A stretch of DNA of 64,000 nucleotides from Micromonospora halotolerans. Its GTDB lineage: Bacteria > Actinomycetota > Actinomycetes > Mycobacteriales > Micromonosporaceae. The notes under the pieces were generated by a model. That model did not search any database. It was not told the origin of the DNA and worked only from the letters and a program-made list of their open reading frames with translations. The stretch covers positions 3,906,001 to 3,970,000 of the forward strand of contig NZ_CP134876.1 in the NCBI RefSeq assembly GCF_032108445.1, written 5' to 3'. Shown here in pieces: positions 1 to 64,000 of this stretch (positions are counted from its first letter, which is position 1; each line of letters begins with the position of its first letter). The position numbers and the translations under genes were made by a program.

Positions 1-5
1 GTCAT
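1..5 (-). CDS. Start of the next ECF transporter gene (probably T component), cut by window edge
   Basis: Only the start codon and two further bases are inside the window. On the minus strand the sequence reads ATGAC, so an ATG overlaps the TGA of the ATPase gene by the usual ATGA arrangement. In the ykoEDC thiamine-precursor transporter the gene after the duplicated ATPase is the transmembrane T component (YkoC), so that is the likely product, but nothing of its sequence can be read here. Confidence 0.45.
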
Positions 6-1417
6 CGGCGCTCCAGGGTGACGGTCCGGTCGGCCAGCGCGGCGACGAAGTCCGCGTCGTGGGTGACGGCGACGACGCCGTGGCCGGCGTCGCGCAGGTC
101 GGCGAGCAGGTCGACCAGTTCCCGCCAGGTCCGCCGGTCCTGGCCGAAGGTGGGTTCGTCGCAGATCAGCAGGCGGGGCGCGGTGGCCAGGGCCGTCGCC
201 ACGCTCAGCCGCCGCGCCTCCCCGCCCGAGAGGGTGTACGGGTTGGCGCCGGCCAGCCGGTCCAGCCGCAGGCGCTCCAGCAGCGCGTCCACGGTGGCCG
301 TCACGGCCGCCTCGGTCCGCCCGGTGCGGCGCGGGCCCAGCGCCAGCTCGTCGCGGACGGTGGCGGTCACGAACTGGTGTTCCGGGTCCTGGAAGACCGA
401 GCCGATCCGGCCGGCCAGGGCGGGCGCCCGCCAGCGGTGCGGGGGAGTGCGCGCGTCCCGGCCGGCGAGGGCGGCGGTGGCGGTGACCGTACCGGTGCCG
501 GGGCGGAGCAGGCCGCCGAGGAGCAGGGCCAGGGTGGACTTGCCGGCGCCGTTGGGACCGAGAACGGCCAGCGCCTCGCCGGCGCGTACCCGAAGGTCGG
601 TGGGGGCCAGCCGGGGCGGCAGGCCGAGCTGGTCGGCGGTGAGCAGCACCTCCCCGGGTGGGGTGGTGGCGTGCCGGGGCGGCACGGTGCGGCCCGGCAC
701 CCAGACCCCGGCGGCGGCGAGGGCGTCGCCGTGCGCGGCGAAGACCGCCTCGGGCGGCCCGTCGGCGCGTACCCCGCCGCCGGGCTCCAGCACGACCACC
801 CGGTCGACCAGCGGCAGCGCCTCGGCGACCCGGTGCTCGACGAGGATCAGCGTGGTGTCCGGGTCGAGGGCGTCCGCGACGGCCCGCCGGATCAGGTCGG
901 CGCCGGCCGGGTCGAGGTTGGCGGTCGGCTCGTCGAGCAGCAGGAGCCCCGGCCGCAGGGCGAGCGTCCCGGCCAGCGCCAGCCGCTGCTGCTCGCCCCC
1001 GCTCAGCGCCGCGGTGGGCCGGTCCCGGTCGTACGGGAAGCCGACCCGGCGCAGCGCCTCGTCCACGCGGGGCCAGATCTCGTCGGCCGGCACCCCCCGG
1101 TTCTCCAGCCCGAACGCGACGTCGTCGCCGCAGCGGGCCATCACGAGCTGGGTCTCCGGGTCCTGGAAGACGATGCCGACCCGCTCCCGGGCCTTGCGCG
1201 GGTCGAGCCCGTCGATCTCGACGGTGCCCTCCTGCTCGCCGGAGTCCTCGGGCAGCAGCCCGGCCAGCGCGGCAAGCAGCGTGCTCTTGCCCGCCCCCGA
1301 CGCCCCGAGCAGCAACACCCGTTCCCCGGCCTCGACGCGCAGGTCCACCCCCCGCACCGCCCAGCCCTTCCGCCCGGCGTGCCGCCACCCGAACCCCCGC
1401 AGTTCCACGGCACCCAC
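2..1417 (-). CDS. ykoD: ECF transporter duplicated ATPase (YkoD-like)
   Basis: A 471-residue protein with two complete ABC ATPase halves in one chain, the energising subunit of an energy-coupling-factor importer. First half: Walker A GASGAGKST (about 38-46), signature LSGGEQQ (about 138-144), Walker B LLLLDEPTA. Second half: Walker A GPNGAGKST (about 287-295), signature LSGGEARR, Walker B LLICDEPTF. The GTG start at 1417 was chosen because a GGGAGG-type Shine-Dalgarno precedes it and the first strand of the ATPase fold begins directly after; the open frame upstream reads through a non-coding hairpin. The gene follows the TPP-riboswitch S-component gene on the same strand, so HMP or thiamine is the likely substrate. 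It may import another vitamin if it pairs with other S components. Confidence 0.88.
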   Translation of the reverse strand: MGAVELRGFGWRHAGRKGWAVRGVDLRVEAGERVLLLGASGAGKSTLLAALAGLLPEDSGEQEGTVEIDGLDPRKARERVGIVFQDPETQLVMARCGDDVAFGLENRGVPADEIWPRVDEALRRVGFPYDRDRPTAALSGGEQQRLALAGTLALRPGLLLLDEPTANLDPAGADLIRRAVADALDPDTTLILVEHRVAEALPLVDRVVVLEPGGGVRADGPPEAVFAAHGDALAAAGVWVPGRTVPPRHATTPPGEVLLTADQLGLPPRLAPTDLRVRAGEALAVLGPNGAGKSTLALLLGGLLRPGTGTVTATAALAGRDARTPPHRWRAPALAGRIGSVFQDPEHQFVTATVRDELALGPRRTGRTEAAVTATVDALLERLRLDRLAGANPYTLSGGEARRLSVATALATAPRLLICDEPTFGQDRRTWRELVDLLADLRDAGHGVVAVTHDADFVAALADRTVTLERR

Positions 1418-1447
1418 GCGCCCACCTCCCCTCTCGGCCCCAGCTTG

Positions 1448-1507
1448 GTTGATCAAGAGGTTTGCGTCAGGAGAACCGGTCCGGCCGACGCAAACCTCTT
1501 GATCAAC
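1448..1507. repeat. Perfect 21-bp inverted repeat (hairpin) between ykoE and ykoD
   Basis: Bases 1448-1468 are exactly the reverse complement of 1487-1507, with an 18-base loop. Each arm contains the smaller palindrome TTGATCAA. No U tract follows on either side, so it is not a canonical intrinsic terminator, although it lies inside the transporter operon and could modulate readthrough or RNA stability. It resembles the interspersed extragenic palindromes common in Micromonospora genomes (from memory, not searched). Confidence 0.85.
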
Positions 1508-1527
1508 GCGGTCTCGGTGGGTGGTGG

Positions 1528-2118
1528 TTAGACCAGGGCTCGGTCGCGGCCGGCGGGGAAGCGGTCCAGGGCGCCCGTGTTGGCCAGGGCGCGGGTGAGG
1601 AACCACGCGCCGGCGCCGGCGATCACCGTGGCGCTGACGATGGTCAGCAGGGCGTACGGCAGGCGGTAGTCGACCAGGTCGTAGGCCTTGTTCCAGTAGA
1701 CGAAGTCGAAGATCGCCGCGGTCAGGCCGGTCAGCGCGCCGGCCAGCAGGGCGACCGGCAGCCGGTACGCGCGGTAGCGGAACGCCGCGAAGGCCAGCTC
1801 GGCGCCCACGCCCTGCATCAGGCCCTGCACGATGACGATGCCGCCCCACTGGCTGCCCAGCAGCGCGGAGACGACCGCCGCCAGCAGCTCGCAGTAGAGC
1901 GAGGCACCGGGCTTGCGGATGACCAGGCCGCCGAGCACGGCCGGCACCAGCCAGACGCCGTAGATCAGCGTCTGCGCGGGCGGGAAGAAGGCGAAGGCGG
2001 CGTCCGTGGCGCTCCAGACCAGGCCCCAGGCCCAGAAGATGACGCCGAAGGCGACGGCGATCACCGAGGCGACGACGATGTCGACGGTGCGCCAGCGGTT
2101 GCTGTCGGTGTGGTTCAT
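1528..2118 (-). CDS. ykoE: ECF transporter substrate-binding S component (YkoE family)
   Basis: A 196-residue integral membrane protein with about five or six hydrophobic helices and short loops, the size and profile of S components that bind vitamins in the membrane. Sequence features such as the FFPPAQTLIYGVWLVPAVLGG stretch and the SQWGG and YWNKAYDLV segments fit YkoE-type HMP/thiamine binders. The ATG at 2118 has GGGAG about eight bases upstream; the open frame extends further upstream without support. A TPP riboswitch about 90 bases upstream on the same strand indicates repression when thiamine pyrophosphate is abundant and supports a thiamine-precursor substrate. The duplicated ATPase gene follows after a 110-base gap containing a hairpin. 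Confidence 0.88.
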   Translation of the reverse strand: MNHTDSNRWRTVDIVVASVIAVAFGVIFWAWGLVWSATDAAFAFFPPAQTLIYGVWLVPAVLGGLVIRKPGASLYCELLAAVVSALLGSQWGGIVIVQGLMQGVGAELAFAAFRYRAYRLPVALLAGALTGLTAAIFDFVYWNKAYDLVDYRLPYALLTIVSATVIAGAGAWFLTRALANTGALDRFPAGRDRALV

Positions 2119-2207
2119 GGCGGACTCCCAGTTCAGGTGAGGAACCAGGAGAAGACGCACGCCGCGCCCGGTGGTCACCGGACGGCGACGCGGCTGGAGG
2201 TCGACCG

Positions 2208-2292
<85 letters not shown>

Positions 2293-2363
2293 GGATGTGA
2301 AGTTGTCTCGTCGCAGACGCTAGCACCGACCCCGGCCCCGGGCCCAGCAGGGCGATCGCCCGT

Positions 2364-2369
2364 TAGGGT
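2364..2369 (+). promoter_or_regulatory. Probable -10 element TAGGGT for a leaderless mRNA
   Basis: TAGGGT lies seven bases before the hydrolase ATG. With an initiation site about seven bases downstream, the transcript would begin at or next to the start codon, which agrees with the absence of a ribosome binding site. Confidence 0.5.
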
Positions 2370-2376
2370 GGCGATC

Positions 2377-3201
2377 ATGCGGGTCGAGGCGCGAGGGCTG
2401 ACGTTCGAGGTACGCACCGGCGGCCCCGAGGGCGGTGACCCCGTCCTGCTGCTGCACGGCTTTCCGCAGCACGCCGGCGAGTGGGACGAGGTGACCCCCG
2501 CGCTGCACGCCGCCGGGCTGCGCACGTACGCGCTCGACCAGCGCGGGTACTCGCCCGGCGCCCGGCCGGCGGACGTCGGGGCGTACCGGATCCCGGAGCT
2601 GGTGGCCGACGCGGCCGCCGTGCTCGACGCGCTCGGGGTGACCGCCGCGCACCTGGTCGGCCACGACTGGGGCGCGATCGTGGCGTGGGGCCTGGCGGCG
2701 GCGCACCCGGAGCGGGTCCGCACGCTGACGGCGGTGTCGGTGCCGCACCCGGCGGCCATGGGGCACGCGCTCGCCACCGACCCGCGGCAGAAGGCCCGCT
2801 CGTCCTACATCGCGCTGTTCCGCATGCCGGGCAAGGCGGAGAAGGTGCTGCTGGCGTTCCGCGCGGCGGCCCTGCGCCGGATGCTCGGCGGGGTGGGCGA
2901 CGCCGACCGGGTGGCCCGCTACGCCGACCCGATGCGCGAGCCCGGCGCGCTGACCGCGGCGCTGAACTGGTACCGGGCCATGACCGGAGCGGACATGAAG
3001 GCCGTCGGGCCGGTGGGTGTGCCCACGACGTTCGTGTGGAGCGAAGGGGACGTGGCGATCGGCCGCACCGCCGCCGAGGCGTGCGCCGCCCACGTCACCG
3101 GCGACTACCGCTTCGTGGTGCTGCCCGGCGTCACCCACTGGATCCCGGACGAGGCGCCCGGCCCGCTGGCCGCGGCCGTGCTCGCCCGCGTCGGCCGATG
3201 A
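2377..3201 (+). CDS. Alpha/beta hydrolase, epoxide-hydrolase-like
   Basis: A 274-residue single-domain alpha/beta hydrolase. The oxyanion-hole region HGFPQHAGEWD is near residue 30, the nucleophile elbow GHDWGA near 95 has aspartate as nucleophile, and the GVTHWIPDEAP segment near 255 supplies the catalytic histidine. An Asp nucleophile with HGFP fits the epoxide hydrolase/haloalkane dehalogenase branch rather than esterases. The substrate cannot be inferred. The ATG at 2377 follows a TAGGGT hexamer by seven bases and lacks a Shine-Dalgarno, so the mRNA is probably leaderless. Its stop overlaps the start of the acetyltransferase gene as ATGA, so the two are co-translated. Confidence 0.87.
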   Translation: MRVEARGLTFEVRTGGPEGGDPVLLLHGFPQHAGEWDEVTPALHAAGLRTYALDQRGYSPGARPADVGAYRIPELVADAAAVLDALGVTAAHLVGHDWGAIVAWGLAAAHPERVRTLTAVSVPHPAAMGHALATDPRQKARSSYIALFRMPGKAEKVLLAFRAAALRRMLGGVGDADRVARYADPMREPGALTAALNWYRAMTGADMKAVGPVGVPTTFVWSEGDVAIGRTAAEACAAHVTGDYRFVVLPGVTHWIPDEAPGPLAAAVLARVGR

Positions 3202-4004
3202 CACCGAGCCCCGCCCGGCCGCACACCCGGGCGTCGCTCGCCGCCCAGCTCCGCGACCTCGGCGTACGCCCCGGCGGGACCGTGCTCGTGCACGCCTCCC
3301 TGCGCCCGCTGGGCTTCCTCTGCGGCGGCCCCGAGGCGGTGCTGCTGGCCCTGCGCGACGTGCTCGGCCCGGCCGGCACGGTGGTGGTGCCCGCCCACAC
3401 GCCGGACAACAGCGACCCGGCCGAGTGGAGCAACCCGCCGGTGCCGGCGGACTGGTGGCCGGTGATCCGGGACGGGATGCCCGGCTTCGACCCGGCGGTG
3501 ACGCCGAGCCGCTTCATGGGCGCGCTGGCCGAGCTGGTCCGCACCTGGCCGGGGGCGCTGCGCAGCGACCACCCGTACGTCTCGTTCGCCGCGCTCGGGC
3601 CGGCCGCCGCAGGGATCGTCGCCGACCACGGGCGGGCCGACATGCTGGGTGAGGCCTCCCCGCTGGCCCGCCTCTACGACCTCGACGCCGACGTGCTGCT
3701 GCTCGGCGTGGACCACGGCAGCAACACGTCCCTGCACCTGGCGGAGTACCGGCAACCGGCGCCGCCCCGGCAGCGCTGCGGCGCGGCCGTGCTGACCGCC
3801 GACGGCGGCCGGGAGTGGGTGTGGTGGGACGACGTGCGCCTGGACGAGGAGTGTTTCGCCCGGCTCGGCGCCGACCTGGAGGCCACCGGCGCGGTGCGGC
3901 TCGGGCCGGTCGGCGACGGGACGGGCCGGTTGATGAGGCAGCGGGCGGCGGTCGACTTCGCGGTGGAGTGGCTGGCCCGACCCCGAGGGACGGAGGAAGC
4001 ATGA
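3198..4004 (+). CDS. Aminoglycoside N(3)-acetyltransferase family protein
   Basis: A 268-residue protein of the AAC(3)/FrbF/YokD acetyltransferase family. Diagnostic segments are LVHASLRPLGF near residue 30, GTVVVPAHT near 60, SRFMGALAELVRTWPGALRSDHP around 105-125, and the HGSNTSLHLAEYR segment near 180, which in the family contributes to acetyl-CoA and substrate binding. Members acetylate the 3-amino group of aminoglycosides, but many chromosomal actinomycete copies have other or unknown substrates. The gene overlaps the upstream hydrolase by ATGA and its own stop overlaps a 29-codon ORF by ATGA, so it sits in a tightly coupled operon. Whether it confers drug resistance cannot be judged. 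Confidence 0.85.
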   Translation: MTPSPARPHTRASLAAQLRDLGVRPGGTVLVHASLRPLGFLCGGPEAVLLALRDVLGPAGTVVVPAHTPDNSDPAEWSNPPVPADWWPVIRDGMPGFDPAVTPSRFMGALAELVRTWPGALRSDHPYVSFAALGPAAAGIVADHGRADMLGEASPLARLYDLDADVLLLGVDHGSNTSLHLAEYRQPAPPRQRCGAAVLTADGGREWVWWDDVRLDEECFARLGADLEATGAVRLGPVGDGTGRLMRQRAAVDFAVEWLARPRGTEEA

Positions 4005-4090
4005 GCGTGAGCGAGCGAAGCGAGCGAACCATTCGGCTCAGCAGCGGGGCGCCTCGCGCCGCCGCGGAGCGAAGCGAGGCGGCGGCGTGA
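4001..4090 (+). repeat. Interspersed repeat element carrying a 29-codon ORF at an operon junction
   Basis: This 90-base stretch is a self-contained element. It has an excellent ribosome binding site (GGAGGAAGC before ATG at 4001), begins in the stop of the acetyltransferase gene as ATGA, and ends in a TGA that overlaps the GTG of the SIS gene as GTGA. The encoded peptide has the repetitive form MSVSERSERTIRLSS followed by an alanine/arginine-rich tail containing a second AERSEA. At DNA level it is built from GAGCGAAGCGAG units, and CGCCTCGC at 4050-4057 pairs with GCGAGGCG at 4074-4081. I recall similar SERSERT-like N termini in Micromonospora and Salinispora annotations, which suggests a mobile or amplifying repeat rather than a conserved small protein. 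Confidence 0.6.
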
Positions 4091-4830
4091 GCGCCGAGGC
4101 GTACCTGGCGATCGTGACCGAGACGATCGGCCGGGTCGCCGCCGACCAGCGGGAGAACGTGGCCCGGGCGGCGGATCTGATCACCGCGTCGCTGCGCGCC
4201 GACGGGGTGGTGCACGCGTTCGGCACCGGCCACTCGGAGGCCCTCGCCATGGAGGTCGCCGGCCGGGCCGGCGGGCTGGTCCCCACCAACCGGATCGCGC
4301 TGCGCGACCTGGTGCTGCACGGCGGCGAGCCGGCCGACGTGCTCGGCCCGAAGCTGGAACGCGAGCCGGCCGTGGCGCACCGCCTCTACGAGCTGGCTCC
4401 GGTCCGGCCGCAGGACGTGTTCGTGCTCGCCTCCAACTCGGGGGTGAACGGGGCGATGGTCGAGTTCGCCGCCATCGTGAAGGAGCGCGGGCACGGGCTG
4501 GTGGCGATCACGTCGGTGCAGCACTCGGCCCGGATGACGTCCCGCCACCCGTCCGGGCGCAAGCTCGCCGACTTCGCCGACGTCGTGCTGGACAACGGCG
4601 CCCCGTACGGCGACGCCACCCTGCCGCTGCCCGGCGGTGGCGCGGTCGGCGCGGTCTCGTCGATCACCGCCGCGCTGCTGGCGCAGCAGATCGTCGCCGA
4701 GGTGGTCGCCCGGCTGCTCGCGGCGGGGGAGCAGCCCCCGGTCTACCTGTCCGCCAACATCACCGGCGGCGACGAGCACAACGCCGAGCTGGAGGCGCGG
4801 TACGCGGGCCGCATCCGCCGCGGATCCTGA
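4087..4830 (+). CDS. SIS-domain sugar isomerase/phosphosugar-binding protein
   Basis: A 247-residue single SIS-domain protein. The phosphosugar-binding motifs are FGTGHSEALAMEVAGRAGG around 45-63 and the VLASNSGVNGAMVEFA segment around 115-130, where Ser residues bind the sugar phosphate. The GDATLPLPGGG stretch is typical of the UPF0309 'sugar isomerase domain' proteins. Related SIS proteins include MurNAc-6-phosphate etherases and phosphoheptose isomerases, but the substrate is not evident. GTG at 4087 is preferred because it overlaps the preceding small ORF by GTGA and starts the conserved SAEAYLAIV helix. A hairpin follows the gene at 4871-4893. Confidence 0.82.
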   Translation: MSAEAYLAIVTETIGRVAADQRENVARAADLITASLRADGVVHAFGTGHSEALAMEVAGRAGGLVPTNRIALRDLVLHGGEPADVLGPKLEREPAVAHRLYELAPVRPQDVFVLASNSGVNGAMVEFAAIVKERGHGLVAITSVQHSARMTSRHPSGRKLADFADVVLDNGAPYGDATLPLPGGGAVGAVSSITAALLAQQIVAEVVARLLAAGEQPPVYLSANITGGDEHNAELEARYAGRIRRGS

Positions 4831-4870
4831 ACCGGTTTCGCGCTCGGTCGGACGGGGCACAGGCTGTGCT

Positions 4871-4893
4871 GCCGGTGGGAGGCCCCCACCGGC
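4871..4893 (+). terminator. Hairpin downstream of the SIS gene
   Basis: GCCGGTGGG at 4871-4879 pairs perfectly with CCCACCGGC at 4885-4893 around a five-base loop. There is no clear U tract. It lies 40 bases after the SIS stop and 27 bases before the next start, so it may terminate the upstream operon or structure the leader of the DUF6328 gene. Confidence 0.5.
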
Positions 4894-4919
4894 AGTACCG
4901 TCTTCCCTGGAGGTAGCGG

Positions 4920-5423
4920 GTGTCGAAGGAAACCGAGAAGCAGCGCTGGCAGCGCAACTTCGCCGATCTGCTCCAGGAGCTGCGGGTGGCGCAGACCGGG
5001 GTGCAGATCCTGTTCGCCTTCCTGCTGACCCTGCCGTTCAGCAACGGTTTCACCCGGACCACCGAGTTCCAGCGGGACGTCTACATCGTCGCGCTGCTGG
5101 CCGCCGCCGCGGCCACCGCGATGATCATTTCGCCGGTCGCCTTCCACCGGGCGCTGTTCCGCCAGGGCCGCAAGCCGGAACTGGTCCGGTTCGCGCACCG
5201 GATGGCCAGCGGCGGCCTCGGCTTCATGCTGATCTCGATGGTCAGCGCGGTCCTGCTGATCACCGACTTCGTGCTGGACCGCCCGATCGCGTTCCTGCTC
5301 AGCACGATCACCGGGCTCTGGTTCCTGACCTTCTGGGTGATCCTGCCGTTCGCCCGGCGCAACTGGGGTGACGACGACATCGACGACGAGGACGACGATC
5401 CGCGGTCGCTGGCCGGCGACTGA
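4920..5423 (+). CDS. DUF6328 family membrane protein
   Basis: A 167-residue protein with a charged N terminus (KETEKQRWQRNFADLLQELR), four hydrophobic helices at roughly 28-45, 58-78, 100-120 and 128-148, and a very acidic C-terminal tail rich in Asp. This matches the actinobacterial DUF6328 membrane family, whose function is unknown. GTG at 4920 has GGAGGT eight bases upstream. The gene appears to be transcribed alone or by readthrough from the SIS operon; no partner suggests a role. Confidence 0.78.
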   Translation: MSKETEKQRWQRNFADLLQELRVAQTGVQILFAFLLTLPFSNGFTRTTEFQRDVYIVALLAAAAATAMIISPVAFHRALFRQGRKPELVRFAHRMASGGLGFMLISMVSAVLLITDFVLDRPIAFLLSTITGLWFLTFWVILPFARRNWGDDDIDDEDDDPRSLAGD

Positions 5424-5458
5424 CCGCCCGGACCTGCCAAATCGGACGTGCGCACGAG

Positions 5459-5487
5459 GCTACCCCTGGGTAACACCCGGGGGTAGC
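5459..5487. promoter_or_regulatory. Palindromic candidate operator before the acyl-CoA dehydrogenase gene
   Basis: GCTACCC at 5459-5465 is mirrored by GGGTAGC at 5481-5487, and the interior CTGGGT and ACCCGG are also nearly symmetric, giving a 29-bp near-palindrome 54 bases before the dehydrogenase GTG. The position and symmetry fit a repressor site, perhaps of a TetR-type fatty-acid regulator, but no regulator gene is adjacent. Confidence 0.45.
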
Positions 5488-5540
5488 GTCGTTCTCGTCG
5501 CACGTCGACGCAGCCGGACCGAGGTCTCCAGGAGGCAGCC

Positions 5541-7580
5541 GTGACCACGACACAGAACAGCCGACCCGACCCCGCCGGACACAGCGGCCCGACCGGGCGG
5601 GTGGCGCCCATCGACGACCCTCCGCAGCCGCCGGCCGGCGCGTCGGGCGGGGCCGGGCCGCTGCCGACCGAGGCCGGCCAGGTCTCCGAGAAGGAGGCCC
5701 GGCAGGTCGCCGAGGCGGCCCGCGAGTCGGCCTGGGACCGGCCCAGCTTCGGCAAGGAACTGTTCCTCGGCCGTTTCCAGCTCGACCTGATCAACCCCTG
5801 GCCCCGCACCGACCCGGCGGAGGCGGCGCGGGCCGAGGAGTTCCTGGCGGCGTTCGGGGCGTACCTGGACTCCGAGGTGGACGGCGCGGCCATCGAGCGG
5901 GACGCGCGCATCCCGGACGAGGTGTTCCACGGGCTGGCCCGGCTCGGCGCGTTCGGCATGAAGATCGACCGGAAGCACGGCGGCCTCGGGCTGAGCAACC
6001 TGCACTACTGCCGGGCGCTGATGCGGGCCGGCTCGGTGAACCCGTCGATCGGCGCGCTGCTCTCCGCGCACCAGTCGATCGGCGTGCCGCAGCCGCTGAA
6101 GATGTTCGGCACGCCCGAGCAGAAGGAGCGCTTCCTGCCCCGGCTGGCCGCCGGGGAGGTCTCCGCCTTCCTGCTCACCGAGCCGGACGTCGGCTCCGAC
6201 CCGGCCCGCCTCGCCACCACGGCCGAGCCGACCGAGGACGGCACCGGCTACCGCCTCAACGGGGTGAAGCTCTGGGCCACCAACGGCACGGTCGCCACCC
6301 TGCTGGTGGTGATGGCCCGGGTGCCGGCGGCGGAGGGGCGGCGCGGCGGCATCACCGCCTTCGTGGTGGAGGGCGACAGCGAGGGCATCACCGTCGAACG
6401 GCGCAACGAATTCATCGGGCTCCGTGGCCTGGAGAACAGCCTCACCCGGTTCCACGACGTCTTCGTGCCGAAGGAGAACGTGATCGGCGGCGAGGGCAAG
6501 GGCCTGAAGATCGCGCTGACCACGTTGAACACCGGCCGGCTCTCGCTGCCGGCCATGTGCGTGGGCGCCGGCAAGTGGGCGTTGAACGTGGCCCGGGAGT
6601 GGGCCGCCGACCGGGTCCAGTGGGGCCGGCCGGTCGGCGAGCACGAGGCGGTCGCCAAGAAGCTGGCCTTCATCGCCGCCACCACGTACGGCATGGAGTC
6701 CATGCTCGACCTCTGCTGCCTGCTCGCCGACGACGACCGCAACGACATCCGCATCGAGGCCGCGCTGGTGAAGCTCTACGCCAGCGAGATGGCCTGGAAG
6801 ATCGCCGACGAGCTGATCCAGATCCGGGGCGGGCGCGGCTACGAGACGGCCGACTCCCTGGCCGCGCGGGGCGAGCGGCCGGCGGCGGTCGAGCAGCTCC
6901 TGCGCGACCTGCGGATCAACCGGATCTTCGAGGGCTCCACCGAGATCATGCATCTGCTGATCGCCCGCGAGGCGGTCGACGCGCACCTCTCGGTGGCCGG
7001 CGACATCATCGACCCGGACGCCGGGCTGGGCCGCAAGGCGCGGGCCGGCGCGCGGGCCGGTGCCTTCTACGCGAAGTGGCTGCCCACCCTGGCCGTCGGC
7101 AAGGGCCAGGCGCCCGGGGCCTACCACGAGTTCGGCCCGCTCGCCGGGCACCTGCGGCACGTCGAGCGGACCTCCCGCAAGCTGGCCCGGTCCACCTTCT
7201 ACGCAATGTCCCGCTGGCAGGGGAAGATGGAGCGCAAGCAGGCGTTCCTCGGCCGGGTCGTGGACATCGGCGCGGAGCTGTTCGCGATGTCGGCGGTCTG
7301 CGTCCGGGCGGTCGCCGAGCGCGCCGAGCACCCGGAGAACGTCGAGCTGGCCGACCTGTTCTGCCGGCAGGCCCGGCTGCGCGTGGACGAGCTGTTCACC
7401 GGGCTGTGGTCGAACACCGACTCGGTGGACGTGGCCGCCGCGAAGCGGATCATCGCGGGCCGCTACGCCTCGATCGAGGAGGGCGTGGTCACCCCGCCGG
7501 CCGATCAGCCCTGGGTATCGCGCTGGCAGCCGGGCCCGTCCACCGCGCAGGACGTTCGCCGCCGCATCCCGCCCGCATGA
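5541..7580 (+). CDS. Acyl-CoA dehydrogenase, long form
   Basis: A 679-residue flavoprotein, about 300 residues longer than typical medium-chain acyl-CoA dehydrogenases and similar in size to VLCAD/ACAD9-type enzymes. Family marks: the FAD-binding segment LLTEPDVGSDPARLATTA near 215-232, the GLRGLENSLTRFHDVFVPKENVIG segment near 300, the LPAMCVGAGKWAL helix, and IRGGRGYETA followed by IFEGSTEIMHLL near 465, where the glutamate is in the position of the catalytic base. A C-terminal helical extension of about 180 residues follows. It should catalyse alpha,beta-dehydrogenation of acyl-CoA in fatty acid oxidation; chain length is unknown. GTG at 5541 has AGGAGG upstream. No beta-oxidation partners are adjacent. 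Confidence 0.9.
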   Translation: MTTTQNSRPDPAGHSGPTGRVAPIDDPPQPPAGASGGAGPLPTEAGQVSEKEARQVAEAARESAWDRPSFGKELFLGRFQLDLINPWPRTDPAEAARAEEFLAAFGAYLDSEVDGAAIERDARIPDEVFHGLARLGAFGMKIDRKHGGLGLSNLHYCRALMRAGSVNPSIGALLSAHQSIGVPQPLKMFGTPEQKERFLPRLAAGEVSAFLLTEPDVGSDPARLATTAEPTEDGTGYRLNGVKLWATNGTVATLLVVMARVPAAEGRRGGITAFVVEGDSEGITVERRNEFIGLRGLENSLTRFHDVFVPKENVIGGEGKGLKIALTTLNTGRLSLPAMCVGAGKWALNVAREWAADRVQWGRPVGEHEAVAKKLAFIAATTYGMESMLDLCCLLADDDRNDIRIEAALVKLYASEMAWKIADELIQIRGGRGYETADSLAARGERPAAVEQLLRDLRINRIFEGSTEIMHLLIAREAVDAHLSVAGDIIDPDAGLGRKARAGARAGAFYAKWLPTLAVGKGQAPGAYHEFGPLAGHLRHVERTSRKLARSTFYAMSRWQGKMERKQAFLGRVVDIGAELFAMSAVCVRAVAERAEHPENVELADLFCRQARLRVDELFTGLWSNTDSVDVAAAKRIIAGRYASIEEGVVTPPADQPWVSRWQPGPSTAQDVRRRIPPA

Positions 7581-7581
7581 A

Positions 7582-7629
7582 AGGAGGGGCCCCTTGTTAA
7601 CGCCTGCGGTATAGCAGGGGGCCCCTCCT
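7582..7629. repeat. GGGGCCCC-type hairpin repeat, copy 1
   Basis: AGGAGGGGCCCC at 7582-7593 pairs with GGGGCCCCTCCT at 7618-7629, with a loop containing GTTAACGCC. It begins one base after the acyl-CoA dehydrogenase stop and separates convergent genes, so it can act as a bidirectional terminator. Copies with the same core and GTTAA motif occur at 14606-14660 and 15745-15792. Confidence 0.75.
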
Positions 7630-7638
7630 AACCACGGG

Positions 7639-7812
7639 TCAGCGGGCGACCGCCCAGGCGATCACGCCGGCCAGGATCAGGCCGTTCAGGCCGGCCAGGA
7701 CCAGGTACGCGGCCGGCGGGATCCGGCGGCCCTTGCGGACGAAGCTCACCAGGACGCCCGCGTAGATCAGCAGCAGGACCGCGACGACGATCAGGAAGTA
7801 CAGCACCGGCAC
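7639..7812 (-). CDS. Small two-helix membrane protein
   Basis: A 57-residue ORF with two hydrophobic segments (VLYFLIVVAVLLLIYAGVLV and AAYLVLAGLNGLILAGVIAW) separated by the basic loop RKGRR, giving a hairpin membrane topology. GTG at 7812 lies three bases after the stop of the preceding minus-strand gene, so it is probably coupled to it. A second GTG at 7806 sits six bases after TAAGGT, which could be a leaderless promoter and start. No function is recognised; codon usage is typical of the neighbourhood. Confidence 0.6.
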   Translation of the reverse strand: MPVLYFLIVVAVLLLIYAGVLVSFVRKGRRIPPAAYLVLAGLNGLILAGVIAWAVAR

Positions 7813-7815
7813 ACC

Positions 7816-8421
7816 TTACCGGCCGGTGCGCAGCCCGAGTCCGCGCAGCTCCAGCGCGGCGAGCGCGTCGACCGTGCCGTCGTCGCCCCGGCGCCACGCC
7901 TCGGCCACGTCCGGCCCGATCCGGTGCAACTTCGCGAGGGGCTGCCCGGCGAGCGCGCGCAGCGCGAGCAGGTCCCGCCCGGCCGGGGCGGCGGCCAGGG
8001 CCTTCGCCGCGCCGGCCCGCCGCATCCAGCGCACCCGCAGCGGCAGCCAGCCGAACAGCACCAGCCCGAGCGGGAAGACCAGCACCGCGATGGTCAGCGC
8101 CAGGGCCAGCTGGCCGACCAGTTCCTGCTGGTCCCGGCCGGCCTCGGCGACCGCGCGGGCGGCCTCGGCGGCCTTGGTGAAGGGGCCGGTCAGCTCGTCG
8201 CCGACCAGCGGCACCCGGCCGACCTTGCCGCCGGCGTCGGCCAGGTTGTCGGCGAGTCCGCCGCCGGCCCCCTCCAGCTTCTGTCCGGGTACGGCGAGCT
8301 TCTCGACGAGGTCGTGCAGCCAGAGCGCGAAGCGGATCGCCGCGTACACCCAGACGACCACGAGCAGATCGGTGAGGAGCTGACGGAGGGCGGTCGGAAA
8401 ACGGTCGGCGTAGATCTTCAC
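7816..8421 (-). CDS. Hypothetical membrane protein
   Basis: A 201-residue protein with a hydrophobic segment near residues 18-35 (LLVVVWVYAAIRFALWL), a polar alanine/glycine-rich middle, a second hydrophobic segment near 105-128 (LALALTIAVLVFPLGLVLFG) and an Arg/Ala-rich cytoplasmic tail. It resembles conserved actinobacterial hypothetical membrane proteins; no catalytic motif is visible. GTG at 8421 is chosen at the conserved-looking KIYADRFPTALRQLL start; GTG at 8457 is an alternative that adds twelve low-complexity residues. It follows zur on the same strand after about 50 bases. Confidence 0.65.
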   Translation of the reverse strand: MKIYADRFPTALRQLLTDLLVVVWVYAAIRFALWLHDLVEKLAVPGQKLEGAGGGLADNLADAGGKVGRVPLVGDELTGPFTKAAEAARAVAEAGRDQQELVGQLALALTIAVLVFPLGLVLFGWLPLRVRWMRRAGAAKALAAAPAGRDLLALRALAGQPLAKLHRIGPDVAEAWRRGDDGTVDALAALELRGLGLRTGR

Positions 8422-8469
8422 GCCGGACAGCGTGCCACGGCCCGGCCGTCCGGGCACGGGTCGGTTTTC

Positions 8470-8862
8470 TCAGCCGGCGCAGGCCGGGCAGGTGCCGAAG
8501 ATCTCCAGGGTGTGGCTGACCTGCGCGTACCCGTGCTCGGCGGCGACCCGCTCGGCCCAGCTCTCCACGGCGGGGCCGGCCACCTCCACGGTCCGGCCGC
8601 AGGCCCGGCAGACCAGGTGGTGGTGATGGCCCTCGCTGCACCGCCGGTAGAGGTGCTCGCCGCCGGGCGGGCGCATCACGTCGATCTCACCGGCGTCGGC
8701 CAGCCCCTGCAGGGTCCGGTAGACGGTGGTCAGGCCGACCCGCTCGCCGCGCTGGCGCAGCATGGCGTGCAGGTCCTGGGCGCTGTGGAAGCCGTCGACC
8801 TCGGCTAGGAGCGCGCTCACCGCGCTCCGCTGGCGGGTGTTGCGCAGTGCCCCCTCGGTCAC
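8470..8862 (-). CDS. zur: Fur-family zinc uptake regulator (Zur)
   Basis: A 130-residue Fur-family repressor. The winged helix occupies residues 1-75 (SAQDLHAML, GLTTVYRTLQGLADAGEID), followed by the metal-binding dimerisation domain with the EGHHHHLVCRACGRTVEV motif (histidine cluster and CxxC, about 77-94) and a C-terminal CPAC pair; the two Cys pairs form the structural zinc site. The adjacent znuABC genes and ArsR-type regulator identify it as a zinc-responsive Zur rather than an iron Fur. GTG at 8862 overlaps the arsR stop by GTGA, so the two regulators are co-translated, as in the smtB-zur pair of mycobacteria. Confidence 0.92.
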   Translation of the reverse strand: MTEGALRNTRQRSAVSALLAEVDGFHSAQDLHAMLRQRGERVGLTTVYRTLQGLADAGEIDVMRPPGGEHLYRRCSEGHHHHLVCRACGRTVEVAGPAVESWAERVAAEHGYAQVSHTLEIFGTCPACAG

Positions 8863-9161
8863 GACGGCCCCTCCCCGGCGTGGCTCACGGCGTCCGCCAC
8901 GATGTGCGCGACGTGCTCGTCCACCAGCGCGTACGCGATCTCCCGGCCGCGCCGCGAGCCGCGCACCACGCCGGCGCCGCGCAGTACCCGCAGGTGCTGG
9001 GAGACCAGCGGCTGCGGGGCGCCGAGCTTCTCCACCAGCTCGTGCACGCAGCGCTCGCCCTCGGCCAGTTCGCTGACGATCGCCAGCCGGATCGGCGCCG
9101 ACAGCGCGCGCAGCAGGTCACCCGCGCCCTCGAAGGCGTCGTACCCGTTCGTGACCGTCAT
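8859..9161 (-). CDS. ArsR/SmtB-family metal-responsive regulator
   Basis: A 100-residue winged-helix repressor. The recognition region is GAPQPLVSQHLRVLRGAGVVRGSRRGREIAYAL, with the ELAEGERCVHELVEKLG segment before it containing the one cysteine of the classic helix-3 ELCV site. The C-terminal DEHVAHIVADAVSHAGE helix has Asp/His spacing of the alpha-5 zinc site (DxHxxxI..H), so zinc sensing is likely. ATG at 9161 begins the conserved MTVTNGYDAF. Upstream on this strand are two GTTACCG/GTTACGG repeats that may be operator half sites. Position between znuB and zur suggests zinc-dependent autoregulation. Confidence 0.87.
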   Translation of the reverse strand: MTVTNGYDAFEGAGDLLRALSAPIRLAIVSELAEGERCVHELVEKLGAPQPLVSQHLRVLRGAGVVRGSRRGREIAYALVDEHVAHIVADAVSHAGEGPS

Positions 9162-9204
9162 CCCGTAACGGTAACCAATGCCAGCAGCGCCGGCCCGGAC
9201 GGCC

Positions 9205-10077
9205 TCACCGCAGTACCACCTCGTGCTCCGGCGGCTCCACCACCGGCACGGCAACCGGGCGGGCCCGCCGGCGCAGCGCCCGCCAGCCGGCCGCGAGCAG
9301 CGCCACCACGAGGAACGAGCCGATCGCCAGCAGCACCACCGACGCGCCGGGCGCGGTGTCCGCGGTGGCGGCCACCCAGACGCCGGCCCCGGCCGCGAAC
9401 AGCCCCAGCGCCATGGCCGCCGTCATGGTGGCCCGGAAGCCGCGGGTCACCTGCTGCGCGGTGGCCACCGGCACCACCATGAGCGCGCTGATCAGCAGCA
9501 CCCCGACCGCCCGCATGGCGATGGTGACGGTCACCGCGGTGCCGACCGCGAGGAGCAGGTTCAAGGCCCGCACGGGCAGGCCGGAGACCCGCGCGTACTC
9601 CTCGTCGTGGCAGACCGCGAAGAGCGCCGGGCGCAGCGCCAGCATGGTCACCAGGATCGCCACGCCGAGCACCAGGATGGTCACCAGGTCCCCCGGCGAC
9701 GTCGTGGTCAGCGACCCGAAGAGGTACGCGTTGAGCTTGCCGCTGCCGGCGTCGGAGAGCCCGACCAGCATCACGCCACCGGCGATGCCCCCGTAGAACA
9801 GCAGCGCCAGGGCCAGGTCCCCGGAGGTGCGCCCGCGCGAGCGGACCAGCTCGATCACGATCGCGCCGAGCGTGGCCGCGATGACCGCGACCAGCACGGG
9901 GGAGCGGTTGAGCAGCAGCCCGGCGCCGACGCCGGTGAGCGCCACATGGCCGATGCCGTCGCCGATCAGCGCCAGCCGGCGCTGCACCAGGTAGATGCCG
10001 AGCGCCGGGGCGGCCAGCCCGATGACCAGCGCGCCGACCAGGGCGCGCAGCATGAAGTCGTACTGGAAGAGGTCCAT
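9205..10077 (-). CDS. znuB: Zinc/manganese ABC transporter permease (ZnuB-like)
   Basis: A 290-residue inner-membrane protein with seven to eight hydrophobic helices, of the ABC-3 metal permease family. The ALIGDGIGHVALTGVGAG segment near 40-57 and RAVGVLLISALMVVPVATAQQ near 205 are family hallmarks. It forms the channel for zinc delivered by ZnuA and powered by ZnuC. The ATG at 10077 overlaps the ZnuC stop by ATGA. The polar Pro-rich C terminus is short and probably cytoplasmic. Confidence 0.92.
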   Translation of the reverse strand: MDLFQYDFMLRALVGALVIGLAAPALGIYLVQRRLALIGDGIGHVALTGVGAGLLLNRSPVLVAVIAATLGAIVIELVRSRGRTSGDLALALLFYGGIAGGVMLVGLSDAGSGKLNAYLFGSLTTTSPGDLVTILVLGVAILVTMLALRPALFAVCHDEEYARVSGLPVRALNLLLAVGTAVTVTIAMRAVGVLLISALMVVPVATAQQVTRGFRATMTAAMALGLFAAGAGVWVAATADTAPGASVVLLAIGSFLVVALLAAGWRALRRRARPVAVPVVEPPEHEVVLR

Positions 10078-10838
10078 CACATGCTCCACAGCCCGGCGGG
10101 CTCTTCGTCGCAGTGCGGGTGCACGTGGTCGTGGCCCGGCTCGGCGTGGTGCCCGGCGGGCTCCGGCACCGCGCCGTCGTGGCAGATCGTGCCCTGGTGG
10201 ACGACGACGGCCCGGCCGATCAGCGGGCGCAGCGGCCCCAGCTCGTGGGCGACCAGCAGCACGGTGCCGCCGCCGTCGCGGAAGTCCCGCAGCGCGGTGG
10301 CGAACGCCTCCTGGCTGGCCGCGTCCACCCCGGCGGTTGGCTCGTCGAGCACCAGCAGTTCCGGCCGGCCGGCCAGGGCCCGGGCGATCAGGGTGCGCTG
10401 CTGCTGGCCGCCGGAGAGCGTGGCGACCGGGTCGCCGGCCCGGTCGGCGAGCCCGACCGCGCGCAGCGCCGCGGCGACCGCCTCCCGGTCGGCCCGCCGC
10501 GACGGCCGCAGCACACCCCGGCGGGCCAGCCGCCCGGACGCCACCACCTCGCCGACCGTGGCGGGTACGCCGCTGCCCGCGCCGAGCCGCTGCGGGACGT
10601 ACCCGATGCGGTGCCACTGCCGGAAGCGGCGCTGGGGCGTGCCGAAGAGGGTGACCGACCCGGCGCCCAGCGGCACCAGGCCGAGCACGGCGCGGATCAG
10701 GGTCGACTTGCCGGAGCCGTTGGCGCCGAGCACGGCGACCACCTCGCCGGCGGTGACGGTCAGGGAGACGTCGCGCAGCACGGCCCGGCCGTCGTAGCCG
10801 ACGGCGGCGTGTGCGACCTGGATCACGGGTTCGGTCAT
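10077..10838 (-). CDS. znuC: Zinc ABC transporter ATPase (ZnuC-like)
   Basis: A 253-residue ABC ATPase: Walker A GANGSGKST (about 38-46), Q-loop near GYVPQRLG, signature LSGGQQQR (about 143-150), Walker B LLVLDEPTAG, and the H-loop in VAHELG. The C terminus is unusually His-rich (GHHAEPGHDHVHPHC), which may bind the transported metal or buffer it. Genes for the permease and binding protein overlap on either side, forming one znuACB transcription unit. Confidence 0.92.
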   Translation of the reverse strand: MTEPVIQVAHAAVGYDGRAVLRDVSLTVTAGEVVAVLGANGSGKSTLIRAVLGLVPLGAGSVTLFGTPQRRFRQWHRIGYVPQRLGAGSGVPATVGEVVASGRLARRGVLRPSRRADREAVAAALRAVGLADRAGDPVATLSGGQQQRTLIARALAGRPELLVLDEPTAGVDAASQEAFATALRDFRDGGGTVLLVAHELGPLRPLIGRAVVVHQGTICHDGAVPEPAGHHAEPGHDHVHPHCDEEPAGLWSM

Positions 10839-11773
10839 GAGCAGTCCAAGGCGGTCCGCAGGGTCTGGAGGTTGGCGCGCATCGCCGAGAGGTAGTCACC
10901 GTCGGCCGGCGGGCCCTCGATCGGGTCGAGCACGGCGGTCGTCGCCCCGACCTCCCGGGCCACGGTCTCGGCGACCTTGGGGCTGACCAGCGTCTCGAAG
11001 AAGATGGTGGTGGCACCGTGCTCCCGGGCCTCCTCCGCCACCTCGACGAGGCGCTGGGGGGAGGGTTCGGCGTCCGGGGTGAGGCCGGTGATGCCGACCT
11101 GTTCGAGCCGGTAGTGCTCGGCCAGGTAGCCGAAGGCGGTGTGGCTGGTCACGATTTCCCGGCGCTGGCAGGTGGCCAGGCCCCGGGTGTAGTCGGCGTC
11201 GAGCCCGGTCAGCTCGGTGCGCAGCGCCGCGGCCCGGGCGGTGAAGTCGGCGGCCCGGTCCGGGTCGACCCTGCCGAGCCGCTCGGCGAGCCGGTCGCCG
11301 ACGGTGGCCAGCCGGGTCGGGTCCAGCCAGAGGTGCGGGTCCTTCCCGCCGCTCTCCTCCTCGTGGCCGGCCTCACCGTCGTGCTGGTGCCCGCCCGCGG
11401 CGGCGTCGAGCAGCGGCTGCACGCCCGCCACGTCGAACGCCCGCTTGCCGCCGTTCTGCTCGACCGCCTCGTCCACGGCCGGCTGGAAGCCGGCGAGGTA
11501 GACGATCAGCTCGGCGTCGGCCACCTGGCCCACCTGCCGGGGGTTGAGTTCCAGGTCGTGCGGCTCGGCGCCGGGCTTGGCCAGGCTGGTGACCGCGACC
11601 GCGTCGCCGCCGATCTTCTCGGCGAGGAACTGGAGGGGGTAGAAGGCGGCCACCACGTCCACCCGGTCCGGGTCGCTCCCGCCGCCGTCGCCGGAGGAGC
11701 AGGCGGCGAGGCCGCCCAGGGTGAGGAGGGCGGCGGTGGCGGCGGCGAGCGCGCGGGCTGAGCGGACGGTCAT
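10835..11773 (-). CDS. znuA: Zinc-binding lipoprotein of ABC transporter (ZnuA-like)
   Basis: A 312-residue extracytoplasmic cluster 9 (ZnuA/TroA) binding protein. The N terminus is a lipoprotein signal with lipobox LAAC near residue 24. Metal ligands fit the family: EPHDLELNPRQ (first His), a His-rich loop GGHQHDGEAGHEEESGG near 130, KDPHLWLDP (second His), SHTAFGYLAEHY (third His) and a late LDPIEG acidic ligand. ATG at 11773 is chosen because it begins the signal peptide; upstream codons read through the promoter. It overlaps znuC by four bases. The AT-rich upstream region probably carries a Zur site. Confidence 0.93.
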   Translation of the reverse strand: MTVRSARALAAATAALLTLGGLAACSSGDGGGSDPDRVDVVAAFYPLQFLAEKIGGDAVAVTSLAKPGAEPHDLELNPRQVGQVADAELIVYLAGFQPAVDEAVEQNGGKRAFDVAGVQPLLDAAAGGHQHDGEAGHEEESGGKDPHLWLDPTRLATVGDRLAERLGRVDPDRAADFTARAAALRTELTGLDADYTRGLATCQRREIVTSHTAFGYLAEHYRLEQVGITGLTPDAEPSPQRLVEVAEEAREHGATTIFFETLVSPKVAETVAREVGATTAVLDPIEGPPADGDYLSAMRANLQTLRTALDCS

Positions 11774-11778
11774 GTCAC

Positions 11779-11815
11779 TACTGTCCGCGATAACGAAATT
11801 GATTGTCAAAAACGC
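11779..11815 (-). promoter_or_regulatory. AT-rich promoter/operator region of znuA, candidate Zur site
   Basis: This stretch is strikingly AT-rich against its surroundings. On the minus strand it contains TTGACA followed by ATCAATTTCGTTATC, and the 19 bases GATAACGAAATTGATTGTC on the plus strand form an imperfect palindrome (12 of 19 positions symmetric), the usual length of Fur/Zur boxes. The assignment to Zur is inference from the neighbouring gene. Confidence 0.42.
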
Positions 11816-11843
11816 ATGATTGCATGTCTGCGCAGGTCAACCC

Positions 11844-12101
11844 TCAGAGCAGCTTCGCCAGCGCGATCGCGATCAGCAGGGTCAGCATCAGCAGCCGCAG
11901 CACCCGGGTGGCCGGCGCCTGCACCGGCCAGGTCACGGTCATCAGCCACACCAGCCCCGCGGCCAGCGCCAGCAGCAGCAGCCCACCCGCCGCCCCCGGC
12001 GCGAACAGCCCCACCAGCACCAGGACCAGCGCGGCCAGGAACACCGTCGTCGGGTTGAGCCGGGCCAACCGGGACAGCACGGGAGTCTGCGTACGCTGCA
12101 T
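11844..12101 (-). CDS. Small membrane protein, DUF6703-like
   Basis: An 85-residue protein with a basic N terminus (MQRTQTPVLSRLARLNPT) and three hydrophobic segments at about 19-36, 38-53 and 66-85. It resembles DUF6703-type actinobacterial proteins, of unknown function. ATG at 12101 is preceded by TAGAGT seven bases upstream, suggesting a leaderless transcript divergent from the monooxygenase-like gene. The alternative open frame upstream overlaps that divergent gene and is rejected. Confidence 0.72.
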   Translation of the reverse strand: MQRTQTPVLSRLARLNPTTVFLAALVLVLVGLFAPGAAGGLLLLALAAGLVWLMTVTWPVQAPATRVLRLLMLTLLIAIALAKLL

Positions 12102-12128
12102 GCCACAGACTCTACGAGGAGGAACCCG

Positions 12129-12470
12129 GTGCTGGTCACCAACCGGTTCGTGGTGGACGCCGACGAGGCGGACGAGTTCACCCGGCAGGCGCACGCGGCG
12201 CTCACCGCGCTCGCCGCCCGCCCGGGCTACCTGCGCGGCGACCTGCTCCGGGCGCTGGACGACCCGGCCCACTGGTGCCTACTCACCGAGTGGGAGTCGG
12301 TCGGGGCGTACCGCCGGGCGCTCGGCGGGTTCGACGTCAAGGTCACCGCGGTGCCGCTGCTCGCCCGCTCGGTGGACGAGCCCTCGGCGTACGAGACGCT
12401 GGCCAGTGCCGCGCCGGACGGCGAGATCGTCGTGGCGGCCAGTGATCGGGCCGCAGGTCCTTACCGCTGA
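12129..12470 (+). CDS. Antibiotic biosynthesis monooxygenase-like (ABM) domain protein
   Basis: A 113-residue dimeric ferredoxin-like fold protein of the ABM type: VLVTNRFVVDADEADEF at the start, AARPGYLRGDLLRALDDP in the middle and HWCLLTEWESVGAYRRAL, the pattern of short cofactor-free monooxygenases and heme-handling relatives. The true reaction is unknown. GTG at 12129 has GAGGAGG eight bases upstream. It is divergent from the DUF6703-like gene and only 25 bases from the next gene on the same strand, which has its own promoter-like hexamer. Confidence 0.75.
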   Translation: MLVTNRFVVDADEADEFTRQAHAALTALAARPGYLRGDLLRALDDPAHWCLLTEWESVGAYRRALGGFDVKVTAVPLLARSVDEPSAYETLASAAPDGEIVVAASDRAAGPYR

Positions 12471-12495
12471 GGTCGGGGGCACTACCCTGGCGCGT

Positions 12496-13107
12496 ATGAC
12501 CGCTCCCGGACCGGCCGGCCCACCACCCCCGCCCGTGCCCTCCGGCGCACCGCCGGTGCCGGGACCCCCGGCCGACCCCGGCGCTCCCGCGCCGCCGCCC
12601 GGGCTGCCGCCGGTGTCACCGGGCGAGCCCGGCGTCCCCGCGCCGCCGCCCGGTCCCGGCGTCGCCCCGCCGTTCGCCGCGCCACCCACCGAGGGCGGCC
12701 GGGCCCGGCTCTGGCTCGGCCTCGGCGTCGGCGCGCTCGCCGTGCTGCTCTGCTGCGGCGGGGGCGGCGCGGCCGTGGTCGGGCTCGCCGTGAGCAACGT
12801 GCAGGCCGTCGAGGAGCAGGGCCGGGCGGTCACCGACGACTACTACCAGGCGCTCGTCGTCAAGGACTGGTCCAAGGCGTACGACCAGCTCTGCGACGAC
12901 GCCCGGCGGCGCGAGTCCCGGGCGGAGTTCGAGCAGCGGGTGGCCACCGAGCCCCAGGTCTCCGGCTACCGGGTGGGCGAGGTCGACACCGCCACGCTGA
13001 CCGTGCCGGTGGACGTGACCCTGGCCGGCGGCCGGCGGGAGGCGCAGACCGTCACGCTGGCGCCCGACCAGCAGACGGGCGGCATGGAGGTGTGCGGGGT
13101 GAGCTGA
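12496..13107 (+). CDS. Proline-rich single-pass membrane protein
   Basis: A 203-residue protein. Residues 1-65 are proline/glycine-rich and cytoplasmic, one transmembrane helix lies near 72-100 ([16 protein letters not shown] then a glycine run), and the remaining 100 residues form an extracytoplasmic domain with [20 protein letters not shown], resembling DUF4878/NTF2-like lumazine-binding-fold domains. Two cysteines in the outer domain may form a disulfide. ATG at 12496 follows TACCCT by seven bases, so transcription is probably leaderless. No partner gene indicates a role. Confidence 0.72.
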
Positions 13108-13220
13108 CCCGCCCCCGGTATTCTGCTGGGCTCGGGACCGCGGTGGTCGTACCGTTGTCCCGAACCGTCCGGTTCCACTCACATCGCCCCCGCCGACCGC
13201 CAGCCGGCGTAGGAGGAAAC

Positions 13221-14600
<1,380 letters not shown>

Positions 14601-14605
14601 CGCTT

Positions 14606-14660
14606 GAAAGGAGGGGCCCCTTCTTAACGCTTCCGGTAGAGAAGGGGCCCCTTCTTAACG
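14606..14660. repeat. GGGGCCCC-type hairpin repeat, copy 2
   Basis: Two direct copies of GGGGCCCCTTCTTAACGC, each with a palindromic GGGGCCCC core, follow the glyQS stop by a few bases; the first is extended to AAGGAGGGGCCCC. The element lies between glyQS and the convergent DUF559 gene and could terminate both. It belongs to the same family as 7582-7629 and 15745-15792. Confidence 0.75.
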
Positions 14661-15629
14661 CCCCGATCCCGATTGAGGGCGTGGCTCGGCGCGCACTCCC
14701 ACGGTGGCGGCCAGTCCGCGGCGCGACGCGTACGCATCCTCGACCGTCCGCCGAACCCGCGCCGGTTCGCGGCGGATCTGGGCCGGCGTGAAGTGCAGGA
14801 TCAGGATGCCGAGACGGCTCAGCTCGTTGTGCCGGTCGAGGGTGCGTGCCCAGTCCTCCGGGCGGAAGTGGTACTCCTGCGAGTCCACCTCCAGCGCCAC
14901 CGCCGCCTCACCTACGTAGGCGTCGGGGGTGGGAAGCGATCGGCCCTCGGCCGTGACCAGCCGCGGATTCCAGAGCACCTCCGGCAGCAGCGGGCTGTCG
15001 GACAGGCAGTCGCGCAGCTCGGCCTCCGGTGCCGAGCGCGTACCGGCGGTGACCTCTGCGAAGGCCTTCCTGATCAACGCCGTGCGGCTCCGCCTTGCTC
15101 GCCGAATCTCCTCGTCGAGGGCGGCGAGGTCGGTGAAACCGCGTTGGACGGCCTCGGCGACCAGGGCGCGTACCGGTCGGAGCTGGCGGAGATCCCGGGC
15201 GGCGTCGACCACGGCCCGAGCCGGCGAGCAGACCGGGTAGAGGTTCGTCTTCCGGGCCTTCGCGTCCAAGGTCAGCGCCCGGGCGATCACCGCGTGACCG
15301 GATGACTTCCGGCGTGCGTGATGGGGCACGATCAGGTGTACGGCATCGGTCCGCGGGCTGTCGCGGAAGCCGTACCACGCCAGCGCGGCCAGGCCCGTCA
15401 GCTGGGCCTCCGCCCCCGCGTAGAGAGCGGCCGAGATTCGTCGCTGCTCATCGGTCAGCACCCCGCTGAACAGGCCGTACGTCGCGGGCAGGACCCGTTG
15501 CCACACCCCGCGGCGGGTTTGGCGATAGAGGAACATGTCGTCGAACCCGGCGCCCAGCAACTGGGCCCGGGTGAGGATCTGCTGCTGGCGGTGAGCCGTC
15601 TCTTCCCACTCGGGCGAAAAGGTGACCAT
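14655..15629 (-). CDS. AbiEi-like N-terminal plus DUF559 endonuclease-fold protein
   Basis: A 324-residue protein with two parts. Residues 1-150 resemble the winged-helix region of AbiEi-type antitoxins (ILTRAQLLGAGFDDMFLYRQTRRGVWQRVLPATYGLF). Residues 215-324 resemble a DUF559/Vsr-like restriction endonuclease fold, with SAPEAELRDCL, PTPDAYVGEAAVALEVDSQEYHF (acidic D...E.D cluster) and ILILHFTPAQI. Actinomycetes carry many such standalone proteins; they are annotated after type IV toxin-antitoxin domains but no AbiEii toxin gene is adjacent here. ATG at 15629 is preceded by GGGAGGG. DNA-binding or nuclease activity is an inference. Confidence 0.75.
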   Translation of the reverse strand: MVTFSPEWEETAHRQQQILTRAQLLGAGFDDMFLYRQTRRGVWQRVLPATYGLFSGVLTDEQRRISAALYAGAEAQLTGLAALAWYGFRDSPRTDAVHLIVPHHARRKSSGHAVIARALTLDAKARKTNLYPVCSPARAVVDAARDLRQLRPVRALVAEAVQRGFTDLAALDEEIRRARRSRTALIRKAFAEVTAGTRSAPEAELRDCLSDSPLLPEVLWNPRLVTAEGRSLPTPDAYVGEAAVALEVDSQEYHFRPEDWARTLDRHNELSRLGILILHFTPAQIRREPARVRRTVEDAYASRRGLAATVGVRAEPRPQSGSGR

Positions 15630-15744
15630 GCCGCACCCTCCCCCCGACGGAACCCCCTCAGGCCCTCCCCCCACCCCAACCTGTGGATGGCCCGAATCCC
15701 TGTGCACAACCCATCCCGCCGCCGCGCCCTGTGATATGCGCCCT

Positions 15745-15792
15745 GTTAATAGGGGGCCCCTGCTATGCAGAAGGCGTTAATAGGGGGCCCCT
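15745..15792. repeat. GGGGCCCC-type hairpin repeat, copy 3
   Basis: Two direct copies of GTTAATAGGGGGCCCCT at 15745-15761 and 15776-15792, the reverse-complement orientation of the copy at 14606-14660. The second copy ends just before the TACACT promoter hexamer of the dus gene, so here the repeat is in a promoter region between divergent genes and cannot be explained simply as a terminator. Confidence 0.72.
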
Positions 15793-15795
15793 CCT

Positions 15796-15801
15796 TACAC
15801 T
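15796..15801 (+). promoter_or_regulatory. Probable -10 element TACACT for leaderless dus mRNA
   Basis: TACACT ends six bases before the GTG start of the dihydrouridine synthase gene, and there is no Shine-Dalgarno, which fits a leaderless transcript. Confidence 0.5.
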
Positions 15802-15807
15802 TGGGCG

Positions 15808-16980
15808 GTGACCGCCCCGACCCTGCCCGCGCTGCGCCCGCTCACCCTCGGCCCGCACGAGGTGTGGCCGCCCGTGGTGCTCGCGCCCATGGCCGGGATC
15901 ACCAACGTCGGCTTCCGCCGGCTCTGCCGGGAGCAGGGCGGCGGCATCTACGTCTGCGAGATGATCACCACGCGGGCGCTCGTCGAGCGCAACCCGAAGA
16001 CGCTCCGCATGATCGCCTTCGGCGCGGACGAGCACCCGCGCAGCCTCCAGCTCTACGGCACCGACCCGGAGATCACCGCCGCCGCCGTGCGGATCGTGGT
16101 CGAGCGGAACCTCGCCGACCACATCGACCTGAACTTCGGCTGCCCGGTCCCCAAGGTCACCCGGCGCGGCGGCGGGTCGGCCCTGCCGTGGCGGCGCCGG
16201 CTCTTCGCCCGGCTGGTCCGGGCCGCGGTGGCCGCCGCGTCGCCCGCCGGGGTGCCGGTCACCGTCAAGATGCGCAAGGGCATCGACGACGACCACCTGA
16301 CGTACGTCGAGGCCGGCCTCGCCGCCCAGGACGCCGGCGTCGCCGCGGTCGCCCTGCACGGGCGTACGGCCGCACAGCGCTACTCGGGCACCGCCGACTG
16401 GGACGCCATCGCCACCCTCAAGCAGGCGCTCGACGTGCCGGTGCTCGGCAACGGCGACATCTGGGAGGCCGACGACGCCCTGCGGATGGTCGCCCACACC
16501 GGCGTCGACGGCGTCGTGATCGGGCGGGGGTGCCTGGGCCGGCCCTGGCTCTTCGCCGACCTGGAGGCCGCCTTCAACGGCCGCGCCGAGCGGCGGCTGC
16601 CGAACCTCGGCGAGGTGGCGGCCACCATGCGCCGGCACGCCGAGCTGCTCGTCGACCAGTTCGTGGCCGGCGCCCGCAACCCGGCCCGGGGCGAGCGCGA
16701 CGGCTGCACCGACTTCCGCAAGCACGTCGCCTGGTACCTCAAGGGCTTCCCGGTCGGCAGCGAGCTGCGGCGCTCGCTCGCGATGATCGAGAGCCTGGCC
16801 CAGCTCGACGACCTGCTCGGCAAGCTCGACCCGGCCGTGCCGTTCCCCGTGGAGACGCTGGGCCAGCCGCGCGGCCGGACCAACTCCCCGGGCAAGGTCG
16901 CCCTCCCCGACGGGTGGCTGGCCAGCCGGGACGACGACACCCCGCCGGACGGCGCCGAGCTGGACGACTCCGGCGGCTGA
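15808..16980 (+). CDS. dus: tRNA-dihydrouridine synthase (DusB-like)
   Basis: A 390-residue FMN-dependent enzyme that reduces specific uridines in tRNA. The TIM barrel carries LAPMAGITNVGFRRLCREQG at residues 25-44, YVCEMITTRA, the active-site DLNFGCPVPKVTRRGGGSAL segment near 112-131 with the catalytic cysteine, VTVKMRKGIDDDHLTY, the HGRTAAQRYSGTADW segment, GNGDIW and GVMIGRG-like VVIGRGCLGRPW phosphate-binding loop. The C-terminal helical domain binds tRNA. GTG at 15808 is chosen because a leaderless promoter immediately precedes it. A strong terminator follows the stop. Confidence 0.93.
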   Translation: MTAPTLPALRPLTLGPHEVWPPVVLAPMAGITNVGFRRLCREQGGGIYVCEMITTRALVERNPKTLRMIAFGADEHPRSLQLYGTDPEITAAAVRIVVERNLADHIDLNFGCPVPKVTRRGGGSALPWRRRLFARLVRAAVAAASPAGVPVTVKMRKGIDDDHLTYVEAGLAAQDAGVAAVALHGRTAAQRYSGTADWDAIATLKQALDVPVLGNGDIWEADDALRMVAHTGVDGVVIGRGCLGRPWLFADLEAAFNGRAERRLPNLGEVAATMRRHAELLVDQFVAGARNPARGERDGCTDFRKHVAWYLKGFPVGSELRRSLAMIESLAQLDDLLGKLDPAVPFPVETLGQPRGRTNSPGKVALPDGWLASRDDDTPPDGAELDDSGG

Positions 16981-16988
16981 CGCGCGAA

Positions 16989-17023
16989 AAAGGGCCCGAC
17001 CCCTCGGTGGGGTCGGGCCCTTT
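16989..17023. terminator. Strong bidirectional intrinsic terminator
   Basis: AAAGGGCCCGACCCC at 16989-17003 pairs perfectly with 17009-17023 around a five-base loop, with an A-rich run on the left and TTT on the right. It lies between the convergent dus and C39-peptidase genes and can serve both. Confidence 0.88.
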
Positions 17024-17039
17024 CGCGTGTTGCTGGTTG

Positions 17040-17693
17040 TCAGGAGGCCGAGTAGCCGCGGGTGGCGATCCAGTCGGCCAGGTTGTCCACGCTCATCCGG
17101 TAGGAGGCCATGTTCGGGTCGGCCGAGTCCGCGATGGTCACGATCTTCCCGTTGTCGCGGTAGCCCACGACGCTGATGTAGTGGCCACCCTCGAAGGAGT
17201 GGGTGTTGCCGTCGGTGTCGGTGGCGGTGCCGGCGATGTTGGCGACCACGGCCCGGCCGTCGTCGACGGTGCGCACGATGTCGGCGCGCAGGGTGTCGGT
17301 CTGCTTGTCGTCGGCCTTACCGTCGCGGATCTCCACCGACCGGTAGTGCTTGCCGGTCTCCTTGTTCAGCACCGGGGTGATGTCGTTGATGCTGTTGGTG
17401 CCGTTCTCGGTGGTGCCCATCTCCTTGGCCATGGCGTCGACGTCGATGTTCTTGCCGAGCACCGAGATGGCGTTACGGGCAGCGGCGGGGCCGCAGTAGT
17501 AGAAGTTCGGCTGGGCCTCGTAGCGGACGTCCAGCTCCCGCTCGCCGTGACCCTTACGGTCGGTGCTGACCTGGGTGGCGGCCTTCTCGGCCGGCGTGGC
17601 CTGCGCGGCGATCGCGGGGCCGGCGATCCCACCGGCGGTGGCGGCGAAGCCGGCAGCGGTCAGAACGGTCTTACGCAGCAGATCGGTACGCAT
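17040..17693 (-). CDS. Secreted C39-like cysteine peptidase
   Basis: A 217-residue protein with a clear Sec signal peptide (RTDLLRKTVLTAAGFAATAG, cleavage near AIAAQA at about 32). The mature part has the C39 papain-like core: YEAQPNFYYCGPAAARN places the catalytic cysteine near residue 70, GGHYISVVGY supplies the catalytic histidine near 172, and TIADSADPN the aspartate. C39-family domains process double-glycine leaders or act as secreted peptidases; here there is no ABC transporter, so it is an exported stand-alone enzyme. ATG at 17693 is preceded by AGAGG. Upstream lies a ~380-bp tandem repeat array, which may control it. Confidence 0.83.
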   Translation of the reverse strand: MRTDLLRKTVLTAAGFAATAGGIAGPAIAAQATPAEKAATQVSTDRKGHGERELDVRYEAQPNFYYCGPAAARNAISVLGKNIDVDAMAKEMGTTENGTNSINDITPVLNKETGKHYRSVEIRDGKADDKQTDTLRADIVRTVDDGRAVVANIAGTATDTDGNTHSFEGGHYISVVGYRDNGKIVTIADSADPNMASYRMSVDNLADWIATRGYSAS

Positions 17694-17798
17694 GATGAGT
17701 GCCTCTCTGTCGGGGGTGAGCAGCACACGCAGGGGGTGCGGGTGCCGCTGGAAAGTCTTCGGGGTGCCCGGCGATCGGGGGTGACCTGCTCGGGCGGA

Positions 17799-18180
17799 CC
17801 GGGGATGTAACCGTCGGCGGCGCGGGGTGATTCCCTCGACCCTGATCCGACGTCCCGGGGGATGTAACGACCGGGGCCCGGGGGTGATTCCCCGGCTGAC
17901 CGGCTGGGACCGGTGGTGCGCGGTCCGGGGGATGTAACGACCGGGGGCCGGGCGTCATTCCCTGGCTCACCGGCTCGGACCGGTGGTGCGCGGTCCGGGG
18001 GGTGTAACGACCGGGGCCGGGAGGTCATTCCCTCCGGCTCGACCGGCTCGGACCTGCATGGTCCGGGGGATGTAACGACCGGTGGGGGCCGGTCATTCCG
18101 ACCGGCGGTCGCCTCGCCCGGGGGCGGGGTGCTGCGCGGTCTGCCATGTTCAACGACCCCGGCCCCGCCATGATTCCGGC
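17799..18180. repeat. Tandem array of ~70-bp imperfect repeats upstream of the C39 peptidase gene
   Basis: Five clear units begin near 17799, 17855, 17925, 17995 and 18063, with a degenerate sixth near 18141. Each starts with CCGGGGGATGTAACGACCGG, continues with GTGATTCC or GTCATTCC about 15 bases later, and the inner units end with GGACCGGTGGTGCGCGGT. The ATGTAACGACCGG block is the most conserved. Both strands can be read in part as repetitive peptides, but codon bias and absence of a credible start argue against coding. It occupies most of the 850-base gap between the peptidase and the hexosaminidase genes and could be a multi-site regulatory region or a variable-number repeat. Confidence 0.8.
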
Positions 18181-18345
18181 CTGACGGTGGCGCCGACCAC
18201 CCCGACGGCACCGGCCGAAACCGGACACCGGGGCTTCAAGCGGCCCACCAGGAACCAGACATTCACCCCAGGCCGCCACTGACCAACAGGCGGGCACCAC
18301 TGGACACCACCGCCCGGCCCCAGTGCGATTCCCTGACCCACCCCT

Positions 18346-18389
18346 CTGGGTGCGTGTGTTGTCGCCAGAGGCGCAACAAGCGCACCCAG
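18346..18389. repeat. Imperfect inverted repeat
   Basis: CTGGGTGCGTGTGTTG at 18346-18361 pairs with 18374-18389 with two mismatches around a 12-base loop. It lies in the same long intergenic region, just upstream of a second hairpin; role unknown. Confidence 0.6.
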
Positions 18390-18403
18390 ACCCGACGCCC
18401 CCG

Positions 18404-18473
18404 TCGGTGATCATGAAGTTGGCTGCCCTGAAACGGGACAAATCAACCAGTCAACCTCATGATCACCGAAGCG
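18404..18473. repeat. TGATCA-containing hairpin downstream of the hexosaminidase gene
   Basis: CGGTGATCATGAAGTTGGCT near 18404-18423 is mirrored by AGTCAACCTCATGATCACCG at 18454-18473 with two mismatches. The arms carry the TGATCA core also found in the 1448-1507 hairpin. It is about 75 bases beyond the hexosaminidase stop and may end that transcript, but it has no U tract. Confidence 0.68.
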
Positions 18474-18546
18474 CCCGCCAGGTGCTGGCCCAGGGCGCCT
18501 CTCGGCGTTGCGCGGGACGAGCCCTGTCGGCCGCGGGAGGGCAGGT

Positions 18547-20430
18547 TCAGTGGGTGTCGGCCGTGGTGTCGCGGGTCGGTTGGGTGGGGACGGCGGCCGG
18601 CGTGGGCCACGGGACGTCGGGGGAGGGGTGGAAGGTGATGCCGGCGGCGGCCCAGCGTGGGCCGTGCGCGGCGAGCCGCTCGCGGAACCCGGCCCAGTCG
18701 TGCGTCGAGCGGGGCGACCAGCCGAGTTCGGCGACGGCGGGCAGGCGCGGGAAGAGCATGAACTCCACCTCGGCGAGGGTGGTGACCGACTCCGTCCAGA
18801 GCGGCGCCTCGACGCCCAGCACCGCCTCGGCCGGTACGCCGGTGAGGTGCGTCCCCGGATCCCAGTCGTACGCGCGGCGCACGTCGATGAGGCCCGCCCA
18901 GTCGTGCCCGATCGGGGTGTCGGCGGCGTACTTCATGTCCAGGTAGACGCGGTTGCCGGGGGAGAGGATGAGGCGGGCGCCCCGGCGTACCGCCTCGGCG
19001 GTCTCGGGGTCGTCGCCGTTGGTGCCCCACCACTGGAGCACCCGCCCGTCGACGTGCCCGGCCGGGGCGAGCTGGTGCCAGCCGACCACGGTCTTCCCGG
19101 TCGCCGCGACCAGGGTCTGCGCCCGCTCGACGAAGGCGCGGTAGGTGTCGGCCGGCACCTTGAACGCCTCGTCGCCGCCCAGGTGCAGCCAGGGGCCGGG
19201 GGTCAGGGCGGCCACCTCGCCGACCACGTCGGCGACGAAGGCGTACGTCCGCTCGTCGGCGGGATCGACGTAGCTGAAGCCGACCTCGGTGCCGGTGTAC
19301 GGCGGGGGTGCGACCTTGCCGGGCGTCAGCTCCGGGTAGGCGACGAGGGCCGCGTTGGTGTGCCCCGGCAGGTCGATCTCCGGCACGACGGTGACGTGGC
19401 GGCGGGCCGCGTACGCGACGATGCGCCGGTAGTCGGCCTGCGTGTAGTAGCCGCCGGGGCCGCCGCCCACCTCGGTGGCGCCGCCGACCTCGGCGAGCCG
19501 GGGCCAGGAGTCGACGGCGATCCGCCAGCCCTGGTCGTCGGTGAGGTGCAGGTGCAGGTGGTTGAGCTTGTACCGGGCCAGGTGGTCGACGACCCGCAGC
19601 ACGTCCTCGACGGGGAAGAAGTGGCGGGCCACGTCGAGCATCGCCCCGCGGTAGGGGAAGCGCGGTCGGTCGACGATGCTGCCGCCGGGCACCGCCCAGC
19701 GCTCGGTGACCGGGGCGGTGCCGTCGATGGCGGCGGGCAGGAGCTGCCGCAGCGTCTGCGCGCCGTGGAACAGCCCGGCGGCGGTGGCGGCGATGATCCG
19801 CACGCCGGACGCGGTCACGTCGAGCCGATAGCCCTCGTCACCCAGCTCGCTGGCCGCGCCGGCCGCACCGTCGCCACCGGCCGCGCCGGCAGCGCCCGCA
19901 GCGCCGGCTGCGCCGGCTGCACCGGCTGCACCGGCCGCGCCTCCGGCGCCGGCCACGCCCGCCACCTCGACGGGAGCGGCCGCGTCGACGGACGCCGTCG
20001 CGTCGACCGACGGCGGGTCGGCAGGCGCCGTCTCCGACAGCGTCAGCACGAGCAGCCCGTCGGCCGCCGACGAACCGTCGGCCGCGGGGCTGTCGGCGAC
20101 CGGCAGGGGGAAGCCGGTGGCGGGTCGGAGCCACTCGGCCAGCTGCACGGCGACGTCCCGGCCGCCCGCGCTGACCCGGATCGCCGTCCCGGGGGACAGC
20201 GTGAAGTCGGCGGCCGGGTCGGGAAGCACCTGCTCCGGGGCGGGCACCACGTCGCCGAGGCGGACCGGTGCGGGCGGGGCGAGCAGGTCGCCGGCTCGCC
20301 GGGCGGCGGTGCGGGCCAGTTCGGCGGCGGCCGGCTGCCGGCCGGGGAGGCGGTCGAGCGGCTCGCGGCCGGGGAGGCGGTCGAGCGGCTCGGGACCGCT
20401 CTCGGCGGGGGTGGTGGGGATGGTCGGCAC
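18547..20430 (-). CDS. Beta-N-acetylhexosaminidase, GH20
   Basis: A 627-residue glycoside hydrolase family 20 enzyme releasing terminal GlcNAc/GalNAc. An N-terminal GH20b-like domain (about 50-260) precedes the TIM barrel: YRGAMLDVARHFFP, NHLHLHLTDDQGWRI, VVPEIDLPGHTNAAL, the catalytic HLGGDEAF pair near 418, and LQWWGTN/LGVEAPLWTE. The GH20b domain is interrupted by a long Ala/Gly repeat near 160-195. GTG at 20430 was chosen for the GGAG eight bases upstream; the frame stays open to a TTG at 20469. No signal peptide is seen with either start, so the enzyme appears cytoplasmic, unusual for large hexosaminidases. Confidence 0.88.
   Translation of the reverse strand: MPTIPTTPAESGPEPLDRLPGREPLDRLPGRQPAAAELARTAARRAGDLLAPPAPVRLGDVVPAPEQVLPDPAADFTLSPGTAIRVSAGGRDVAVQLAEWLRPATGFPLPVADSPAADGSSAADGLLVLTLSETAPADPPSVDATASVDAAAPVEVAGVAGAGGAAGAAGAAGAAGAAGAAGAAGGDGAAGAASELGDEGYRLDVTASGVRIIAATAAGLFHGAQTLRQLLPAAIDGTAPVTERWAVPGGSIVDRPRFPYRGAMLDVARHFFPVEDVLRVVDHLARYKLNHLHLHLTDDQGWRIAVDSWPRLAEVGGATEVGGGPGGYYTQADYRRIVAYAARRHVTVVPEIDLPGHTNAALVAYPELTPGKVAPPPYTGTEVGFSYVDPADERTYAFVADVVGEVAALTPGPWLHLGGDEAFKVPADTYRAFVERAQTLVAATGKTVVGWHQLAPAGHVDGRVLQWWGTNGDDPETAEAVRRGARLILSPGNRVYLDMKYAADTPIGHDWAGLIDVRRAYDWDPGTHLTGVPAEAVLGVEAPLWTESVTTLAEVEFMLFPRLPAVAELGWSPRSTHDWAGFRERLAAHGPRWAAAGITFHPSPDVPWPTPAAVPTQPTRDTTADTH
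19845..19965 (-). repeat. In-frame low-complexity Ala/Gly repeat in the hexosaminidase gene
   Basis: The DNA consists of short repeated units such as GCCGGCTGCACC and GCGCCGGCC encoding about eight successive AGAAG-like turns followed by GGDGAAGAA. It interrupts the N-terminal GH20b domain, so it is probably a flexible loop that varies in length between strains. Confidence 0.7.
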
Positions 20431-20739
20431 GGCGACGACTCCGGGGTGTATTTGGCCGGGATATGGCAAAGGTGAGGTTCAGCAAAACCAGTGCCGTCAA
20501 GAGTACGAGGGAAATCGGAATTGCGTGATAGTGCGCGTGGAAGCGTTCCCAAAAACCGGTACGGACGCGGATAGTGGTGACCGTTGTGCCGAAAGTCACC
20601 GAACGGTCCCAGGCCACCCGAAGTTCGCTTAACCTTCGCGCACCGATCGCTGACGACGCCGGGATTACCGGTGGTCGCTCCCGGGGTATGTCCGAACTGA
20701 ACCTTCGTTAAGTGTCAATGGCGCGCGTGGGAGGCTCTG
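20431..20739. other. Intergenic region between divergent hexosaminidase and ppdK genes
   Basis: About 310 bases, distinctly richer in A+T than the surroundings, especially 20440-20560. It must hold the promoters of both divergent genes. ACTGGTTTTGCTGAACCT on the minus strand near 20470-20490 has GGTT/AACC symmetry but does not match the DasR consensus well. A short hydrophobic open frame on the minus strand was judged non-coding. Confidence 0.5.
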
Positions 20740-23448
<2,709 letters not shown>

Positions 23449-23464
23449 CGGTGTGACGCTCTCC

Positions 23465-23494
23465 GGGGCCGCCGACGCTGACGTCGGTGGCCCC
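23465..23494 (+). terminator. Hairpin downstream of ppdK
   Basis: GGGGCCGCCGACG at 23465-23477 pairs with CGTCGGTGGCCCC at 23482-23494 with one mismatch around a CTGA loop, 17 bases after the ppdK stop. No U tract, as is common for actinomycete terminators. Confidence 0.65.
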
Positions 23495-23574
23495 GCGTGC
23501 GTCCGGGCGCGCCTTTCCGGCCCGCCGGGCGTAACCTGGGCTCCCGCGCACGTGTCGATCAGGAAGGTGACCGC

Positions 23575-23925
23575 ATGACCAGCGTCTGGGAGAACCTGAC
23601 GGTCGACGCCCAGGATCCGTCCCGGCTCGCCCACTGGTGGGCGGAGGCGCTCGGCTACCAGGTGATCAGCGACAAGCCGGACGAGGTGGAGATCCGCCGG
23701 ACCGCCGACACGCTGCCCGGCATCGTCTTCGTCCCGGTCAGCGGTCCCAAGGAGGGCAAGAACCGGCTGCACATCGACCTGCGCCCGGCCGACCTGGAGG
23801 CCGAGGTGGAGCGCCTGGTCGACATGGGCGCCCGGCACGTCGACATTGGGCAGGGCGAGGTCGAGTGGACCGTGCTGGCCGATCCCGAGGGCAACGAGTT
23901 CTGCGTGTTGCGGCAGCGGGGATGA
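23575..23925 (+). CDS. VOC/glyoxalase-like family protein
   Basis: A 116-residue protein of the vicinal oxygen chelate superfamily, 'glyoxalase-like domain' branch: SVWENLTVDAQDPSRLAHWWAEALGY at the start, NRLHIDLRPADLEAEVERLVDMGARHVDIGQG in the middle, and VLADPEGNEFCVL at the end. Members bind a metal or small ligand; this branch includes many proteins of unknown substrate. ATG at 23575 has AGGAAGG eight bases upstream. It is immediately followed by dgt after three bases, so they are probably co-transcribed. Confidence 0.83.
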   Translation: MTSVWENLTVDAQDPSRLAHWWAEALGYQVISDKPDEVEIRRTADTLPGIVFVPVSGPKEGKNRLHIDLRPADLEAEVERLVDMGARHVDIGQGEVEWTVLADPEGNEFCVLRQRG

Positions 23926-23928
23926 CGG

Positions 23929-25173
23929 TTGACCGCGGGTCCCGGGCCTGACGACGCGGCGCGCCTGGTCACCGAGGCGCCCAAGGACACCGGGTACGGG
24001 CGGTCGCCGTACGAGCGGGACCGGGCCCGGGTGCTGCACTCGGCGGCGTTCCGCCGGCTCGCCGCGAAGACCCAGGTGCACACCGCGGGCACCGACGACT
24101 TCCTGCGTACCCGGCTGACCCACTCGCTGGAGGTGGCGCAGATCGCCCGGGAGATGGGTGCCCGGCTCGGCTGTGACCCGGACGTGGTGGACACCGCCGG
24201 GCTGGCGCACGACCTCGGTCACCCGCCCTTCGGGCACAACGGCGAGGACGCCCTGGACGCGCTCGCCGCCGACTGCGGCGGCTTCGAGGGCAACGCGCAG
24301 ACCCTGCGGGTGCTCACCCGGCTGGAGGCCAAGGTGCTGGCACCCGACGGCGGCTCCGCCGGGCTGAACCTGACCCGCGCCTCGCTCGACGCGGTCGCCA
24401 AGTACCCCTGGGAGCGCCGGCCCGGCCGGCGCAAGTTCGGGGTGTACGCCGACGACCGACCGGTCTTCGCCTGGCTGCGCGAGGGCGCCCCGCCCGGCGA
24501 CCGGCGCTGCCTGGAGGCGCAGGTGATGGACTGGGCCGACGACGTCGCGTACTCGGTGCACGACGTCGAGGACGGCATCCACGGCGGCTACGTCACCCTG
24601 CGCCCGCTTCTGGTGGACGCCGACGAGCGGCGGGCGCTCTGCGCCGACGTGGCGGCCGAGTACTCCGGGGAGGCGCCCGAGGACCTGGGCGAGGTGCTGG
24701 CCGAACTGCTCGCCGACCCGGTGCTCGCGCCGCTCGCCGCGTACGACGGCAGCCACCGGGCCCTCGCGGCTCTGAAGACCACCACCAGCGTGCTCACCGG
24801 CCGTTTCGTGTCGACCGTGGTGGCCGCCACCCAGGAGCGGCACGGCCCCGGCCCGCACCGCCGGTACGCCGCCGACCTCGTGGTGCCGCGCCGCATCCGG
24901 GCCCAGTGCGCGCTGCTCAAGGGCATCGCCCTGCGCTACGTGATGCGCCGCCCCGGGATCGGCCCCCGGTACGCGCAGCAGCGGGAGATCCTCGCCGACC
25001 TGGTCGCCGCCCTGCTCGACCGGGCCCCGGACGTGCTCGACCCGGTTTTCGCGCCGCTGTGGCGGGCCGCCCCGGACGATGCCGCCCGGCTGCGCGTGGT
25101 GGTCGACCAGGTGGCCTCGCTCACCGACCCGGCCGCCCTGGCCTGGCACGGCCGTCTCGTGGCGGGGCGCTGA
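23929..25173 (+). CDS. dgt: Deoxyguanosinetriphosphate triphosphohydrolase-like protein (HD domain)
   Basis: A 414-residue dNTPase of the HD superfamily that hydrolyses dNTPs to deoxynucleoside and triphosphate. Metal-binding residues are RLTHSLEVAQIAREM (His near 63) and GLAHDLGHPPFGHNGEDAL (HD near 93-94), with the later MDWADDVAYSVHDVEDG aspartates near 202. The RVLHSAAFRRLAAKTQV segment is typical of the family. The start is TTG at 23929 with GGGGATGA before it, in the conserved position for the MTAGPGPDDAARLV beginning; no better codon exists downstream. In mycobacteria dgt directly precedes dnaG; here they are separated by about 5 kb. Confidence 0.92.
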   Translation: MTAGPGPDDAARLVTEAPKDTGYGRSPYERDRARVLHSAAFRRLAAKTQVHTAGTDDFLRTRLTHSLEVAQIAREMGARLGCDPDVVDTAGLAHDLGHPPFGHNGEDALDALAADCGGFEGNAQTLRVLTRLEAKVLAPDGGSAGLNLTRASLDAVAKYPWERRPGRRKFGVYADDRPVFAWLREGAPPGDRRCLEAQVMDWADDVAYSVHDVEDGIHGGYVTLRPLLVDADERRALCADVAAEYSGEAPEDLGEVLAELLADPVLAPLAAYDGSHRALAALKTTTSVLTGRFVSTVVAATQERHGPGPHRRYAADLVVPRRIRAQCALLKGIALRYVMRRPGIGPRYAQQREILADLVAALLDRAPDVLDPVFAPLWRAAPDDAARLRVVVDQVASLTDPAALAWHGRLVAGR

Positions 25174-25224
25174 CCGCCCCTGCCGGGGTCGGCAGCCGGA
25201 CAGCCCGGTGGGAGGGATCGGCGA

Positions 25225-25241
25225 CTTAGGTTAGCCTAAGC
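25225..25241. promoter_or_regulatory. IdeR/DtxR iron box overlapping the -10 element
   Basis: CTTAGGTTAGCCTAAG at 25225-25240 is a palindrome of the classic iron-box form (TTAGGTTAG with symmetric CCTAA). The TAGCCT within it lies seven bases before the ATG at 25245 and can act as the -10 hexamer of a leaderless transcript. Binding of iron-loaded IdeR would therefore block RNA polymerase directly. Confidence 0.88.
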
Positions 25242-25244
25242 AGC

Positions 25245-26084
25245 ATGACGGAGCAGCGCCCGAAGACCCTCACCGCCGCCACGGTCGTCCGGACCGAGCG
25301 GCCCACCCCGCACCTGATCCGGCTCGTGCTCGGCGGTGCGGAGCTGGCCGGCCTGCCGGTGGGCGCCTACACCGACCACTACGTGAAGTTCGTCTTCCCG
25401 CCCGCCGGGGTGCGCTACCCGCACCCGACCGACCTGGCCACCATCAAGCGTGAGTTCCCGGCCGAGCAGTGGCCGCGGCTGCGGGCGTACACGGTGCGGG
25501 CCTGGGACGCGGCGGCCGGCGAGCTGACCGTGGACGTGGTGCACCACGGCGACGAGGGGCTGGCCGGGCCGTGGGCGGCCGGGCTGCGCCCCGGCGACCG
25601 GGTGCTGTTCGCCGGCCCCGGCGGCGCGTACGCGCCGGACCCGGCGGCCGACTGGCACCTGCTGGCCGGGGACGAGAGCGCGCTGCCGGCGATCGCCGCC
25701 GCCCTGGAGCGGCTGCCCGCCGGCGCGCCCGCCAAGGTCTACGTCGAGGTGGGTGGCCCGGCCGACGAGCTGCCCCTGGCCAGCGCGGGCGCGGTCGAGC
25801 TGCGCTGGCTGCACCGCGCCGGCCGTCCGGTGGGCGAGCCGCTGGTCGAGGCGCTCCGCGCGCTGGACTTCCCGCCCGGCCGGGTGCACGCCTTCGTGCA
25901 CGGCGAGGCGGCCGCGGTGAAGGAGCTGCGCCGGTTGCTGCGGGTCGAGCGCGGGGTGCCGCGCGGCGACCTGTCGATCTCCGGCTACTGGCGGCGCGGC
26001 ATGGACGACGAGGGCTGGCGCTCCACGAAGGCGGCCTGGAACGCCCAGGTCGAGGCCGAGGAGTCTGCCGTCCTCCCGGTCTGA
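25245..26084 (+). CDS. Siderophore-interacting protein (FAD/NAD(P)H ferric-siderophore reductase)
   Basis: A 279-residue protein of the SIP/ViuB family, which reduces ferric siderophores in the cytoplasm to release iron. The FAD-binding domain covers about 1-130 with the family motif RAYTVRAWD near 80 and DVVHHGDEGLAGPWA; the NAD(P)H-binding SIP domain follows with LLAGDESALPAIAAALE, VEVGGPADE, GRVHAFVHGEAAAVKELRR and the terminal ISGYWRRGMDDEGWRS. An iron box covers its promoter, so expression should rise under iron limitation. No siderophore biosynthesis or uptake genes adjoin it. Confidence 0.93.
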   Translation: MTEQRPKTLTAATVVRTERPTPHLIRLVLGGAELAGLPVGAYTDHYVKFVFPPAGVRYPHPTDLATIKREFPAEQWPRLRAYTVRAWDAAAGELTVDVVHHGDEGLAGPWAAGLRPGDRVLFAGPGGAYAPDPAADWHLLAGDESALPAIAAALERLPAGAPAKVYVEVGGPADELPLASAGAVELRWLHRAGRPVGEPLVEALRALDFPPGRVHAFVHGEAAAVKELRRLLRVERGVPRGDLSISGYWRRGMDDEGWRSTKAAWNAQVEAEESAVLPV

Positions 26085-26087
26085 CCG

Positions 26088-28058
26088 TCACGCCCCCCGC
26101 ACGGCCAGCCGGTAGAGCTCGGGGAGCAGCCACGGGGCGATCCACCGCTGCACGCCCTCCGGGGTGAAGTGCAGCCCGTCGCTGCGCACCCGGACCCCGC
26201 CGGCCTCCCAGGTGAACCGGCCGTCCGGGCAGGCCCGCCGGTTGAGGTCGAGCACGGTGGCGTGGTGCCGGTCCGCCGCCGCGCGCACGAGCCGGTTCCA
26301 GGCGTCCACCCGGGCCGGGTCGTCCTCCGGCCAGAGGCCGCCGTCCGGCCGTTCCGCCCGCCGCGTGTACGGCGCGGTCAACAGGGTCACGTGCGCGCCC
26401 CGGCTGGACGCGATGCCGACGGCCCGGTCCAGTTCGCCGGCGAGGTACCGGTCGAACGCCGGCTCGCCGACGTGCTGCCAGCGCCCGTCGAGCCGGCGGT
26501 CCATCAGCTCCCAGCGGTCGAGCAGGATGACCGCCACGTCCGGGTCGTCGGCGCGGACGCCCCGCTGCCAGCGGTCGTCCCAGTGCTCGCAGCCGGGGTA
26601 GTTCGGGTGCGGTTCGCCGATGTAGCGCAGCTCGGGGAGCCGGGCGATGCCGCAGCCCTGCACGGCCCGCACGCTGACGGTGAACTTCTGCTGCTCGGGC
26701 AGGTAGGTGCCGAGCGACCACGACACGGAGTCGCCGAGGAAGGCGATCCGGGGCGGTCCGGGCCGCCGCCCCGGGCGGCGTGCCGGGGGCACCGCGGTGG
26801 GGGAGCCGGCGGCGCCGGCCGTCGGGGGCGCGGCGTCGAGGGCGATGGCCGGCTTCGGCGGCGGTGCGGGTGGCACGGTGCCGAGCACCGCGACGGCGGC
26901 CACGCCGGCCACCGCCGTACCGGCCAGCGCGGGCGCCGGCCGGGGCAGCCGCCGGGCCCGCCGGATCGGGCGCTCCACCAGCAGGTACGACCCGCCGGCG
27001 GCGGCCAGCGTCACCGCGCACCGGGCGGCGAGCAGGGCGAGCCCGGTCAGCCCGGTCCGCTCGGCGGTGAGCCACTGGAACAGGGGCCAGTGCCAGAGGT
27101 AGACGCCGTAGGAGATCCGCCCGAGCCAGACCAGCGGCGCCAGGGCGAGCAGCCGCGCGGTGGGGGAGGCGGGGCTCACCACCGCGTGGGCGATGACCGC
27201 CGCCACCGCGAGGGCGGCCGCGGTGAGGCCGCCCCGGTAGAGCCAGGCATCGCCGCCGTCGGCGGTGGCCCAGCACCAGCCGGTCAGGGCGGCCCCGGCC
27301 AGCGCCAGCGCCCCGAGGACCGGGTGGCGTGCCGGCCGGCCGGTCACCGCCTCGCTCCGGCGGGCCAGCGGCACGGCGAGCGCGGCGCCGACCAGGAGGG
27401 CGACCGCCCGGGTGTCGGTGCCGTAGTAGACGCGGTCCGGGGCGCCGGGGGTGAACAGCGCCGCGGCGGCGACCGCCGAGCCGGCCGCGCCCAGCAGCAC
27501 GATCGGCAGCACGGCGGCGGGCCGACGGCCGGGCACGGTCGCGCCCCGCTTGGCCGCCCAGCCCAGCAGCACGATCAGCAGCAGCGGCCAGAGCAGGTAG
27601 AACTGCTCCTCGATGCCGAGCGACCAGGTGTGTTGCAGCGGGGACGCGCTGCCGGTGGCGGCGAAGTAGTCACCGTCCCGGTTCGCCATCCGCCAGTTGG
27701 CGACGTACCCGAGCGCGGCCAGCTCGTCCCAGCGCAGCGCGCCGAGTTCGGTGCCCGGCATCAGCTTCCGGGAGACCAGCAGCACGACGAGGAGCACCAG
27801 CAGCAACGCGGGCAGCAGCCGGCGCACCCGCCGCCCCCAGAACGCGACCAGGTCGACGCGGCCGGTGTCGCGGTGCTCGGCCAGCAGCAGCGACGTGATC
27901 AAGAACCCGGACAGCACGAAGAAGGCGTCCACCCCGAGGAAGCCGCCCGAGAGGGCGGCGACCCCGCCGTGGAACGCGAGGACGGCCGCGACCGCGAGCG
28001 CCCGGACCCCGTCCAGGGCCGGTTGGTACGGAATCCTGGCCCTGCTCGTACCCGACAT
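26088..28058 (-). CDS. Membrane acyltransferase with C-terminal SGNH domain (OafA/YrhL type)
   Basis: A 656-residue protein. Residues 1-400 are an acyltransferase-3 domain of about ten transmembrane helices with IPYQPALDGVRALAVAAVLAFH (catalytic His near 31), GGFLGVDAFFVLSGFLIT, the RRLLPALLL segment and TWSLGIEEQFYLLWPL. After a proline-rich linker (about 405-440), an extracytoplasmic SGNH hydrolase domain follows, with FLGDSVSWSLG near 443 (nucleophile Ser) and RSDGLHFTPEG near 628 (Asp and His). Such two-domain proteins move acyl groups across the membrane and O-acetylate cell-surface glycans. It is convergent with the siderophore protein gene, three bases apart. Confidence 0.9.
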   Translation of the reverse strand: MSGTSRARIPYQPALDGVRALAVAAVLAFHGGVAALSGGFLGVDAFFVLSGFLITSLLLAEHRDTGRVDLVAFWGRRVRRLLPALLLVLLVVLLVSRKLMPGTELGALRWDELAALGYVANWRMANRDGDYFAATGSASPLQHTWSLGIEEQFYLLWPLLLIVLLGWAAKRGATVPGRRPAAVLPIVLLGAAGSAVAAAALFTPGAPDRVYYGTDTRAVALLVGAALAVPLARRSEAVTGRPARHPVLGALALAGAALTGWCWATADGGDAWLYRGGLTAAALAVAAVIAHAVVSPASPTARLLALAPLVWLGRISYGVYLWHWPLFQWLTAERTGLTGLALLAARCAVTLAAAGGSYLLVERPIRRARRLPRPAPALAGTAVAGVAAVAVLGTVPPAPPPKPAIALDAAPPTAGAAGSPTAVPPARRPGRRPGPPRIAFLGDSVSWSLGTYLPEQQKFTVSVRAVQGCGIARLPELRYIGEPHPNYPGCEHWDDRWQRGVRADDPDVAVILLDRWELMDRRLDGRWQHVGEPAFDRYLAGELDRAVGIASSRGAHVTLLTAPYTRRAERPDGGLWPEDDPARVDAWNRLVRAAADRHHATVLDLNRRACPDGRFTWEAGGVRVRSDGLHFTPEGVQRWIAPWLLPELYRLAVRGA

Positions 28059-28116
28059 GGCCCGGTTGTCCCCGTCGGCGGCCGCCTTACACCCGGGACG
28101 CGGGTGTACCCCGAGT

Positions 28117-28134
28117 TGTAGTAGAGGTGCTACA
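28117..28134. promoter_or_regulatory. Inverted repeat TGTAG-N8-CTACA overlapping a leaderless promoter
   Basis: TGTAG at 28117-28121 is mirrored by CTACA at 28130-28134. The right arm lies in TACATT (28131-28136), which is the probable -10 hexamer seven bases before the ATPase ATG. The symmetry and position suggest a repressor site; the XRE-type regulator encoded at the end of this operon or an unlinked GntR-type regulator could be the ligand-responsive partner. Confidence 0.5.
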
Positions 28135-28143
28135 TTTCGCGGT

Positions 28144-29118
28144 ATGACTGCGGTCGAACTGTCGGGGGCCGCCACGGCCTCCCACGCGCCCGTCGCGGAC
28201 CTGGTCCTCGACGTCCGCGACCTGCGCATGCGGTACGGCACCGTCGACGTGCTGCACGGGGTCGACCTCACCGCCCGGCGGGGTGAGGTGCTCGCCCTGC
28301 TCGGGCCCAACGGGGCCGGCAAGACCACCACCATCGAGATCCTGGAGGGCTTCCGGCTGCGGTCGGCCGGGTCGGTCCGGGTGCTCGGCGTCGACCCCGC
28401 CCGGGGTGACGAGCGCTGGCGCGCCCGGCTGGGCGTGGTGCTCCAGTCCTGGCGCGACCACGGCAAGTGGCGGGTGCGGGACCTGCTGGCCCACCTCGGC
28501 GACTTCTACGCGCCGTACGCCACCGACCGGATCGTCCGGCCGTGGCCGGTCGACGACCTGCTGGAGACCGTCGGCCTCACGACCCACGCGGGCAAGCGGG
28601 TGGCCCGGCTCTCCGGCGGCCAGCGTCGCCGGCTCGACGTGGCGGTCGGCATCGTGGGCCGCCCGGAGCTGCTGTTCCTGGACGAGCCGACGGTCGGCTT
28701 CGACCCGGCCGCCCGGCGGGAGTTCCACGAGCTGGTGCACCGCCTCGCCGACCTGGAGGAGACCACCATCCTGCTCACCACGCACGACCTGGACGAGGCG
28801 GAGAAGCTGGCCGACCGGATCCTCATCCTGGCCGGCGGCCGGATCATCGCCGACGGGTCGCCCGACGAGCTGTCCCGCCGGGTCGCCGGTGACGCGGAGA
28901 TCCGCTGGACGCGGGACGGCGAGCGCTTCGTGCACGCCACCGCCGACGCCACCGCCTTCGTGCGCGACCTGCTCCGCGAGCACGGCGACCGGGTGCAGGA
29001 GCTGGAGGTCCGCCGGGCCAGCCTGGAGGACGCCTACATCACGTTGGTCCAGGAGGAGGAGTCCGGGTTGCGGGCCGGCCGGACCGCCCGGATCTGGCAG
29101 CAGGGGAGCGAGCGATGA
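28144..29118 (+). CDS. ABC transporter ATP-binding protein
   Basis: A 324-residue ATPase of the ABC-2/drug-export type: Walker A GPNGAGKTT near 57-65, signature LSGGQRRRLDVAVG near 158, Walker B LLFLDEPTVGFDP, and the H-loop LTTHDLDEAEKLADRI. A C-terminal domain of about 90 residues (SLEDAYITLVQEEES) is typical of this group. It pairs with the permease encoded next, whose ATG overlaps its stop by ATGA. ATG at 28144 fits a leaderless promoter with an inverted-repeat operator. The substrate is unknown; homologues export drugs or lipids. Confidence 0.9.
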   Translation: MTAVELSGAATASHAPVADLVLDVRDLRMRYGTVDVLHGVDLTARRGEVLALLGPNGAGKTTTIEILEGFRLRSAGSVRVLGVDPARGDERWRARLGVVLQSWRDHGKWRVRDLLAHLGDFYAPYATDRIVRPWPVDDLLETVGLTTHAGKRVARLSGGQRRRLDVAVGIVGRPELLFLDEPTVGFDPAARREFHELVHRLADLEETTILLTTHDLDEAEKLADRILILAGGRIIADGSPDELSRRVAGDAEIRWTRDGERFVHATADATAFVRDLLREHGDRVQELEVRRASLEDAYITLVQEEESGLRAGRTARIWQQGSER

Positions 29119-29966
29119 ACCCGACCGCGACGGCCGTCCGGGCCGGTGTGCGGCGCGGCACGATCGAGCTGCGCAACACCCTCACCAACGGGCAGGACCT
29201 CTGGAACTACTTCTTCCCGACCGCGGTCCTGCTGGTCGCCATGTTCTTCATGCGCGGCTCCACGGTGCCCGGCACCGACTTCTCCCTCGGCGCCCGGACG
29301 CTGCCCAGCACGATCGGCATGGGCCTGATCTTCGGCGGGCTGCTCGGCCTCTCCCAGCAGCTCATCGTCGACCGGGAGGACGGCACGCTGCTGCGCGCCA
29401 AGGCGACGCCGAACGGCATGCTCGGCTACCTGATCGGCAAGATCGTGCTGATCTCGGCAGTGTCGCTGATCGGCGTGGTGGTCCAGCTCACGCCCGGGCT
29501 GTTCTTCCTGGACGGGATCCGGCTCGGCGATCCCGGCGCGTGGCTCACCCTGGCCTGGGTGGTGCCGATCGGGCTGGTGGCGACGCTCCCGCTGGGCGCC
29601 GTGATCGGCTCGCTGATCGAGAATCCCCGGAACATGGGCCTGGTGGTGCTGCCGATCTTCGGCCTCATCGCGCTGTCCGGCATCTTCTATCCGATCAACG
29701 GCCTGCCCGGCTGGCTCCAGGGCGTCGCCCAGGTCTTCCCGGTCTACTGGCTAGGGTTGGGCATGCGTTCGGCGCTGCTCCCCGCCGACCTGGCCGCGGT
29801 CGAGCTCGGCGGCTCCTGGCGCCACCTGGAGACCCTCGGCGTGCTCGGTGCCTGGGCGGTGCTCGGGTTGGTGCTGGCCCCCGTGGTGCTGCGGCGGATG
29901 GCCCGGCGGGAGTCCGGCTCGCGGGTGGCGGCCCGGCGGGAACGGGCCATGCAGCGGGTCGGATGA
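29115..29966 (+). CDS. ABC-2 type transporter permease
   Basis: A 283-residue membrane protein with six predicted helices. The NTLTNGQDLWNYFFPTAVLLVAMFFM region, LIVDREDGTLLRAKATPNGMLGYLIGKI and the late MGLVVLPIFGLIALSGIFYPINGLPGWLQ loop match ABC-2 permeases of the DrrB/YadH group. It forms the membrane half of the exporter with the preceding ATPase. ATG at 29115 overlaps the upstream stop. A small XRE regulator gene follows after ten bases. Confidence 0.88.
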   Translation: MNPTATAVRAGVRRGTIELRNTLTNGQDLWNYFFPTAVLLVAMFFMRGSTVPGTDFSLGARTLPSTIGMGLIFGGLLGLSQQLIVDREDGTLLRAKATPNGMLGYLIGKIVLISAVSLIGVVVQLTPGLFFLDGIRLGDPGAWLTLAWVVPIGLVATLPLGAVIGSLIENPRNMGLVVLPIFGLIALSGIFYPINGLPGWLQGVAQVFPVYWLGLGMRSALLPADLAAVELGGSWRHLETLGVLGAWAVLGLVLAPVVLRRMARRESGSRVAARRERAMQRVG

Positions 29967-29976
29967 GAGGGCGCCG

Positions 29977-30228
29977 ATGAGCGAGGTCGTGCACAACCGG
30001 ATCGCCGTGCTGCGTGCCGAGCGGGGGATCTCCCGGCGGCAGCTCGCCGACGCGCTGGGCGTGCACTACCAGACGGTCGGCTACCTGGAGCGGGGCGAGT
30101 TCCGGCCCAGCCTCCACCTGGCGCTGCGGATCGCCGCCTACTTCGAGGTGCCGGTCGAGGTGGTCTTCTCCATCGAACCGTTCCCGCGGATCGGCGACGC
30201 CGCCGCCGGGGCCGGCCGATCGGCCTGA
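29977..30228 (+). CDS. Small XRE-family transcriptional regulator
   Basis: An 83-residue protein almost entirely made of a helix-turn-helix domain: IAVLRAERGISRRQLADALGVHYQTVGYLERGEFRPSLHLALRIAAYFEVPVEVVFSIEPF. This is the short YgzD/PlcR-like type often encoded at the end of an ABC exporter operon and thought to control it. ATG at 29977 has GAGAGGG seven bases upstream. It likely binds the inverted repeat before the ATPase gene, which is an inference from position. Confidence 0.85.
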   Translation: MSEVVHNRIAVLRAERGISRRQLADALGVHYQTVGYLERGEFRPSLHLALRIAAYFEVPVEVVFSIEPFPRIGDAAAGAGRSA

Positions 30229-30320
30229 CCGGGGGCGGGCGGTGTCCGCCACACGTCCGTCCCCCCGGGCGCGGATCGTCGGTCCGGCAGGGCAGGATGT
30301 ACGCCGAGGAGGTGGCGGAG

Positions 30321-32189
30321 ATGGCGGGGCGGATCCGGGACGAGGACATCGCGCTGGTCCGCGAGCGCACCTCCATCGCCGAGGTCATCTCCGACACGGT
30401 GACGCTCAAGTCGGCCGGCGGCGGCAACCTCAAGGGCCTCTGCCCGTTCCACGACGAGAAGAGCCCGTCGTTCAACGTCTCGCCGGCCCGCAACGTCTGG
30501 TACTGCTTCGGCTGCGGCGCCGGCGGCGACGCGATCAAGTTCCTGATGGACGCCGAGCACCTGAGCTTCGTCGAGTCCGTCGAGCGGCTCGCCGACCGCG
30601 CCGGCATCCAGCTGCGCTACGTCGAGGACGACCGCTCGGCCCCGCGCGCCCGCCCTCAGCAGGGGCAGCGTCAGCGCCTGGTGGCCGCGCACGCGGCCGC
30701 CGCCGAGTTCTACCGCGGCCAGCTCACCACGGCCGGCGCCCGGGCGGCGCGGGAGTTCCTCGCCCAGCGGGGCTTCGACCGGGCCGCCGCCGAGCGCTAC
30801 GGCTGCGGCTTCGCCCCCGACGCGTGGGACCTGCTCACCAAGCACCTGCGCCAGCAGGGCTTCACCCACGACGAGCTGGTCACGGCGGGGCTGTCCCGCC
30901 CGTCCCGCTCGGGCAGCCTGATCGACCGGTTCCGGCGCCGGCTGCTCTGGCCGATCCGCGACCTCACCGGCGACGTCATCGGCTTCGGCGCCCGCAAGCT
31001 CTTCGACGACGACGACGGCCCGAAATACCTGAACACCCCCGAGACGCCGATCTACAAGAAGTCCCACGTCCTCTACGGCATCGACCAGGCCAAGCGGGAG
31101 ATCGCCAAGCAGGGCAAGGTGGTGGTGGTCGAGGGCTACACCGACGTGATGGCCTGCCACCTGGCCGGCGTGCCCACGGCCGTGGCGACCTGCGGCACAG
31201 CGTTCGGCGCCGACCACATCGGGGTGCTGCGCCGGCTCCTCATGGACACCGACGCGGTCGCCGGCGAGATCATCTTCACCTTCGACGGTGACGCCGCCGG
31301 CCAGAAGGCCGCCCTGCGCGCCTTCGAGGACGACCAGCGCTTCGTCGGGCGCACCTTCATCGCGGTCAGCCCCGACAACATGGACCCGTGCGAGCTGCGC
31401 CTGGCCAAGGGCGACCTCGCGGTCCGCGACCTGGTCGCCCGCCGCGAGCCGCTTGTCGACTTCGCGCTCCGCCACATGATCAACCGCTACGACCTGGACA
31501 CCGTCGACGGCCGGGTGGAGGCCATGCGCCGGGCCGCCCCGCTGGTCGCCAAGATCAAGGACCGGGAGAAGCGCCCCGAGTACGTCCGCAAGCTCGCCGG
31601 GGATCTCGGCATGGAGATCGAGCCGGTGCAGCGCGCGGTGCTGGCCGCCGCCAACGGGCAGCCCGCCGGCACGGTGGCGGCACCCACCCGCCCCGCCCCG
31701 GCCGCGCCCAGCGTGGACAGTCCGCAGTCGATGGTCGAGCGGGAGGCGCTGAAGCTGGCCCTCCAGGAGCCGGTGCTGGCCGGGCCGATGTTCGACGCGG
31801 TCGAGGCGGCCGCATACCGGCACCCGGTGCACGCCGCACTCCGCGCCGCCATCGCCGCGGCCGGCGGGGCGGCGACGGCCACCGGCGGCGCGGTCTGGAT
31901 CGAGCAGGTCCGCGACGCCTGCGACGACCTGGCCGGCCAGGCGCTCGTCGGGGAGTTGGCCGTGGAGCCGCTGCGCATCGACGGCGAGCCCGACCCCCGG
32001 TACGTCTCGATCACCATGGCCCGCCTCCAGTTCGGCTCGGTGACCGGGCGGATCAAGGACCTGAAGTCGAAGATCCAGCGGATCAACCCGGTGAGCAACA
32101 AGGACGAGTACTTCGCCCTCTTCGGGGAGCTGCTCTCGCTGGAACAGCACGCGCGGGCGCTGCGCGAGCAGGCCGCCGGAGGGCTGTGA
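30321..32189 (+). CDS. dnaG: DNA primase
   Basis: A 622-residue primase that makes RNA primers at the replication fork. The N-terminal zinc-binding domain has CPFH at 41-44 and CFGC at 62-65; the RNA polymerase core includes RFRRRLLWPIRDLTGDVIGFGARKL near 205-230; the Toprim motifs are VVVEGYTDVMACHLAG near 268 and FTFDGDAAGQKAAL near 320. A C-terminal DnaB-interaction domain follows a Pro/Ala linker near 455. ATG at 30321, preceded by GAGGAGG, gives the usual MAGRIRDEDI beginning; ATG at 30297 would add eight residues. Its stop overlaps the next start by TGATG. Confidence 0.96.
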   Translation: MAGRIRDEDIALVRERTSIAEVISDTVTLKSAGGGNLKGLCPFHDEKSPSFNVSPARNVWYCFGCGAGGDAIKFLMDAEHLSFVESVERLADRAGIQLRYVEDDRSAPRARPQQGQRQRLVAAHAAAAEFYRGQLTTAGARAAREFLAQRGFDRAAAERYGCGFAPDAWDLLTKHLRQQGFTHDELVTAGLSRPSRSGSLIDRFRRRLLWPIRDLTGDVIGFGARKLFDDDDGPKYLNTPETPIYKKSHVLYGIDQAKREIAKQGKVVVVEGYTDVMACHLAGVPTAVATCGTAFGADHIGVLRRLLMDTDAVAGEIIFTFDGDAAGQKAALRAFEDDQRFVGRTFIAVSPDNMDPCELRLAKGDLAVRDLVARREPLVDFALRHMINRYDLDTVDGRVEAMRRAAPLVAKIKDREKRPEYVRKLAGDLGMEIEPVQRAVLAAANGQPAGTVAAPTRPAPAAPSVDSPQSMVEREALKLALQEPVLAGPMFDAVEAAAYRHPVHAALRAAIAAAGGAATATGGAVWIEQVRDACDDLAGQALVGELAVEPLRIDGEPDPRYVSITMARLQFGSVTGRIKDLKSKIQRINPVSNKDEYFALFGELLSLEQHARALREQAAGGL

Positions 32190-32725
32190 TGGGACTCTTC
32201 AATCGCAAGCCCAAGGTGCCGCCCGCCGACCGCCCGCCGCTGCGCGGCGACGAGCGGGTGCTCGCCTGGGCCGCCGTGGGCAACGGCGAGGGCGACGGCG
32301 TCGTGGTGGCCAGCAACCTCGGGCTGTGGCTGCCCGGCCGCGCTGAGCGGATCGGCTGGCACGACATCCTCAAGGCGGTCTGGTCCGGCCGGGAGCTCAC
32401 CGTCACCCCGGCCGACCGGGTCACCGAGCGGGACGGTTACGTGGTGGTGGCCGACTGCCCGGCCGAGACCTACCTGCTGCTCGACCCGGGCGACCTGCCC
32501 CACCAGGTGCGGGCCCGGGTCACCCGCTCGGTCGCGTACACGGCGCACCACCCGGTGCCCGGCGGCGCCGGCCGCGTCGCCGCCCGGCGGGTGCCCGGCG
32601 TGGACGGGCTGACCTGGACGGTGCGCTACGACCCGGGCACGCCCACCGACGACGAGGCGGTGACCGCCGAGACCGACCGGCTCGTCGCCGCCGCCCGGGC
32701 GGCAACCGCCCCCGCGGACCTGTGA
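32189..32725 (+). CDS. Conserved hypothetical protein linked to dnaG
   Basis: A 178-residue soluble protein beginning MGLFNRKPKVPPADRPPLRGDERVLAWA, with GVVVASNLGLWLP, IGWHDILKAVWSGRELTV and GYVVVADCPAETYLLLDPGDLP, a pattern suggesting a compact beta-rich (PH-like) fold. No catalytic motif is evident. It starts within the dnaG stop (TGATG) and is commonly found next to dnaG in actinobacteria, but no function is known to me. Its stop lies four bases from that of the convergent TAXI protein gene. Confidence 0.78.
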   Translation: MGLFNRKPKVPPADRPPLRGDERVLAWAAVGNGEGDGVVVASNLGLWLPGRAERIGWHDILKAVWSGRELTVTPADRVTERDGYVVVADCPAETYLLLDPGDLPHQVRARVTRSVAYTAHHPVPGGAGRVAARRVPGVDGLTWTVRYDPGTPTDDEAVTAETDRLVAAARAATAPADL

Positions 32726-32729
32726 GCCG

Positions 32730-33698
32730 TCACCCGCTGCGGTAGAAGCGCTCCGCTCCCGGGTGCAGCGGGATCGGATCGGTGGCGGCCGCGCTGTCCC
32801 GGGTGAAGTTCGCCGCCTCCGGGTGCACCCTGATCAGCTCGCCCTGCCAGGTGAAGAGCACCCGGGTCAGGTCGTACGCGAGCTGGTCGGGCATGTCGGC
32901 CGCCACCAGGATCACGTTCGCCACCGTGATGGTCGGGGTGGCCGCCGGGGTGCCGTAGATGTCCTTGGGCAGGATGGCCGTCGTGTAGACCGAGCCGTAG
33001 CGGGCGGACAGCGGTTCGATCAGCTCGGTGAGCGGGAGCAGCCGAAACGCCCCCGGCGCGCCGGAGAGCAGGTCCTTGATGCCCGGGGTGGGCAGGCCGC
33101 CGGAGAAGAACATCGCATCCAGGCTGCCGGCCCGCATCCGCTGCACCGTCTCGGGCAGCGACAGGTTGAGCCGCTGGATGTCGCGGGCCGGGTCGATCCC
33201 GCCGGCGGTGAGCAGCCGGCCGGCGATGATGTCGGTGCCGGACTTCGGCGAGCCGGTGGAGATCCGCTTGCCGCGCAGGTCGGCGAAGCTGTCGATCTTC
33301 CCGTCGGCGCGGACGATCACGTGGGTGTAGTTGCTGTAGATCCGAGCCAGCGCGCGTACCGGCTGCGGCTGGCCCTCGAAGCCGCCCCGGCCGCTGACCG
33401 CGTCGGCGGCCGTGTCGGCCAGGCTGAACGCGATCTCCATGTCGCCGCCGGCCAGCCGCGTGATGTTCTCCACCGAGGCGCCGGTCGGCTCGGCCCGCGC
33501 CTCGTACCCGGGCAGGTGCCGGCTGATCAGGTCGGCGTAGCCGCCGCCGAGCTGGTAGTAGACGCCGGTGGTGTTGCCGGTGGCCAGGAAGATCCGGCCG
33601 TCGTGCCAGGCCCTCGGCTCGGCGTCCGCCCCGCCGCAGCCCGCCACCAGGGCGGCCAGCAGGAGGGCGGCGACCAGCCGCAGCGGGCGGCCGGTCAC
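32730..33698 (-). CDS. TAXI-type TRAP solute-binding lipoprotein (second copy)
   Basis: A 322-residue extracytoplasmic binding protein of the TAXI family, with a lipoprotein signal (LRLVAALLLAALVAGCGG, lipobox Cys near 21). Family motifs: ATGNTTGVYYQLGGGYADLI, GASVENITRLAGGDMEIAFSLADTA, ARIYSNYTHVIVRAD, LRGKRISTGSPKSGTDIIAGRLL and MFFSGGLPTPGI. It is clearly related to the first TAXI protein in the same operon but diverged. The GTG at 33698 overlaps the roadblock gene stop by GTGA. Placed after the sensor kinase and roadblock genes, it may feed ligand to the sensor rather than to the permease; this is inference. Confidence 0.88.
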   Translation of the reverse strand: MTGRPLRLVAALLLAALVAGCGGADAEPRAWHDGRIFLATGNTTGVYYQLGGGYADLISRHLPGYEARAEPTGASVENITRLAGGDMEIAFSLADTAADAVSGRGGFEGQPQPVRALARIYSNYTHVIVRADGKIDSFADLRGKRISTGSPKSGTDIIAGRLLTAGGIDPARDIQRLNLSLPETVQRMRAGSLDAMFFSGGLPTPGIKDLLSGAPGAFRLLPLTELIEPLSARYGSVYTTAILPKDIYGTPAATPTITVANVILVAADMPDQLAYDLTRVLFTWQGELIRVHPEAANFTRDSAAATDPIPLHPGAERFYRSG

Positions 33699-34087
33699 CG
33701 GCGGGCCGCCGGTTCCAGCGCCTCCGCCACCCGCTGGACCAGCGTCGCCGTCTCGTAGCCGATCTGGCCCAGGTCGCAGCCGGGCGCGGCGAGCACCCCG
33801 AGCAGCGCGCGCTCGCCGACCGCCATCACGAGCATCACCCCGCCGTCCATGTCGACGATCTGCTGGCGTACCCGGCCGGCGGACATCAGCCGGGCCGCGC
33901 CCACGGTCAGGCTGGCCAACCCGCTGATCACCGCGGCGAGCTGGTCCACCTGGTCGGGTGCGAGGTCGGGGGACGCGGCCAGCCGCAGGCCGTCCTCGGA
34001 CACCGCGAGGGCGTGGGACACGTCCGGCACCTGCTCGGCGAAGTTCGCCAGCAGCCAGTCGAGCCCGGCGGTCACGGGTGGGGTCAT
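33695..34087 (-). CDS. Roadblock/LC7 domain protein (conservon CvnB-like)
   Basis: A 130-residue roadblock/LC7 protein: LDWLLANFAEQVPDVSHALAVSEDGLRLAASPDL at the start, then QVDQLAAVISGLASLTVGAARLM and GGVMLVMAVGERALLGVLAAPGCDLGQIGYE. In actinomycete conservons such a protein (CvnB) is encoded right after the sensor kinase CvnA and before a DUF742 protein and a small GTPase, and is thought to regulate the GTPase cycle. Here the DUF742 and GTPase genes are absent and a TAXI binding protein follows instead. Its ATG overlaps the kinase stop by ATGA. Confidence 0.9.
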   Translation of the reverse strand: MTPPVTAGLDWLLANFAEQVPDVSHALAVSEDGLRLAASPDLAPDQVDQLAAVISGLASLTVGAARLMSAGRVRQQIVDMDGGVMLVMAVGERALLGVLAAPGCDLGQIGYETATLVQRVAEALEPAARR

Positions 34088-36498
34088 GGATTTCTCCCGG
34101 TGGGTGTGGTGTTCGGGGCACGGCGCATCGCGCTGGCCACCCCCTCGGCGAGGGCGGACAGGCGGGCGCGTACCACCTCGGGGTCGAGCAGGTCGTCCGC
34201 GGGCCGGGGCGGCGGGGCGGTGGTGGGCAGCGCCGCGGGGAGCTGCCCACCCCGGGTCCGGCGCGGCAGGCCGGCGCCGGTGGTCCCCGCGGGCGCGGGG
34301 GAACTGGCCGGCCGGATCCGGGCGGCGCTCGGCGCCAGCAGGGCGGCGCCCGGTGGGCGTACGGCGGCGACGCCCCGGACGGGGCCGGCGGGCAGCGGCG
34401 GTCCGCCGGCGACCGGCCCGGCGACGGCCGGCGCGGGAGCGGTGACGACCAGGTGGCGGGCGCCGGTGGCCGGCCGCAGCGGGGTCGGGCCGGCGGCGCG
34501 GGGCCGGAACCAGGGCGCCGGGCGGCCGGTCGGATGGCCGCGCTCGGCGGCCGGCCGCCGGGTCACCGACTCGACCCGGGTGAGCACCGACTCGGGCACG
34601 TCCACCTGGGCGACCGTGCCGCTGGCGGTGTGGTGCAGCTGCACCCGGATCCCGTGCCGGGCGGCCAGATGGGCCACCACGTGCAGGCCCATGCTGCCGG
34701 CCGCGGCGCTGGACAGGGTGGCCGGCGCGGCGAGCCGCTCGTTGATGGTGGCCAGCCGGGTCTCGCTGATGCCGATGCCCTGGTCGTGCACCCGCAGGGT
34801 GAGCCCGTCCACGGTGCGCCGCCCGTCGACGAGCACCCGGGCGTCCGGCGGCGAGTAGACGGTGGCGTTCTCCAGCAGCTCGGCCAGCAGGTGCACCAGG
34901 TTGCCGGCCGCCGCGCCGTGCACGGCGGCGGTCGGCACGTCGATCTCGACCCGCGGGTAGTCCTCGATCTCGGAGGCGGCCGCCCGGACCACGTCGTCCA
35001 GGAGCAGCGCGCCCTCGTGCCCCCGGCCGGGTTCGCCACCGGCGAGGACCAGCAGGTTCTCCCCGTTGCGGCGCAGCCGGGCGGCCAGGTGGTCCAGGGC
35101 GAAGAGCCGGGCCAGCGCGTCCGGGTCGGTCTCCTCGCGTTCGAACTCGTCGAGCAGGCGCAGCTGGCGGGTGATCAGCGTGCGGATCCGGCGGGCCAGC
35201 GCCTCGGCCATCCGGGTCACGTCCAGCCGCAGCTCGGCCTGCTCACCGGCGAGCCGCAGGGCGGCCTTGTTGACCGTGTCGAACGCCTCGGCCACCTGGG
35301 CCACCTCGTCGCGGCCCCGGCGGATCCCGTCGGTCAGCCGCGTTGCCGTGCCCGCGCCCGGGCCGCCCTCGCCCGCCGCGATCGCGGTGATCCGGTCCGG
35401 GAGCTCCCGGTTGGCCATGGTGAGCGCCGCGACCCGCAGCCGGCGCAGCCGCCGGCTGGTCCGGACCGCCAGCAGCACGGCGGTGAGCAGCGAGCCGAGC
35501 GCCACGGTGCTGGTCGCCCCGGCGGTGAGCAGGGCCCGCTGCCGGGCGGTCCGGGCCAGCGCCGCGGCGTCCCGGTCCAGCCCGTCGGACAGTTCCCGGC
35601 CGAGGAGGTTGTAGCGGCGGATGGTGCCGCTCTGCGCCACGTACCAGGCGTCGCCGTCGGTCTTCAGCGACTCCGGCCCGCCGTCGCTGTCCAGCACGCC
35701 GTCGCGCATCCGCCGGGCCGTCTCCACGTCAGTACCGCCGACCAGCCGGTACCAGGCGGAGTTGGCGGGGCCGGCGGCGATCCGGAGGAACTCGGCCTGG
35801 CGCTGCTCCCGGGCGCCCCGGAGCCGGCCGAGCCCGGCCAGCTCGCCCCGGACCAGCGCGCCCCGCACGAACACCCCGCGCAGCAGGTCGCGTTCCAGCG
35901 CCGAGAGGTGCTCCTGGGCGGCCACCGCGGCCACCTCGCGCGCCTCGTTGGCCAGTTCGGCGTCGCGGAGCTGGGCGGGCAGCGCGTCGGCGACGGCGAG
36001 CAGGGACTCGACAAGCGAGGCGTACGCCGGGTCGGCCCGGTCCCCGCTCAGCGCCAGGTCCCGCGTCGGCGCGAGCTGGCGGAGCCGCCCGTCCGCGTCG
36101 TCGAGCACCGGGGTGAGGTCGGGTGCGGCCCGGCGGGCGTCGCCGCTCGCAGCGCGGTAGCGGGTGACCGCCGCGTCCACCCGGCGCCGCTGCGCGTCGA
36201 CCAGCGGCCGGCCGGCGGCGCCGCCGCGCTGGCGCAGCGCCGCCGTCTCGCCCAGTTCGCGTTCCAGCTCGTGCACCAGCCGCACGGTGGCGGTGGCGGT
36301 GCCGGCGAGCACGCGGGCCCGGTCGGCGTCGGCGGAGGCGTCCAGCGCGGCGCCGGTCTGGGCGGCGCCCAGCACCACCAGGCCGACCGTGGCCACCAGG
36401 ATCGGCGCGAGCAGTTGGACCCGGACCGAGCGGAGGTGCCCGGTGCGGTCCGCGGGCCGGTGATGCCGGCGTACGCGGGCGGGGTGGGGCAGCGGCAC
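34084..36498 (-). CDS. Conservon-type sensor histidine kinase (CvnA-like, nitrate-sensor-like)
   Basis: An 804-residue membrane sensor. A first transmembrane helix near 28-45 (LLAPILVATVGLVVLGAAQTG) and a second near 315-335 flank a large extracytoplasmic helical sensor region of NIT/NtrY-like type. A HAMP-like linker, a phosphoacceptor-like region (DHLAARLRRNGENLLVL near 468) and a HATPase domain follow: N-box ELLENATVYSPP near 535, G1 VHDQGIGIS, G2 GSMGLHVVAHLAARHGI. A 200-residue Pro/Ala-rich tail ends the protein, as in CvnA. GTG at 36498 has GGGAGA upstream. It lies between two TAXI binding protein genes in one operon with a TRAP permease. Confidence 0.88.
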   Translation of the reverse strand: MPLPHPARVRRHHRPADRTGHLRSVRVQLLAPILVATVGLVVLGAAQTGAALDASADADRARVLAGTATATVRLVHELERELGETAALRQRGGAAGRPLVDAQRRRVDAAVTRYRAASGDARRAAPDLTPVLDDADGRLRQLAPTRDLALSGDRADPAYASLVESLLAVADALPAQLRDAELANEAREVAAVAAQEHLSALERDLLRGVFVRGALVRGELAGLGRLRGAREQRQAEFLRIAAGPANSAWYRLVGGTDVETARRMRDGVLDSDGGPESLKTDGDAWYVAQSGTIRRYNLLGRELSDGLDRDAAALARTARQRALLTAGATSTVALGSLLTAVLLAVRTSRRLRRLRVAALTMANRELPDRITAIAAGEGGPGAGTATRLTDGIRRGRDEVAQVAEAFDTVNKAALRLAGEQAELRLDVTRMAEALARRIRTLITRQLRLLDEFEREETDPDALARLFALDHLAARLRRNGENLLVLAGGEPGRGHEGALLLDDVVRAAASEIEDYPRVEIDVPTAAVHGAAAGNLVHLLAELLENATVYSPPDARVLVDGRRTVDGLTLRVHDQGIGISETRLATINERLAAPATLSSAAAGSMGLHVVAHLAARHGIRVQLHHTASGTVAQVDVPESVLTRVESVTRRPAAERGHPTGRPAPWFRPRAAGPTPLRPATGARHLVVTAPAPAVAGPVAGGPPLPAGPVRGVAAVRPPGAALLAPSAARIRPASSPAPAGTTGAGLPRRTRGGQLPAALPTTAPPPRPADDLLDPEVVRARLSALAEGVASAMRRAPNTTPTGRNP

Positions 36499-36566
36499 GG
36501 GGGTCTCCCGGGTCGTTCGTCGATGGCCGGGCCCGGACGGGTGGTCCGGGCCCGGCCCGTCGGGGG

Positions 36567-37586
36567 TCAGCTCGCGCCGAGGTCCTTGAGCGCCCGGTCC
36601 GCCCCACGGTGCAGCCCCACCGGGTCGGTCTTGCGGGCATTGGCCAGGTCGATGCCCTTGGCGGCCGGGTTGGCCTGGGCCAGGGTGTCCTTCTTCTCGA
36701 AGACCGTCTTCGTGATCACGCAGGCCACGTCGGCGTCGAGGTTGTCGCGGACCAGCAGCACGTTGGGCACCACGATGGTGGGCACGTCGACGCCGGTCCG
36801 GTAGATGTCCTTGCCGATGGTGCCGGCCTGGTACGCCGGGTTCAGCTCGGCCATCTTCGGCAGCAGCGGGCTGATGTCGAGGAACTTCACCTTGTCGCCG
36901 GCGGTGGTGAACAGGTCGGTCACCCCGCCCGTGGGCACGCCGCCGGACCAGAAGAAGCCGTCGATGCTGCCGTCCTTCATTCCGTCGACGGTCTTGGTGA
37001 GGTCGAGCCGTTGCGCCTGGACGTCCTTGGCCGGGTCCAGCCCGGCGGCGGTGAGCAGCCGGTTGGCGATGACCTCGGTGCCGGACTTGGGCGACCCGGT
37101 GGAGATCTTCTTGCCCTTCATCCCGGCCACCGAGGTGATCCCGGAGTCGGCCCGGACGACCACCTGCGTGTAGTTGTCGTAGATCCGGGCCAGCGCCTTG
37201 ACCGGCTGCGGTGAGCTGAAGCTGTCCTTGCCCTGCACCGCGTTGACCGCGGTGTCGAAGAGGGAGAACGCCACGTCGTACTGGCCGGCCACGAGCTGTT
37301 CCACGTTCTGCACCGAGGCGCCGGTCTCGGCGGCGGTGCCGGTGAGCTTGCCACCGGTGGCCGCCGAGAGCTGGCCGGCCAGCGCGTTGCCGACCACGTA
37401 GTAGACGCCCGTGGCGTTGCCGGTGGCGATGCCGACCCGGGTGTCCTTGGTGACCTTGCAGGTGATCTCCCGGGCGGCGTCGTCCTTCGCCGCGCCGTCC
37501 TGACGGCCCCCGCATCCGGCGGCGCCGGCCGCGACCAGGGCCAGCGCCCCGACGCCCGCGGCGATCCGCACGTCGATCCGTCTCAC
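36567..37586 (-). CDS. TAXI-type TRAP solute-binding lipoprotein (first copy)
   Basis: A 339-residue lipoprotein (GVGALALVAAGAAGCGG, lipobox Cys near 25) of the TAXI family that captures solutes for TRAP transporters. Motifs: GIATGNATGVYYVVGNALAGQL, GASVQNVEQLVAGQYDVAFSLFDTAVNAV, MKGKKISTGSPKSGTEVIANRLLTAAGL, FFWSGGVPTGGV. Acidic amino acids or C4-dicarboxylate-like solutes are common TAXI ligands, but the ligand here is unknown. GTG at 37586 has a full GGGAGGAGA ribosome site and overlaps the permease stop by GTGA, so it is translated with the permease. Confidence 0.93.
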   Translation of the reverse strand: MRRIDVRIAAGVGALALVAAGAAGCGGRQDGAAKDDAAREITCKVTKDTRVGIATGNATGVYYVVGNALAGQLSAATGGKLTGTAAETGASVQNVEQLVAGQYDVAFSLFDTAVNAVQGKDSFSSPQPVKALARIYDNYTQVVVRADSGITSVAGMKGKKISTGSPKSGTEVIANRLLTAAGLDPAKDVQAQRLDLTKTVDGMKDGSIDGFFWSGGVPTGGVTDLFTTAGDKVKFLDISPLLPKMAELNPAYQAGTIGKDIYRTGVDVPTIVVPNVLLVRDNLDADVACVITKTVFEKKDTLAQANPAAKGIDLANARKTDPVGLHRGADRALKDLGAS

Positions 37587-39796
37587 TCTTTCTCCTCCCG
37601 GTGGTCCACCAATTCAGCGACCGACGGGCCGCCGGCGCGACCGGCGGAGCCACGTCGGACGAGCACGCCCGCGACGGCCAGCGCGGCGAGCACCGCGCCG
37701 ACCGCGACGGGCAGGGGTTCCAGCCAGAGCAGCACCAGCCCGGCGACCGCGCCGAGGATCCGCTCCGGCGTGCCGGCCGGGCCGACGCCGGGCAGCCAGC
37801 CGCCCGCCGCCACGGCCAGCACGGTGACGCCGAACGCCGAGACCACCGCGGCCACCGCGATCCGCCCGACGCCGCCGATGCCGAGCAGGCCGAGGCCGGT
37901 CGGCGTGATGACGAAGGCGATCGGGATGAGGTACGCGGGCAGCGCGTACCGCAGGGTCTGCCACATGGTCGGCACCAGCCGGCCGCCGGTGACCGCGGCG
38001 GCGGCGACCGCGGCGAGCGCGGTGGGTGGGGAGACCTCGGACAGCACCGCGAAGTAGAAGACGAACATGGCCGCGGCGGGCGCGGCGACGCCGAGGTGCA
38101 GCAGCGCCGGGCCGATGATCACCCAGCCGATCACGAAGGAGGCGGTGACCGGCACGGCCAGCCCGAGCAGGCTGAGCGCGACGGCGGCGAGCAGCGCCGT
38201 GAGGGCGAGCACCACGGCGGGCTCGGAGCTGACCGTCTGCGCCCCGCTGACCAGCAGCGCGGCGGCCTGCGGGCCGAGGCCGGTCTTCGTGGTGGTGGCG
38301 GTGATGATGCCGGCCGCGGCGCAGACCGCGCTCACCGCGAGCACCCCGCGTACGCCGCCGCTGAGCGCCTCGACGAGGCGGGCGGGGGTGAGCCGGTGCC
38401 GGCGGTCCAGGAAGGAGAGCGCGGCGGCCAGCACGGTGGCGATCACCACGGCCCGGGTCGCCGAGGCGCCCATCGCGAGCACCACGATGATCACGATGAG
38501 CGAGAGGAAGTGGTAGCCGAAGCGGAGCAGCAGCCGCCCGGCCGAGCCGGTGTCGATGACCACCGGGCGGACCCCGGAGCGCCGGGCGTCGATCTCGACG
38601 GAGAGCAGGATGCCCAGGTAGTAGAGGATCGTCGGCACGGTGGCCCAGCCGAGCACCTGCAGGTACGACACGCCCAGGTACTCGGCGATGATGAACGCCG
38701 CGGCGCCCAGCGTGGGCGGGGAGAGGATCGCGCCGACGCCCGCGGCTGCCAGCATGCCGCCGGCCCGCTCGGGCGGGTAGCCGGCGCGGCGCAGGATCGG
38801 CCAGGTCACCGCCCCGATGCTGACCGTGGTGGCGGCGCCCGAGCCGGAGACCGTGCCGAGCAGGAAGCCGGAGGCGACGGCCGTGCGCCCGGCGGCGGTG
38901 CGGGAGCGGCGGAACGCGGCGGCGGAGAGCTCGACGAAGAACCGCCCGGCCCCGGAGAGGTCCAGCACCGCGCCGTAGATGGTGAACAGCACGATGTACG
39001 AGGCGGCCACGTCCAGCGGGGTGCCGTAGAAGCCGCTGTCGGAGTTGTAGAACGCGTCGACGAGCTGCGCGAAGTCGAGCCCGGCGTGGGCCACCGGCCA
39101 GGACTGCGGCAGCAGCCCGCCGTAGTAGCCGTAGGCGAGGAACAGCAGGCAGACGGCCGGCAGGATCCAGCCCGTGGTGCGCCGGCACGCCTCCAGCAGC
39201 AGGAGCAGCAGCACGGTGCCCAGCACCACGTCCAGCGGCACGAGCAGGCCCTGCCGGTCGAGGAACGCGTCGTAGCCGCCGCCGCCCGCGCCGAGGGTCA
39301 CCGGCAGCACGGGGTAGAGGCAGGCCAGCAGCGCCACGGCGGCGAGCAGCCAGTCGGCCGGGCTGGGGCCGCGCCGCTCGGCCGGCCCGTCGCCGGCCGG
39401 CCGGCGACGCAGCCGCACCCCGGAGGGGTACGCCAGGAACACCATCGGCAGCACGCCGGCGAGGAAAATGATGAGGTAGTACTTGCTGCCCTGCGGAAGC
39501 GGGAAGAACACCTGCCAGAGCGCGAGCAGCGCGACGGCGAGGGTGCCGCCGGTGAACAGCAGCGCGACCGGTCCGGTCAGCACCCGCCCCGGTTTCTCGT
39601 CCTCGAACCGGGCCGCCAGTTCCCGGGTGTCGTGGTGCGTTTCCGCCGGCCCGTCGTCGGCACACACCGGATCGGCGACCGCGCCGTCATCGGGTGCGAG
39701 CGGCACGGGAGCGGTGTCCACGTCGGACGCCGTGGAATCCGCCGCAGGGGGCCGGGGCGGCGGAAGATTCGCGTCGGAGGAGCGAACGGGCGGCAC
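37583..39796 (-). CDS. TRAP transporter fused permease (4TM-12TM)
   Basis: A 737-residue inner-membrane protein uniting the small (DctQ-like) and large (DctM-like) TRAP permease subunits, the arrangement normally partnered by TAXI binding proteins. After a polar 70-residue N terminus come some 16 hydrophobic helices. Marks include SKYYLIIFLAGVLPMVFLAYPSG, SGAATTVSIGAVTWPILRRAGYPPERAGGMLAAAGVGAILSPPTLGAAAFIIAEY and FVFYFAVLSEVSPPTALAAVAAAAVTGG, typical DctM signatures. It imports solute using an ion gradient. The GTG at 39796 lacks a strong ribosome site; TATCGT eight bases upstream suggests a leaderless start. It heads the five-gene operon. Confidence 0.93.
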   Translation of the reverse strand: MPPVRSSDANLPPPRPPAADSTASDVDTAPVPLAPDDGAVADPVCADDGPAETHHDTRELAARFEDEKPGRVLTGPVALLFTGGTLAVALLALWQVFFPLPQGSKYYLIIFLAGVLPMVFLAYPSGVRLRRRPAGDGPAERRGPSPADWLLAAVALLACLYPVLPVTLGAGGGGYDAFLDRQGLLVPLDVVLGTVLLLLLLEACRRTTGWILPAVCLLFLAYGYYGGLLPQSWPVAHAGLDFAQLVDAFYNSDSGFYGTPLDVAASYIVLFTIYGAVLDLSGAGRFFVELSAAAFRRSRTAAGRTAVASGFLLGTVSGSGAATTVSIGAVTWPILRRAGYPPERAGGMLAAAGVGAILSPPTLGAAAFIIAEYLGVSYLQVLGWATVPTILYYLGILLSVEIDARRSGVRPVVIDTGSAGRLLLRFGYHFLSLIVIIVVLAMGASATRAVVIATVLAAALSFLDRRHRLTPARLVEALSGGVRGVLAVSAVCAAAGIITATTTKTGLGPQAAALLVSGAQTVSSEPAVVLALTALLAAVALSLLGLAVPVTASFVIGWVIIGPALLHLGVAAPAAAMFVFYFAVLSEVSPPTALAAVAAAAVTGGRLVPTMWQTLRYALPAYLIPIAFVITPTGLGLLGIGGVGRIAVAAVVSAFGVTVLAVAAGGWLPGVGPAGTPERILGAVAGLVLLWLEPLPVAVGAVLAALAVAGVLVRRGSAGRAGGPSVAELVDHREEKE

Positions 39797-40117
39797 GATC
39801 GGGCACGATACGCGAATCGTCTACATCATGGGAACATTGCCCGGCGTGATTGCGTGGAGTGATCGGAATGAAGGGTTGCTCACTCACCGCACACCGATTC
39901 CGAGCGGCCTTCACAATTGTCGCCGGAAAGCCGCAACAATTTTCCGGCATTCAGCGGGACGGGCCAGCGATCCGTCCACTATGGCGAATTTGATCCGCTT
40001 CTGTGGCCGCCAGCCGGATGATCACCTTCCGTAGCGGGCGTCACCGCCCGTGTCGGTCCGCCCGCGCCCCCGCGTTAACCGGTCGAGCCTGTCGGACCCG
40101 GCGGTTAGGGTCGGTCG
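39797..40117. other. Intergenic region between divergent TRAP operon and ABC ATPase gene
   Basis: About 320 bases, clearly A+T-richer than the neighbouring genes between 39820 and 40020. It must contain the TRAP operon promoter on the left and the TAGGGT promoter of the ABC ATPase at 40106-40111 on the right. Open frames here have poor codon bias and no plausible start, so no gene is called. Confidence 0.5.
40106..40111 (+). promoter_or_regulatory. Probable -10 element TAGGGT for leaderless ABC ATPase mRNA
   Basis: TAGGGT ends six bases before the GTG start at 40118 and no Shine-Dalgarno is present. Confidence 0.5.
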
Positions 40118-41050
<933 letters not shown>

Positions 41051-41108
41051 GGTGACGGGTCCCGGTCCGCCACCTCGGGCGGCCCGGTGGTTGACGGGGG
41101 TGTCCGAC

Positions 41109-41681
41109 ATGGTGGGTCTGCCGCGGCGTCAGGCCGGGCTCACGGCGCTCTACCTCGGCGTGTTCGCCGCGGTCTGGTTCAGCGTCCCGAAGGCCGATCC
41201 GCCCCTGCGGTCGTTGCTCGTGGTGGGCAGCGTCGTCGCGCTGGTCGCCGCGGCCGTCGGCGCCGCCCTCGTGGTGCGGGCCGGGCGGCGGCCGGCCGGC
41301 GAGCGCGACCGGTCCGCCGACCGCCGCTACGGGCTCATCGTCGTCGCCGAGTTCGCCGTCGCCCTGATCGGTGGCCTGCTCCTGGCCGCCGCGGGGCTCG
41401 GCGGCTACGTCCCGGTGCTGATCGGCGCCGTGGTCGGCGTCCACTTCGTGCCGCTGGCCCCGGTGCTGCGCGACCGGCTGCTCGTGCCGCTCGGGGTGGC
41501 CGTCACGCTGGTCGCGCTCGCGGGCCTGGTCGTCGGCCTCGTCTCGGCGGTCGCGGCCGGCCTGGTCGTCGGCACCGGCACGGGCGCCCTGCTCCTGGCC
41601 TACGCGGTGCTCGCCCTGGTCCGCGCGCGCGGCCTCCACCACCAGGCCACCGGAGCGGAAGCCGAGCGCCGGGTCGCCTGA
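41109..41681 (+). CDS. Hypothetical integral membrane protein
   Basis: A 190-residue protein with six hydrophobic helices (examples: AGLTALYLGVFAAVWFSV, SLLVVGSVVALVAAAVGAAL, LIVVAEFAVALIGGLLLAAAG and a long C-terminal pair). The topology is compact with short loops; no catalytic or transport motif is recognised. ATG at 41109 has a weak GGGGG site; GTG at 41100 and GTG at 41052 are in-frame alternatives. It lies 58 bases after the ABC ATPase and could be part of that transcript. Confidence 0.6.
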   Translation: MVGLPRRQAGLTALYLGVFAAVWFSVPKADPPLRSLLVVGSVVALVAAAVGAALVVRAGRRPAGERDRSADRRYGLIVVAEFAVALIGGLLLAAAGLGGYVPVLIGAVVGVHFVPLAPVLRDRLLVPLGVAVTLVALAGLVVGLVSAVAAGLVVGTGTGALLLAYAVLALVRARGLHHQATGAEAERRVA

Positions 41682-41770
41682 CCGGCCCGGCCGGAAGGCG
41701 GGTCGTTTGTCCGGCAGGGCCGCGGGTAACCGCGGGTCCAGCCGACCGGACGACTGGGCAGAGGCGGGGC

Positions 41771-42184
41771 GTGACCATGGCCGGAGACGAACAGTACGAG
41801 CGAGGTCTAGAAGCGCTGCGGCAGGCCGACGGCGGAGCCGGGCAGAAACTTCTGGAGGCCCTCGCCGACGTCTCACCCGAGCTCAGCCACCGCTCCGTGG
41901 CCTGGTCCTACGGCGACCTCTACGTCCGGCCCGAACTGGCGCGCCGCGACCGGGAGCTGATGTGCCTCGGCGTCCTCACCGCCCTCGGTGACGCCGGGTC
42001 CCAGCTCGAGGTGCACGTCAACGGCGCGCTCAACGCCGGCCTGACGCCCTCCGAGATAGTCGAGGCGCTGCTGCAGGCGGTGGTCTACTGCGGGGTGCCG
42101 CGCGCGGTCAACGCCACCCTCGTCGCCAAGAAGGTCTTCGCGGAGCGCAACCTGCTCCCCGTCCGCCCCACCCCGGCCGGCTGA
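41771..42184 (+). CDS. Carboxymuconolactone decarboxylase (CMD/AhpD-like) family protein
   Basis: A 137-residue all-helical protein of the CMD family: ERGLEALRQADGGAGQKLLEALADVSPEL, VAWSYGDLYVRPELARRDRELMCLGVLTALGDAGSQLEVHVNGALNAGLTPSEIVEALLQAVVYCGVPRAVNA. The E...H pair of gamma-CMD-like proteins is present, but the CxxC of AhpD peroxidases is not, so a decarboxylase-like or unknown activity is more likely. GTG at 41771 has GAGG six bases upstream; ATG at 41777 is the alternative. Confidence 0.85.
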   Translation: MTMAGDEQYERGLEALRQADGGAGQKLLEALADVSPELSHRSVAWSYGDLYVRPELARRDRELMCLGVLTALGDAGSQLEVHVNGALNAGLTPSEIVEALLQAVVYCGVPRAVNATLVAKKVFAERNLLPVRPTPAG

Positions 42185-42220
42185 CCCGGCCGGGTTCGCG
42201 CCACCGGACACGCCGGGCCG

Positions 42221-42466
42221 TCACCGCGCCCGCGCCCAGTTGACGAAGCGGTCGGCCAGCCGCTGCGGCGTGTCCCGCCCGTGCGGATCGGTGAGGTCCG
42301 CCGTGGCCTCGCACAGGAGCGTGCCGAGGTGGACGAGCAGGGCGATCCGGTCCTCGCGATACTCCCCGAGCAGCGCCAGCCGGGCCGGCGAGCACGGCCA
42401 CGGCGCCCCGCAGGCCCGGCAGCGCCAGGACGGCCGCGCCGCGACATGGGGGCGGTAGCGGGGCAT
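42221..42466 (-). CDS. Small CxxC protein divergent from an XRE/DUF397 pair
   Basis: An 81-residue protein starting MPRYRPHVAARPSWRCRACGAPWPCSP, with a C-x2-C-x5-C cluster that could bind zinc, followed by an amphipathic helix-rich region (LLGEYREDRIALLVHLGTLLCEATADL) and DRFVNWARAR. Similar short proteins occur beside XRE/DUF397 genes in Micromonospora, sometimes annotated (probably wrongly) as flavin reductase. ATG at 42466 overlaps the stop of an 18-codon ORF by TGATG, suggesting coupled translation. Confidence 0.68.
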   Translation of the reverse strand: MPRYRPHVAARPSWRCRACGAPWPCSPARLALLGEYREDRIALLVHLGTLLCEATADLTDPHGRDTPQRLADRFVNWARAR

Positions 42467-42522
42467 CAGCGCACGCCCCCCGCGCCGCCGCGCGGCTTCG
42501 GACGCCGGAACCTGGGTCGCAT
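42466..42522 (-). CDS. 18-codon basic peptide ORF coupled to the CxxC protein gene
   Basis: The peptide reads MRPRFRRPKPRGGAGGVR, with six arginines and one lysine. It has GGAGG nine bases before its ATG at 42522 and its TGA overlaps the downstream ATG as TGATG. It lies between a strong hairpin and the CxxC gene, the layout of a leader peptide, although a real small basic protein cannot be excluded. Confidence 0.5.
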   Translation of the reverse strand: MRPRFRRPKPRGGAGGVR

Positions 42523-42545
42523 GCGATGGGCCTCCGTCGTGGGAT

Positions 42546-42583
42546 GGGGGTGCCCGCGCACCTCGCCGTGCGCGGGCACCCCC
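42546..42583. terminator. Perfect 16-bp hairpin between divergent genes
   Basis: GGGGGTGCCCGCGCAC at 42546-42561 pairs perfectly with 42568-42583 around a CTCGCC loop. It is in the leader of the minus-strand leader-peptide/CxxC transcript. No U tract is present, so attenuation, RNA protection or a protein-binding role are alternatives to termination. Confidence 0.7.
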
Positions 42584-42735
42584 GGCCTGGTTCCGCCCGC
42601 CGTCCGGTGCCCGTGAGCGGTCCCGCTGCGTGACAGTCTGGTGAGCGGGCGACTACGGTGGGAGATCCCGCGCGCTGACGACCATTGCGTACGCCGGCCG
42701 GCCCGCAGCGGTACGAGGATGTACGGAGGCTGTCC

Positions 42736-43539
42736 GTGGACCGTTCGTCCATGCTGGACCACTTCGCCGAGGAGTTGCGTCTCGCCCGGGCCGGCAGCGG
42801 CATGTCGCAGAGCGCGCTGGCCGAGGCCCTGAGCTACTCGGGGGCGCTGGTGGCCAAGGTGGAGACCTGTGAGCGCCGGCCGGGCCTCGACTTCGCCCGC
42901 CGGTGCGACACGGTGTTCGGCACGGACGGGCGGTTCGAGCGGATCCAGCGGCGGATCAGCCGGGAAACCGTGGTGCCGTGGTTCCGCGACTGGGCCGGCA
43001 TCGAGCTGGAGGCCACCGCGCTGCGCTGGTTCGAGCCGCTCTACGTGCCGGGCCTGCTGCAGACGGAGGGCTACGCCCGCGCCGTGCTGTCCGGGGCCGG
43101 GCTGTTCGCGTCCAACGAGATCGACCAGCAGGTGGCCGCGCGGCTGGACCGGCAGAGCGTGCTGACCCGCGACCGGCCGCCGCTGTTCACCGCCGTCGTC
43201 GACGAGTACGTGCTGCGCCGCCGGGTCGGCGGCCCGGAGGTGATGCGCGAGCAACTGGCGCACCTGGTCAAGCTCGGCCGCACGTTGACCCGGGTCCGAA
43301 TCCAGGTCGTGCCGCTCTCCGCCGGGGCCTACGCTGGGCTCGACGGCCCCTTCGTGATCGCCACCTCGACCGGCCGGGAAGATGTTGTCTACCTGGAGGG
43401 CCAGCGTCACGGCCAGGTGGTGGACCGCTCCGAGTTCGTGCAGCAGATGGTCGAGGTGTGGGAGTCGGTCCGCGGTGAGGCACTGTCGCACCAGCAGTCC
43501 CTGGAGTTGATCTCGGAAGTGGCGGAGACATGGACCTGA
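42736..43539 (+). CDS. XRE-family regulator with DUF5753 domain
   Basis: A 267-residue protein with an N-terminal helix-turn-helix (LDHFAEELRLARAGSGMSQSALAEALSYSGALVAKVETCERRPG, residues 7-50) and the DUF5753 domain typical of actinomycete XRE regulators (WFEPLYVPGLLQTEGYARAVL, DRQSVLTRDRPPLFTAVVDEYVLRR, IQVVPLSAGAYAGLDGPFVIA). GTG at 42736 has GGAGG upstream. Its 3' end overlaps the DUF397 gene by ten bases. Such pairs affect development and antibiotic production in streptomycetes and behave somewhat like toxin-antitoxin couples; the target here is unknown. Confidence 0.92.
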   Translation: MDRSSMLDHFAEELRLARAGSGMSQSALAEALSYSGALVAKVETCERRPGLDFARRCDTVFGTDGRFERIQRRISRETVVPWFRDWAGIELEATALRWFEPLYVPGLLQTEGYARAVLSGAGLFASNEIDQQVAARLDRQSVLTRDRPPLFTAVVDEYVLRRRVGGPEVMREQLAHLVKLGRTLTRVRIQVVPLSAGAYAGLDGPFVIATSTGREDVVYLEGQRHGQVVDRSEFVQQMVEVWESVRGEALSHQQSLELISEVAETWT

Positions 43540-43721
43540 CCGGCGCCGAGTGGCGCAAGAGCACTCGCAGCAACGGCAGTGGCGGCGCCTGCGTGGAGGT
43601 GGCCGGGAACCTCCCCGGCGTGGTCGCCGTCCGCGATTCCAAGGACCCGGCCGGTCCTGTGCTGACGTTCGGCCCGGACGCGTGGCGCGCGTTCGTCACC
43701 CGGGTCGCCGGCCGGCCGTAG
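43530..43721 (+). CDS. DUF397 domain protein
   Basis: A 63-residue protein beginning MDLTGAEWRKSTRSNGSGGACVEVA, followed by VVAVRDSKDPAGPVLTFGPDAWRAFV, the complete DUF397 signature. It is the standard partner of the preceding XRE/DUF5753 regulator and overlaps it by ten bases, ensuring co-translation. Known relatives (BldB-associated WhiJ family accessories) modulate the regulator. Confidence 0.93.
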   Translation: MDLTGAEWRKSTRSNGSGGACVEVAGNLPGVVAVRDSKDPAGPVLTFGPDAWRAFVTRVAGRP

Positions 43722-43855
43722 CGGCCCGATCCCCGGTCGCGCCCGCGGCGGCCCCGGCGGAAACCGTGGCGACACCGTCCGCCGCCCGTCGTAGGGTGAC
43801 CGGCGGCCTTGTCGTACCCGAGCGGTAGGAAGGGTGACGTGGGCGGAGGACGGGG

Positions 43856-44659
43856 GTGGTCCAGGTGACCGTGGCGGAACGGTCCGGGCGGGCGCTGCCC
43901 CGGGTGCCGGCGCTGGCGGTGCTCTCCCACCACCTGGTCGGCTACCGGCGCACCTGGCGGGCCGGCGTCTTCTCGTCCTTCCTGCTGCCGGTGCTCACCG
44001 TGCTCGGCTTCGGCGTCGGGGTCGGCGCCTATGTCGACCAGGGCGTGGGCGGGGTGCCCTACCTCGACTGGCTGGTGCCCGGCCTGATCGCCTCCACCGC
44101 CTTCCAGGTCGCGGTCGGCGAGTCGACCTGGCCGGTGCTCAGCAACTTCCGCTGGATCCGCACCTACCACGCGCAGGTCGCGGCGCCGCTGCGCACCGGC
44201 GACATCCTGACCGGGCACCTCGCCTTCGTGCTGTTCCGGGTGCTCACCAGCACGGTGGCGTTCCTGCTGGTGACGGCGCTGTTCGGGGCGCTGCGCTCGC
44301 CCTGGGCGGTGACCGTCCCGCTGGTGAGCGTGCTGCTGGGCCTGGCGGTGGCCGCGCCGACCTTCGCGTACGCCGCCGTGGTGCCCGGCGACAGCTACCT
44401 GGCGTTGCTGTTCCGCTTCGCGATCATCCCGATGGCCCTCTTCGCCGGGGTGTTCTTCCCGGTCGAGTCGCTGCCGGTCGGGCTGCGCCAGTTCGCCTAC
44501 GCGACCCCGCTCTGGCACGGGGTGGACCTGTGCCGGGCCGCCACGCTCGGCGTCGCTCCGCAGTGGTCGGTGACCGGCCACCTGCTCTACCTCGCGGTCT
44601 GGGCCGGCGCCGGCTGGTGGCTGGCGCGGCGCGTGTTCCAGCGTCAGCTCGTCGTCTAG
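43856..44659 (+). CDS. ABC-2 permease, NodJ/DrrB type (first)
   Basis: A 267-residue membrane protein with six helices; RAGVFSSFLLPVLTVLGFGVGVGAYVD, YLDWLVPGLIASTAFQVAVGESTWPV and FRFAIIPMALFAGVFFPVESLP are typical of NodJ-like permeases, and GLRQFAYATPLWHGVDLCR is the conserved C-terminal loop. With the next gene it probably forms a heterodimeric channel, most plausibly energised by the ATPase at 40118. GTG at 43856 has GGAGG five bases upstream. Lacks its own ATPase gene in immediate proximity. Confidence 0.88.
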   Translation: MVQVTVAERSGRALPRVPALAVLSHHLVGYRRTWRAGVFSSFLLPVLTVLGFGVGVGAYVDQGVGGVPYLDWLVPGLIASTAFQVAVGESTWPVLSNFRWIRTYHAQVAAPLRTGDILTGHLAFVLFRVLTSTVAFLLVTALFGALRSPWAVTVPLVSVLLGLAVAAPTFAYAAVVPGDSYLALLFRFAIIPMALFAGVFFPVESLPVGLRQFAYATPLWHGVDLCRAATLGVAPQWSVTGHLLYLAVWAGAGWWLARRVFQRQLVV

Positions 44660-44669
44660 GAAGGGTGTC

Positions 44670-45476
44670 GTGGTCGCTCTCGTCCTGCCCCGGCTGGTCA
44701 ATCCGGCGGCGGCCCGCCGCTCGGCCTCGGTCGCCGAGCGCAACTTCACGGCCCTGCGCAGCGCCTACTGGCTGGTGCTGCTCTCCGGCTTCCTGGAGCC
44801 GGTGCTCTACCTCTTCTCGATCGGCGTCGGGGTGGGCGCGCTGGTCGGTGACCTGACCCTGACCGGCGGTCAGGTGGTCTCCTACGCGGCGTTCGTGGCC
44901 CCGGCCATGCTGGCCTCGTCGGCGATGAGCGGGGCGCTGTCGGAGACCACCTTCAACTTCTTCGGCAAGATGAAATACATGAAGCTGTACGACGGGGTCA
45001 TCGCGACCCCGGTGCAGCCGTTCGAAATCGCCCTCGGTGAGCTGGGCTGGGCCATGGTCCGGGGCGGCCTCTACTCGGCCGCGTTCCTGGTCCTCATGGT
45101 GGGGATGGACCTGACCACGGCGGGCCGGGCGCTGGCCGCGTTCCCGGCCGCGGCGCTGGTCGGCTTCGCCTTCGGCGCGCTCGGCATGACCGTCTCCACG
45201 CTGATGCGCAGCTGGCAGGATTTCGACCTGATGGGATCGGCCCAGTTCACCCTGTTCCTCTTCTCCGGCACGTTCGTCCCGGCGGAGGCCTATCCGTCGG
45301 TGCTGCGCTGGGTCGTGGAGCTGACCCCGCTCTACCGGTCGGTGCACCTGATCCGGGGCATCTGCGTGGGCGGGTCCGGCTGGTCCTGGCTGGTCGACGT
45401 GGCCTACCTGGTGGCGCTGACCGTCGGGATGCTCGCGCTGGCCTCCCGGCGGATGAGCAGGTTGCTGTACAAGTGA
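44670..45476 (+). CDS. ABC-2 permease, NodJ/DrrB type (second)
   Basis: A 268-residue paralogue of the preceding permease: SAYWLVLLSGFLEPVLYLFSIGVGVGALVGD, YAAFVAPAMLASSAMSGALSETTFNFFGKMKYMKLYDGVIATPVQPFEIALGE, FTLFLFSGTFVPAEAYPSVLRWVVELTPLYRSVHLIRG. It starts ten bases after the first permease (GTG with AAGGG upstream), so the two are co-expressed and likely heterodimerise. Confidence 0.9.
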   Translation: MVALVLPRLVNPAAARRSASVAERNFTALRSAYWLVLLSGFLEPVLYLFSIGVGVGALVGDLTLTGGQVVSYAAFVAPAMLASSAMSGALSETTFNFFGKMKYMKLYDGVIATPVQPFEIALGELGWAMVRGGLYSAAFLVLMVGMDLTTAGRALAAFPAAALVGFAFGALGMTVSTLMRSWQDFDLMGSAQFTLFLFSGTFVPAEAYPSVLRWVVELTPLYRSVHLIRGICVGGSGWSWLVDVAYLVALTVGMLALASRRMSRLLYK

Positions 45477-45539
45477 GTGGTTAACCGGCCCTCCCGCCGG
45501 GGCATGTCGTGGTGACGCACCGACGACGAGGGAGGGGCC

Positions 45540-46556
45540 ATGGCCGCCGAGGAGTCTTCCGCCCGGCACGGGCGCGACCGCACCGGGCCGGTCGGCCCGG
45601 ACGAGGGGCCGGACAGCCCCACCGACCTGCCCGCGACGGGGTGGGTGGCGACGCTCAAGCGCACCGTGCGGGAGTTCCAGGACGACAGCCTGACCGACTG
45701 GGCGGCCGCGCTCACCTACTACGGGGTGCTGTCGATCTTCCCGGGCCTGCTCGTGCTGATCTCCCTGCTCGGCCTGCTCGGTGAGAAGGCCACCGAAGGG
45801 GTCAAGGACACCGTCAACCAGGCCGTGCCGGAGGAGAACATCCGGCAGATCGTGGAGAAGGCGATCGAACAGGCCGGCGCCTCCGGCGGGCTGGCCAGCA
45901 TCGCGGCGATCATCGGTCTGCTGGCCGCGTTCTGGTCGGCGTCCGGATACATCGCCGCCTTCATGCGCGCCTCCAACAGCATCTACGACGTGCCGGAGGG
46001 GCGGCCGATCTGGAAGACCCTGCCGATCCGGCTCGGCGTGACCGCGGTGATCGGCGTGATGCTGCTGGCCAGCGCGGTGATCGTGGTCTTCACGGGCGGT
46101 CTCGCCGAGCAGGTGGGCGACGCCATCGGGTTGGGCTCGACGGCCGTCACGGTGTGGAACATCGTCAAGTGGCCGGTGCTGCTCGTGCTGGTCAGCCTGA
46201 TGTTCGCGATCCTCTACTGGGCCTCGCCCAACGCCCGGCACGGCGGCTTCCGCTGGGTCAGCCCGGGCGGCATCCTGGCCGTGGTGATCTGGCTGGTCAT
46301 CTCCGGCCTGTTCGCCCTCTACGTCAGCAACTTCGCCTCGTACAACAAGACCTACGGCGCGCTGGCCGGCGTGATCGTCTTCCTGGTCTGGCTCTGGCTC
46401 AGCAACATCGCCATCCTGCTCGGCGCGGAGTTCGACGCCGAGTTGGAGCGCAGCCGCGCCATCGAGGCCGGGCACCCGGCCGACGAGGAGCCGTACGTCG
46501 AGCTGCGCGACGACCGCAAGCTGAAGAAGAAGCGCAACGCCGCCACCCGGCGCTGA
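45540..46556 (+). CDS. YihY/BrkB family membrane protein
   Basis: A 338-residue protein with six transmembrane helices of the YihY family (formerly called ribonuclease BN): VREFQDDSLTDWAAALTYYGVLSIFPGLLVLISLLGLLG, SASGYIAAFMRASNSIYDVPEGRPIWKTLPIRLGVT, ILYWASPNARHGGFRWVSPGGILAVVIWLVISGLFALYVSNFASYNKTYGALAGVIVFLVWLWLSNIAILLGAEFDAELERSR. Function is unknown; a transport role has been suggested. The charged N- and C-terminal tails are cytoplasmic. ATG at 45540 has GGAGGGG upstream, and a strong terminator follows. Confidence 0.93.
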   Translation: MAAEESSARHGRDRTGPVGPDEGPDSPTDLPATGWVATLKRTVREFQDDSLTDWAAALTYYGVLSIFPGLLVLISLLGLLGEKATEGVKDTVNQAVPEENIRQIVEKAIEQAGASGGLASIAAIIGLLAAFWSASGYIAAFMRASNSIYDVPEGRPIWKTLPIRLGVTAVIGVMLLASAVIVVFTGGLAEQVGDAIGLGSTAVTVWNIVKWPVLLVLVSLMFAILYWASPNARHGGFRWVSPGGILAVVIWLVISGLFALYVSNFASYNKTYGALAGVIVFLVWLWLSNIAILLGAEFDAELERSRAIEAGHPADEEPYVELRDDRKLKKKRNAATRR

Positions 46557-46571
46557 GCAGCGGGCGAGACC

Positions 46572-46614
46572 GGCCGCCCCCACCGCGCTCGACGCGGCGG
46601 GGGCGGCCGCTTTT
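46572..46614 (+). terminator. Strong intrinsic terminator after the YihY gene
   Basis: A 16-bp stem (46572-46587 with 46593-46608, one mismatch) is followed by GC and TTTT at 46611-46614, sixteen bases after the stop. Confidence 0.9.
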
Positions 46615-46630
46615 CATGATCCACTCCCTG

Positions 46631-46690
46631 CTTTTGCTCAGATGGACAAAACTTTCGACCGGATGTGCCGAAGCTATGGACACGTGACCT
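46631..46690 (+). promoter_or_regulatory. Regulatory region of the ROK/ABC sugar operon, shared with the sugar dehydrogenase gene
   Basis: The order CTTTTGCTCA, GGACAAAACTTTCG, CCGGA, GAAGCTATGGACA is repeated with similar spacing at 55876-55928 before the sugar dehydrogenase gene; GAAGCTATGGACA is identical in both. CTTTCG half sites resemble operators of glycan-responsive actinomycete repressors. The block is 80-130 bases before the ROK start, suited to a promoter and operator. Confidence 0.55.
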
Positions 46691-46703
46691 GGAAGGCTCC
46701 TAC

Positions 46704-46721
46704 TGTGTCGGACACGACACA
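46704..46721. promoter_or_regulatory. Inverted repeat TGTGTCG-GACA-CGACACA, candidate ROK operator
   Basis: Seven-base arms at 46704-46710 and 46715-46721 are perfectly symmetric around GACA, 48 bases before the ROK gene start and downstream of the probable promoter. Autorepression by the ROK protein is an inference. Confidence 0.5.
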
Positions 46722-46768
46722 TCGCCGTTGCGTCGATGTGAACGACTCCGATGCGGAGGTGAGTCCCG

Positions 46769-47947
46769 GTGCGGACGGTCGACCCCCTGCACGTGCAGCT
46801 CCTGCGAACGCTCCGGGACGATGGCGCGGTCTCCCGCGCCGAGCTGGGTGACCGGCTCCAGATGCCCCGCCCGCGCCTGCTCGCCGAGCTGGAGCGGCTG
46901 GTCAACCTCGGCTACGTGGCCGAGGCCGGGCTGGCCGCGTCCCGGGGCGGCCGCCGGTCCACCCTGGTCGAGCTGAGCCCGCACCTGCGCTTCGCCGCGG
47001 TCGACCTGGGCGCCAGCTCGATCGACGTCGAGGTGGTGAACGGCCGGCTGGAGCCGGTGGCCGCCTACGCCGAGCCCGCCGACATCCGCTCCGGCCCGAA
47101 GGTGACCCTCCAGCGGGTCAACGAGCTGCTGCACAAGGCCAGAGTGGACGGCGCGTACGAGCGGCTCGACGCGGTCGGCATCGGCGTGCCGGGTCCGGTG
47201 AGCTTCCGGGACGGCGTGCCCGTCTCGCCGCCGATCATGCCGGGCTGGGACCGCTTCCCCGTGCGTGAGCTGCTCACCCGCGAGCACGGCTGCCCGGCGG
47301 TGGTCGACAACGACGTCAACATCATGGCCATCGGCGAGCGGCACGGCGGCGTCGCCCACTCGGTGGACGACTTCCTGTTCATCAAGATCGGCACCGGCGT
47401 CGGCTGCGGCATCTATCTCAACGGCGAGGTCTACCGGGGCACCGACGGGTGCGCCGGCGACATCGGCCACATCCAGGTCGACCCGAACGGTCCGATGTGC
47501 TCCTGCGGCAACCTCGGCTGCCTGGAGGCGGTGTTCAGCGGGGCCGCGCTGGCCCGGGCGGCCACCACCGCGGCCCGCACCGAGGTGTCGCCCGCGCTCG
47601 TCGAGCGGCTCGCCGCCCGGGGCGCCGTGACCGCGCTGGACGTCGCGCAGGGGGCGGTCGAGGGGGACGTCACCTGCATCCAGCTCATCCGCGACGGGGG
47701 CCGGCGGGTCGGCAGCGTGCTGGCCGGCCTGGTCAGCTTCACCAACCCGTCGATGATCGTGATCGGTGGCGGGCTCGCCCAGCTCGGCCACATCCTGCTC
47801 GCCGAGATCCGCAGCGTGGTCTACCGCCGCTCGCTGCCGCTGGCCACCGGCAACCTGCCGGTCGTCCTCTCCGAGCTGGGTCCCCGCGCCGGCGTCGCCG
47901 GCGCCGCGGTGCTCGCCAGCGACCTCGCCTTCGGCGAAGCCGCATGA
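46769..47947 (+). CDS. ROK-family transcriptional regulator
   Basis: A 392-residue regulator with an N-terminal winged helix (LHVQLLRTLRDDGAVSRAELGDRLQMPRPRLLAELERLVNLGYV, residues 7-50) and a sugar-kinase-like ROK domain: AAVDLGASSIDVEVVNG, GIGVPGPVSFRDG, DNDVNIMAIGERHGG and the ROK zinc motif CAGDIGHIQVDPNGPMCSCGNLGCLEAV near 228-255. Such proteins sense sugars and repress uptake operons. GTG at 46769 has GGAGG about eight bases upstream. Its stop overlaps the ATPase gene by ATGA, so it controls and is part of the sugar ABC operon. Confidence 0.93.
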   Translation: MRTVDPLHVQLLRTLRDDGAVSRAELGDRLQMPRPRLLAELERLVNLGYVAEAGLAASRGGRRSTLVELSPHLRFAAVDLGASSIDVEVVNGRLEPVAAYAEPADIRSGPKVTLQRVNELLHKARVDGAYERLDAVGIGVPGPVSFRDGVPVSPPIMPGWDRFPVRELLTREHGCPAVVDNDVNIMAIGERHGGVAHSVDDFLFIKIGTGVGCGIYLNGEVYRGTDGCAGDIGHIQVDPNGPMCSCGNLGCLEAVFSGAALARAATTAARTEVSPALVERLAARGAVTALDVAQGAVEGDVTCIQLIRDGGRRVGSVLAGLVSFTNPSMIVIGGGLAQLGHILLAEIRSVVYRRSLPLATGNLPVVLSELGPRAGVAGAAVLASDLAFGEAA

Positions 47948-49530
47948 ACGACAGCGAGGAGCCCGAGGTGACGAACGAACCGCTGGTCGAGGCGCCCGCC
48001 GACACCGTCGCGGGTGAGGTGGTCCTGCGCCTCACCGACGTGGTCAAGACCTTCCCGGGCGTACGCGCGCTGGACGGCGTGCAGCTGGAGGTGCGGGCCG
48101 GCGAGGTGCACTGCCTGCTCGGGCAGAACGGCGCCGGCAAGTCCACCCTCATCAAGGTGCTTGCCGGGGTGCACCGGCCGGACTCCGGCGAGGTGGTGTG
48201 GCGCGGCGAGCCGGCGGCCTTCGCCAACCCGCAGGCCGCCATGCGGGCCGGGATCGCCACCATTTACCAGGAACTCGACCTGGTCGAGGAGCTGTCGGTG
48301 GCGGAGAACGCCTTCCTCGGCCACGAGCCGCGCCGGCTCGGCTTCGTCCGGCGCGGGCACATGGCCCGGCGGACCCGGCAGATCCTGGCCCGGCTCGGCC
48401 ACCCGGAGATCCCGCCCGGCCGGCTGGTCCGCCACCTGCCGGCCGCCGGCAAGCAGGTCGTCAGCATGGCCCGGGCGCTCTCCCACGAGGCCCGACTGAT
48501 CATCATGGACGAACCGAGCGCGGTGCTCGCCCACGACGAGGTGGGCAACCTGTTCCGCATCATCCGGGAGCTCACCGCGCAGGGCATCGCCGTCATCTAC
48601 ATCTCCCACCGGCTGGAGGAGATCCGCGAGATCGGCGACCGGGTCACCGTACTCAAGGACGGCCGGACCACCGCGGCGAACCTGCCGGCCCGCGAGACGC
48701 CGACCCGCGACCTGGTCGCCCGGATGACCGGCCGGACCATCGAGTACGTCTTCCCGGACCGTCCCGCCGACGACCCCGCCGGCGCGGAGCTGCTGCGGGT
48801 GGAGGGGCTGACCCGGCAGGGCGAGTTCGCCGACGTCTCGCTCGACGTGCGGGCCGGGGAGATCGTCGGCATCGCCGGGCTGGTCGGCTCGGGCCGCTCG
48901 GAGCTGCTGGAGACGATCTACGGGGCCCGCCGCGCGGAGGCCGGCACGGTCCGGATGGGCGGCCGGACGCTGCGCCCGGGCAGCGTCGGCGCGGCGGTGA
49001 AGGCCGGCATGGGCATGGCCCCCGAGGAGCGCAAGAGCCAGGCGCTGCTGCTCGGCGAACCGATCTACCGCAACGTCACGCTGGCCACCTTCGGCCGGTA
49101 CGCGCGCCTCGGCTTCACCGACGCCGGGCGGGAACGGGCCGCCGCGGACCGGATCGCCGCCTCGCTGGAGCTGCGGCCCCGGGACGTGCGCCGGCCGGTG
49201 CGCACCCTGTCCGGCGGCAACCAGCAGAAGGTGGTGGTCGGCCGGTGGCTGCTCGGGGACACCCGGCTGCTGCTGCTCGACGAGCCGACCCGGGGCGTGG
49301 ACGTCGGCGCCCGGGCCGAGCTCTACCAGGTGATCCGGGAACTCGCCGCGCGGGGCGTCGGGGTGCTGCTGGTCTCCAGCGAGGTGCCCGAGGTGCTCGG
49401 CCTGGCCGACCGGGTGCTGGTGATGCGGGAGGGCCGGGTGGTCCGCGAGGCCCCGGCCGGCGAACTCGACGAGAACACCGTGCTCGACCTCGTCATGGCG
49501 GGGTCCCTCATGGAAGGCGCGCCAGCATGA
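47944..49530 (+). CDS. Sugar ABC transporter ATPase, duplicated (RbsA/MglA type)
   Basis: A 528-residue protein with two ABC ATPase halves, the energy subunit of carbohydrate uptake transporters class 2. First half: Walker A GQNGAGKST near 60, a degenerate signature (LPAAGKQVVSMARAL in place of LSGGQ) and Walker B LIIMDEPSAVL. Second half: Walker A-like GLVGSGRSE, signature LSGGNQQKVVVGRWL and Walker B LLLLDEPTRGVDVGA. The asymmetry is usual for this family. ATG at 47944 overlaps the ROK stop; GTG at 47968, with GAGGAG six bases before, is an equally good start. Confidence 0.94.
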   Translation: MNDSEEPEVTNEPLVEAPADTVAGEVVLRLTDVVKTFPGVRALDGVQLEVRAGEVHCLLGQNGAGKSTLIKVLAGVHRPDSGEVVWRGEPAAFANPQAAMRAGIATIYQELDLVEELSVAENAFLGHEPRRLGFVRRGHMARRTRQILARLGHPEIPPGRLVRHLPAAGKQVVSMARALSHEARLIIMDEPSAVLAHDEVGNLFRIIRELTAQGIAVIYISHRLEEIREIGDRVTVLKDGRTTAANLPARETPTRDLVARMTGRTIEYVFPDRPADDPAGAELLRVEGLTRQGEFADVSLDVRAGEIVGIAGLVGSGRSELLETIYGARRAEAGTVRMGGRTLRPGSVGAAVKAGMGMAPEERKSQALLLGEPIYRNVTLATFGRYARLGFTDAGRERAAADRIAASLELRPRDVRRPVRTLSGGNQQKVVVGRWLLGDTRLLLLDEPTRGVDVGARAELYQVIRELAARGVGVLLVSSEVPEVLGLADRVLVMREGRVVREAPAGELDENTVLDLVMAGSLMEGAPA

Positions 49531-50636
49531 GCGACACGACACCCACGGCGGCGCCGGAGCGGGCAGCCGGGCTGCCGGCCCAGTCGCCGCCGGTCGACCC
49601 GGCCGAGACCGCGAAGGCCGAAGCCCGGCCGGGGCTCTCCTGGTGGAGCGGCGACCGCGGGGAGGGCGCCAAGCGCAACCTCGGCCTGCTGGCGACCCTG
49701 GTGGTGCTGGTGGTCATCGGCATCCTGACCCGGCCCGACCTCTACGGCGACGCGAACTGGGTGTGGGGCAACACGCTCACCATCCTCAAGCTCGCCTCGG
49801 TGGTGGGCGTGGTCACCGTCGGGATGACCTTCGTGATCATCGGGGGCGGCATCGACCTCTCGGTCGGCGCGATCGTCGCGCTCGCCGGGGTCTGGTGCAC
49901 CACGCTCGCCACCCAGAGCTACGGCGCCGGCGGCATGATCTTCACCGCGCTCACCGTCGGGCTGGCCGTCGGCGTGGTGAACGGGCTGCTCGTCTCGTAC
50001 GGGCGGCTGGTGCCGTTCATCGCCACGCTGGCCATGATGGTCGCCGCGCGCGGCCTGGCCGCCGAGATCTCCGACAAGCAGACCCAGGTCTCCAACGACA
50101 GCTTCATCAACGGCATCGCCACCGCGAAGCTGCTCGGCATCCCGCTGCTGGTCTACATCCTCGCCGCGGTGGTCGCGGCCGGCTGGGTGCTGCTCAACCG
50201 GACCACCTTCGGCCGCCGCACGGTGGCCGTGGGCGGTAACCCGGAGGCGGCCCGGCTCGCCGGCATCGACGTCCGCCGGCACACCGTGCTGCTCTACGCG
50301 CTCTCCGGCCTCTGCTGCGGCATCGCCGCGATCATGCTGACCGCGCAGGCCACCTCCGCGCAGGCGGCGATGGCCAACCTCTACGAGCTGGACGCGATCG
50401 CCGCCGCGATCATCGGCGGCACGCTGCTCAGCGGCGGGCGGGGCACCATCATCGGCTCCCTGCTCGGGGTGATCATCTTCTCGACGATCACCAACCTCTT
50501 CGCCATCAACGGCCTCTCCACCGAGGCCCAGAACATGGTCAAGGGCGGCATCATCGTCGCCGCCGTCCTGGTCCAGCAGGTGCAGTTCCGCAGCCTCACC
50601 CAGTTCCTCGCCCGCAACCGGGTCACCACCACCTGA
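49527..50636 (+). CDS. Sugar ABC transporter permease (RbsC type)
   Basis: A 369-residue membrane protein with about eight to ten helices. After a polar 50-residue N terminus, the family motifs are VTVGMTFVIIGGGIDLSVGAIVALAGV, GLAVGVVNGLLVSYGRLVPFIATLAMM, RRTVAVGGNPEAARLAGIDV and ELDAIAAAIIGGTLLSGGRGTIIGSLLGV, the signature of ribose/inositol-type permeases. ATG at 49527 overlaps the ATPase stop by ATGA. It works with the duplicated ATPase and the lipoprotein encoded next. Confidence 0.95.
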   Translation: MSDTTPTAAPERAAGLPAQSPPVDPAETAKAEARPGLSWWSGDRGEGAKRNLGLLATLVVLVVIGILTRPDLYGDANWVWGNTLTILKLASVVGVVTVGMTFVIIGGGIDLSVGAIVALAGVWCTTLATQSYGAGGMIFTALTVGLAVGVVNGLLVSYGRLVPFIATLAMMVAARGLAAEISDKQTQVSNDSFINGIATAKLLGIPLLVYILAAVVAAGWVLLNRTTFGRRTVAVGGNPEAARLAGIDVRRHTVLLYALSGLCCGIAAIMLTAQATSAQAAMANLYELDAIAAAIIGGTLLSGGRGTIIGSLLGVIIFSTITNLFAINGLSTEAQNMVKGGIIVAAVLVQQVQFRSLTQFLARNRVTTT

Positions 50637-50726
50637 TCCCATCGCGACCGCCCGGCCGCCGTCATCCGACGGTGGTCCGGCCCACCGCACCCGAAAACTC
50701 CCACCACCTCATTTCAGGAGGCCGTC

Positions 50727-51779
50727 ATGACAAGCCAGGGCAGCGACCTGTCGCGCCGCCGGATGCTCTTCGGCGGAGCCGCGCTCTCCGCCGGAGTGCT
50801 TCTCGCCGGCTGCACCAGCAACGAGCAGGCCCCGACCGCCGCGCAGACCAAGGCCGCGGCGGCCGGCGCCAACAGCGAGCCCGGCAAGAAGGTGACCATC
50901 GGCTTCTCCGCCCCGGCCGCCGACCACGGCTGGATCGCCGCCATCACCAACAACGCCAAGGCACAGGCCGGCGCGTACTCGGACGTGGAGCTGAAGAGCG
51001 TGGAGGCCGGCGCGGACGCGGCGGCCCAGCGCGCGGCGCTGTCCACCCTGATCTCCCAGAAGCCCGACGTGATCGTGCTGCTGCCGCACGACGGCAAGGA
51101 GCTCAACGCGTTCGGCCTGGAGGCCATGAAGGCCGGCATCCCGGTGGTCAACCTCGACCGGGCCTTCCCGGACGCCAAGGCGTACCGGCTGCAGATCAAG
51201 GGCGACAACTACGGCATGGGGGTGGCCGCCGCCACCTACATCGCCGAGCAGCTCAAGGCCAAGGGCGTCAGCAACCCGGTCATCGGTGAGATCCCCGGCA
51301 TCGACTCGCTGGAGCTGACCCAGGAACGCTCCAAGGGCTTCGTCGACACCCTGAACTCGTTCGGCCTCAAGGTGGCCAACCGCCGCCCGGCCGAGTTCAC
51401 CGCCGACTCCGGCCAGCAGGCCGCAACCGGCCTCTTCCAGGCGCTGCCGAAGATCGACGCGATCTGGAACCACGACGACGACCAGGGCATCGGCGTCCTC
51501 GCCGCGGTCAACCAGGCCAACCGCAAGGAGTTCTTCATGGTCGGCGGCGCCGGCTCGAAGAAGGCCATGGAGGACATCGCGGCCGACAACACGGTGCTGA
51601 AGGCCACCGTCACCTACAGCCCGTCGATGGCCTCCTCGGCCATCACCCTGGCCCGCCTGATCGGCCAGGGCAAGGGCATGTCCGACCTGGTCGAACTCCA
51701 GGTACCGAAGGAGATCGTGCTCGCCTCCGAGACGATCACCAAGGAGAACGCGAGCAGCTACCTGAAGCTCGGGTTCTGA
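50727..51779 (+). CDS. Sugar-binding lipoprotein of ABC transporter (Tat-type signal)
   Basis: A 350-residue periplasmic-binding-protein type I (RbsB/inositol type). The N terminus [21 protein letters not shown] combines a twin-arginine motif with a lipobox, so it is exported folded and anchored as a lipoprotein. The ligand domain includes [66 protein letters not shown] and [17 protein letters not shown]. It defines the substrate of the importer; a polyol or aldose is likely. ATG at 50727 has CAGGAGG upstream. The 90-base gap after the permease gene may allow higher expression. Confidence 0.94.
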
Positions 51780-51799
51780 CACACGGGGGGAGACCCACC

Positions 51800-53005
51800 T
51801 TGTCCATTCACGACAACGTCCTGCGCGTCGGCATGGTCGGCTACGCGTTCATGGGCGCCGCGCACTCCCAGGCGTGGCGCACGGTGAACCGCGTGTACGA
51901 CCTACCGGCGCGGGTGCGGATGGCGCTGGTCTGCGGCCGGGACGAGCCGAAGGTGGCCGAGGCCGCCGGCCGGCTCGGCTGGGACGGGCACACCACGGAC
52001 TGGCGGCGGCTCGTCGAATCCGACGAGATCGACGTCGTCGACATCTGCACACCGGGGGACAGCCACTGCGAGATCGCCCTCGCCGCGCTGGCCGCGGGCA
52101 AGCACGTGCTGTGCGAGAAGCCGCTGGCCAACACCGTCGAGGAGGCCCGGGAGATGGCGGCCGCCGCCGCCCGGGCCCAAGCCGCCGGGGTACGCGCCAT
52201 GTGCGGCTTCAACTACCGCCGCGTGCCCGCGGTCGCCCTGATGCGGCAGCTCGTCGCCGACGGGCGGCTCGGCGAGATCCGGCACGTCCGGGCGGTCTAC
52301 CTCCAGGACTGGATCGTGGACCCGCAGTTCCCGCTGGTCTGGCGGTTGCAGAAGGACAGGGCGGGCTCCGGCGCGCTCGGCGACATCGGCGCGCACATCA
52401 TCGACCTGACCCAGTACGTGACCGGGCAGCTCATCACCGGGGTCAGCGCGATCACCGAGACGTTCGTCAAGGAGCGGCCGCTGCCGGCCGGGTCGAGCGG
52501 CCTAGCCGCGCAGGCCGACGGCAACGGCCGGGCGACCGGCCCGGTCACCGTGGACGATGCCGCCGTCTTCGTGGCCCGGCTCCACGGCGGCGCGCTCGCC
52601 ACCTACGAGGCGACCCGGTTCGCCACCGGCCGCAAGAACGCCCTGCGTGTCGAGATCAACGGCTCGCTGGGCAGCGTGGTGTTCGACCTGGAACGCCTCA
52701 ACGAGCTGGAGTTCCTCGACGCCACCCGGCCGGCCGCCGAGCAGGGCTTCAGCCGGATCCTGGTGACCGAGCCGGAGCACCCGTACCTGTCGGCGTGGTG
52801 GCCGCCCGGCCACATCATCGGCTACGAGCACTCCTTCACCCACCAGATGCGCGACTTCGTCGAGGCGGTCGCCACCGGCGTGGACCCCACGCCGTCGTTC
52901 GCCGACGCGTTGCAGGTCCAGCTCGTGCTCGACGCGGTGGCCCGCTCCGCCGAGCGGGCCGCGTGGACGGAGGTGGAGCCCGCGCTGGCCGACGTGGCCG
53001 CCTGA
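51800..53005 (+). CDS. Gfo/Idh/MocA family oxidoreductase
   Basis: A 401-residue NAD(P)-dependent dehydrogenase. The Rossmann domain has [18 protein letters not shown] (residues 9-26), [39 protein letters not shown] with the conserved EKP lysine near 107, and [19 protein letters not shown]. The second domain includes [21 protein letters not shown] (catalytic Asp/His region near 190-205) and [24 protein letters not shown]. Relatives oxidise sugars, inositol or 3-position hydroxyls (ThuB type). The start is TTG at 51800 with GGGGGGAG upstream. It is 20 bases after the binding protein gene, so it likely acts on the imported sugar. Confidence 0.93.
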
Positions 53006-53164
53006 CCGATCCACGGCGGCGCTCCACGCGCCGACCCGAAGGGCTTTCCGGTGCCGACCGGCGAGGGCCCGCCGCGGTTGCGCCCCGCGGCGGGGACGAG
53101 GCCGGCCCCGGAGAGCGTGCCGCCGCGCCGAACCCGCGGCCGGCACGAATCAGCACGGCCGTCC

Positions 53165-53197
53165 GGTGCGGCCGGACCGGGATTCCCCGGCCGCACC
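53165..53197 (+). terminator. Hairpin in the leader between the oxidoreductase and eboA genes
   Basis: GGTGCGGCCGG at 53165-53175 pairs perfectly with CCGGCCGCACC at 53187-53197 around an 11-base loop. It may end the sugar operon transcript before eboA; no U tract. Confidence 0.5.
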
Positions 53198-53259
53198 GGC
53201 CGACCGGCCCGAGAACGGGGAGGCGGACACCCGGCCACGCGGCTCGGAGGGGAGACGGC

Positions 53260-53880
53260 ATGACACCCGACCGACTGCGCACCGCACTGCGGGGCGTACC
53301 CGATCCGCGGTGGCTGGACGCGGCCCTGCGCCGCGTCGCGACCGATCCCGCGGCGATCCCGCGGCTGTTCGCCACCGCGGCCCGCGCGTGCGGCCGGGGG
53401 CCGCTGCCCGGCCGGCCCGGCTGGACCGTCGACGAGGCGGCCCGGGCGCTGCTGCTCACCGCGCTTCCCACCGGCCACGCCGCGGCGGCCGAGGCGCTCT
53501 ACCGGCACGGCGACGCCGCCGAGAAGCGGGCCGTGTTGCGGGCCCTGCCCCTGCTGCCCATCGGGGCGGAGTGCGTGCCGCTGCTGCACGACGCGATCCG
53601 CACCGACGACACCCGGCTGGTGGCCGCCGCGTTGGGCCCGTACGCCCGGCACCTGGAGCAGCCGGCGTGGCGCCAGGCGGTGCTCAAGTGCGTCTTCACC
53701 GGCGTTCCGCTGGCCGTCGTCGACGACCTGGCCGGCCGCGCCGACGGCGAGTTGGCCGTGATGCTGGCCGGGCTCGCCGAGGAGCGGCACGCGGCCGGCC
53801 GGAGCATGCCCGCCGACGCGGCCGACCTGCTCGACCGGCTCGGCGCCCGCTCCCCGTCGACCACCGCGCCGGAGGCGTGA
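53260..53880 (+). CDS. eboA: EboA domain protein
   Basis: A 206-residue helical protein: LRTALRGVPDPRWLDAALRRVATDPAAIPRLFATAARACGRGPL, WTVDEAARALLLTAL, YRHGDAAEKRAVLRALPLLPIGAECVPLLHDAIRTDDTRLVAAALGPYARHLEQPAWRQAVLKCVFTGVPL. This HEAT-like pattern matches EboA, first gene of the ebo operon found in cyanobacteria, algae and some bacteria, where the products support export of a secondary metabolite precursor. The remaining ebo genes C-F are not adjacent. ATG at 53260 has GGAGGGGAGA upstream. The next gene, an EboB-like TatD hydrolase, overlaps it by one base. Confidence 0.8.
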   Translation: MTPDRLRTALRGVPDPRWLDAALRRVATDPAAIPRLFATAARACGRGPLPGRPGWTVDEAARALLLTALPTGHAAAAEALYRHGDAAEKRAVLRALPLLPIGAECVPLLHDAIRTDDTRLVAAALGPYARHLEQPAWRQAVLKCVFTGVPLAVVDDLAGRADGELAVMLAGLAEERHAAGRSMPADAADLLDRLGARSPSTTAPEA

Positions 53881-54695
53881 TGCGCATCTTCGACCCGCAC
53901 ATCCACATGACGTCCCGGACCACGGACGACTACGAGCGGATGGCCGCGGCCGGGGTGCGGGCCGTGGTGGAGCCGGCCTCCTGGCTGGGGCAGCCGCGGA
54001 CCAGTGTGGACACCTTCGTGGACTACTTCGACTCGCTGATCGGGTGGGAGCCGTTCCGGGCGGGCCGGTTCGGCGTCCGGCACCACGCCACCGTGGCGCT
54101 GAACCCGAAGGAGGCCAACGACACCCGCTGCCGCCCGGTGCTCGATCTGCTCCCGCGCTACCTGGACAAGGACGGCGTGGTGGCGGTCGGCGAGATCGGC
54201 TACGACTCGATGACCCTGGCCGAGGACGCCGCCTTCGCCGGCCAGCTCGCCCTGGCCGTGGCGCACGACCTGCCCGCCCTCGTGCACACCCCGCACCGGG
54301 ACAAGGCGCGCGGGGTCGCGCGCACGCTGGCCGTGGTCGCCGAGTCCGGCATCGACCCCGGGCGGGTGCTGGTCGACCATCTCAACGAGGTCACCGTGGA
54401 GCTGGTGCGGGACACCGGCTGCTGGCTCGGCTTCTCGATCTATCCGGAGACGAAGATGTCGCCGCCGCGGATGGTCGAGCTGCTGCGGGCGTACGGGACC
54501 GAGCGGATGCTGGTCAACTCGGCCGCCGACTGGGGGCGCTCGGACCCGCTGCTCACCCGGGACACCGGGGAGGCCATGCTGCTCGCCGGGTTCACCGAGG
54601 ACGACGTGGACCGGGTGCTGTGGCGCAACCCGGTCGAGTTCTACGGTCAGTCCGGCCGGCTGGATCTCGCCGACCTGGGCGGGCCCCGAGGCTGA
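53880..54695 (+). CDS. eboB: TatD-family metal-dependent hydrolase (EboB-like)
   Basis: A 271-residue TIM-barrel amidohydrolase. The metal-binding HxH is FDPHIHMTS at residues 4-12, followed by GVRAVVEPASWLGQP, VAVGEIGYDSMTLAEDAAFAGQLALA with the conserved glutamate, LPALVHTPHRDKARG, VLVDHLNEVTVELV and VNSAADWGRSDPL with the late Asp. This branch is the EboB group next to EboA rather than housekeeping TatD DNases. ATG at 53880 overlaps the EboA stop as TGATG. A hairpin follows the stop. Confidence 0.85.
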   Translation: MRIFDPHIHMTSRTTDDYERMAAAGVRAVVEPASWLGQPRTSVDTFVDYFDSLIGWEPFRAGRFGVRHHATVALNPKEANDTRCRPVLDLLPRYLDKDGVVAVGEIGYDSMTLAEDAAFAGQLALAVAHDLPALVHTPHRDKARGVARTLAVVAESGIDPGRVLVDHLNEVTVELVRDTGCWLGFSIYPETKMSPPRMVELLRAYGTERMLVNSAADWGRSDPLLTRDTGEAMLLAGFTEDDVDRVLWRNPVEFYGQSGRLDLADLGGPRG

Positions 54696-54699
54696 GCGG

Positions 54700-54724
54700 C
54701 TGTCCGGTGGACTCCACGGGACAG
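54700..54724 (+). terminator. Hairpin downstream of the TatD-family gene
   Basis: CTGTCCGGTGGA at 54700-54711 pairs with TCCACGGGACAG at 54713-54724 with one mismatch, forming a tight stem just after the stop and before the polyprenyl synthetase promoter. Confidence 0.6.
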
Positions 54725-54745
54725 GCACGCGCGGTATTGTCAGCC

Positions 54746-55870
54746 ATGGATACCGACCGGCTCGGGATCTGCCTGGATCGGGCGCCCCGGGAGGGCGCTG
54801 TGACCGTGACCGTCGCACCGACCGACGCGGCCCTGCTGCGGGGCCGTTTCGACGCCGCGCTCGCCGCGTTCCTGCACGAGCGCCGGCCGGGCCGGCCGGA
54901 CGACGACGGCACGGCGGCCGTCCACGCCGTGCTCCGCCGGTTCGTCCTGGCCGGCGGCAAGCGGCTGCGACCCCTGTTCTGCTACTGGGGCTGGCGGGGC
55001 TTCGGCGGCACCGACGGGAGCCCGATCGTGGTGGCCGCGGCGGCGCTGGAGCTGTTCCACGCCTTCGCGCTGATCCACGACGACATCCTGGACCGCAGCG
55101 ACCGCCGGCGCGGCCGGCCCACCGTGCACCGGGTCTTCGCCGAGTGGCACGCCCGGTCCGGCTGGCAGGGCGACCCGGAGGCGTACGGCCGGCAGGCGGC
55201 CCTGCTCTGCGGGGACCTCTGCGCCGCCTGGTCCGGCCAGATGTTCCACGGCTGCGGGCTGGACACCGAGCGGCTGCGCCGGGGCCACGCCGTGTTCGCC
55301 CGGATGCGGGCCGAGGTGATCGCGGGGGAGTACCTCGACGTGGTGGCCGCGGCCGGCGACGGCTCGGTGGAGAGCGCCCTCGCGGTGGTGCGGCTCAAGA
55401 CGGCCCGCTATACGGTCACCCGGCCGGTGCAGCTCGGTGCCGCCCTGGCCGGTGCGGATCCGGACGTGGTGGCCGCGCTGGCCGGATTCGGCGACCCGTT
55501 GGGGGACGCCTTCCAGCTCCGCGACGACCTGCTCGGCGTCTTCGGCGACCCGGCGGTGACCGGGAAGTCCAACCTGGACGACCTGCGGGAGGGCAAGCCG
55601 ACGGTGCTCATGGCGTTGGCCCGGGCGGCCGCGGGGCCGGCGGGGGTGGCGCGGTTGCGGGCGCTGGTCGGCGATCCGGCCCTGGACCCGGCGGGGGCGG
55701 CCGAGGTGCGCGCGATCGTGGAGGCGTCCGGGGCGCGGGCGACGGTGGAGCGGATGATCCGGTCCCGCGCGGACGCGGCCCTGGCCGCGCTGGACGGGTT
55801 GCCGCTGGCGGAGCCGGCCCGGACGGCGCTGGCCGAGCTGGCGGCCCGGGCCGTCGACCGGCGTCGCTGA
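54746..55870 (+). CDS. Polyprenyl synthetase (short-chain isoprenyl diphosphate synthase)
   Basis: A 374-residue trans-prenyltransferase condensing IPP with allylic diphosphates. Motifs: FVLAGGKRLRPLFCYWGWRGFGG near 68-90, LELFHAFALIHDDILDRSDRRRGRPTVH (first Asp-rich motif near 112), VRLKTARYTVTRPVQLGA and FQLRDDLLGVFGDPAVTGKSNLDDLREGKPTVLMALA (second Asp-rich region DDLLG near 260 with Gly replacing the final Asp, as in several actinobacterial enzymes). Product length is uncertain; bulky Phe/His before the first motif favours short chains (C15-C20). ATG at 54746 follows TATTGT closely, suggesting a leaderless start. It occupies the place where an eboC prenyltransferase might be expected. Confidence 0.9.
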   Translation: MDTDRLGICLDRAPREGAVTVTVAPTDAALLRGRFDAALAAFLHERRPGRPDDDGTAAVHAVLRRFVLAGGKRLRPLFCYWGWRGFGGTDGSPIVVAAAALELFHAFALIHDDILDRSDRRRGRPTVHRVFAEWHARSGWQGDPEAYGRQAALLCGDLCAAWSGQMFHGCGLDTERLRRGHAVFARMRAEVIAGEYLDVVAAAGDGSVESALAVVRLKTARYTVTRPVQLGAALAGADPDVVAALAGFGDPLGDAFQLRDDLLGVFGDPAVTGKSNLDDLREGKPTVLMALARAAAGPAGVARLRALVGDPALDPAGAAEVRAIVEASGARATVERMIRSRADAALAALDGLPLAEPARTALAELAARAVDRRR

Positions 55871-55875
55871 CCCCA

Positions 55876-55930
55876 CTTTTGTCGCTCATTGACGAAAGTC
55901 GTTCCGGAACCAGCGGAAGCTATGGACAGG
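55876..55930 (+). promoter_or_regulatory. Regulatory region of the sugar dehydrogenase operon, matching the ROK operon region
   Basis: ACTTTTGTCGCTCA, TTGACGAAAGTCG, the palindrome TTCCGGAA and GAAGCTATGGACA occur in the same order as in 46631-46690. CGAAAG is the complement of the CTTTCG found there. It lies 225-280 bases before the dehydrogenase start, so a long leader or a different start point is implied. Confidence 0.5.
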
Positions 55931-56153
55931 CAGATCGAAAGGTCTTAATGTCGTCCGCAAGCACAGAGCTGTTTCGTCGAGGGTGAACCGCCCGCACCCG
56001 GCACCCTCGTCGAGGTGACCGGCCGGCCGCAACCACCGGCGGTCACGGCCTGCCGGGCCGCACCCGGCGGGCCCGGCGCAGCATCCCCGCACGGCATCCG
56101 GCGCGACGCGCGCCCGATCCAGGCTGCGCGCGTCAGGAAGGGACAGCAGAAGC

Positions 56154-58988
56154 ATGTCCAGCCCCCACCACACCCCCACCCGACGATGGCTCCCCGCCGG
56201 ATCGGCGCTGCTGCTCGCGGCGGCCGCCGGCGCGGTCAGCCTGGCCGCGACCCCCGTCCCGGCGTCCGCGCACCCCATCCCGGCCAGCGACTTCCAGCAG
56301 GTCGAACTCGCCCGCGGCGTCGCCGAGACCGGCGAACCCATGTCCCTCGCGGTGCTGCCCGACCGGTCGGTCCTGCACACCGCCCGCAACGGCACGCTCC
56401 GGCGCACCGACGCCGCCGGCACCACCACCGTGATCGGCACCCTGCCCGTCTACAACCACGACGAGGAGGGGCTCCAGGGCGTCGGGGTCGACCCCGGCTT
56501 CGCGAGCAACCGGCAGATCTACCTCTACTACGCGCCCCCGCTGTCCACCCCGGCCGGCGACGCCCCCGCCACCGGCGGCGACTTCTCCGCGTGGCGGGGC
56601 GTCAACCGGCTCTCCCGGTTCAACCTCAACGCCGACTTCACGCTCAACCAGACGAGCCGGGTCGACGTGCTCGACGTGCCGGCCGACCGGGGCATGTGCT
56701 GCCACGTCGGCGGCGACATCGACTTCGACGCCGCCGGCAACCTCTACCTCTCCACCGGCGACGACACCAACCCGTTCGACTCCGGCGGCTACGCCCCGCT
56801 GGACGAGCGGACCGAGCGCAACCCCGCGTACGACGCGCAGCGCAGCGCCGGCAACACCAACGACCTGCGCGGCAAGATCCTGCGGATCAAGGTGAACGCC
56901 GACGGGTCGTACGCCATCCCGGCCGGCAACCTCTTCCCGCCCGGCACCGCCCGGACACGGCCCGAGATCTACGCGATGGGCTTCCGCAACCCGTTCCGGA
57001 TGAGCGTCGACCGGGCCACCGGGACCGTCTACGTCGGCGACTACGGCCCGGACGCCGGCACCAGCTCGGCCCGCGGCCCGTCCGGGCAGGTCGAGTTCGA
57101 CCGGGTCACCGGGCCGGGCAACTACGGCTGGCCGTACTGCACCGGCACCAACACGGCGGCCGAGACGTACGCCGAGTGGGACTTCGCCACCGGCACCGCG
57201 GGCGCGAAGTTCAACTGCGCGGGCGGCCCGACCAACAACTCGTTCCGCAACACCGGCCAGAGCACCCTGCCGGCCGCGAAGCCGGCCTGGATCCGGTACG
57301 CGGGCGACGCCGGCAGCCCGCCCGAGTTCGGCGGCGGCTCCGAGTCGCCGATGGCCGGCCCGGTCTACCGCTACGACGCCGCCAACCCCTCCACCACGAA
57401 GTTCCCGCAGTCCTTCGACGGGCAGTTCTTCGCCACCGAGTTCGGCCGCGGCTGGATCAAGCCGATCCACCTCAACGCCGACGGCTCACCCGGCACCATC
57501 GACGCCTTCCCGTGGACCGGCAAGCAGGTGATGGACTCCGCGTTCGGGCCGGACGGCGCCTACTACGTGCTCGACTACGGCACCGGCTACTTCAACGGCG
57601 ACGCCAACTCGGCGCTGTACCGCTTCGACTACCTCGGCGGCGGCAACCGCGCCCCGGTGGCCCGGGCCGCCGCCGACCGGACCTCCGGCGTGGCTCCGCT
57701 GGCCGTCGCCTTCTCCTCGGCCGGATCGTCCGACCCGGAGGGCGGGGCGCTCACGTACGCGTGGGCGTTCGGCGACGGCGGCACCTCCACGGCGGCCAAC
57801 CCGTCGCACACCTACACGGCCAACGGCCGCTACACCGCCACGCTGACCGTCCGCGACCCGCAGGGCGCCACCGGCACGGCCAGCGTGGTCGTCACCGTCG
57901 GCAACACCGCGCCGACCGTCACCGTGAACAGCCCCGGCAACGGGCAGCTCTTCTCCTTCGGCGACACCGTGCCGTTCCGGATCACCGTCACCGACCCGGA
58001 GGACGGCACGATCGACTGCACGAAGGTCAAGATGACCTACGTGCTCGGCCACGACCAGCACGGCCACCAGATCACCTCGGCCACCGGCTGCACCGGGTCG
58101 ATCAGCATCCCCGTCGACGGCGAGCACGACGACGCGGCGAACATCTTCGCGATCTTCGACGCCGAGTACACCGACTCGGGCGGCCTCACCACGCACACCC
58201 AGCACACCCTCCAGCCCCGGCACCGGCAGGCCGAGCACTTCAAGACCTCGGCCGGCATCAACACCTTCGACAAGGCGACCGCCGAGGGCGGCCGCACCGT
58301 CGGCGACATCCACAACGGGGACTGGATCGCGTTCGAGCCCTACCAGCTCGGCAACGTCACCGGGTTCAGTGCCCGGGTCTCCTCCGCCGGGGTGGGCGGC
58401 ACCCTCCAGGTCCGGGCCGGCTCGGCGACCGGCACCGTCCTCGGCTCGGCCACCGTTCCGGTGACCGGGGCGTGGGACACGTTCACCACGGTGACCGGCA
58501 CGGTCGCCAACCCGCCCGCCGGGACCACCACGCTCTACCTCACCTTCGCGGGCGGCGCCGGCGCGCTCTACGACCTCGACTCGTTCACGCTCACCACGTC
58601 CGGCGCGCGCACCGGGCCGGTCCGTGGACTGGCCGGCAAGTGCCTGGACGTGCGCAACGCCGCGACCGCCGACGGCACCCAGATCCAGCTCTACACCTGC
58701 AACGGCACCACGGCGCAGAGCTGGACGGTGACCCCCAACTCGACGGTCAGGGCGCTCGGCAAGTGCCTGGACGTCTCGGGCGGCGCGACCGCCGACGGCA
58801 CGAAGATCCAGCTCTGGACGTGCAACGGCACCGGCGCGCAGAACTGGTCGGCGCAGGCCGACGGCACGCTGCGCAACCCGCAGTCCGGCAAGTGCCTGGA
58901 CGTCTCCGGCAACAACTCCGCCGACAGCACCCCCGTACACCTCTGGACCTGCACCGGCGCGGCGAACCAGAAGTGGATCCTGCCCTGA
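56154..58988 (+). CDS. Secreted PQQ-type sugar dehydrogenase with PKD, CBM6 and ricin-B modules
   Basis: A 944-residue exported protein. Signal peptide 1-39 (ending near ASAHP). Residues 45-495 are a glucose/sorbosone dehydrogenase beta-propeller: MSLAVLPDRSVLHTARNGTL, DEEGLQGVGVDPGFASN, CCHVGGDIDFDAAGNLYLSTGDDTNPF, LRGKILRIKVNADGSYAIPAGNLFPPG, YAMGFRNPFRMSVDRATG. A PKD domain (about 500-585, YAWAFGDGGTS), a further beta domain, a CBM6-like module (AEHFKTSAGINTFDKATAEGG to the DLDSFTL end, about 690-815) and a ricin-B trefoil (GKCLDV repeats, 821-944) follow. It probably oxidises polysaccharide-derived sugars outside the cell while bound to glycan. Confidence 0.9.
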   Translation: MSSPHHTPTRRWLPAGSALLLAAAAGAVSLAATPVPASAHPIPASDFQQVELARGVAETGEPMSLAVLPDRSVLHTARNGTLRRTDAAGTTTVIGTLPVYNHDEEGLQGVGVDPGFASNRQIYLYYAPPLSTPAGDAPATGGDFSAWRGVNRLSRFNLNADFTLNQTSRVDVLDVPADRGMCCHVGGDIDFDAAGNLYLSTGDDTNPFDSGGYAPLDERTERNPAYDAQRSAGNTNDLRGKILRIKVNADGSYAIPAGNLFPPGTARTRPEIYAMGFRNPFRMSVDRATGTVYVGDYGPDAGTSSARGPSGQVEFDRVTGPGNYGWPYCTGTNTAAETYAEWDFATGTAGAKFNCAGGPTNNSFRNTGQSTLPAAKPAWIRYAGDAGSPPEFGGGSESPMAGPVYRYDAANPSTTKFPQSFDGQFFATEFGRGWIKPIHLNADGSPGTIDAFPWTGKQVMDSAFGPDGAYYVLDYGTGYFNGDANSALYRFDYLGGGNRAPVARAAADRTSGVAPLAVAFSSAGSSDPEGGALTYAWAFGDGGTSTAANPSHTYTANGRYTATLTVRDPQGATGTASVVVTVGNTAPTVTVNSPGNGQLFSFGDTVPFRITVTDPEDGTIDCTKVKMTYVLGHDQHGHQITSATGCTGSISIPVDGEHDDAANIFAIFDAEYTDSGGLTTHTQHTLQPRHRQAEHFKTSAGINTFDKATAEGGRTVGDIHNGDWIAFEPYQLGNVTGFSARVSSAGVGGTLQVRAGSATGTVLGSATVPVTGAWDTFTTVTGTVANPPAGTTTLYLTFAGGAGALYDLDSFTLTTSGARTGPVRGLAGKCLDVRNAATADGTQIQLYTCNGTTAQSWTVTPNSTVRALGKCLDVSGGATADGTKIQLWTCNGTGAQNWSAQADGTLRNPQSGKCLDVSGNNSADSTPVHLWTCTGAANQKWILP

Positions 58989-58994
58989 TCCGAC

Positions 58995-59024
58995 GGTGCG
59001 GGGCCGGTCCGCCGGCTCCGCACC
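58995..59024 (+). terminator. Hairpin between the sugar dehydrogenase and ThuA genes
   Basis: GGTGCGGGGCCGG at 58995-59007 pairs with CCGGCTCCGCACC at 59012-59024 with one mismatch. It sits six bases after the stop and 23 bases before the next start, so it may only partly terminate. Confidence 0.55.
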
Positions 59025-59046
59025 CCGTCCGGCCCTGGAGAGCGAC

Positions 59047-61155
59047 ATGAGACTCCTCCGCACCGTCCTCGGCGCGGCCACCGCCGTCCTCGCCACCCTC
59101 GCCTGCACCACCCCGGCCACCCCGGCGGCCGCCGCCGACGCGCCGTACGACGTGCTGGTCTTCTCCAAGACCGCCGGTTTCCGGCACGACGCCATCCCGG
59201 CCGGCATCCAGGCCGTCCGGGACCTCGGCGCGGCCAACAACTTCACCGTCACCGCCACCGAGGACGCCGCCCAGTTCACCACCGCCAACCTCGCCCGGTA
59301 CGAGGCGGTGGTCTTCCTCAACACCACCGGCGACGTGCTCGACCCCACCCAGCAGGCCGCCTTCGAGGCGTACGTCGGCGCGGGCGGGGGCTACGTGGGC
59401 GTGCACGCCGCCGCGGACACCGAGTACGACTGGCCGTTCTACGGCAACCTGGTCGGCGCCTGGTTCGCCTCCCACCCGGCGATCCAGCCGGCCACCGTGC
59501 GGGTGGAGGACCGGGCGCACGCGGCCACCGCCCACCTGCCGCAGGCCTGGAACCGCACCGACGAGTGGTACAACTACCGCACCAACGCCCGGTCCACCGC
59601 GCACGTGCTGGCCACCCTCGACGAGTCGTCGTACTCGGGCGGCTCGATGGGCGGCGACCACCCGCACGCCTGGTGCAAGACGTACGCGGGCGGCCGGTCC
59701 TTCTACACCGGCGGCGGCCACACCCAGGCGTCCTACGCCGACCCGGCGTTCCGGGCTCACCTGCTGGGCGGCATCCGGTACGCGGCCGGCCGCGCCAAGG
59801 CCGACTGCCGCCCGGAGACCGGCTACGCGCCGCTCTACGCCGGCGCCACCACCGGCTGGTCCCAGGCCGGTCCGGGCAGCTTCACCAACGCCGACGCCAC
59901 CCTCACCTCGGTCGGCGGGATGGGCCTCTACTGGTACAGCGCCCGGCAGTTCACCAGCTACTCGCTCAAGCTGGACTGGCGGCTGGCCGGCGACGACAAC
60001 TCCGGCGTCTTCATCGGCTTCCCGCCGTCGAGCGACCCCTGGTCGGCCGTGGACAACGGCTACGAGATCCAGATCGACCCGACCGACAGCCCCGACCGGA
60101 CCACCGGCGCGGTCTACACCTTCAAGTCCGCCGACCTCCCCGCGCGGGACGCGGCGCTCAACCCGGCGGGGGAGTGGAACACCTACGAGCTGCTGGTCGA
60201 GGGGGAGCGGCTCCAGGTCCTCCTCAACGGCGTGAAGATCAACGACTTCACCAACACCGACCCGGCCCGCTCGCTCGCCGGCCACATCGGCATCCAGAAC
60301 CACGGCACCGGTGACGACGTCTCGTTCCGCAACATCCGGATCAAGGAGCTGGGCGGCAACCCGCCGACCGGCAGCACCACCGTGCAGGCCGAGGCGTTCA
60401 GCTCGGCCAGCGGGGTCACCCCGTTCACCAAGGCCGGCGCCAACGGCGGGCAGACCCTGGGGTACGTCGACCCGGGCGACTGGGCCGCGTACCAGGGGCT
60501 GGACCTGACCGGGGTGACCGCGCTGCGGGCCCGGGTGGTCTCCGGCGGGCCGGGCGGCACCCTCCAGCTCCGCACCGGCTCCCCGACGGGCACCGTGCTC
60601 GGCCAGGTGGCGGTGCCCAACACCGGCGGCTGGACCACCTTCGCCGACGTCAGCACCGCGCTGGCCGGCGTGCCGGCCGGCAGCCAGACCGTCTGGCTGA
60701 CCTTCGCCGGCACCGGCACCGGCCTGTACGACGTCGACGACTTCACCCTGGTCCGGGGCGGCGGGGGCGGCGGCGGCACGGGTCCGGTCCGGGGCCTGGC
60801 CGGCAAGTGCCTGGACGTGCGGGGCGGCGCGACCGCCGACGGCACCCAGATCCAGCTCTACACCTGCAACGGCAGCACCGCGCAGACCTGGACGGTGACC
60901 CCGAACTCGACGGTCCGGGCACTGGGCAAGTGCCTGGACGTCTCGGGCGGCGGGTCGGCGGACGGCACGAAGATCCAGCTCTGGACGTGCAACGGCACCG
61001 GCGCGCAGAACTGGTCGGCCCAGGCCGACGGCACGCTGCGCAACCCGCAGTCCGGCAAGTGCCTGGACGTCTCCGGCAACAACTCCGCCGACAGCACCCC
61101 CGTACACCTCTGGACCTGCACCGGCGCGGCGAACCAGAAGTGGACCCTGCCCTGA
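59047..61155 (+). CDS. Secreted ThuA-DUF1080-CBM6-ricin-B protein
   Basis: A 702-residue exported protein with signal peptide 1-30 (ending PAAAADA). Module order: ThuA-like glutamine-amidotransferase-fold domain (about 33-255: YDVLVFSKTAGFRHDAIPAGI, GGGYVGVHAAADTEYDWPFYGNLVG, THTQASY-like GGGHTQASYADPAF), DUF1080 3-keto-disaccharide hydrolase domain (about 262-435: YAPLYAGATTGWSQAGPGSF, NSGVFIGFPP, DNGYEIQIDPTD, FRNIRIKEL), CBM6-like (about 445-575) and ricin-B trefoil (about 580-702). In the 3-keto-sugar pathway ThuA and DUF1080 proteins act on oxidised disaccharides. Its ricin-B module is nearly identical in DNA to that of the preceding gene. ATG at 59047 has GGAGAG upstream. Confidence 0.9.
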   Translation: MRLLRTVLGAATAVLATLACTTPATPAAAADAPYDVLVFSKTAGFRHDAIPAGIQAVRDLGAANNFTVTATEDAAQFTTANLARYEAVVFLNTTGDVLDPTQQAAFEAYVGAGGGYVGVHAAADTEYDWPFYGNLVGAWFASHPAIQPATVRVEDRAHAATAHLPQAWNRTDEWYNYRTNARSTAHVLATLDESSYSGGSMGGDHPHAWCKTYAGGRSFYTGGGHTQASYADPAFRAHLLGGIRYAAGRAKADCRPETGYAPLYAGATTGWSQAGPGSFTNADATLTSVGGMGLYWYSARQFTSYSLKLDWRLAGDDNSGVFIGFPPSSDPWSAVDNGYEIQIDPTDSPDRTTGAVYTFKSADLPARDAALNPAGEWNTYELLVEGERLQVLLNGVKINDFTNTDPARSLAGHIGIQNHGTGDDVSFRNIRIKELGGNPPTGSTTVQAEAFSSASGVTPFTKAGANGGQTLGYVDPGDWAAYQGLDLTGVTALRARVVSGGPGGTLQLRTGSPTGTVLGQVAVPNTGGWTTFADVSTALAGVPAGSQTVWLTFAGTGTGLYDVDDFTLVRGGGGGGGTGPVRGLAGKCLDVRGGATADGTQIQLYTCNGSTAQTWTVTPNSTVRALGKCLDVSGGGSADGTKIQLWTCNGTGAQNWSAQADGTLRNPQSGKCLDVSGNNSADSTPVHLWTCTGAANQKWTLP

Positions 61156-61164
61156 CCGGCCGAC

Positions 61165-61210
61165 CGGCGGCGGACCGGGCGACCTGCGGGATCCGCCCGG
61201 CCCGCCGCCG
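61165..61210 (+). terminator. Strong hairpin after the ThuA-DUF1080 gene
   Basis: A 17-bp stem (61165-61181 with 61194-61210, one mismatch) around a 12-base loop starts ten bases after the stop. It ends before the TACCTT promoter of the next gene. Confidence 0.78.
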
Positions 61211-61233
61211 GGGTGCTGCCGTACCTTGACCGT

Positions 61234-61728
61234 GTGGGACGCCTGGAGCGGTGGCGTCGGGTCGCCCGGGCGGGCCCGAACGTCGGTGACGTGCTGCGGG
61301 CCGCCCTGTTCCGGGTGCGGGGCCGCGCCGAGCCGCCGGCACCGTCCACCGGACCCGCGCCCAGCCTCACCCGGCTGGACGCGCTCATCGACGAATTCGC
61401 CGCCGGCCAGCTGGTGCGCTGGCGGGTGGGCGGCCAGCCCCGCCCGCTGCCCGCCGCGGTCGACGCGGCCGCGTACCGGATCATCCAGGAGGCGCTGACC
61501 GACGCGCGCCGGCACGCGCCGGGGTCGGCCGTCGCGGTCCGGCTGCGCTACGACCCGGCCGGCCTCACCGTCGAGGTACGCGGCGACGGGCCGGCCATCC
61601 CGGCGGCCGGCCTGCGGGCGCGGGCCCAGTCGGTCGGCGGGGCCGTCCACGCCGGTCCGTGCCCCGAGGGCGGCTGGCTGGTCCGCGCCGAGCTGCCCGC
61701 CCCCGAGGACGAGGCCGACCCGGCCTGA
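61234..61728 (+). CDS. Orphan histidine-kinase-type ATPase domain protein
   Basis: A 164-residue protein resembling only the C-terminal ATP-binding part of NarL-type sensor kinases: LDALIDEFAAGQLVRWRVGGQPRPLPAAVDAAAYRIIQEALTDARRHAPGSAVAVRLRYDPAGLTVEVRGDGP, with the N-box QEALTDARRHA and a degraded G1 region (RGDGPAIP). The dimerisation/phosphoacceptor domain, membrane segments and a response-regulator gene are missing. GTG at 61234 follows TACCTT by six bases (leaderless); GTG at 61213 would add seven residues. It could be a truncated remnant or a stand-alone ATP-binding modulator. Confidence 0.7.
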   Translation: MGRLERWRRVARAGPNVGDVLRAALFRVRGRAEPPAPSTGPAPSLTRLDALIDEFAAGQLVRWRVGGQPRPLPAAVDAAAYRIIQEALTDARRHAPGSAVAVRLRYDPAGLTVEVRGDGPAIPAAGLRARAQSVGGAVHAGPCPEGGWLVRAELPAPEDEADPA

Positions 61729-61931
61729 CGGTTCCGGGCCTTCCGCGCCGGCCCCGACCGACCTAGAGTGAGGGCGGCGACCGCGAGGTGGCCGGTGACT
61801 CGGTGGGAGGCGCAACCCGTCGGGCCCAGACGCGACCGCGTCCACCGGTGCCCGTCGAGGTCGCCCGCACCCCGGTCGCCCTCGCCCCGGTCCGCTACGG
61901 AATCCCCCCATCACGACAGGGGAGAAGGACA

Positions 61932-62942
61932 ATGGCGCGACCCATCACGCTCTTCACCGGCCAGTGGGCCGATCTTCCGTTCGACGAGGTCTGCCGGCTG
62001 GCCGCCGAGTGGGGGTACGACGGTCTGGAGATCGCCTGCTGGGGCGACCACTTCGAGGTCGACAAGGCGCTCGCCGACGAGTCGTACGTGGACCGCAAGC
62101 GGGCCACCCTCGCCAAGCACAACCTCCAGGTCTTCGCCATCTCCAACCACCTCGTCGGGCAGGCGGTCTGCGACCACCCGATCGACGAGCGGCACCAGGA
62201 CATCCTCCCCGCCCGGATCTGGGGCGACGGCGAGCCGGAGGGCGTACGCCGCCGCGCCGCCGAGGAGATGAAGGACACCGCCCGGGCGGCGGCGAAGCTC
62301 GGGGTGAAGACCGTGGTCGGCTTCACCGGCTCGTCCATCTGGCACACCCTGGCCATGTTCCCGCCGGTCCCGCCCGCCATGATCGAGCGCGGCTACCAGG
62401 ACTTCGCCGACCGGTGGAACCCGATCCTGGACGTGTTCGACGAGGTGGGCGTGCGCTTCGCCCACGAGGTGCACCCCAGCGAGATCGCCTACGACTACTG
62501 GACCACCAAGCGGGCCCTGGACGCGATCGGCCACCGGCCCGCGTTCGGGCTGAACTGGGACCCGTCGCACTTCGTCTGGCAGGAGCTGGACCCGGTCAAC
62601 TTCATCTTCGACTTCGCCGACCGGATCTACCACGTCGACTGCAAGGACGCGAAGGTGCGCACCGGGGACGGCCGGCGCGGCCGGCTCTCGTCCCACCTGC
62701 CCTGGGCGGACCTGCGGCGGGGCTGGGACTTCGTCTCCACCGGCCACGGTGACGTGCCGTGGGAGGACTGCTTCCGCGCGTTGAACGCGATCGGCTACAC
62801 CGGCCCGATCTCGATCGAGTGGGAGGACGCCGGCATGGACCGCCTGGTCGGCGCGCCCGAGGCGCTCCAGTTCGTCCGCCGGCTCGCCTTCGACGCCCCG
62901 TCCGCCGCCTTCGACGCGGCCTTCAGCAGCAGCCGCGACTAG
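61932..62942 (+). CDS. Sugar phosphate isomerase/epimerase family TIM-barrel protein
   Basis: A 336-residue xylose-isomerase-like TIM barrel (AP endonuclease family 2): [39 protein letters not shown] at the start, [56 protein letters not shown] (metal Glu/His), [17 protein letters not shown] (Asp/His), [13 protein letters not shown] and [20 protein letters not shown] (late Glu). Family members isomerise or epimerise sugars, including 3-keto sugars in pathways with Gfo/Idh enzymes. ATG at 61932 has GGGGAGAAGGA upstream. It closes the carbohydrate island. Confidence 0.92.
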
Positions 62943-63064
62943 GTGTGCTGTCCAGGCAGGTTGGTCGAGGTTGTGTGACGACCTGATCTAGATCCTGGAC
63001 GGGTGAAGGCCTCCGGTTGTGGAGTGGAGCTGTCTAGGAACCGCTCCGGCAACAGGAGGCCTTC
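62943..63064. mobile_element. Left flank/leader of an IS481-type element
   Basis: The 120 bases between the isomerase stop and the transposase start are lower in G+C and hold the probable left end of the insertion sequence (a terminal repeat may begin near TGTCCAGGCAGG at 62949). The right end lies outside the window, so terminal repeats and target duplication cannot be confirmed. Confidence 0.5.
63005..63064 (+). promoter_or_regulatory. Hairpin sequestering the transposase Shine-Dalgarno
   Basis: GAAGGCCTCCGGTTG at 63005-63019 pairs with CAACAGGAGGCCTTC at 63050-63064 (one mismatch). The right arm contains AGGAGG, the ribosome site of the transposase starting at 63065. If transcription enters from outside, the full hairpin forms and hides the site, a known way for insertion sequences to avoid activation by readthrough. 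Confidence 0.75.
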
Positions 63065-64000
63065 GTGCTCCACCGTAATGCTGCTTTGACTCCACGCGCG
63101 CGTCTGCGGCTGGCGCGTTTGATCATCGAGGAACGCTGGCCGGTCGCGCGGGCCGCCGAACGCTATGACGTGTCCTGGCGCACGGCGAAACGATGGGCCC
63201 AGCGTTACGCCGAGCAGGGCGAGGCGGGGATGCAGGACCGCTCGTCACGCCCGCATCACAGCCCGGCCCGGACACCACGGCCGGTGGTCCGCAAGATTGT
63301 GCATCTGCGGTGGAGACAGCGGCTGGGTCCAGTGCAGATCGGCGGGCGGCTCGGTATCCCGGCCTCGACCGTGCATGCGGTGCTGACCCGCTGCCGGCTC
63401 AGCCGGCTCAGTCATCTCGACCGGATCACCGGCGAACCCGTCCGGCGTTACGAACACGACCGGCCCGGGGCGATGCTGCACGTCGACGTCACCAAGTACG
63501 GCAGCATTCCTGACGGCGGCGGCTGGCGCTACGTCGGCCGGGTCCAAGGCCGCCGCAACCGTGAGGCCACGGCCGGACGCACCGGAGCCCGCAGCAAAAC
63601 CTACGAACCACAGATCGGTACTGCGTTCGTGCATACCGTCATCGACGACCACTCCCGCGTCGCCTACGCCGAGATCCGCGATGACGAGAAAGCCGCGACC
63701 GCGATCGACGTGCTGCGCAACGCCGTCGCCTGGTTCGCCGCCCGGGGCATCACCGTCGAACGCGTGCTGTCGGACAACGGCTCGGCCTACAAATCCTTCG
63801 CCTGGCGTGATGCCTGCACCGAACTCGGCATCCGGCCGAAGAAGACCCGCCCCTACCGGCCCCAGACCAACGGAAAAGTCGAGCGCTTCCACCGCACCCT
63901 GACCGACGGCTGGGCCATCGCCCGCTTCTACAACAGCGAACAAGCCCGCAGGAAAGCCCTACCGGCCTTCCTGCATCACTACAATCACCACCGGCCTCAC
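63065..64000 (+). CDS. IS481-family transposase, truncated by window end
   Basis: The frame is open from GTG at 63065 to the window end (312 codons, no stop). The N terminus LTPRARLRLARLIIEERWPVARAAERYDVSWRTAKRWAQRYAEQGEAGMQDRSSRP is the helix-turn-helix of IS481/IS3-like enzymes. The DDE catalytic core shows MLHVDVTKYG (first Asp near 140), VLSDNGSAYKSFAWRDAC (second Asp near 237) and NGKVERFHRTLTDGWA (Glu near 274), ending in LHHYNHHRPH. Codon use contains more A/T-ending codons than the neighbours, consistent with transfer. The start was set by the AGGAGG eight bases upstream. Confidence 0.93.
   Translation, partial: MLHRNAALTPRARLRLARLIIEERWPVARAAERYDVSWRTAKRWAQRYAEQGEAGMQDRSSRPHHSPARTPRPVVRKIVHLRWRQRLGPVQIGGRLGIPASTVHAVLTRCRLSRLSHLDRITGEPVRRYEHDRPGAMLHVDVTKYGSIPDGGGWRYVGRVQGRRNREATAGRTGARSKTYEPQIGTAFVHTVIDDHSRVAYAEIRDDEKAATAIDVLRNAVAWFAARGITVERVLSDNGSAYKSFAWRDACTELGIRPKKTRPYRPQTNGKVERFHRTLTDGWAIARFYNSEQARRKALPAFLHHYNHHRPH

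Follow-up and report, generated by a model that had tools for sequence, protein, structure and literature searches.

A conservon-like kinase–roadblock–TAXI unit as a candidate binding-protein-dependent sensor beside a TRAP–TAXI transporter

In Micromonospora halotolerans (GCF_032108445.1, contig NZ_CP134876.1), a run of five genes encodes two TAXI lipoproteins with a conservon-type sensor kinase and a roadblock protein between them, which raises the question of whether the second TAXI protein serves transport or the kinase. The genes occupy positions 32,730 to 39,796 of the 64,000-nt stretch analyzed here (3,906,001 to 3,970,000 of the forward strand; hereafter, the window), and all coordinates are counted from its first letter.

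Two adjoining units on one strand

Open reading frame coordinates and profile matches gave the following layout:

37583–39796, minus strand: TRAP transporter fused permease (DctQM), GTG start, 737 aa (TIGR02123, 400.7 bits; PF06808, 187.1 bits)
36567–37586, minus strand: TAXI1, TRAP-linked TAXI lipoprotein, the transport binding protein, 339 aa (TIGR02122, 248.2 bits)
36499–36566, minus strand: gap of 68 bases between TAXI1 and the kinase
34084–36498, minus strand: CvnA-type sensor histidine kinase, GTG start, 804 aa (PF08376 and PF02518)
33695–34087, minus strand: CvnB-type roadblock/LC7 protein, 130 aa (PF03259, 70 bits)
32730–33698, minus strand: TAXI2, TAXI lipoprotein of the kinase–roadblock pair, GTG start, 322 aa (TIGR02122, 255.2 bits)

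These data agree with the initial annotation in the number, strand, and order of the genes, in their overlaps, and in the single gap. The permease and TAXI1 genes share a 4-base GTGA, the kinase and roadblock genes a 4-base ATGA, and the roadblock and TAXI2 genes again a 4-base GTGA. The gap between TAXI1 and the kinase measured 57 to 78 bases in eight of the nine other loci with same-strand linkage and 123 bases in L060. Within the 68 bases of the window, we found no promoter- or terminator-like site, the promoter scan being limited to the sigma-70 consensus, which is a poor fit for actinomycetes. The five genes are two adjoining units: TRAP–TAXI1 and a three-gene unit of kinase, roadblock, and TAXI2 (KRT).

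With a TAXI binding protein adjoining a fused DctQM permease, the first unit is an ordinary member of the TAXI-TRAP systems represented by VcGluPQM and TtGluBP. TAXI1 falls in a tree group of 21 TRAP-linked TAXI rows, 20 with TRAP and 1 with no neighbor seen. TAXI2 is a TAXI-family member as well, with matches to solved structures of that family; it differs from TAXI-TRAP proteins in persisting in genomes without a detected TRAP permease, as described below.

Distribution of the trio and its relation to transporters

The initial annotation had proposed searching other genomes for kinase–roadblock pairs beside TAXI genes. Among 121 sampled genomes, the 40 with the best TAXI2 matches all carried KRT in the same order and on the same strand around the best TAXI2 relative, and these genomes represent 13 genera. 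At the places read below rank 40, which cover some of the genomes (e.g., L078 to L080 and L084), KRT was not found. The roadblock gene adjoins TAXI2 in 40/40 genomes, with the two genes overlapping or abutting in most loci, and the trio is intact even where kinase identity drops to 42%. This recurrence of gene order and of the roadblock–TAXI2 junction is more than chance would give. In a 149-genome sample of the phylum, KRT was not found at any of 19 TAXI places of 15 other genomes (tblastn, 1e-5); its distribution thus suggests a family-level trait.

The genes flanking KRT vary between genera, and no gene was common to all flanks compared, so that there is no sign of a universal fourth member. 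A gene for a PLP-dependent enzyme (PF00291) follows TAXI2 in g44 genomes and was not seen in other genera. Neighbors were identified by tblastn with queries from the same genome, which distant homologs may escape; LivH, GH1, and some other gene names were assigned by eye, without family search. The gene-context counts come from fetched loci and do not represent a random sample.

The initial annotation described a TRAP-TAXI operon with an embedded kinase, which fits the window but not the system in general, as KRT lies beside TRAP–TAXI1 in only 11 of the 40 loci, a lineage-specific arrangement. In 10 loci, the two units are unlinked, and 19 are TRAP-less; the analysis giving these counts dropped 26 of 70 kinase rows in which a motif was not found. 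TRAP–TAXI1 stands upstream of KRT on the same strand in 10/40 loci. No DctM/TRAP permease was detected in 19/40 KRT genomes, including the single-contig G071 and G080, so TAXI2 does not co-occur with the permease throughout, as a TAXI-TRAP subunit should. Conversely, TRAP–TAXI1 is present without KRT nearby in L078, L079, L082, L083, and L084. A TAXI1 remnant precedes an intact KRT in G073, where the TRAP permease was not found.

The other TAXI partner that we found in print is GltS, described for BP0403/BP0402 of Bordetella pertussis in an excerpt of PMC12344293. That system resembles KRT in that its TAXI protein stands apart from TRAP, yet its partner is a transporter, whereas GltS was found in 0/19 TRAP-less KRT genomes. 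We thus rejected GltS as a hidden partner of TAXI2. Because the trio is fixed, TRAP–TAXI1 is adjacent in only 11/40 loci, and neither permease nor GltS was found in 19/40 genomes, TAXI2 belongs to the kinase–roadblock pair. Its retention even without a matching transporter suggests that TAXI2 is probably the ligand sensor of the kinase rather than a transport component. The proposal that one TAXI protein serves transport and the other the kinase is therefore well supported by comparison.

Conservon features present and absent

Within the kinase and TAXI2, the following features were located:

35578–36279, minus strand: NIT extracytoplasmic domain of the kinase, residues 74 to 307 (PF08376, 105.7 bits)
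35089–35091, minus strand: His470 in LDHLA, probable phospho-acceptor, invariant in 23/23 aligned kinases
34591–34902, minus strand: HATPase_c domain, residues 533 to 636 (PF02518, 44.1 bits)
34258–34269, minus strand: LPxR motif in the kinase C-terminal tail, LPRR within GLPRRTR, read directly
33636–33638, minus strand: lipobox cysteine Cys21 of TAXI2, invariant in 24/24 aligned TAXI2 proteins

The sensor domain, left unnamed in the initial annotation, is thus of the NIT type, and a profile of 23 KRT kinases matched the NasR structure 4akk (E = 5.1e-8). LDH and ENA are both conserved in every one of the 38 KRT kinases above 600 aa in length, and 37 of them keep LPxR, a C-terminal motif described for conservon kinases in an excerpt of PMC4316618; in L045 and L062, a contig end cuts the kinase. 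In the kinase tree, which included 20 of 38 KRT and 15 of 21 LivK-type kinases, the KRT kinases form one clade (SH-aLRT 99). Rows above 1000 aa were trimmed for this tree except in the same-genome set, and the L332 copy replaced the same gene of L177. All trees come from quick searches with SH-aLRT support only.

Conservons (CvnA-CvnB-CvnC-CvnD, such as Cvn8 and Cvn9 of Streptomyces coelicolor) share with KRT the CvnA-type kinase with NIT, HATPase, LDH, and LPxR tail, directly followed by a CvnB-type roadblock gene. In contrast to conservons, KRT has no DUF742 protein (CvnC) and no Ras-like GTPase (CvnD) in the 39 fetched regions, and its third gene encodes a TAXI lipoprotein. The sole DUF742/GTPase matches in these regions, in L063, belong to a separate conservon, which leaves all 40 KRT units without a match to either gene. 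No fourth gene resembling CvnE/CvnF was seen, as judged by shared flanking genes. The absence of DUF742 and GTPase genes, already pointed out in the initial annotation, thus extends from the window to the 39 KRT regions. A tblastn search of the 64-kb window with six same-genome queries gave no remnant of either gene (best E = 0.13), and we set aside a pseudogenized copy beside the operon. The arrangement is hence neither unique to this strain nor accompanied by such a remnant, a combination that the initial annotation had named as speaking against its reading. The roadblock protein has 9hef (Rv3364c) and 3leq (CvnB5) as its nearest solved structures. Because the same genome holds six conservon loci with a GTPase, it is possible that the roadblock protein acts on an unlinked GTPase.

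TAXI1 and TAXI2 are 45% identical, and a lipobox could be read directly in both; a simple lipobox pattern fits 38/40 TAXI2 proteins. The window's TAXI2 clusters with the other KRT TAXI2 proteins, for which one origin suffices in the tree, with a support of only 79. Of 13 positions equivalent to the VcGluP pocket, 12 are common to TAXI1 and TAXI2 of the window, and their predicted pockets are near-identical (for the tree and the pocket comparison, rows above 420 aa were trimmed to the last 330 residues). The pocket trend across the family is confounded by phylogeny, as 12 of the 19 TRAP-less cases form one subclade. VcGluP differs from both proteins at Gln93, its key glutamate-binding residue, which is Leu in TAXI1 and TAXI2. 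Consequently, binding of plain glutamate is not predicted for either.

Candidate mechanism, alternatives, and related systems

These sequences are best read as a conservon derivative without a GTPase that receives its input from TAXI2, a binding protein dedicated to sensing. We consider it probable that KRT arose from a conservon and works as a sensory module that depends on a binding protein, with TAXI2 sensing and docking on the NIT domain and the roadblock protein relaying or tuning the signal. The sequences themselves show the genes, the constancy of the trio and its independence from TRAP, the conserved kinase residues, the similarity of the predicted pockets, and the lack of DUF742 and GTPase genes; for docking, signal direction, roadblock role, ligand, and target genes, we infer the following. 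As a membrane-anchored lipoprotein, TAXI2 would bind a small solute outside the cell, and its closed, loaded form would dock on the NIT domain and alter autophosphorylation at His470. As the cytoplasmic partner, the roadblock protein, the gene of which overlaps those on either side, would relay or tune the signal. With TRAP–TAXI1 located just upstream in Micromonospora, KRT there probably reports on uptake of the same solute and regulates it, while in TRAP-less relatives it would sense a solute without TRAP transport.

The kinase might itself bind a small anion, since its NIT domain keeps a Glu-Arg pair. By eye, and assuming an offset in chain numbering, this pair appears to align with that in helix 5 of NasR, and an excerpt of PMC7496416 names a Glu-Arg pair near the NasR nitrate pocket; the helix-1 Arg, mapped in the same way, is present in just part of the KRT family. 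The kinase would then sense the anion directly through NIT, with TAXI2 as an output or a coregulated bystander. The PF08376 match agrees with this alternative, as does an excerpt of PMC13343842 that describes most CvnA homologs as NIT-bearing and mentions no binding protein. We nevertheless regard it as unlikely, as the trio still ends with TAXI2 across 13 genera, including 19 genomes without a TRAP permease; moreover, the same excerpt presents the ligands of NIT-bearing CvnA proteins as untested and some NIT domains as binding no nitrate or nitrite. TAXI2 could also serve the adjacent permease in loci like that of the window, where TRAP–TAXI1 lies upstream; in the window itself, the two predicted pockets are nearly equal. 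As a general explanation, a second transport binding protein that widens the TRAP substrate range, with the kinase using its own NIT domain to regulate the operon, is quite improbable in view of the 19 genomes in which neither DctM nor GltS was found, the split of the loci into linked, unlinked, and TRAP-less, and the junction of TAXI2 with the roadblock gene. That KRT is a decaying conservon, stripped of GTPase and DUF742 and held together by chance and linkage, would fit the absence of both genes from the unit and the loss of the LDH histidine in some GTPase-less LivK-linked relatives. It is very hard to reconcile with the near-complete conservation of LDH, ENA, and LPxR and with a trio intact in 13 genera despite kinase divergence.

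The sensory module that we favor bears on an open question, the sensing and signal output of conservon kinases; the phosphorylation target of CvnA8 is given as unknown in an excerpt of PMC13343842 (2026). KRT offers a compact case, in which the likely sensor is a purifiable lipoprotein amenable to ligand tests, and a natural GTPase-free version, in which either the roadblock protein or a partner that is not linked must carry the output. Because TAXI2 outlives its transporter, the annotation of orphan TAXI genes changes as well. A precedent is offered by BctC-BctDE and other two-component systems of the binding-protein-dependent kind, where, according to an excerpt of PMC5812351, the kinase response needs an extracytoplasmic solute-binding protein. 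There, one binding protein serves transport and signaling together with a response regulator, whereas in KRT the TAXI protein is a dedicated one and accompanies a kinase of the conservon type and a roadblock protein. With RR3 of the same genome as the sole query, no OmpR-type response regulator was matched at E <= 1e-4 in the 39 KRT regions. RR3 itself was found with a third TAXI protein. As an obligatory output, it was rejected, since G009 and G053 have KRT yet no third-TAXI place (E <= 1e-20).

Coupling to a binding protein may be general, because the same genome has a second kinase–roadblock pair, this one coupled to an ABC binding protein of the LivK type; the kinase–roadblock(–GTPase)–LivK arrangement occurs in the same genome and family. 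We tentatively suggest, at somewhat short of even chances, that conservon kinases and roadblocks repeatedly became solute-binding-protein receptors (KRT, the LivK type, and a Nonomuraea fusion), with the binding protein as a dedicated ligand sensor and with signaling that can proceed in the absence of any transporter and, for KRT, of a linked conservon GTPase. If true, this would add a third kind of input to conservon kinases, beside NIT domains on their own and accessory proteins of the GAF type. The Nonomuraea kinase, sister to the KRT kinase clade (support 100), is fused to its roadblock domain in one protein and sits in a TRAP/TAXI/response-regulator locus.

The kinase–roadblock–TAXI2 trio

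The initial annotation described five genes on the minus strand, and their coordinates and joints all held when checked in the sequence. The first two, encoding a fused TRAP permease (TIGR02123, 400.7 bits) and the lipoprotein TAXI1, constitute an ordinary TAXI-TRAP transporter. The last three, referred to here as the trio, encode a kinase of 804 residues that has a NIT sensor domain and HATPase_c, then a roadblock protein, and then TAXI2, another TAXI lipoprotein, which is 45% identical to TAXI1. Two features reported for conservon kinases, the LDH-motif histidine and the LPxR tail, are present in the kinase. Because the solved structures nearest to the roadblock protein are Rv3364c and CvnB5, it is of the CvnB type.

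We searched TAXI2 against 121 genomes of the family, 97 of which gave a TAXI match at E <= 1e-20. For each of the 40 top-scoring genomes, that of the window included, we read the DNA surrounding its best match. The annotation had called for a search for kinase-roadblock pairs with TAXI genes elsewhere; we found kinase, roadblock, and TAXI2 in the same order and on the same strand in all 40, representing 13 genera. The kinase was whole or nearly so in 38; one contig (L045) holds just its last 36 residues, and the kinase of L062 is likewise cut. The roadblock and TAXI2 genes commonly overlap by 4 bases, also in genera that lack TRAP (start codons were chosen by script). The flanking genes vary by genus. 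Among 80 named loci found with a TAXI2 profile, 47 carried the trio (46 by script, plus L132, which has a separate conservon as well); these come from Micromonospora, Verrucosispora, Planosporangium, Dactylosporangium, Virgisporangium, and metagenome-assembled genomes. It is these three genes that make up the unit. Counting against the signalling reading proposed below, no trio was seen at 19 TAXI places in 15 other genomes of a 149-genome phylum sample. Three of these places adjoin a two-component system, and another, with no TRAP match within the 13.8 kb read, is arranged as follows:

L247:6993-11286, TAXI gene and NIT kinase in divergent orientation, with a DUF742-like match downstream

Two loci showed unusual structures. 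At L069:7653-11555, the kinase frame runs without a stop to the end of TAXI2 (1300 codons), with the roadblock gene between them in another frame, which could be either an assembly error or a real fusion. A Micromonospora chalcea contig bears the five-gene locus twice, in opposite orientation and with equal scores (L094 and L095), reflecting either duplication or an assembly artefact.

Relationship of TAXI2 to the TRAP transporter

A DctM-family permease was detected in 21 of the 40 trio genomes and, at E <= 0.001, in none of the other 19. Among the 31 trio genomes of at least 90% completeness and at most 5% contamination, 15 had no such permease, and two TRAP-less genomes (G071 and G080) are single contigs with a stated completeness of 100%. 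The GltS symporter (PMC12344293), the one TAXI partner besides TRAP that we encountered in published work, was found in 0 of the 19 TRAP-less genomes. The trio adjoins TRAP-TAXI1 in 11 of 40 loci (same strand in 10, divergent in one), another 10 were not seen beside it despite a permease in the genome, and the other 19 lie in TRAP-less genomes. Conversely, TRAP-TAXI1 occurs with no trio nearby at L078, L079, and L082-L084. In genome G073, a search for a TRAP permease found none, and two fragments resembling the second half of TAXI1 remain:

L058:6749-7119, TAXI1 fragments directly upstream of an intact trio

This looks like loss of the transporter with retention of the sensor. Judged by gene content, TAXI2 is independent of TRAP, and at loci like that of the window it may have a double role.

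To compare pockets, the glutamate-holding positions of VcGluP were transferred through HMMER alignments to 13 columns (PMC11574862). TAXI1 and TAXI2 of the window are equal in 12 of these 13 predicted columns. Both have leucine at the position of Gln93, the strongest glutamate determinant reported for VcGluP (PMC11574862), and thus their ligand is likely to be other than glutamate. The mean share of pocket positions as in the window's TAXI1 was 0.825 for TRAP-linked (n=11), 0.731 for unlinked (n=10), and 0.490 for TRAP-less trios (n=19), groups that are not independent because 12 of the 19 TRAP-less cases form one subclade. Identity outside the pocket dropped just from 0.389 to 0.344 across the same groups. 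This pattern fits a ligand shared while the transporter adjoins and drift after its loss.

Kinase subfamily and proposed signalling

In a 141-protein TAXI tree, the 40 trio TAXI2 proteins required one label change, with a support of 79, below the 95 mark. A single 42-row group (support 99) united the TAXI proteins that lie beside ordinary two-component systems, 40 in number, with 2 for which no neighbour was seen. TRAP-linked TAXI proteins split over several groups; the one containing the window's TAXI1 has 21 rows. In a 75-kinase tree, the 20 trio kinases included formed one clade (SH-aLRT 99). Its sister, with a support of 100, was the kinase of 2 of 54 Nonomuraea genomes, and both were separate from 28 other Nonomuraea conservon kinases and from the paralogues of the window's own genome. 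In Nonomuraea indica, the sister kinase is a single 860-residue protein comprising NIT, HATPase_c, and a C-terminal Robl_LC7 in one frame; next come an OmpR-type response regulator and a TAXI protein belonging to the two-component group:

L177:3238-12109, TRAP-TAXI operon divergent from the fused NIT-kinase-roadblock gene, response regulator, TAXI, and an adjoining second histidine kinase

The one other Nonomuraea genome with fused kinase, regulator, and TRAP (L333) likewise has its kinase and roadblock matches in one frame. Therefore, a single molecule can combine kinase and roadblock, and, taking this locus and the trio together, one kinase subfamily occurs in two actinomycete families, paired with TAXI proteins from two distinct groups. 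Both observations argue for a working partnership.

The mechanism that we propose, from comparison, is as follows. Loaded TAXI2 would dock on the NIT domain and alter autophosphorylation at His470, and the roadblock protein would relay the signal onward. Precedents are CvnA8, one conservon kinase whose autophosphorylation is known to require the conserved histidine (PMC13343842), and BctC/BctE, in which the sensor kinase requires a solute-binding protein (PMC5812351). The kinase may instead sense an anion directly through its NIT domain, since a Glu-Arg pair is retained that appears to align, assuming a numbering offset, with the pair named near the NasR nitrate pocket (PMC7496416). Because no GTPase, DUF742, or regulator like RR3, the OmpR-type regulator beside the genome's third TAXI, belongs to the trio in the regions searched, the output is probably unlinked; candidates in the genome are six conservons that have both DUF742 and GTPase, and RR3.

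In the open-licence literature, we found no paper treating a conservon together with a TRAP transporter, and the main text of a 2026 conservon paper (PMC13343842) does not contain the word "transporter." None of the literature matches listed names a TAXI- or LivK-linked conservon kinase.

Other kinase-roadblock and binding-protein loci

The 6.96-Mb genome holds ten roadblock loci, of which six have DUF742 and GTPase matches and one has DUF742 without GTPase; both are missing from three, the window's among them. The other two of these three are:

L205:1626-6623 (~442.6-447.6 kb), minus strand, kinase-roadblock pair with neither DUF742 nor GTPase, then a LivK-type ABC binding protein (PF13458, 239 bits) and a LivH-like permease
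L201:1929-4837, kinase-roadblock pair with no DUF742 or GTPase match, beside a GH1-like gene (by eye)

The LivK arrangement is conserved in the family. Of the 30 best loci from a search of the 121 genomes with this LivK protein, 29 have a roadblock gene adjoining LivK and the remaining one stops at a contig end; a conservon GTPase lies between the two genes in 8 of the 30. All 20 larger regions chosen from the matches had a kinase-roadblock pair at LivK (one divergent), nine with a GTPase. The LDH histidine was replaced by Asn or Ser in five GTPase-less kinases (L312-L316) and kept in three with GTPase (L317, L318, and L320) and also in four GTPase-less ones (L324-L327); in the remaining 8 regions, the pattern did not pick up the motif. 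A metagenome-assembled actinobacterium provided a further case:

L178:6086-14208, conservon (kinase, roadblock, DUF742, GTPase) directly upstream of TRAP-TAXI, same strand

Together, the LivK loci and this conservon suggest that conservon kinases have repeatedly been coupled to solute-binding proteins. The third TAXI of the genome lies away from TRAP, in a set that was present in all 16 loci fetched for its type (L181-L196):

L081:7694-10797 (~333.7-336.8 kb), third TAXI with an ordinary histidine kinase and OmpR-type regulator
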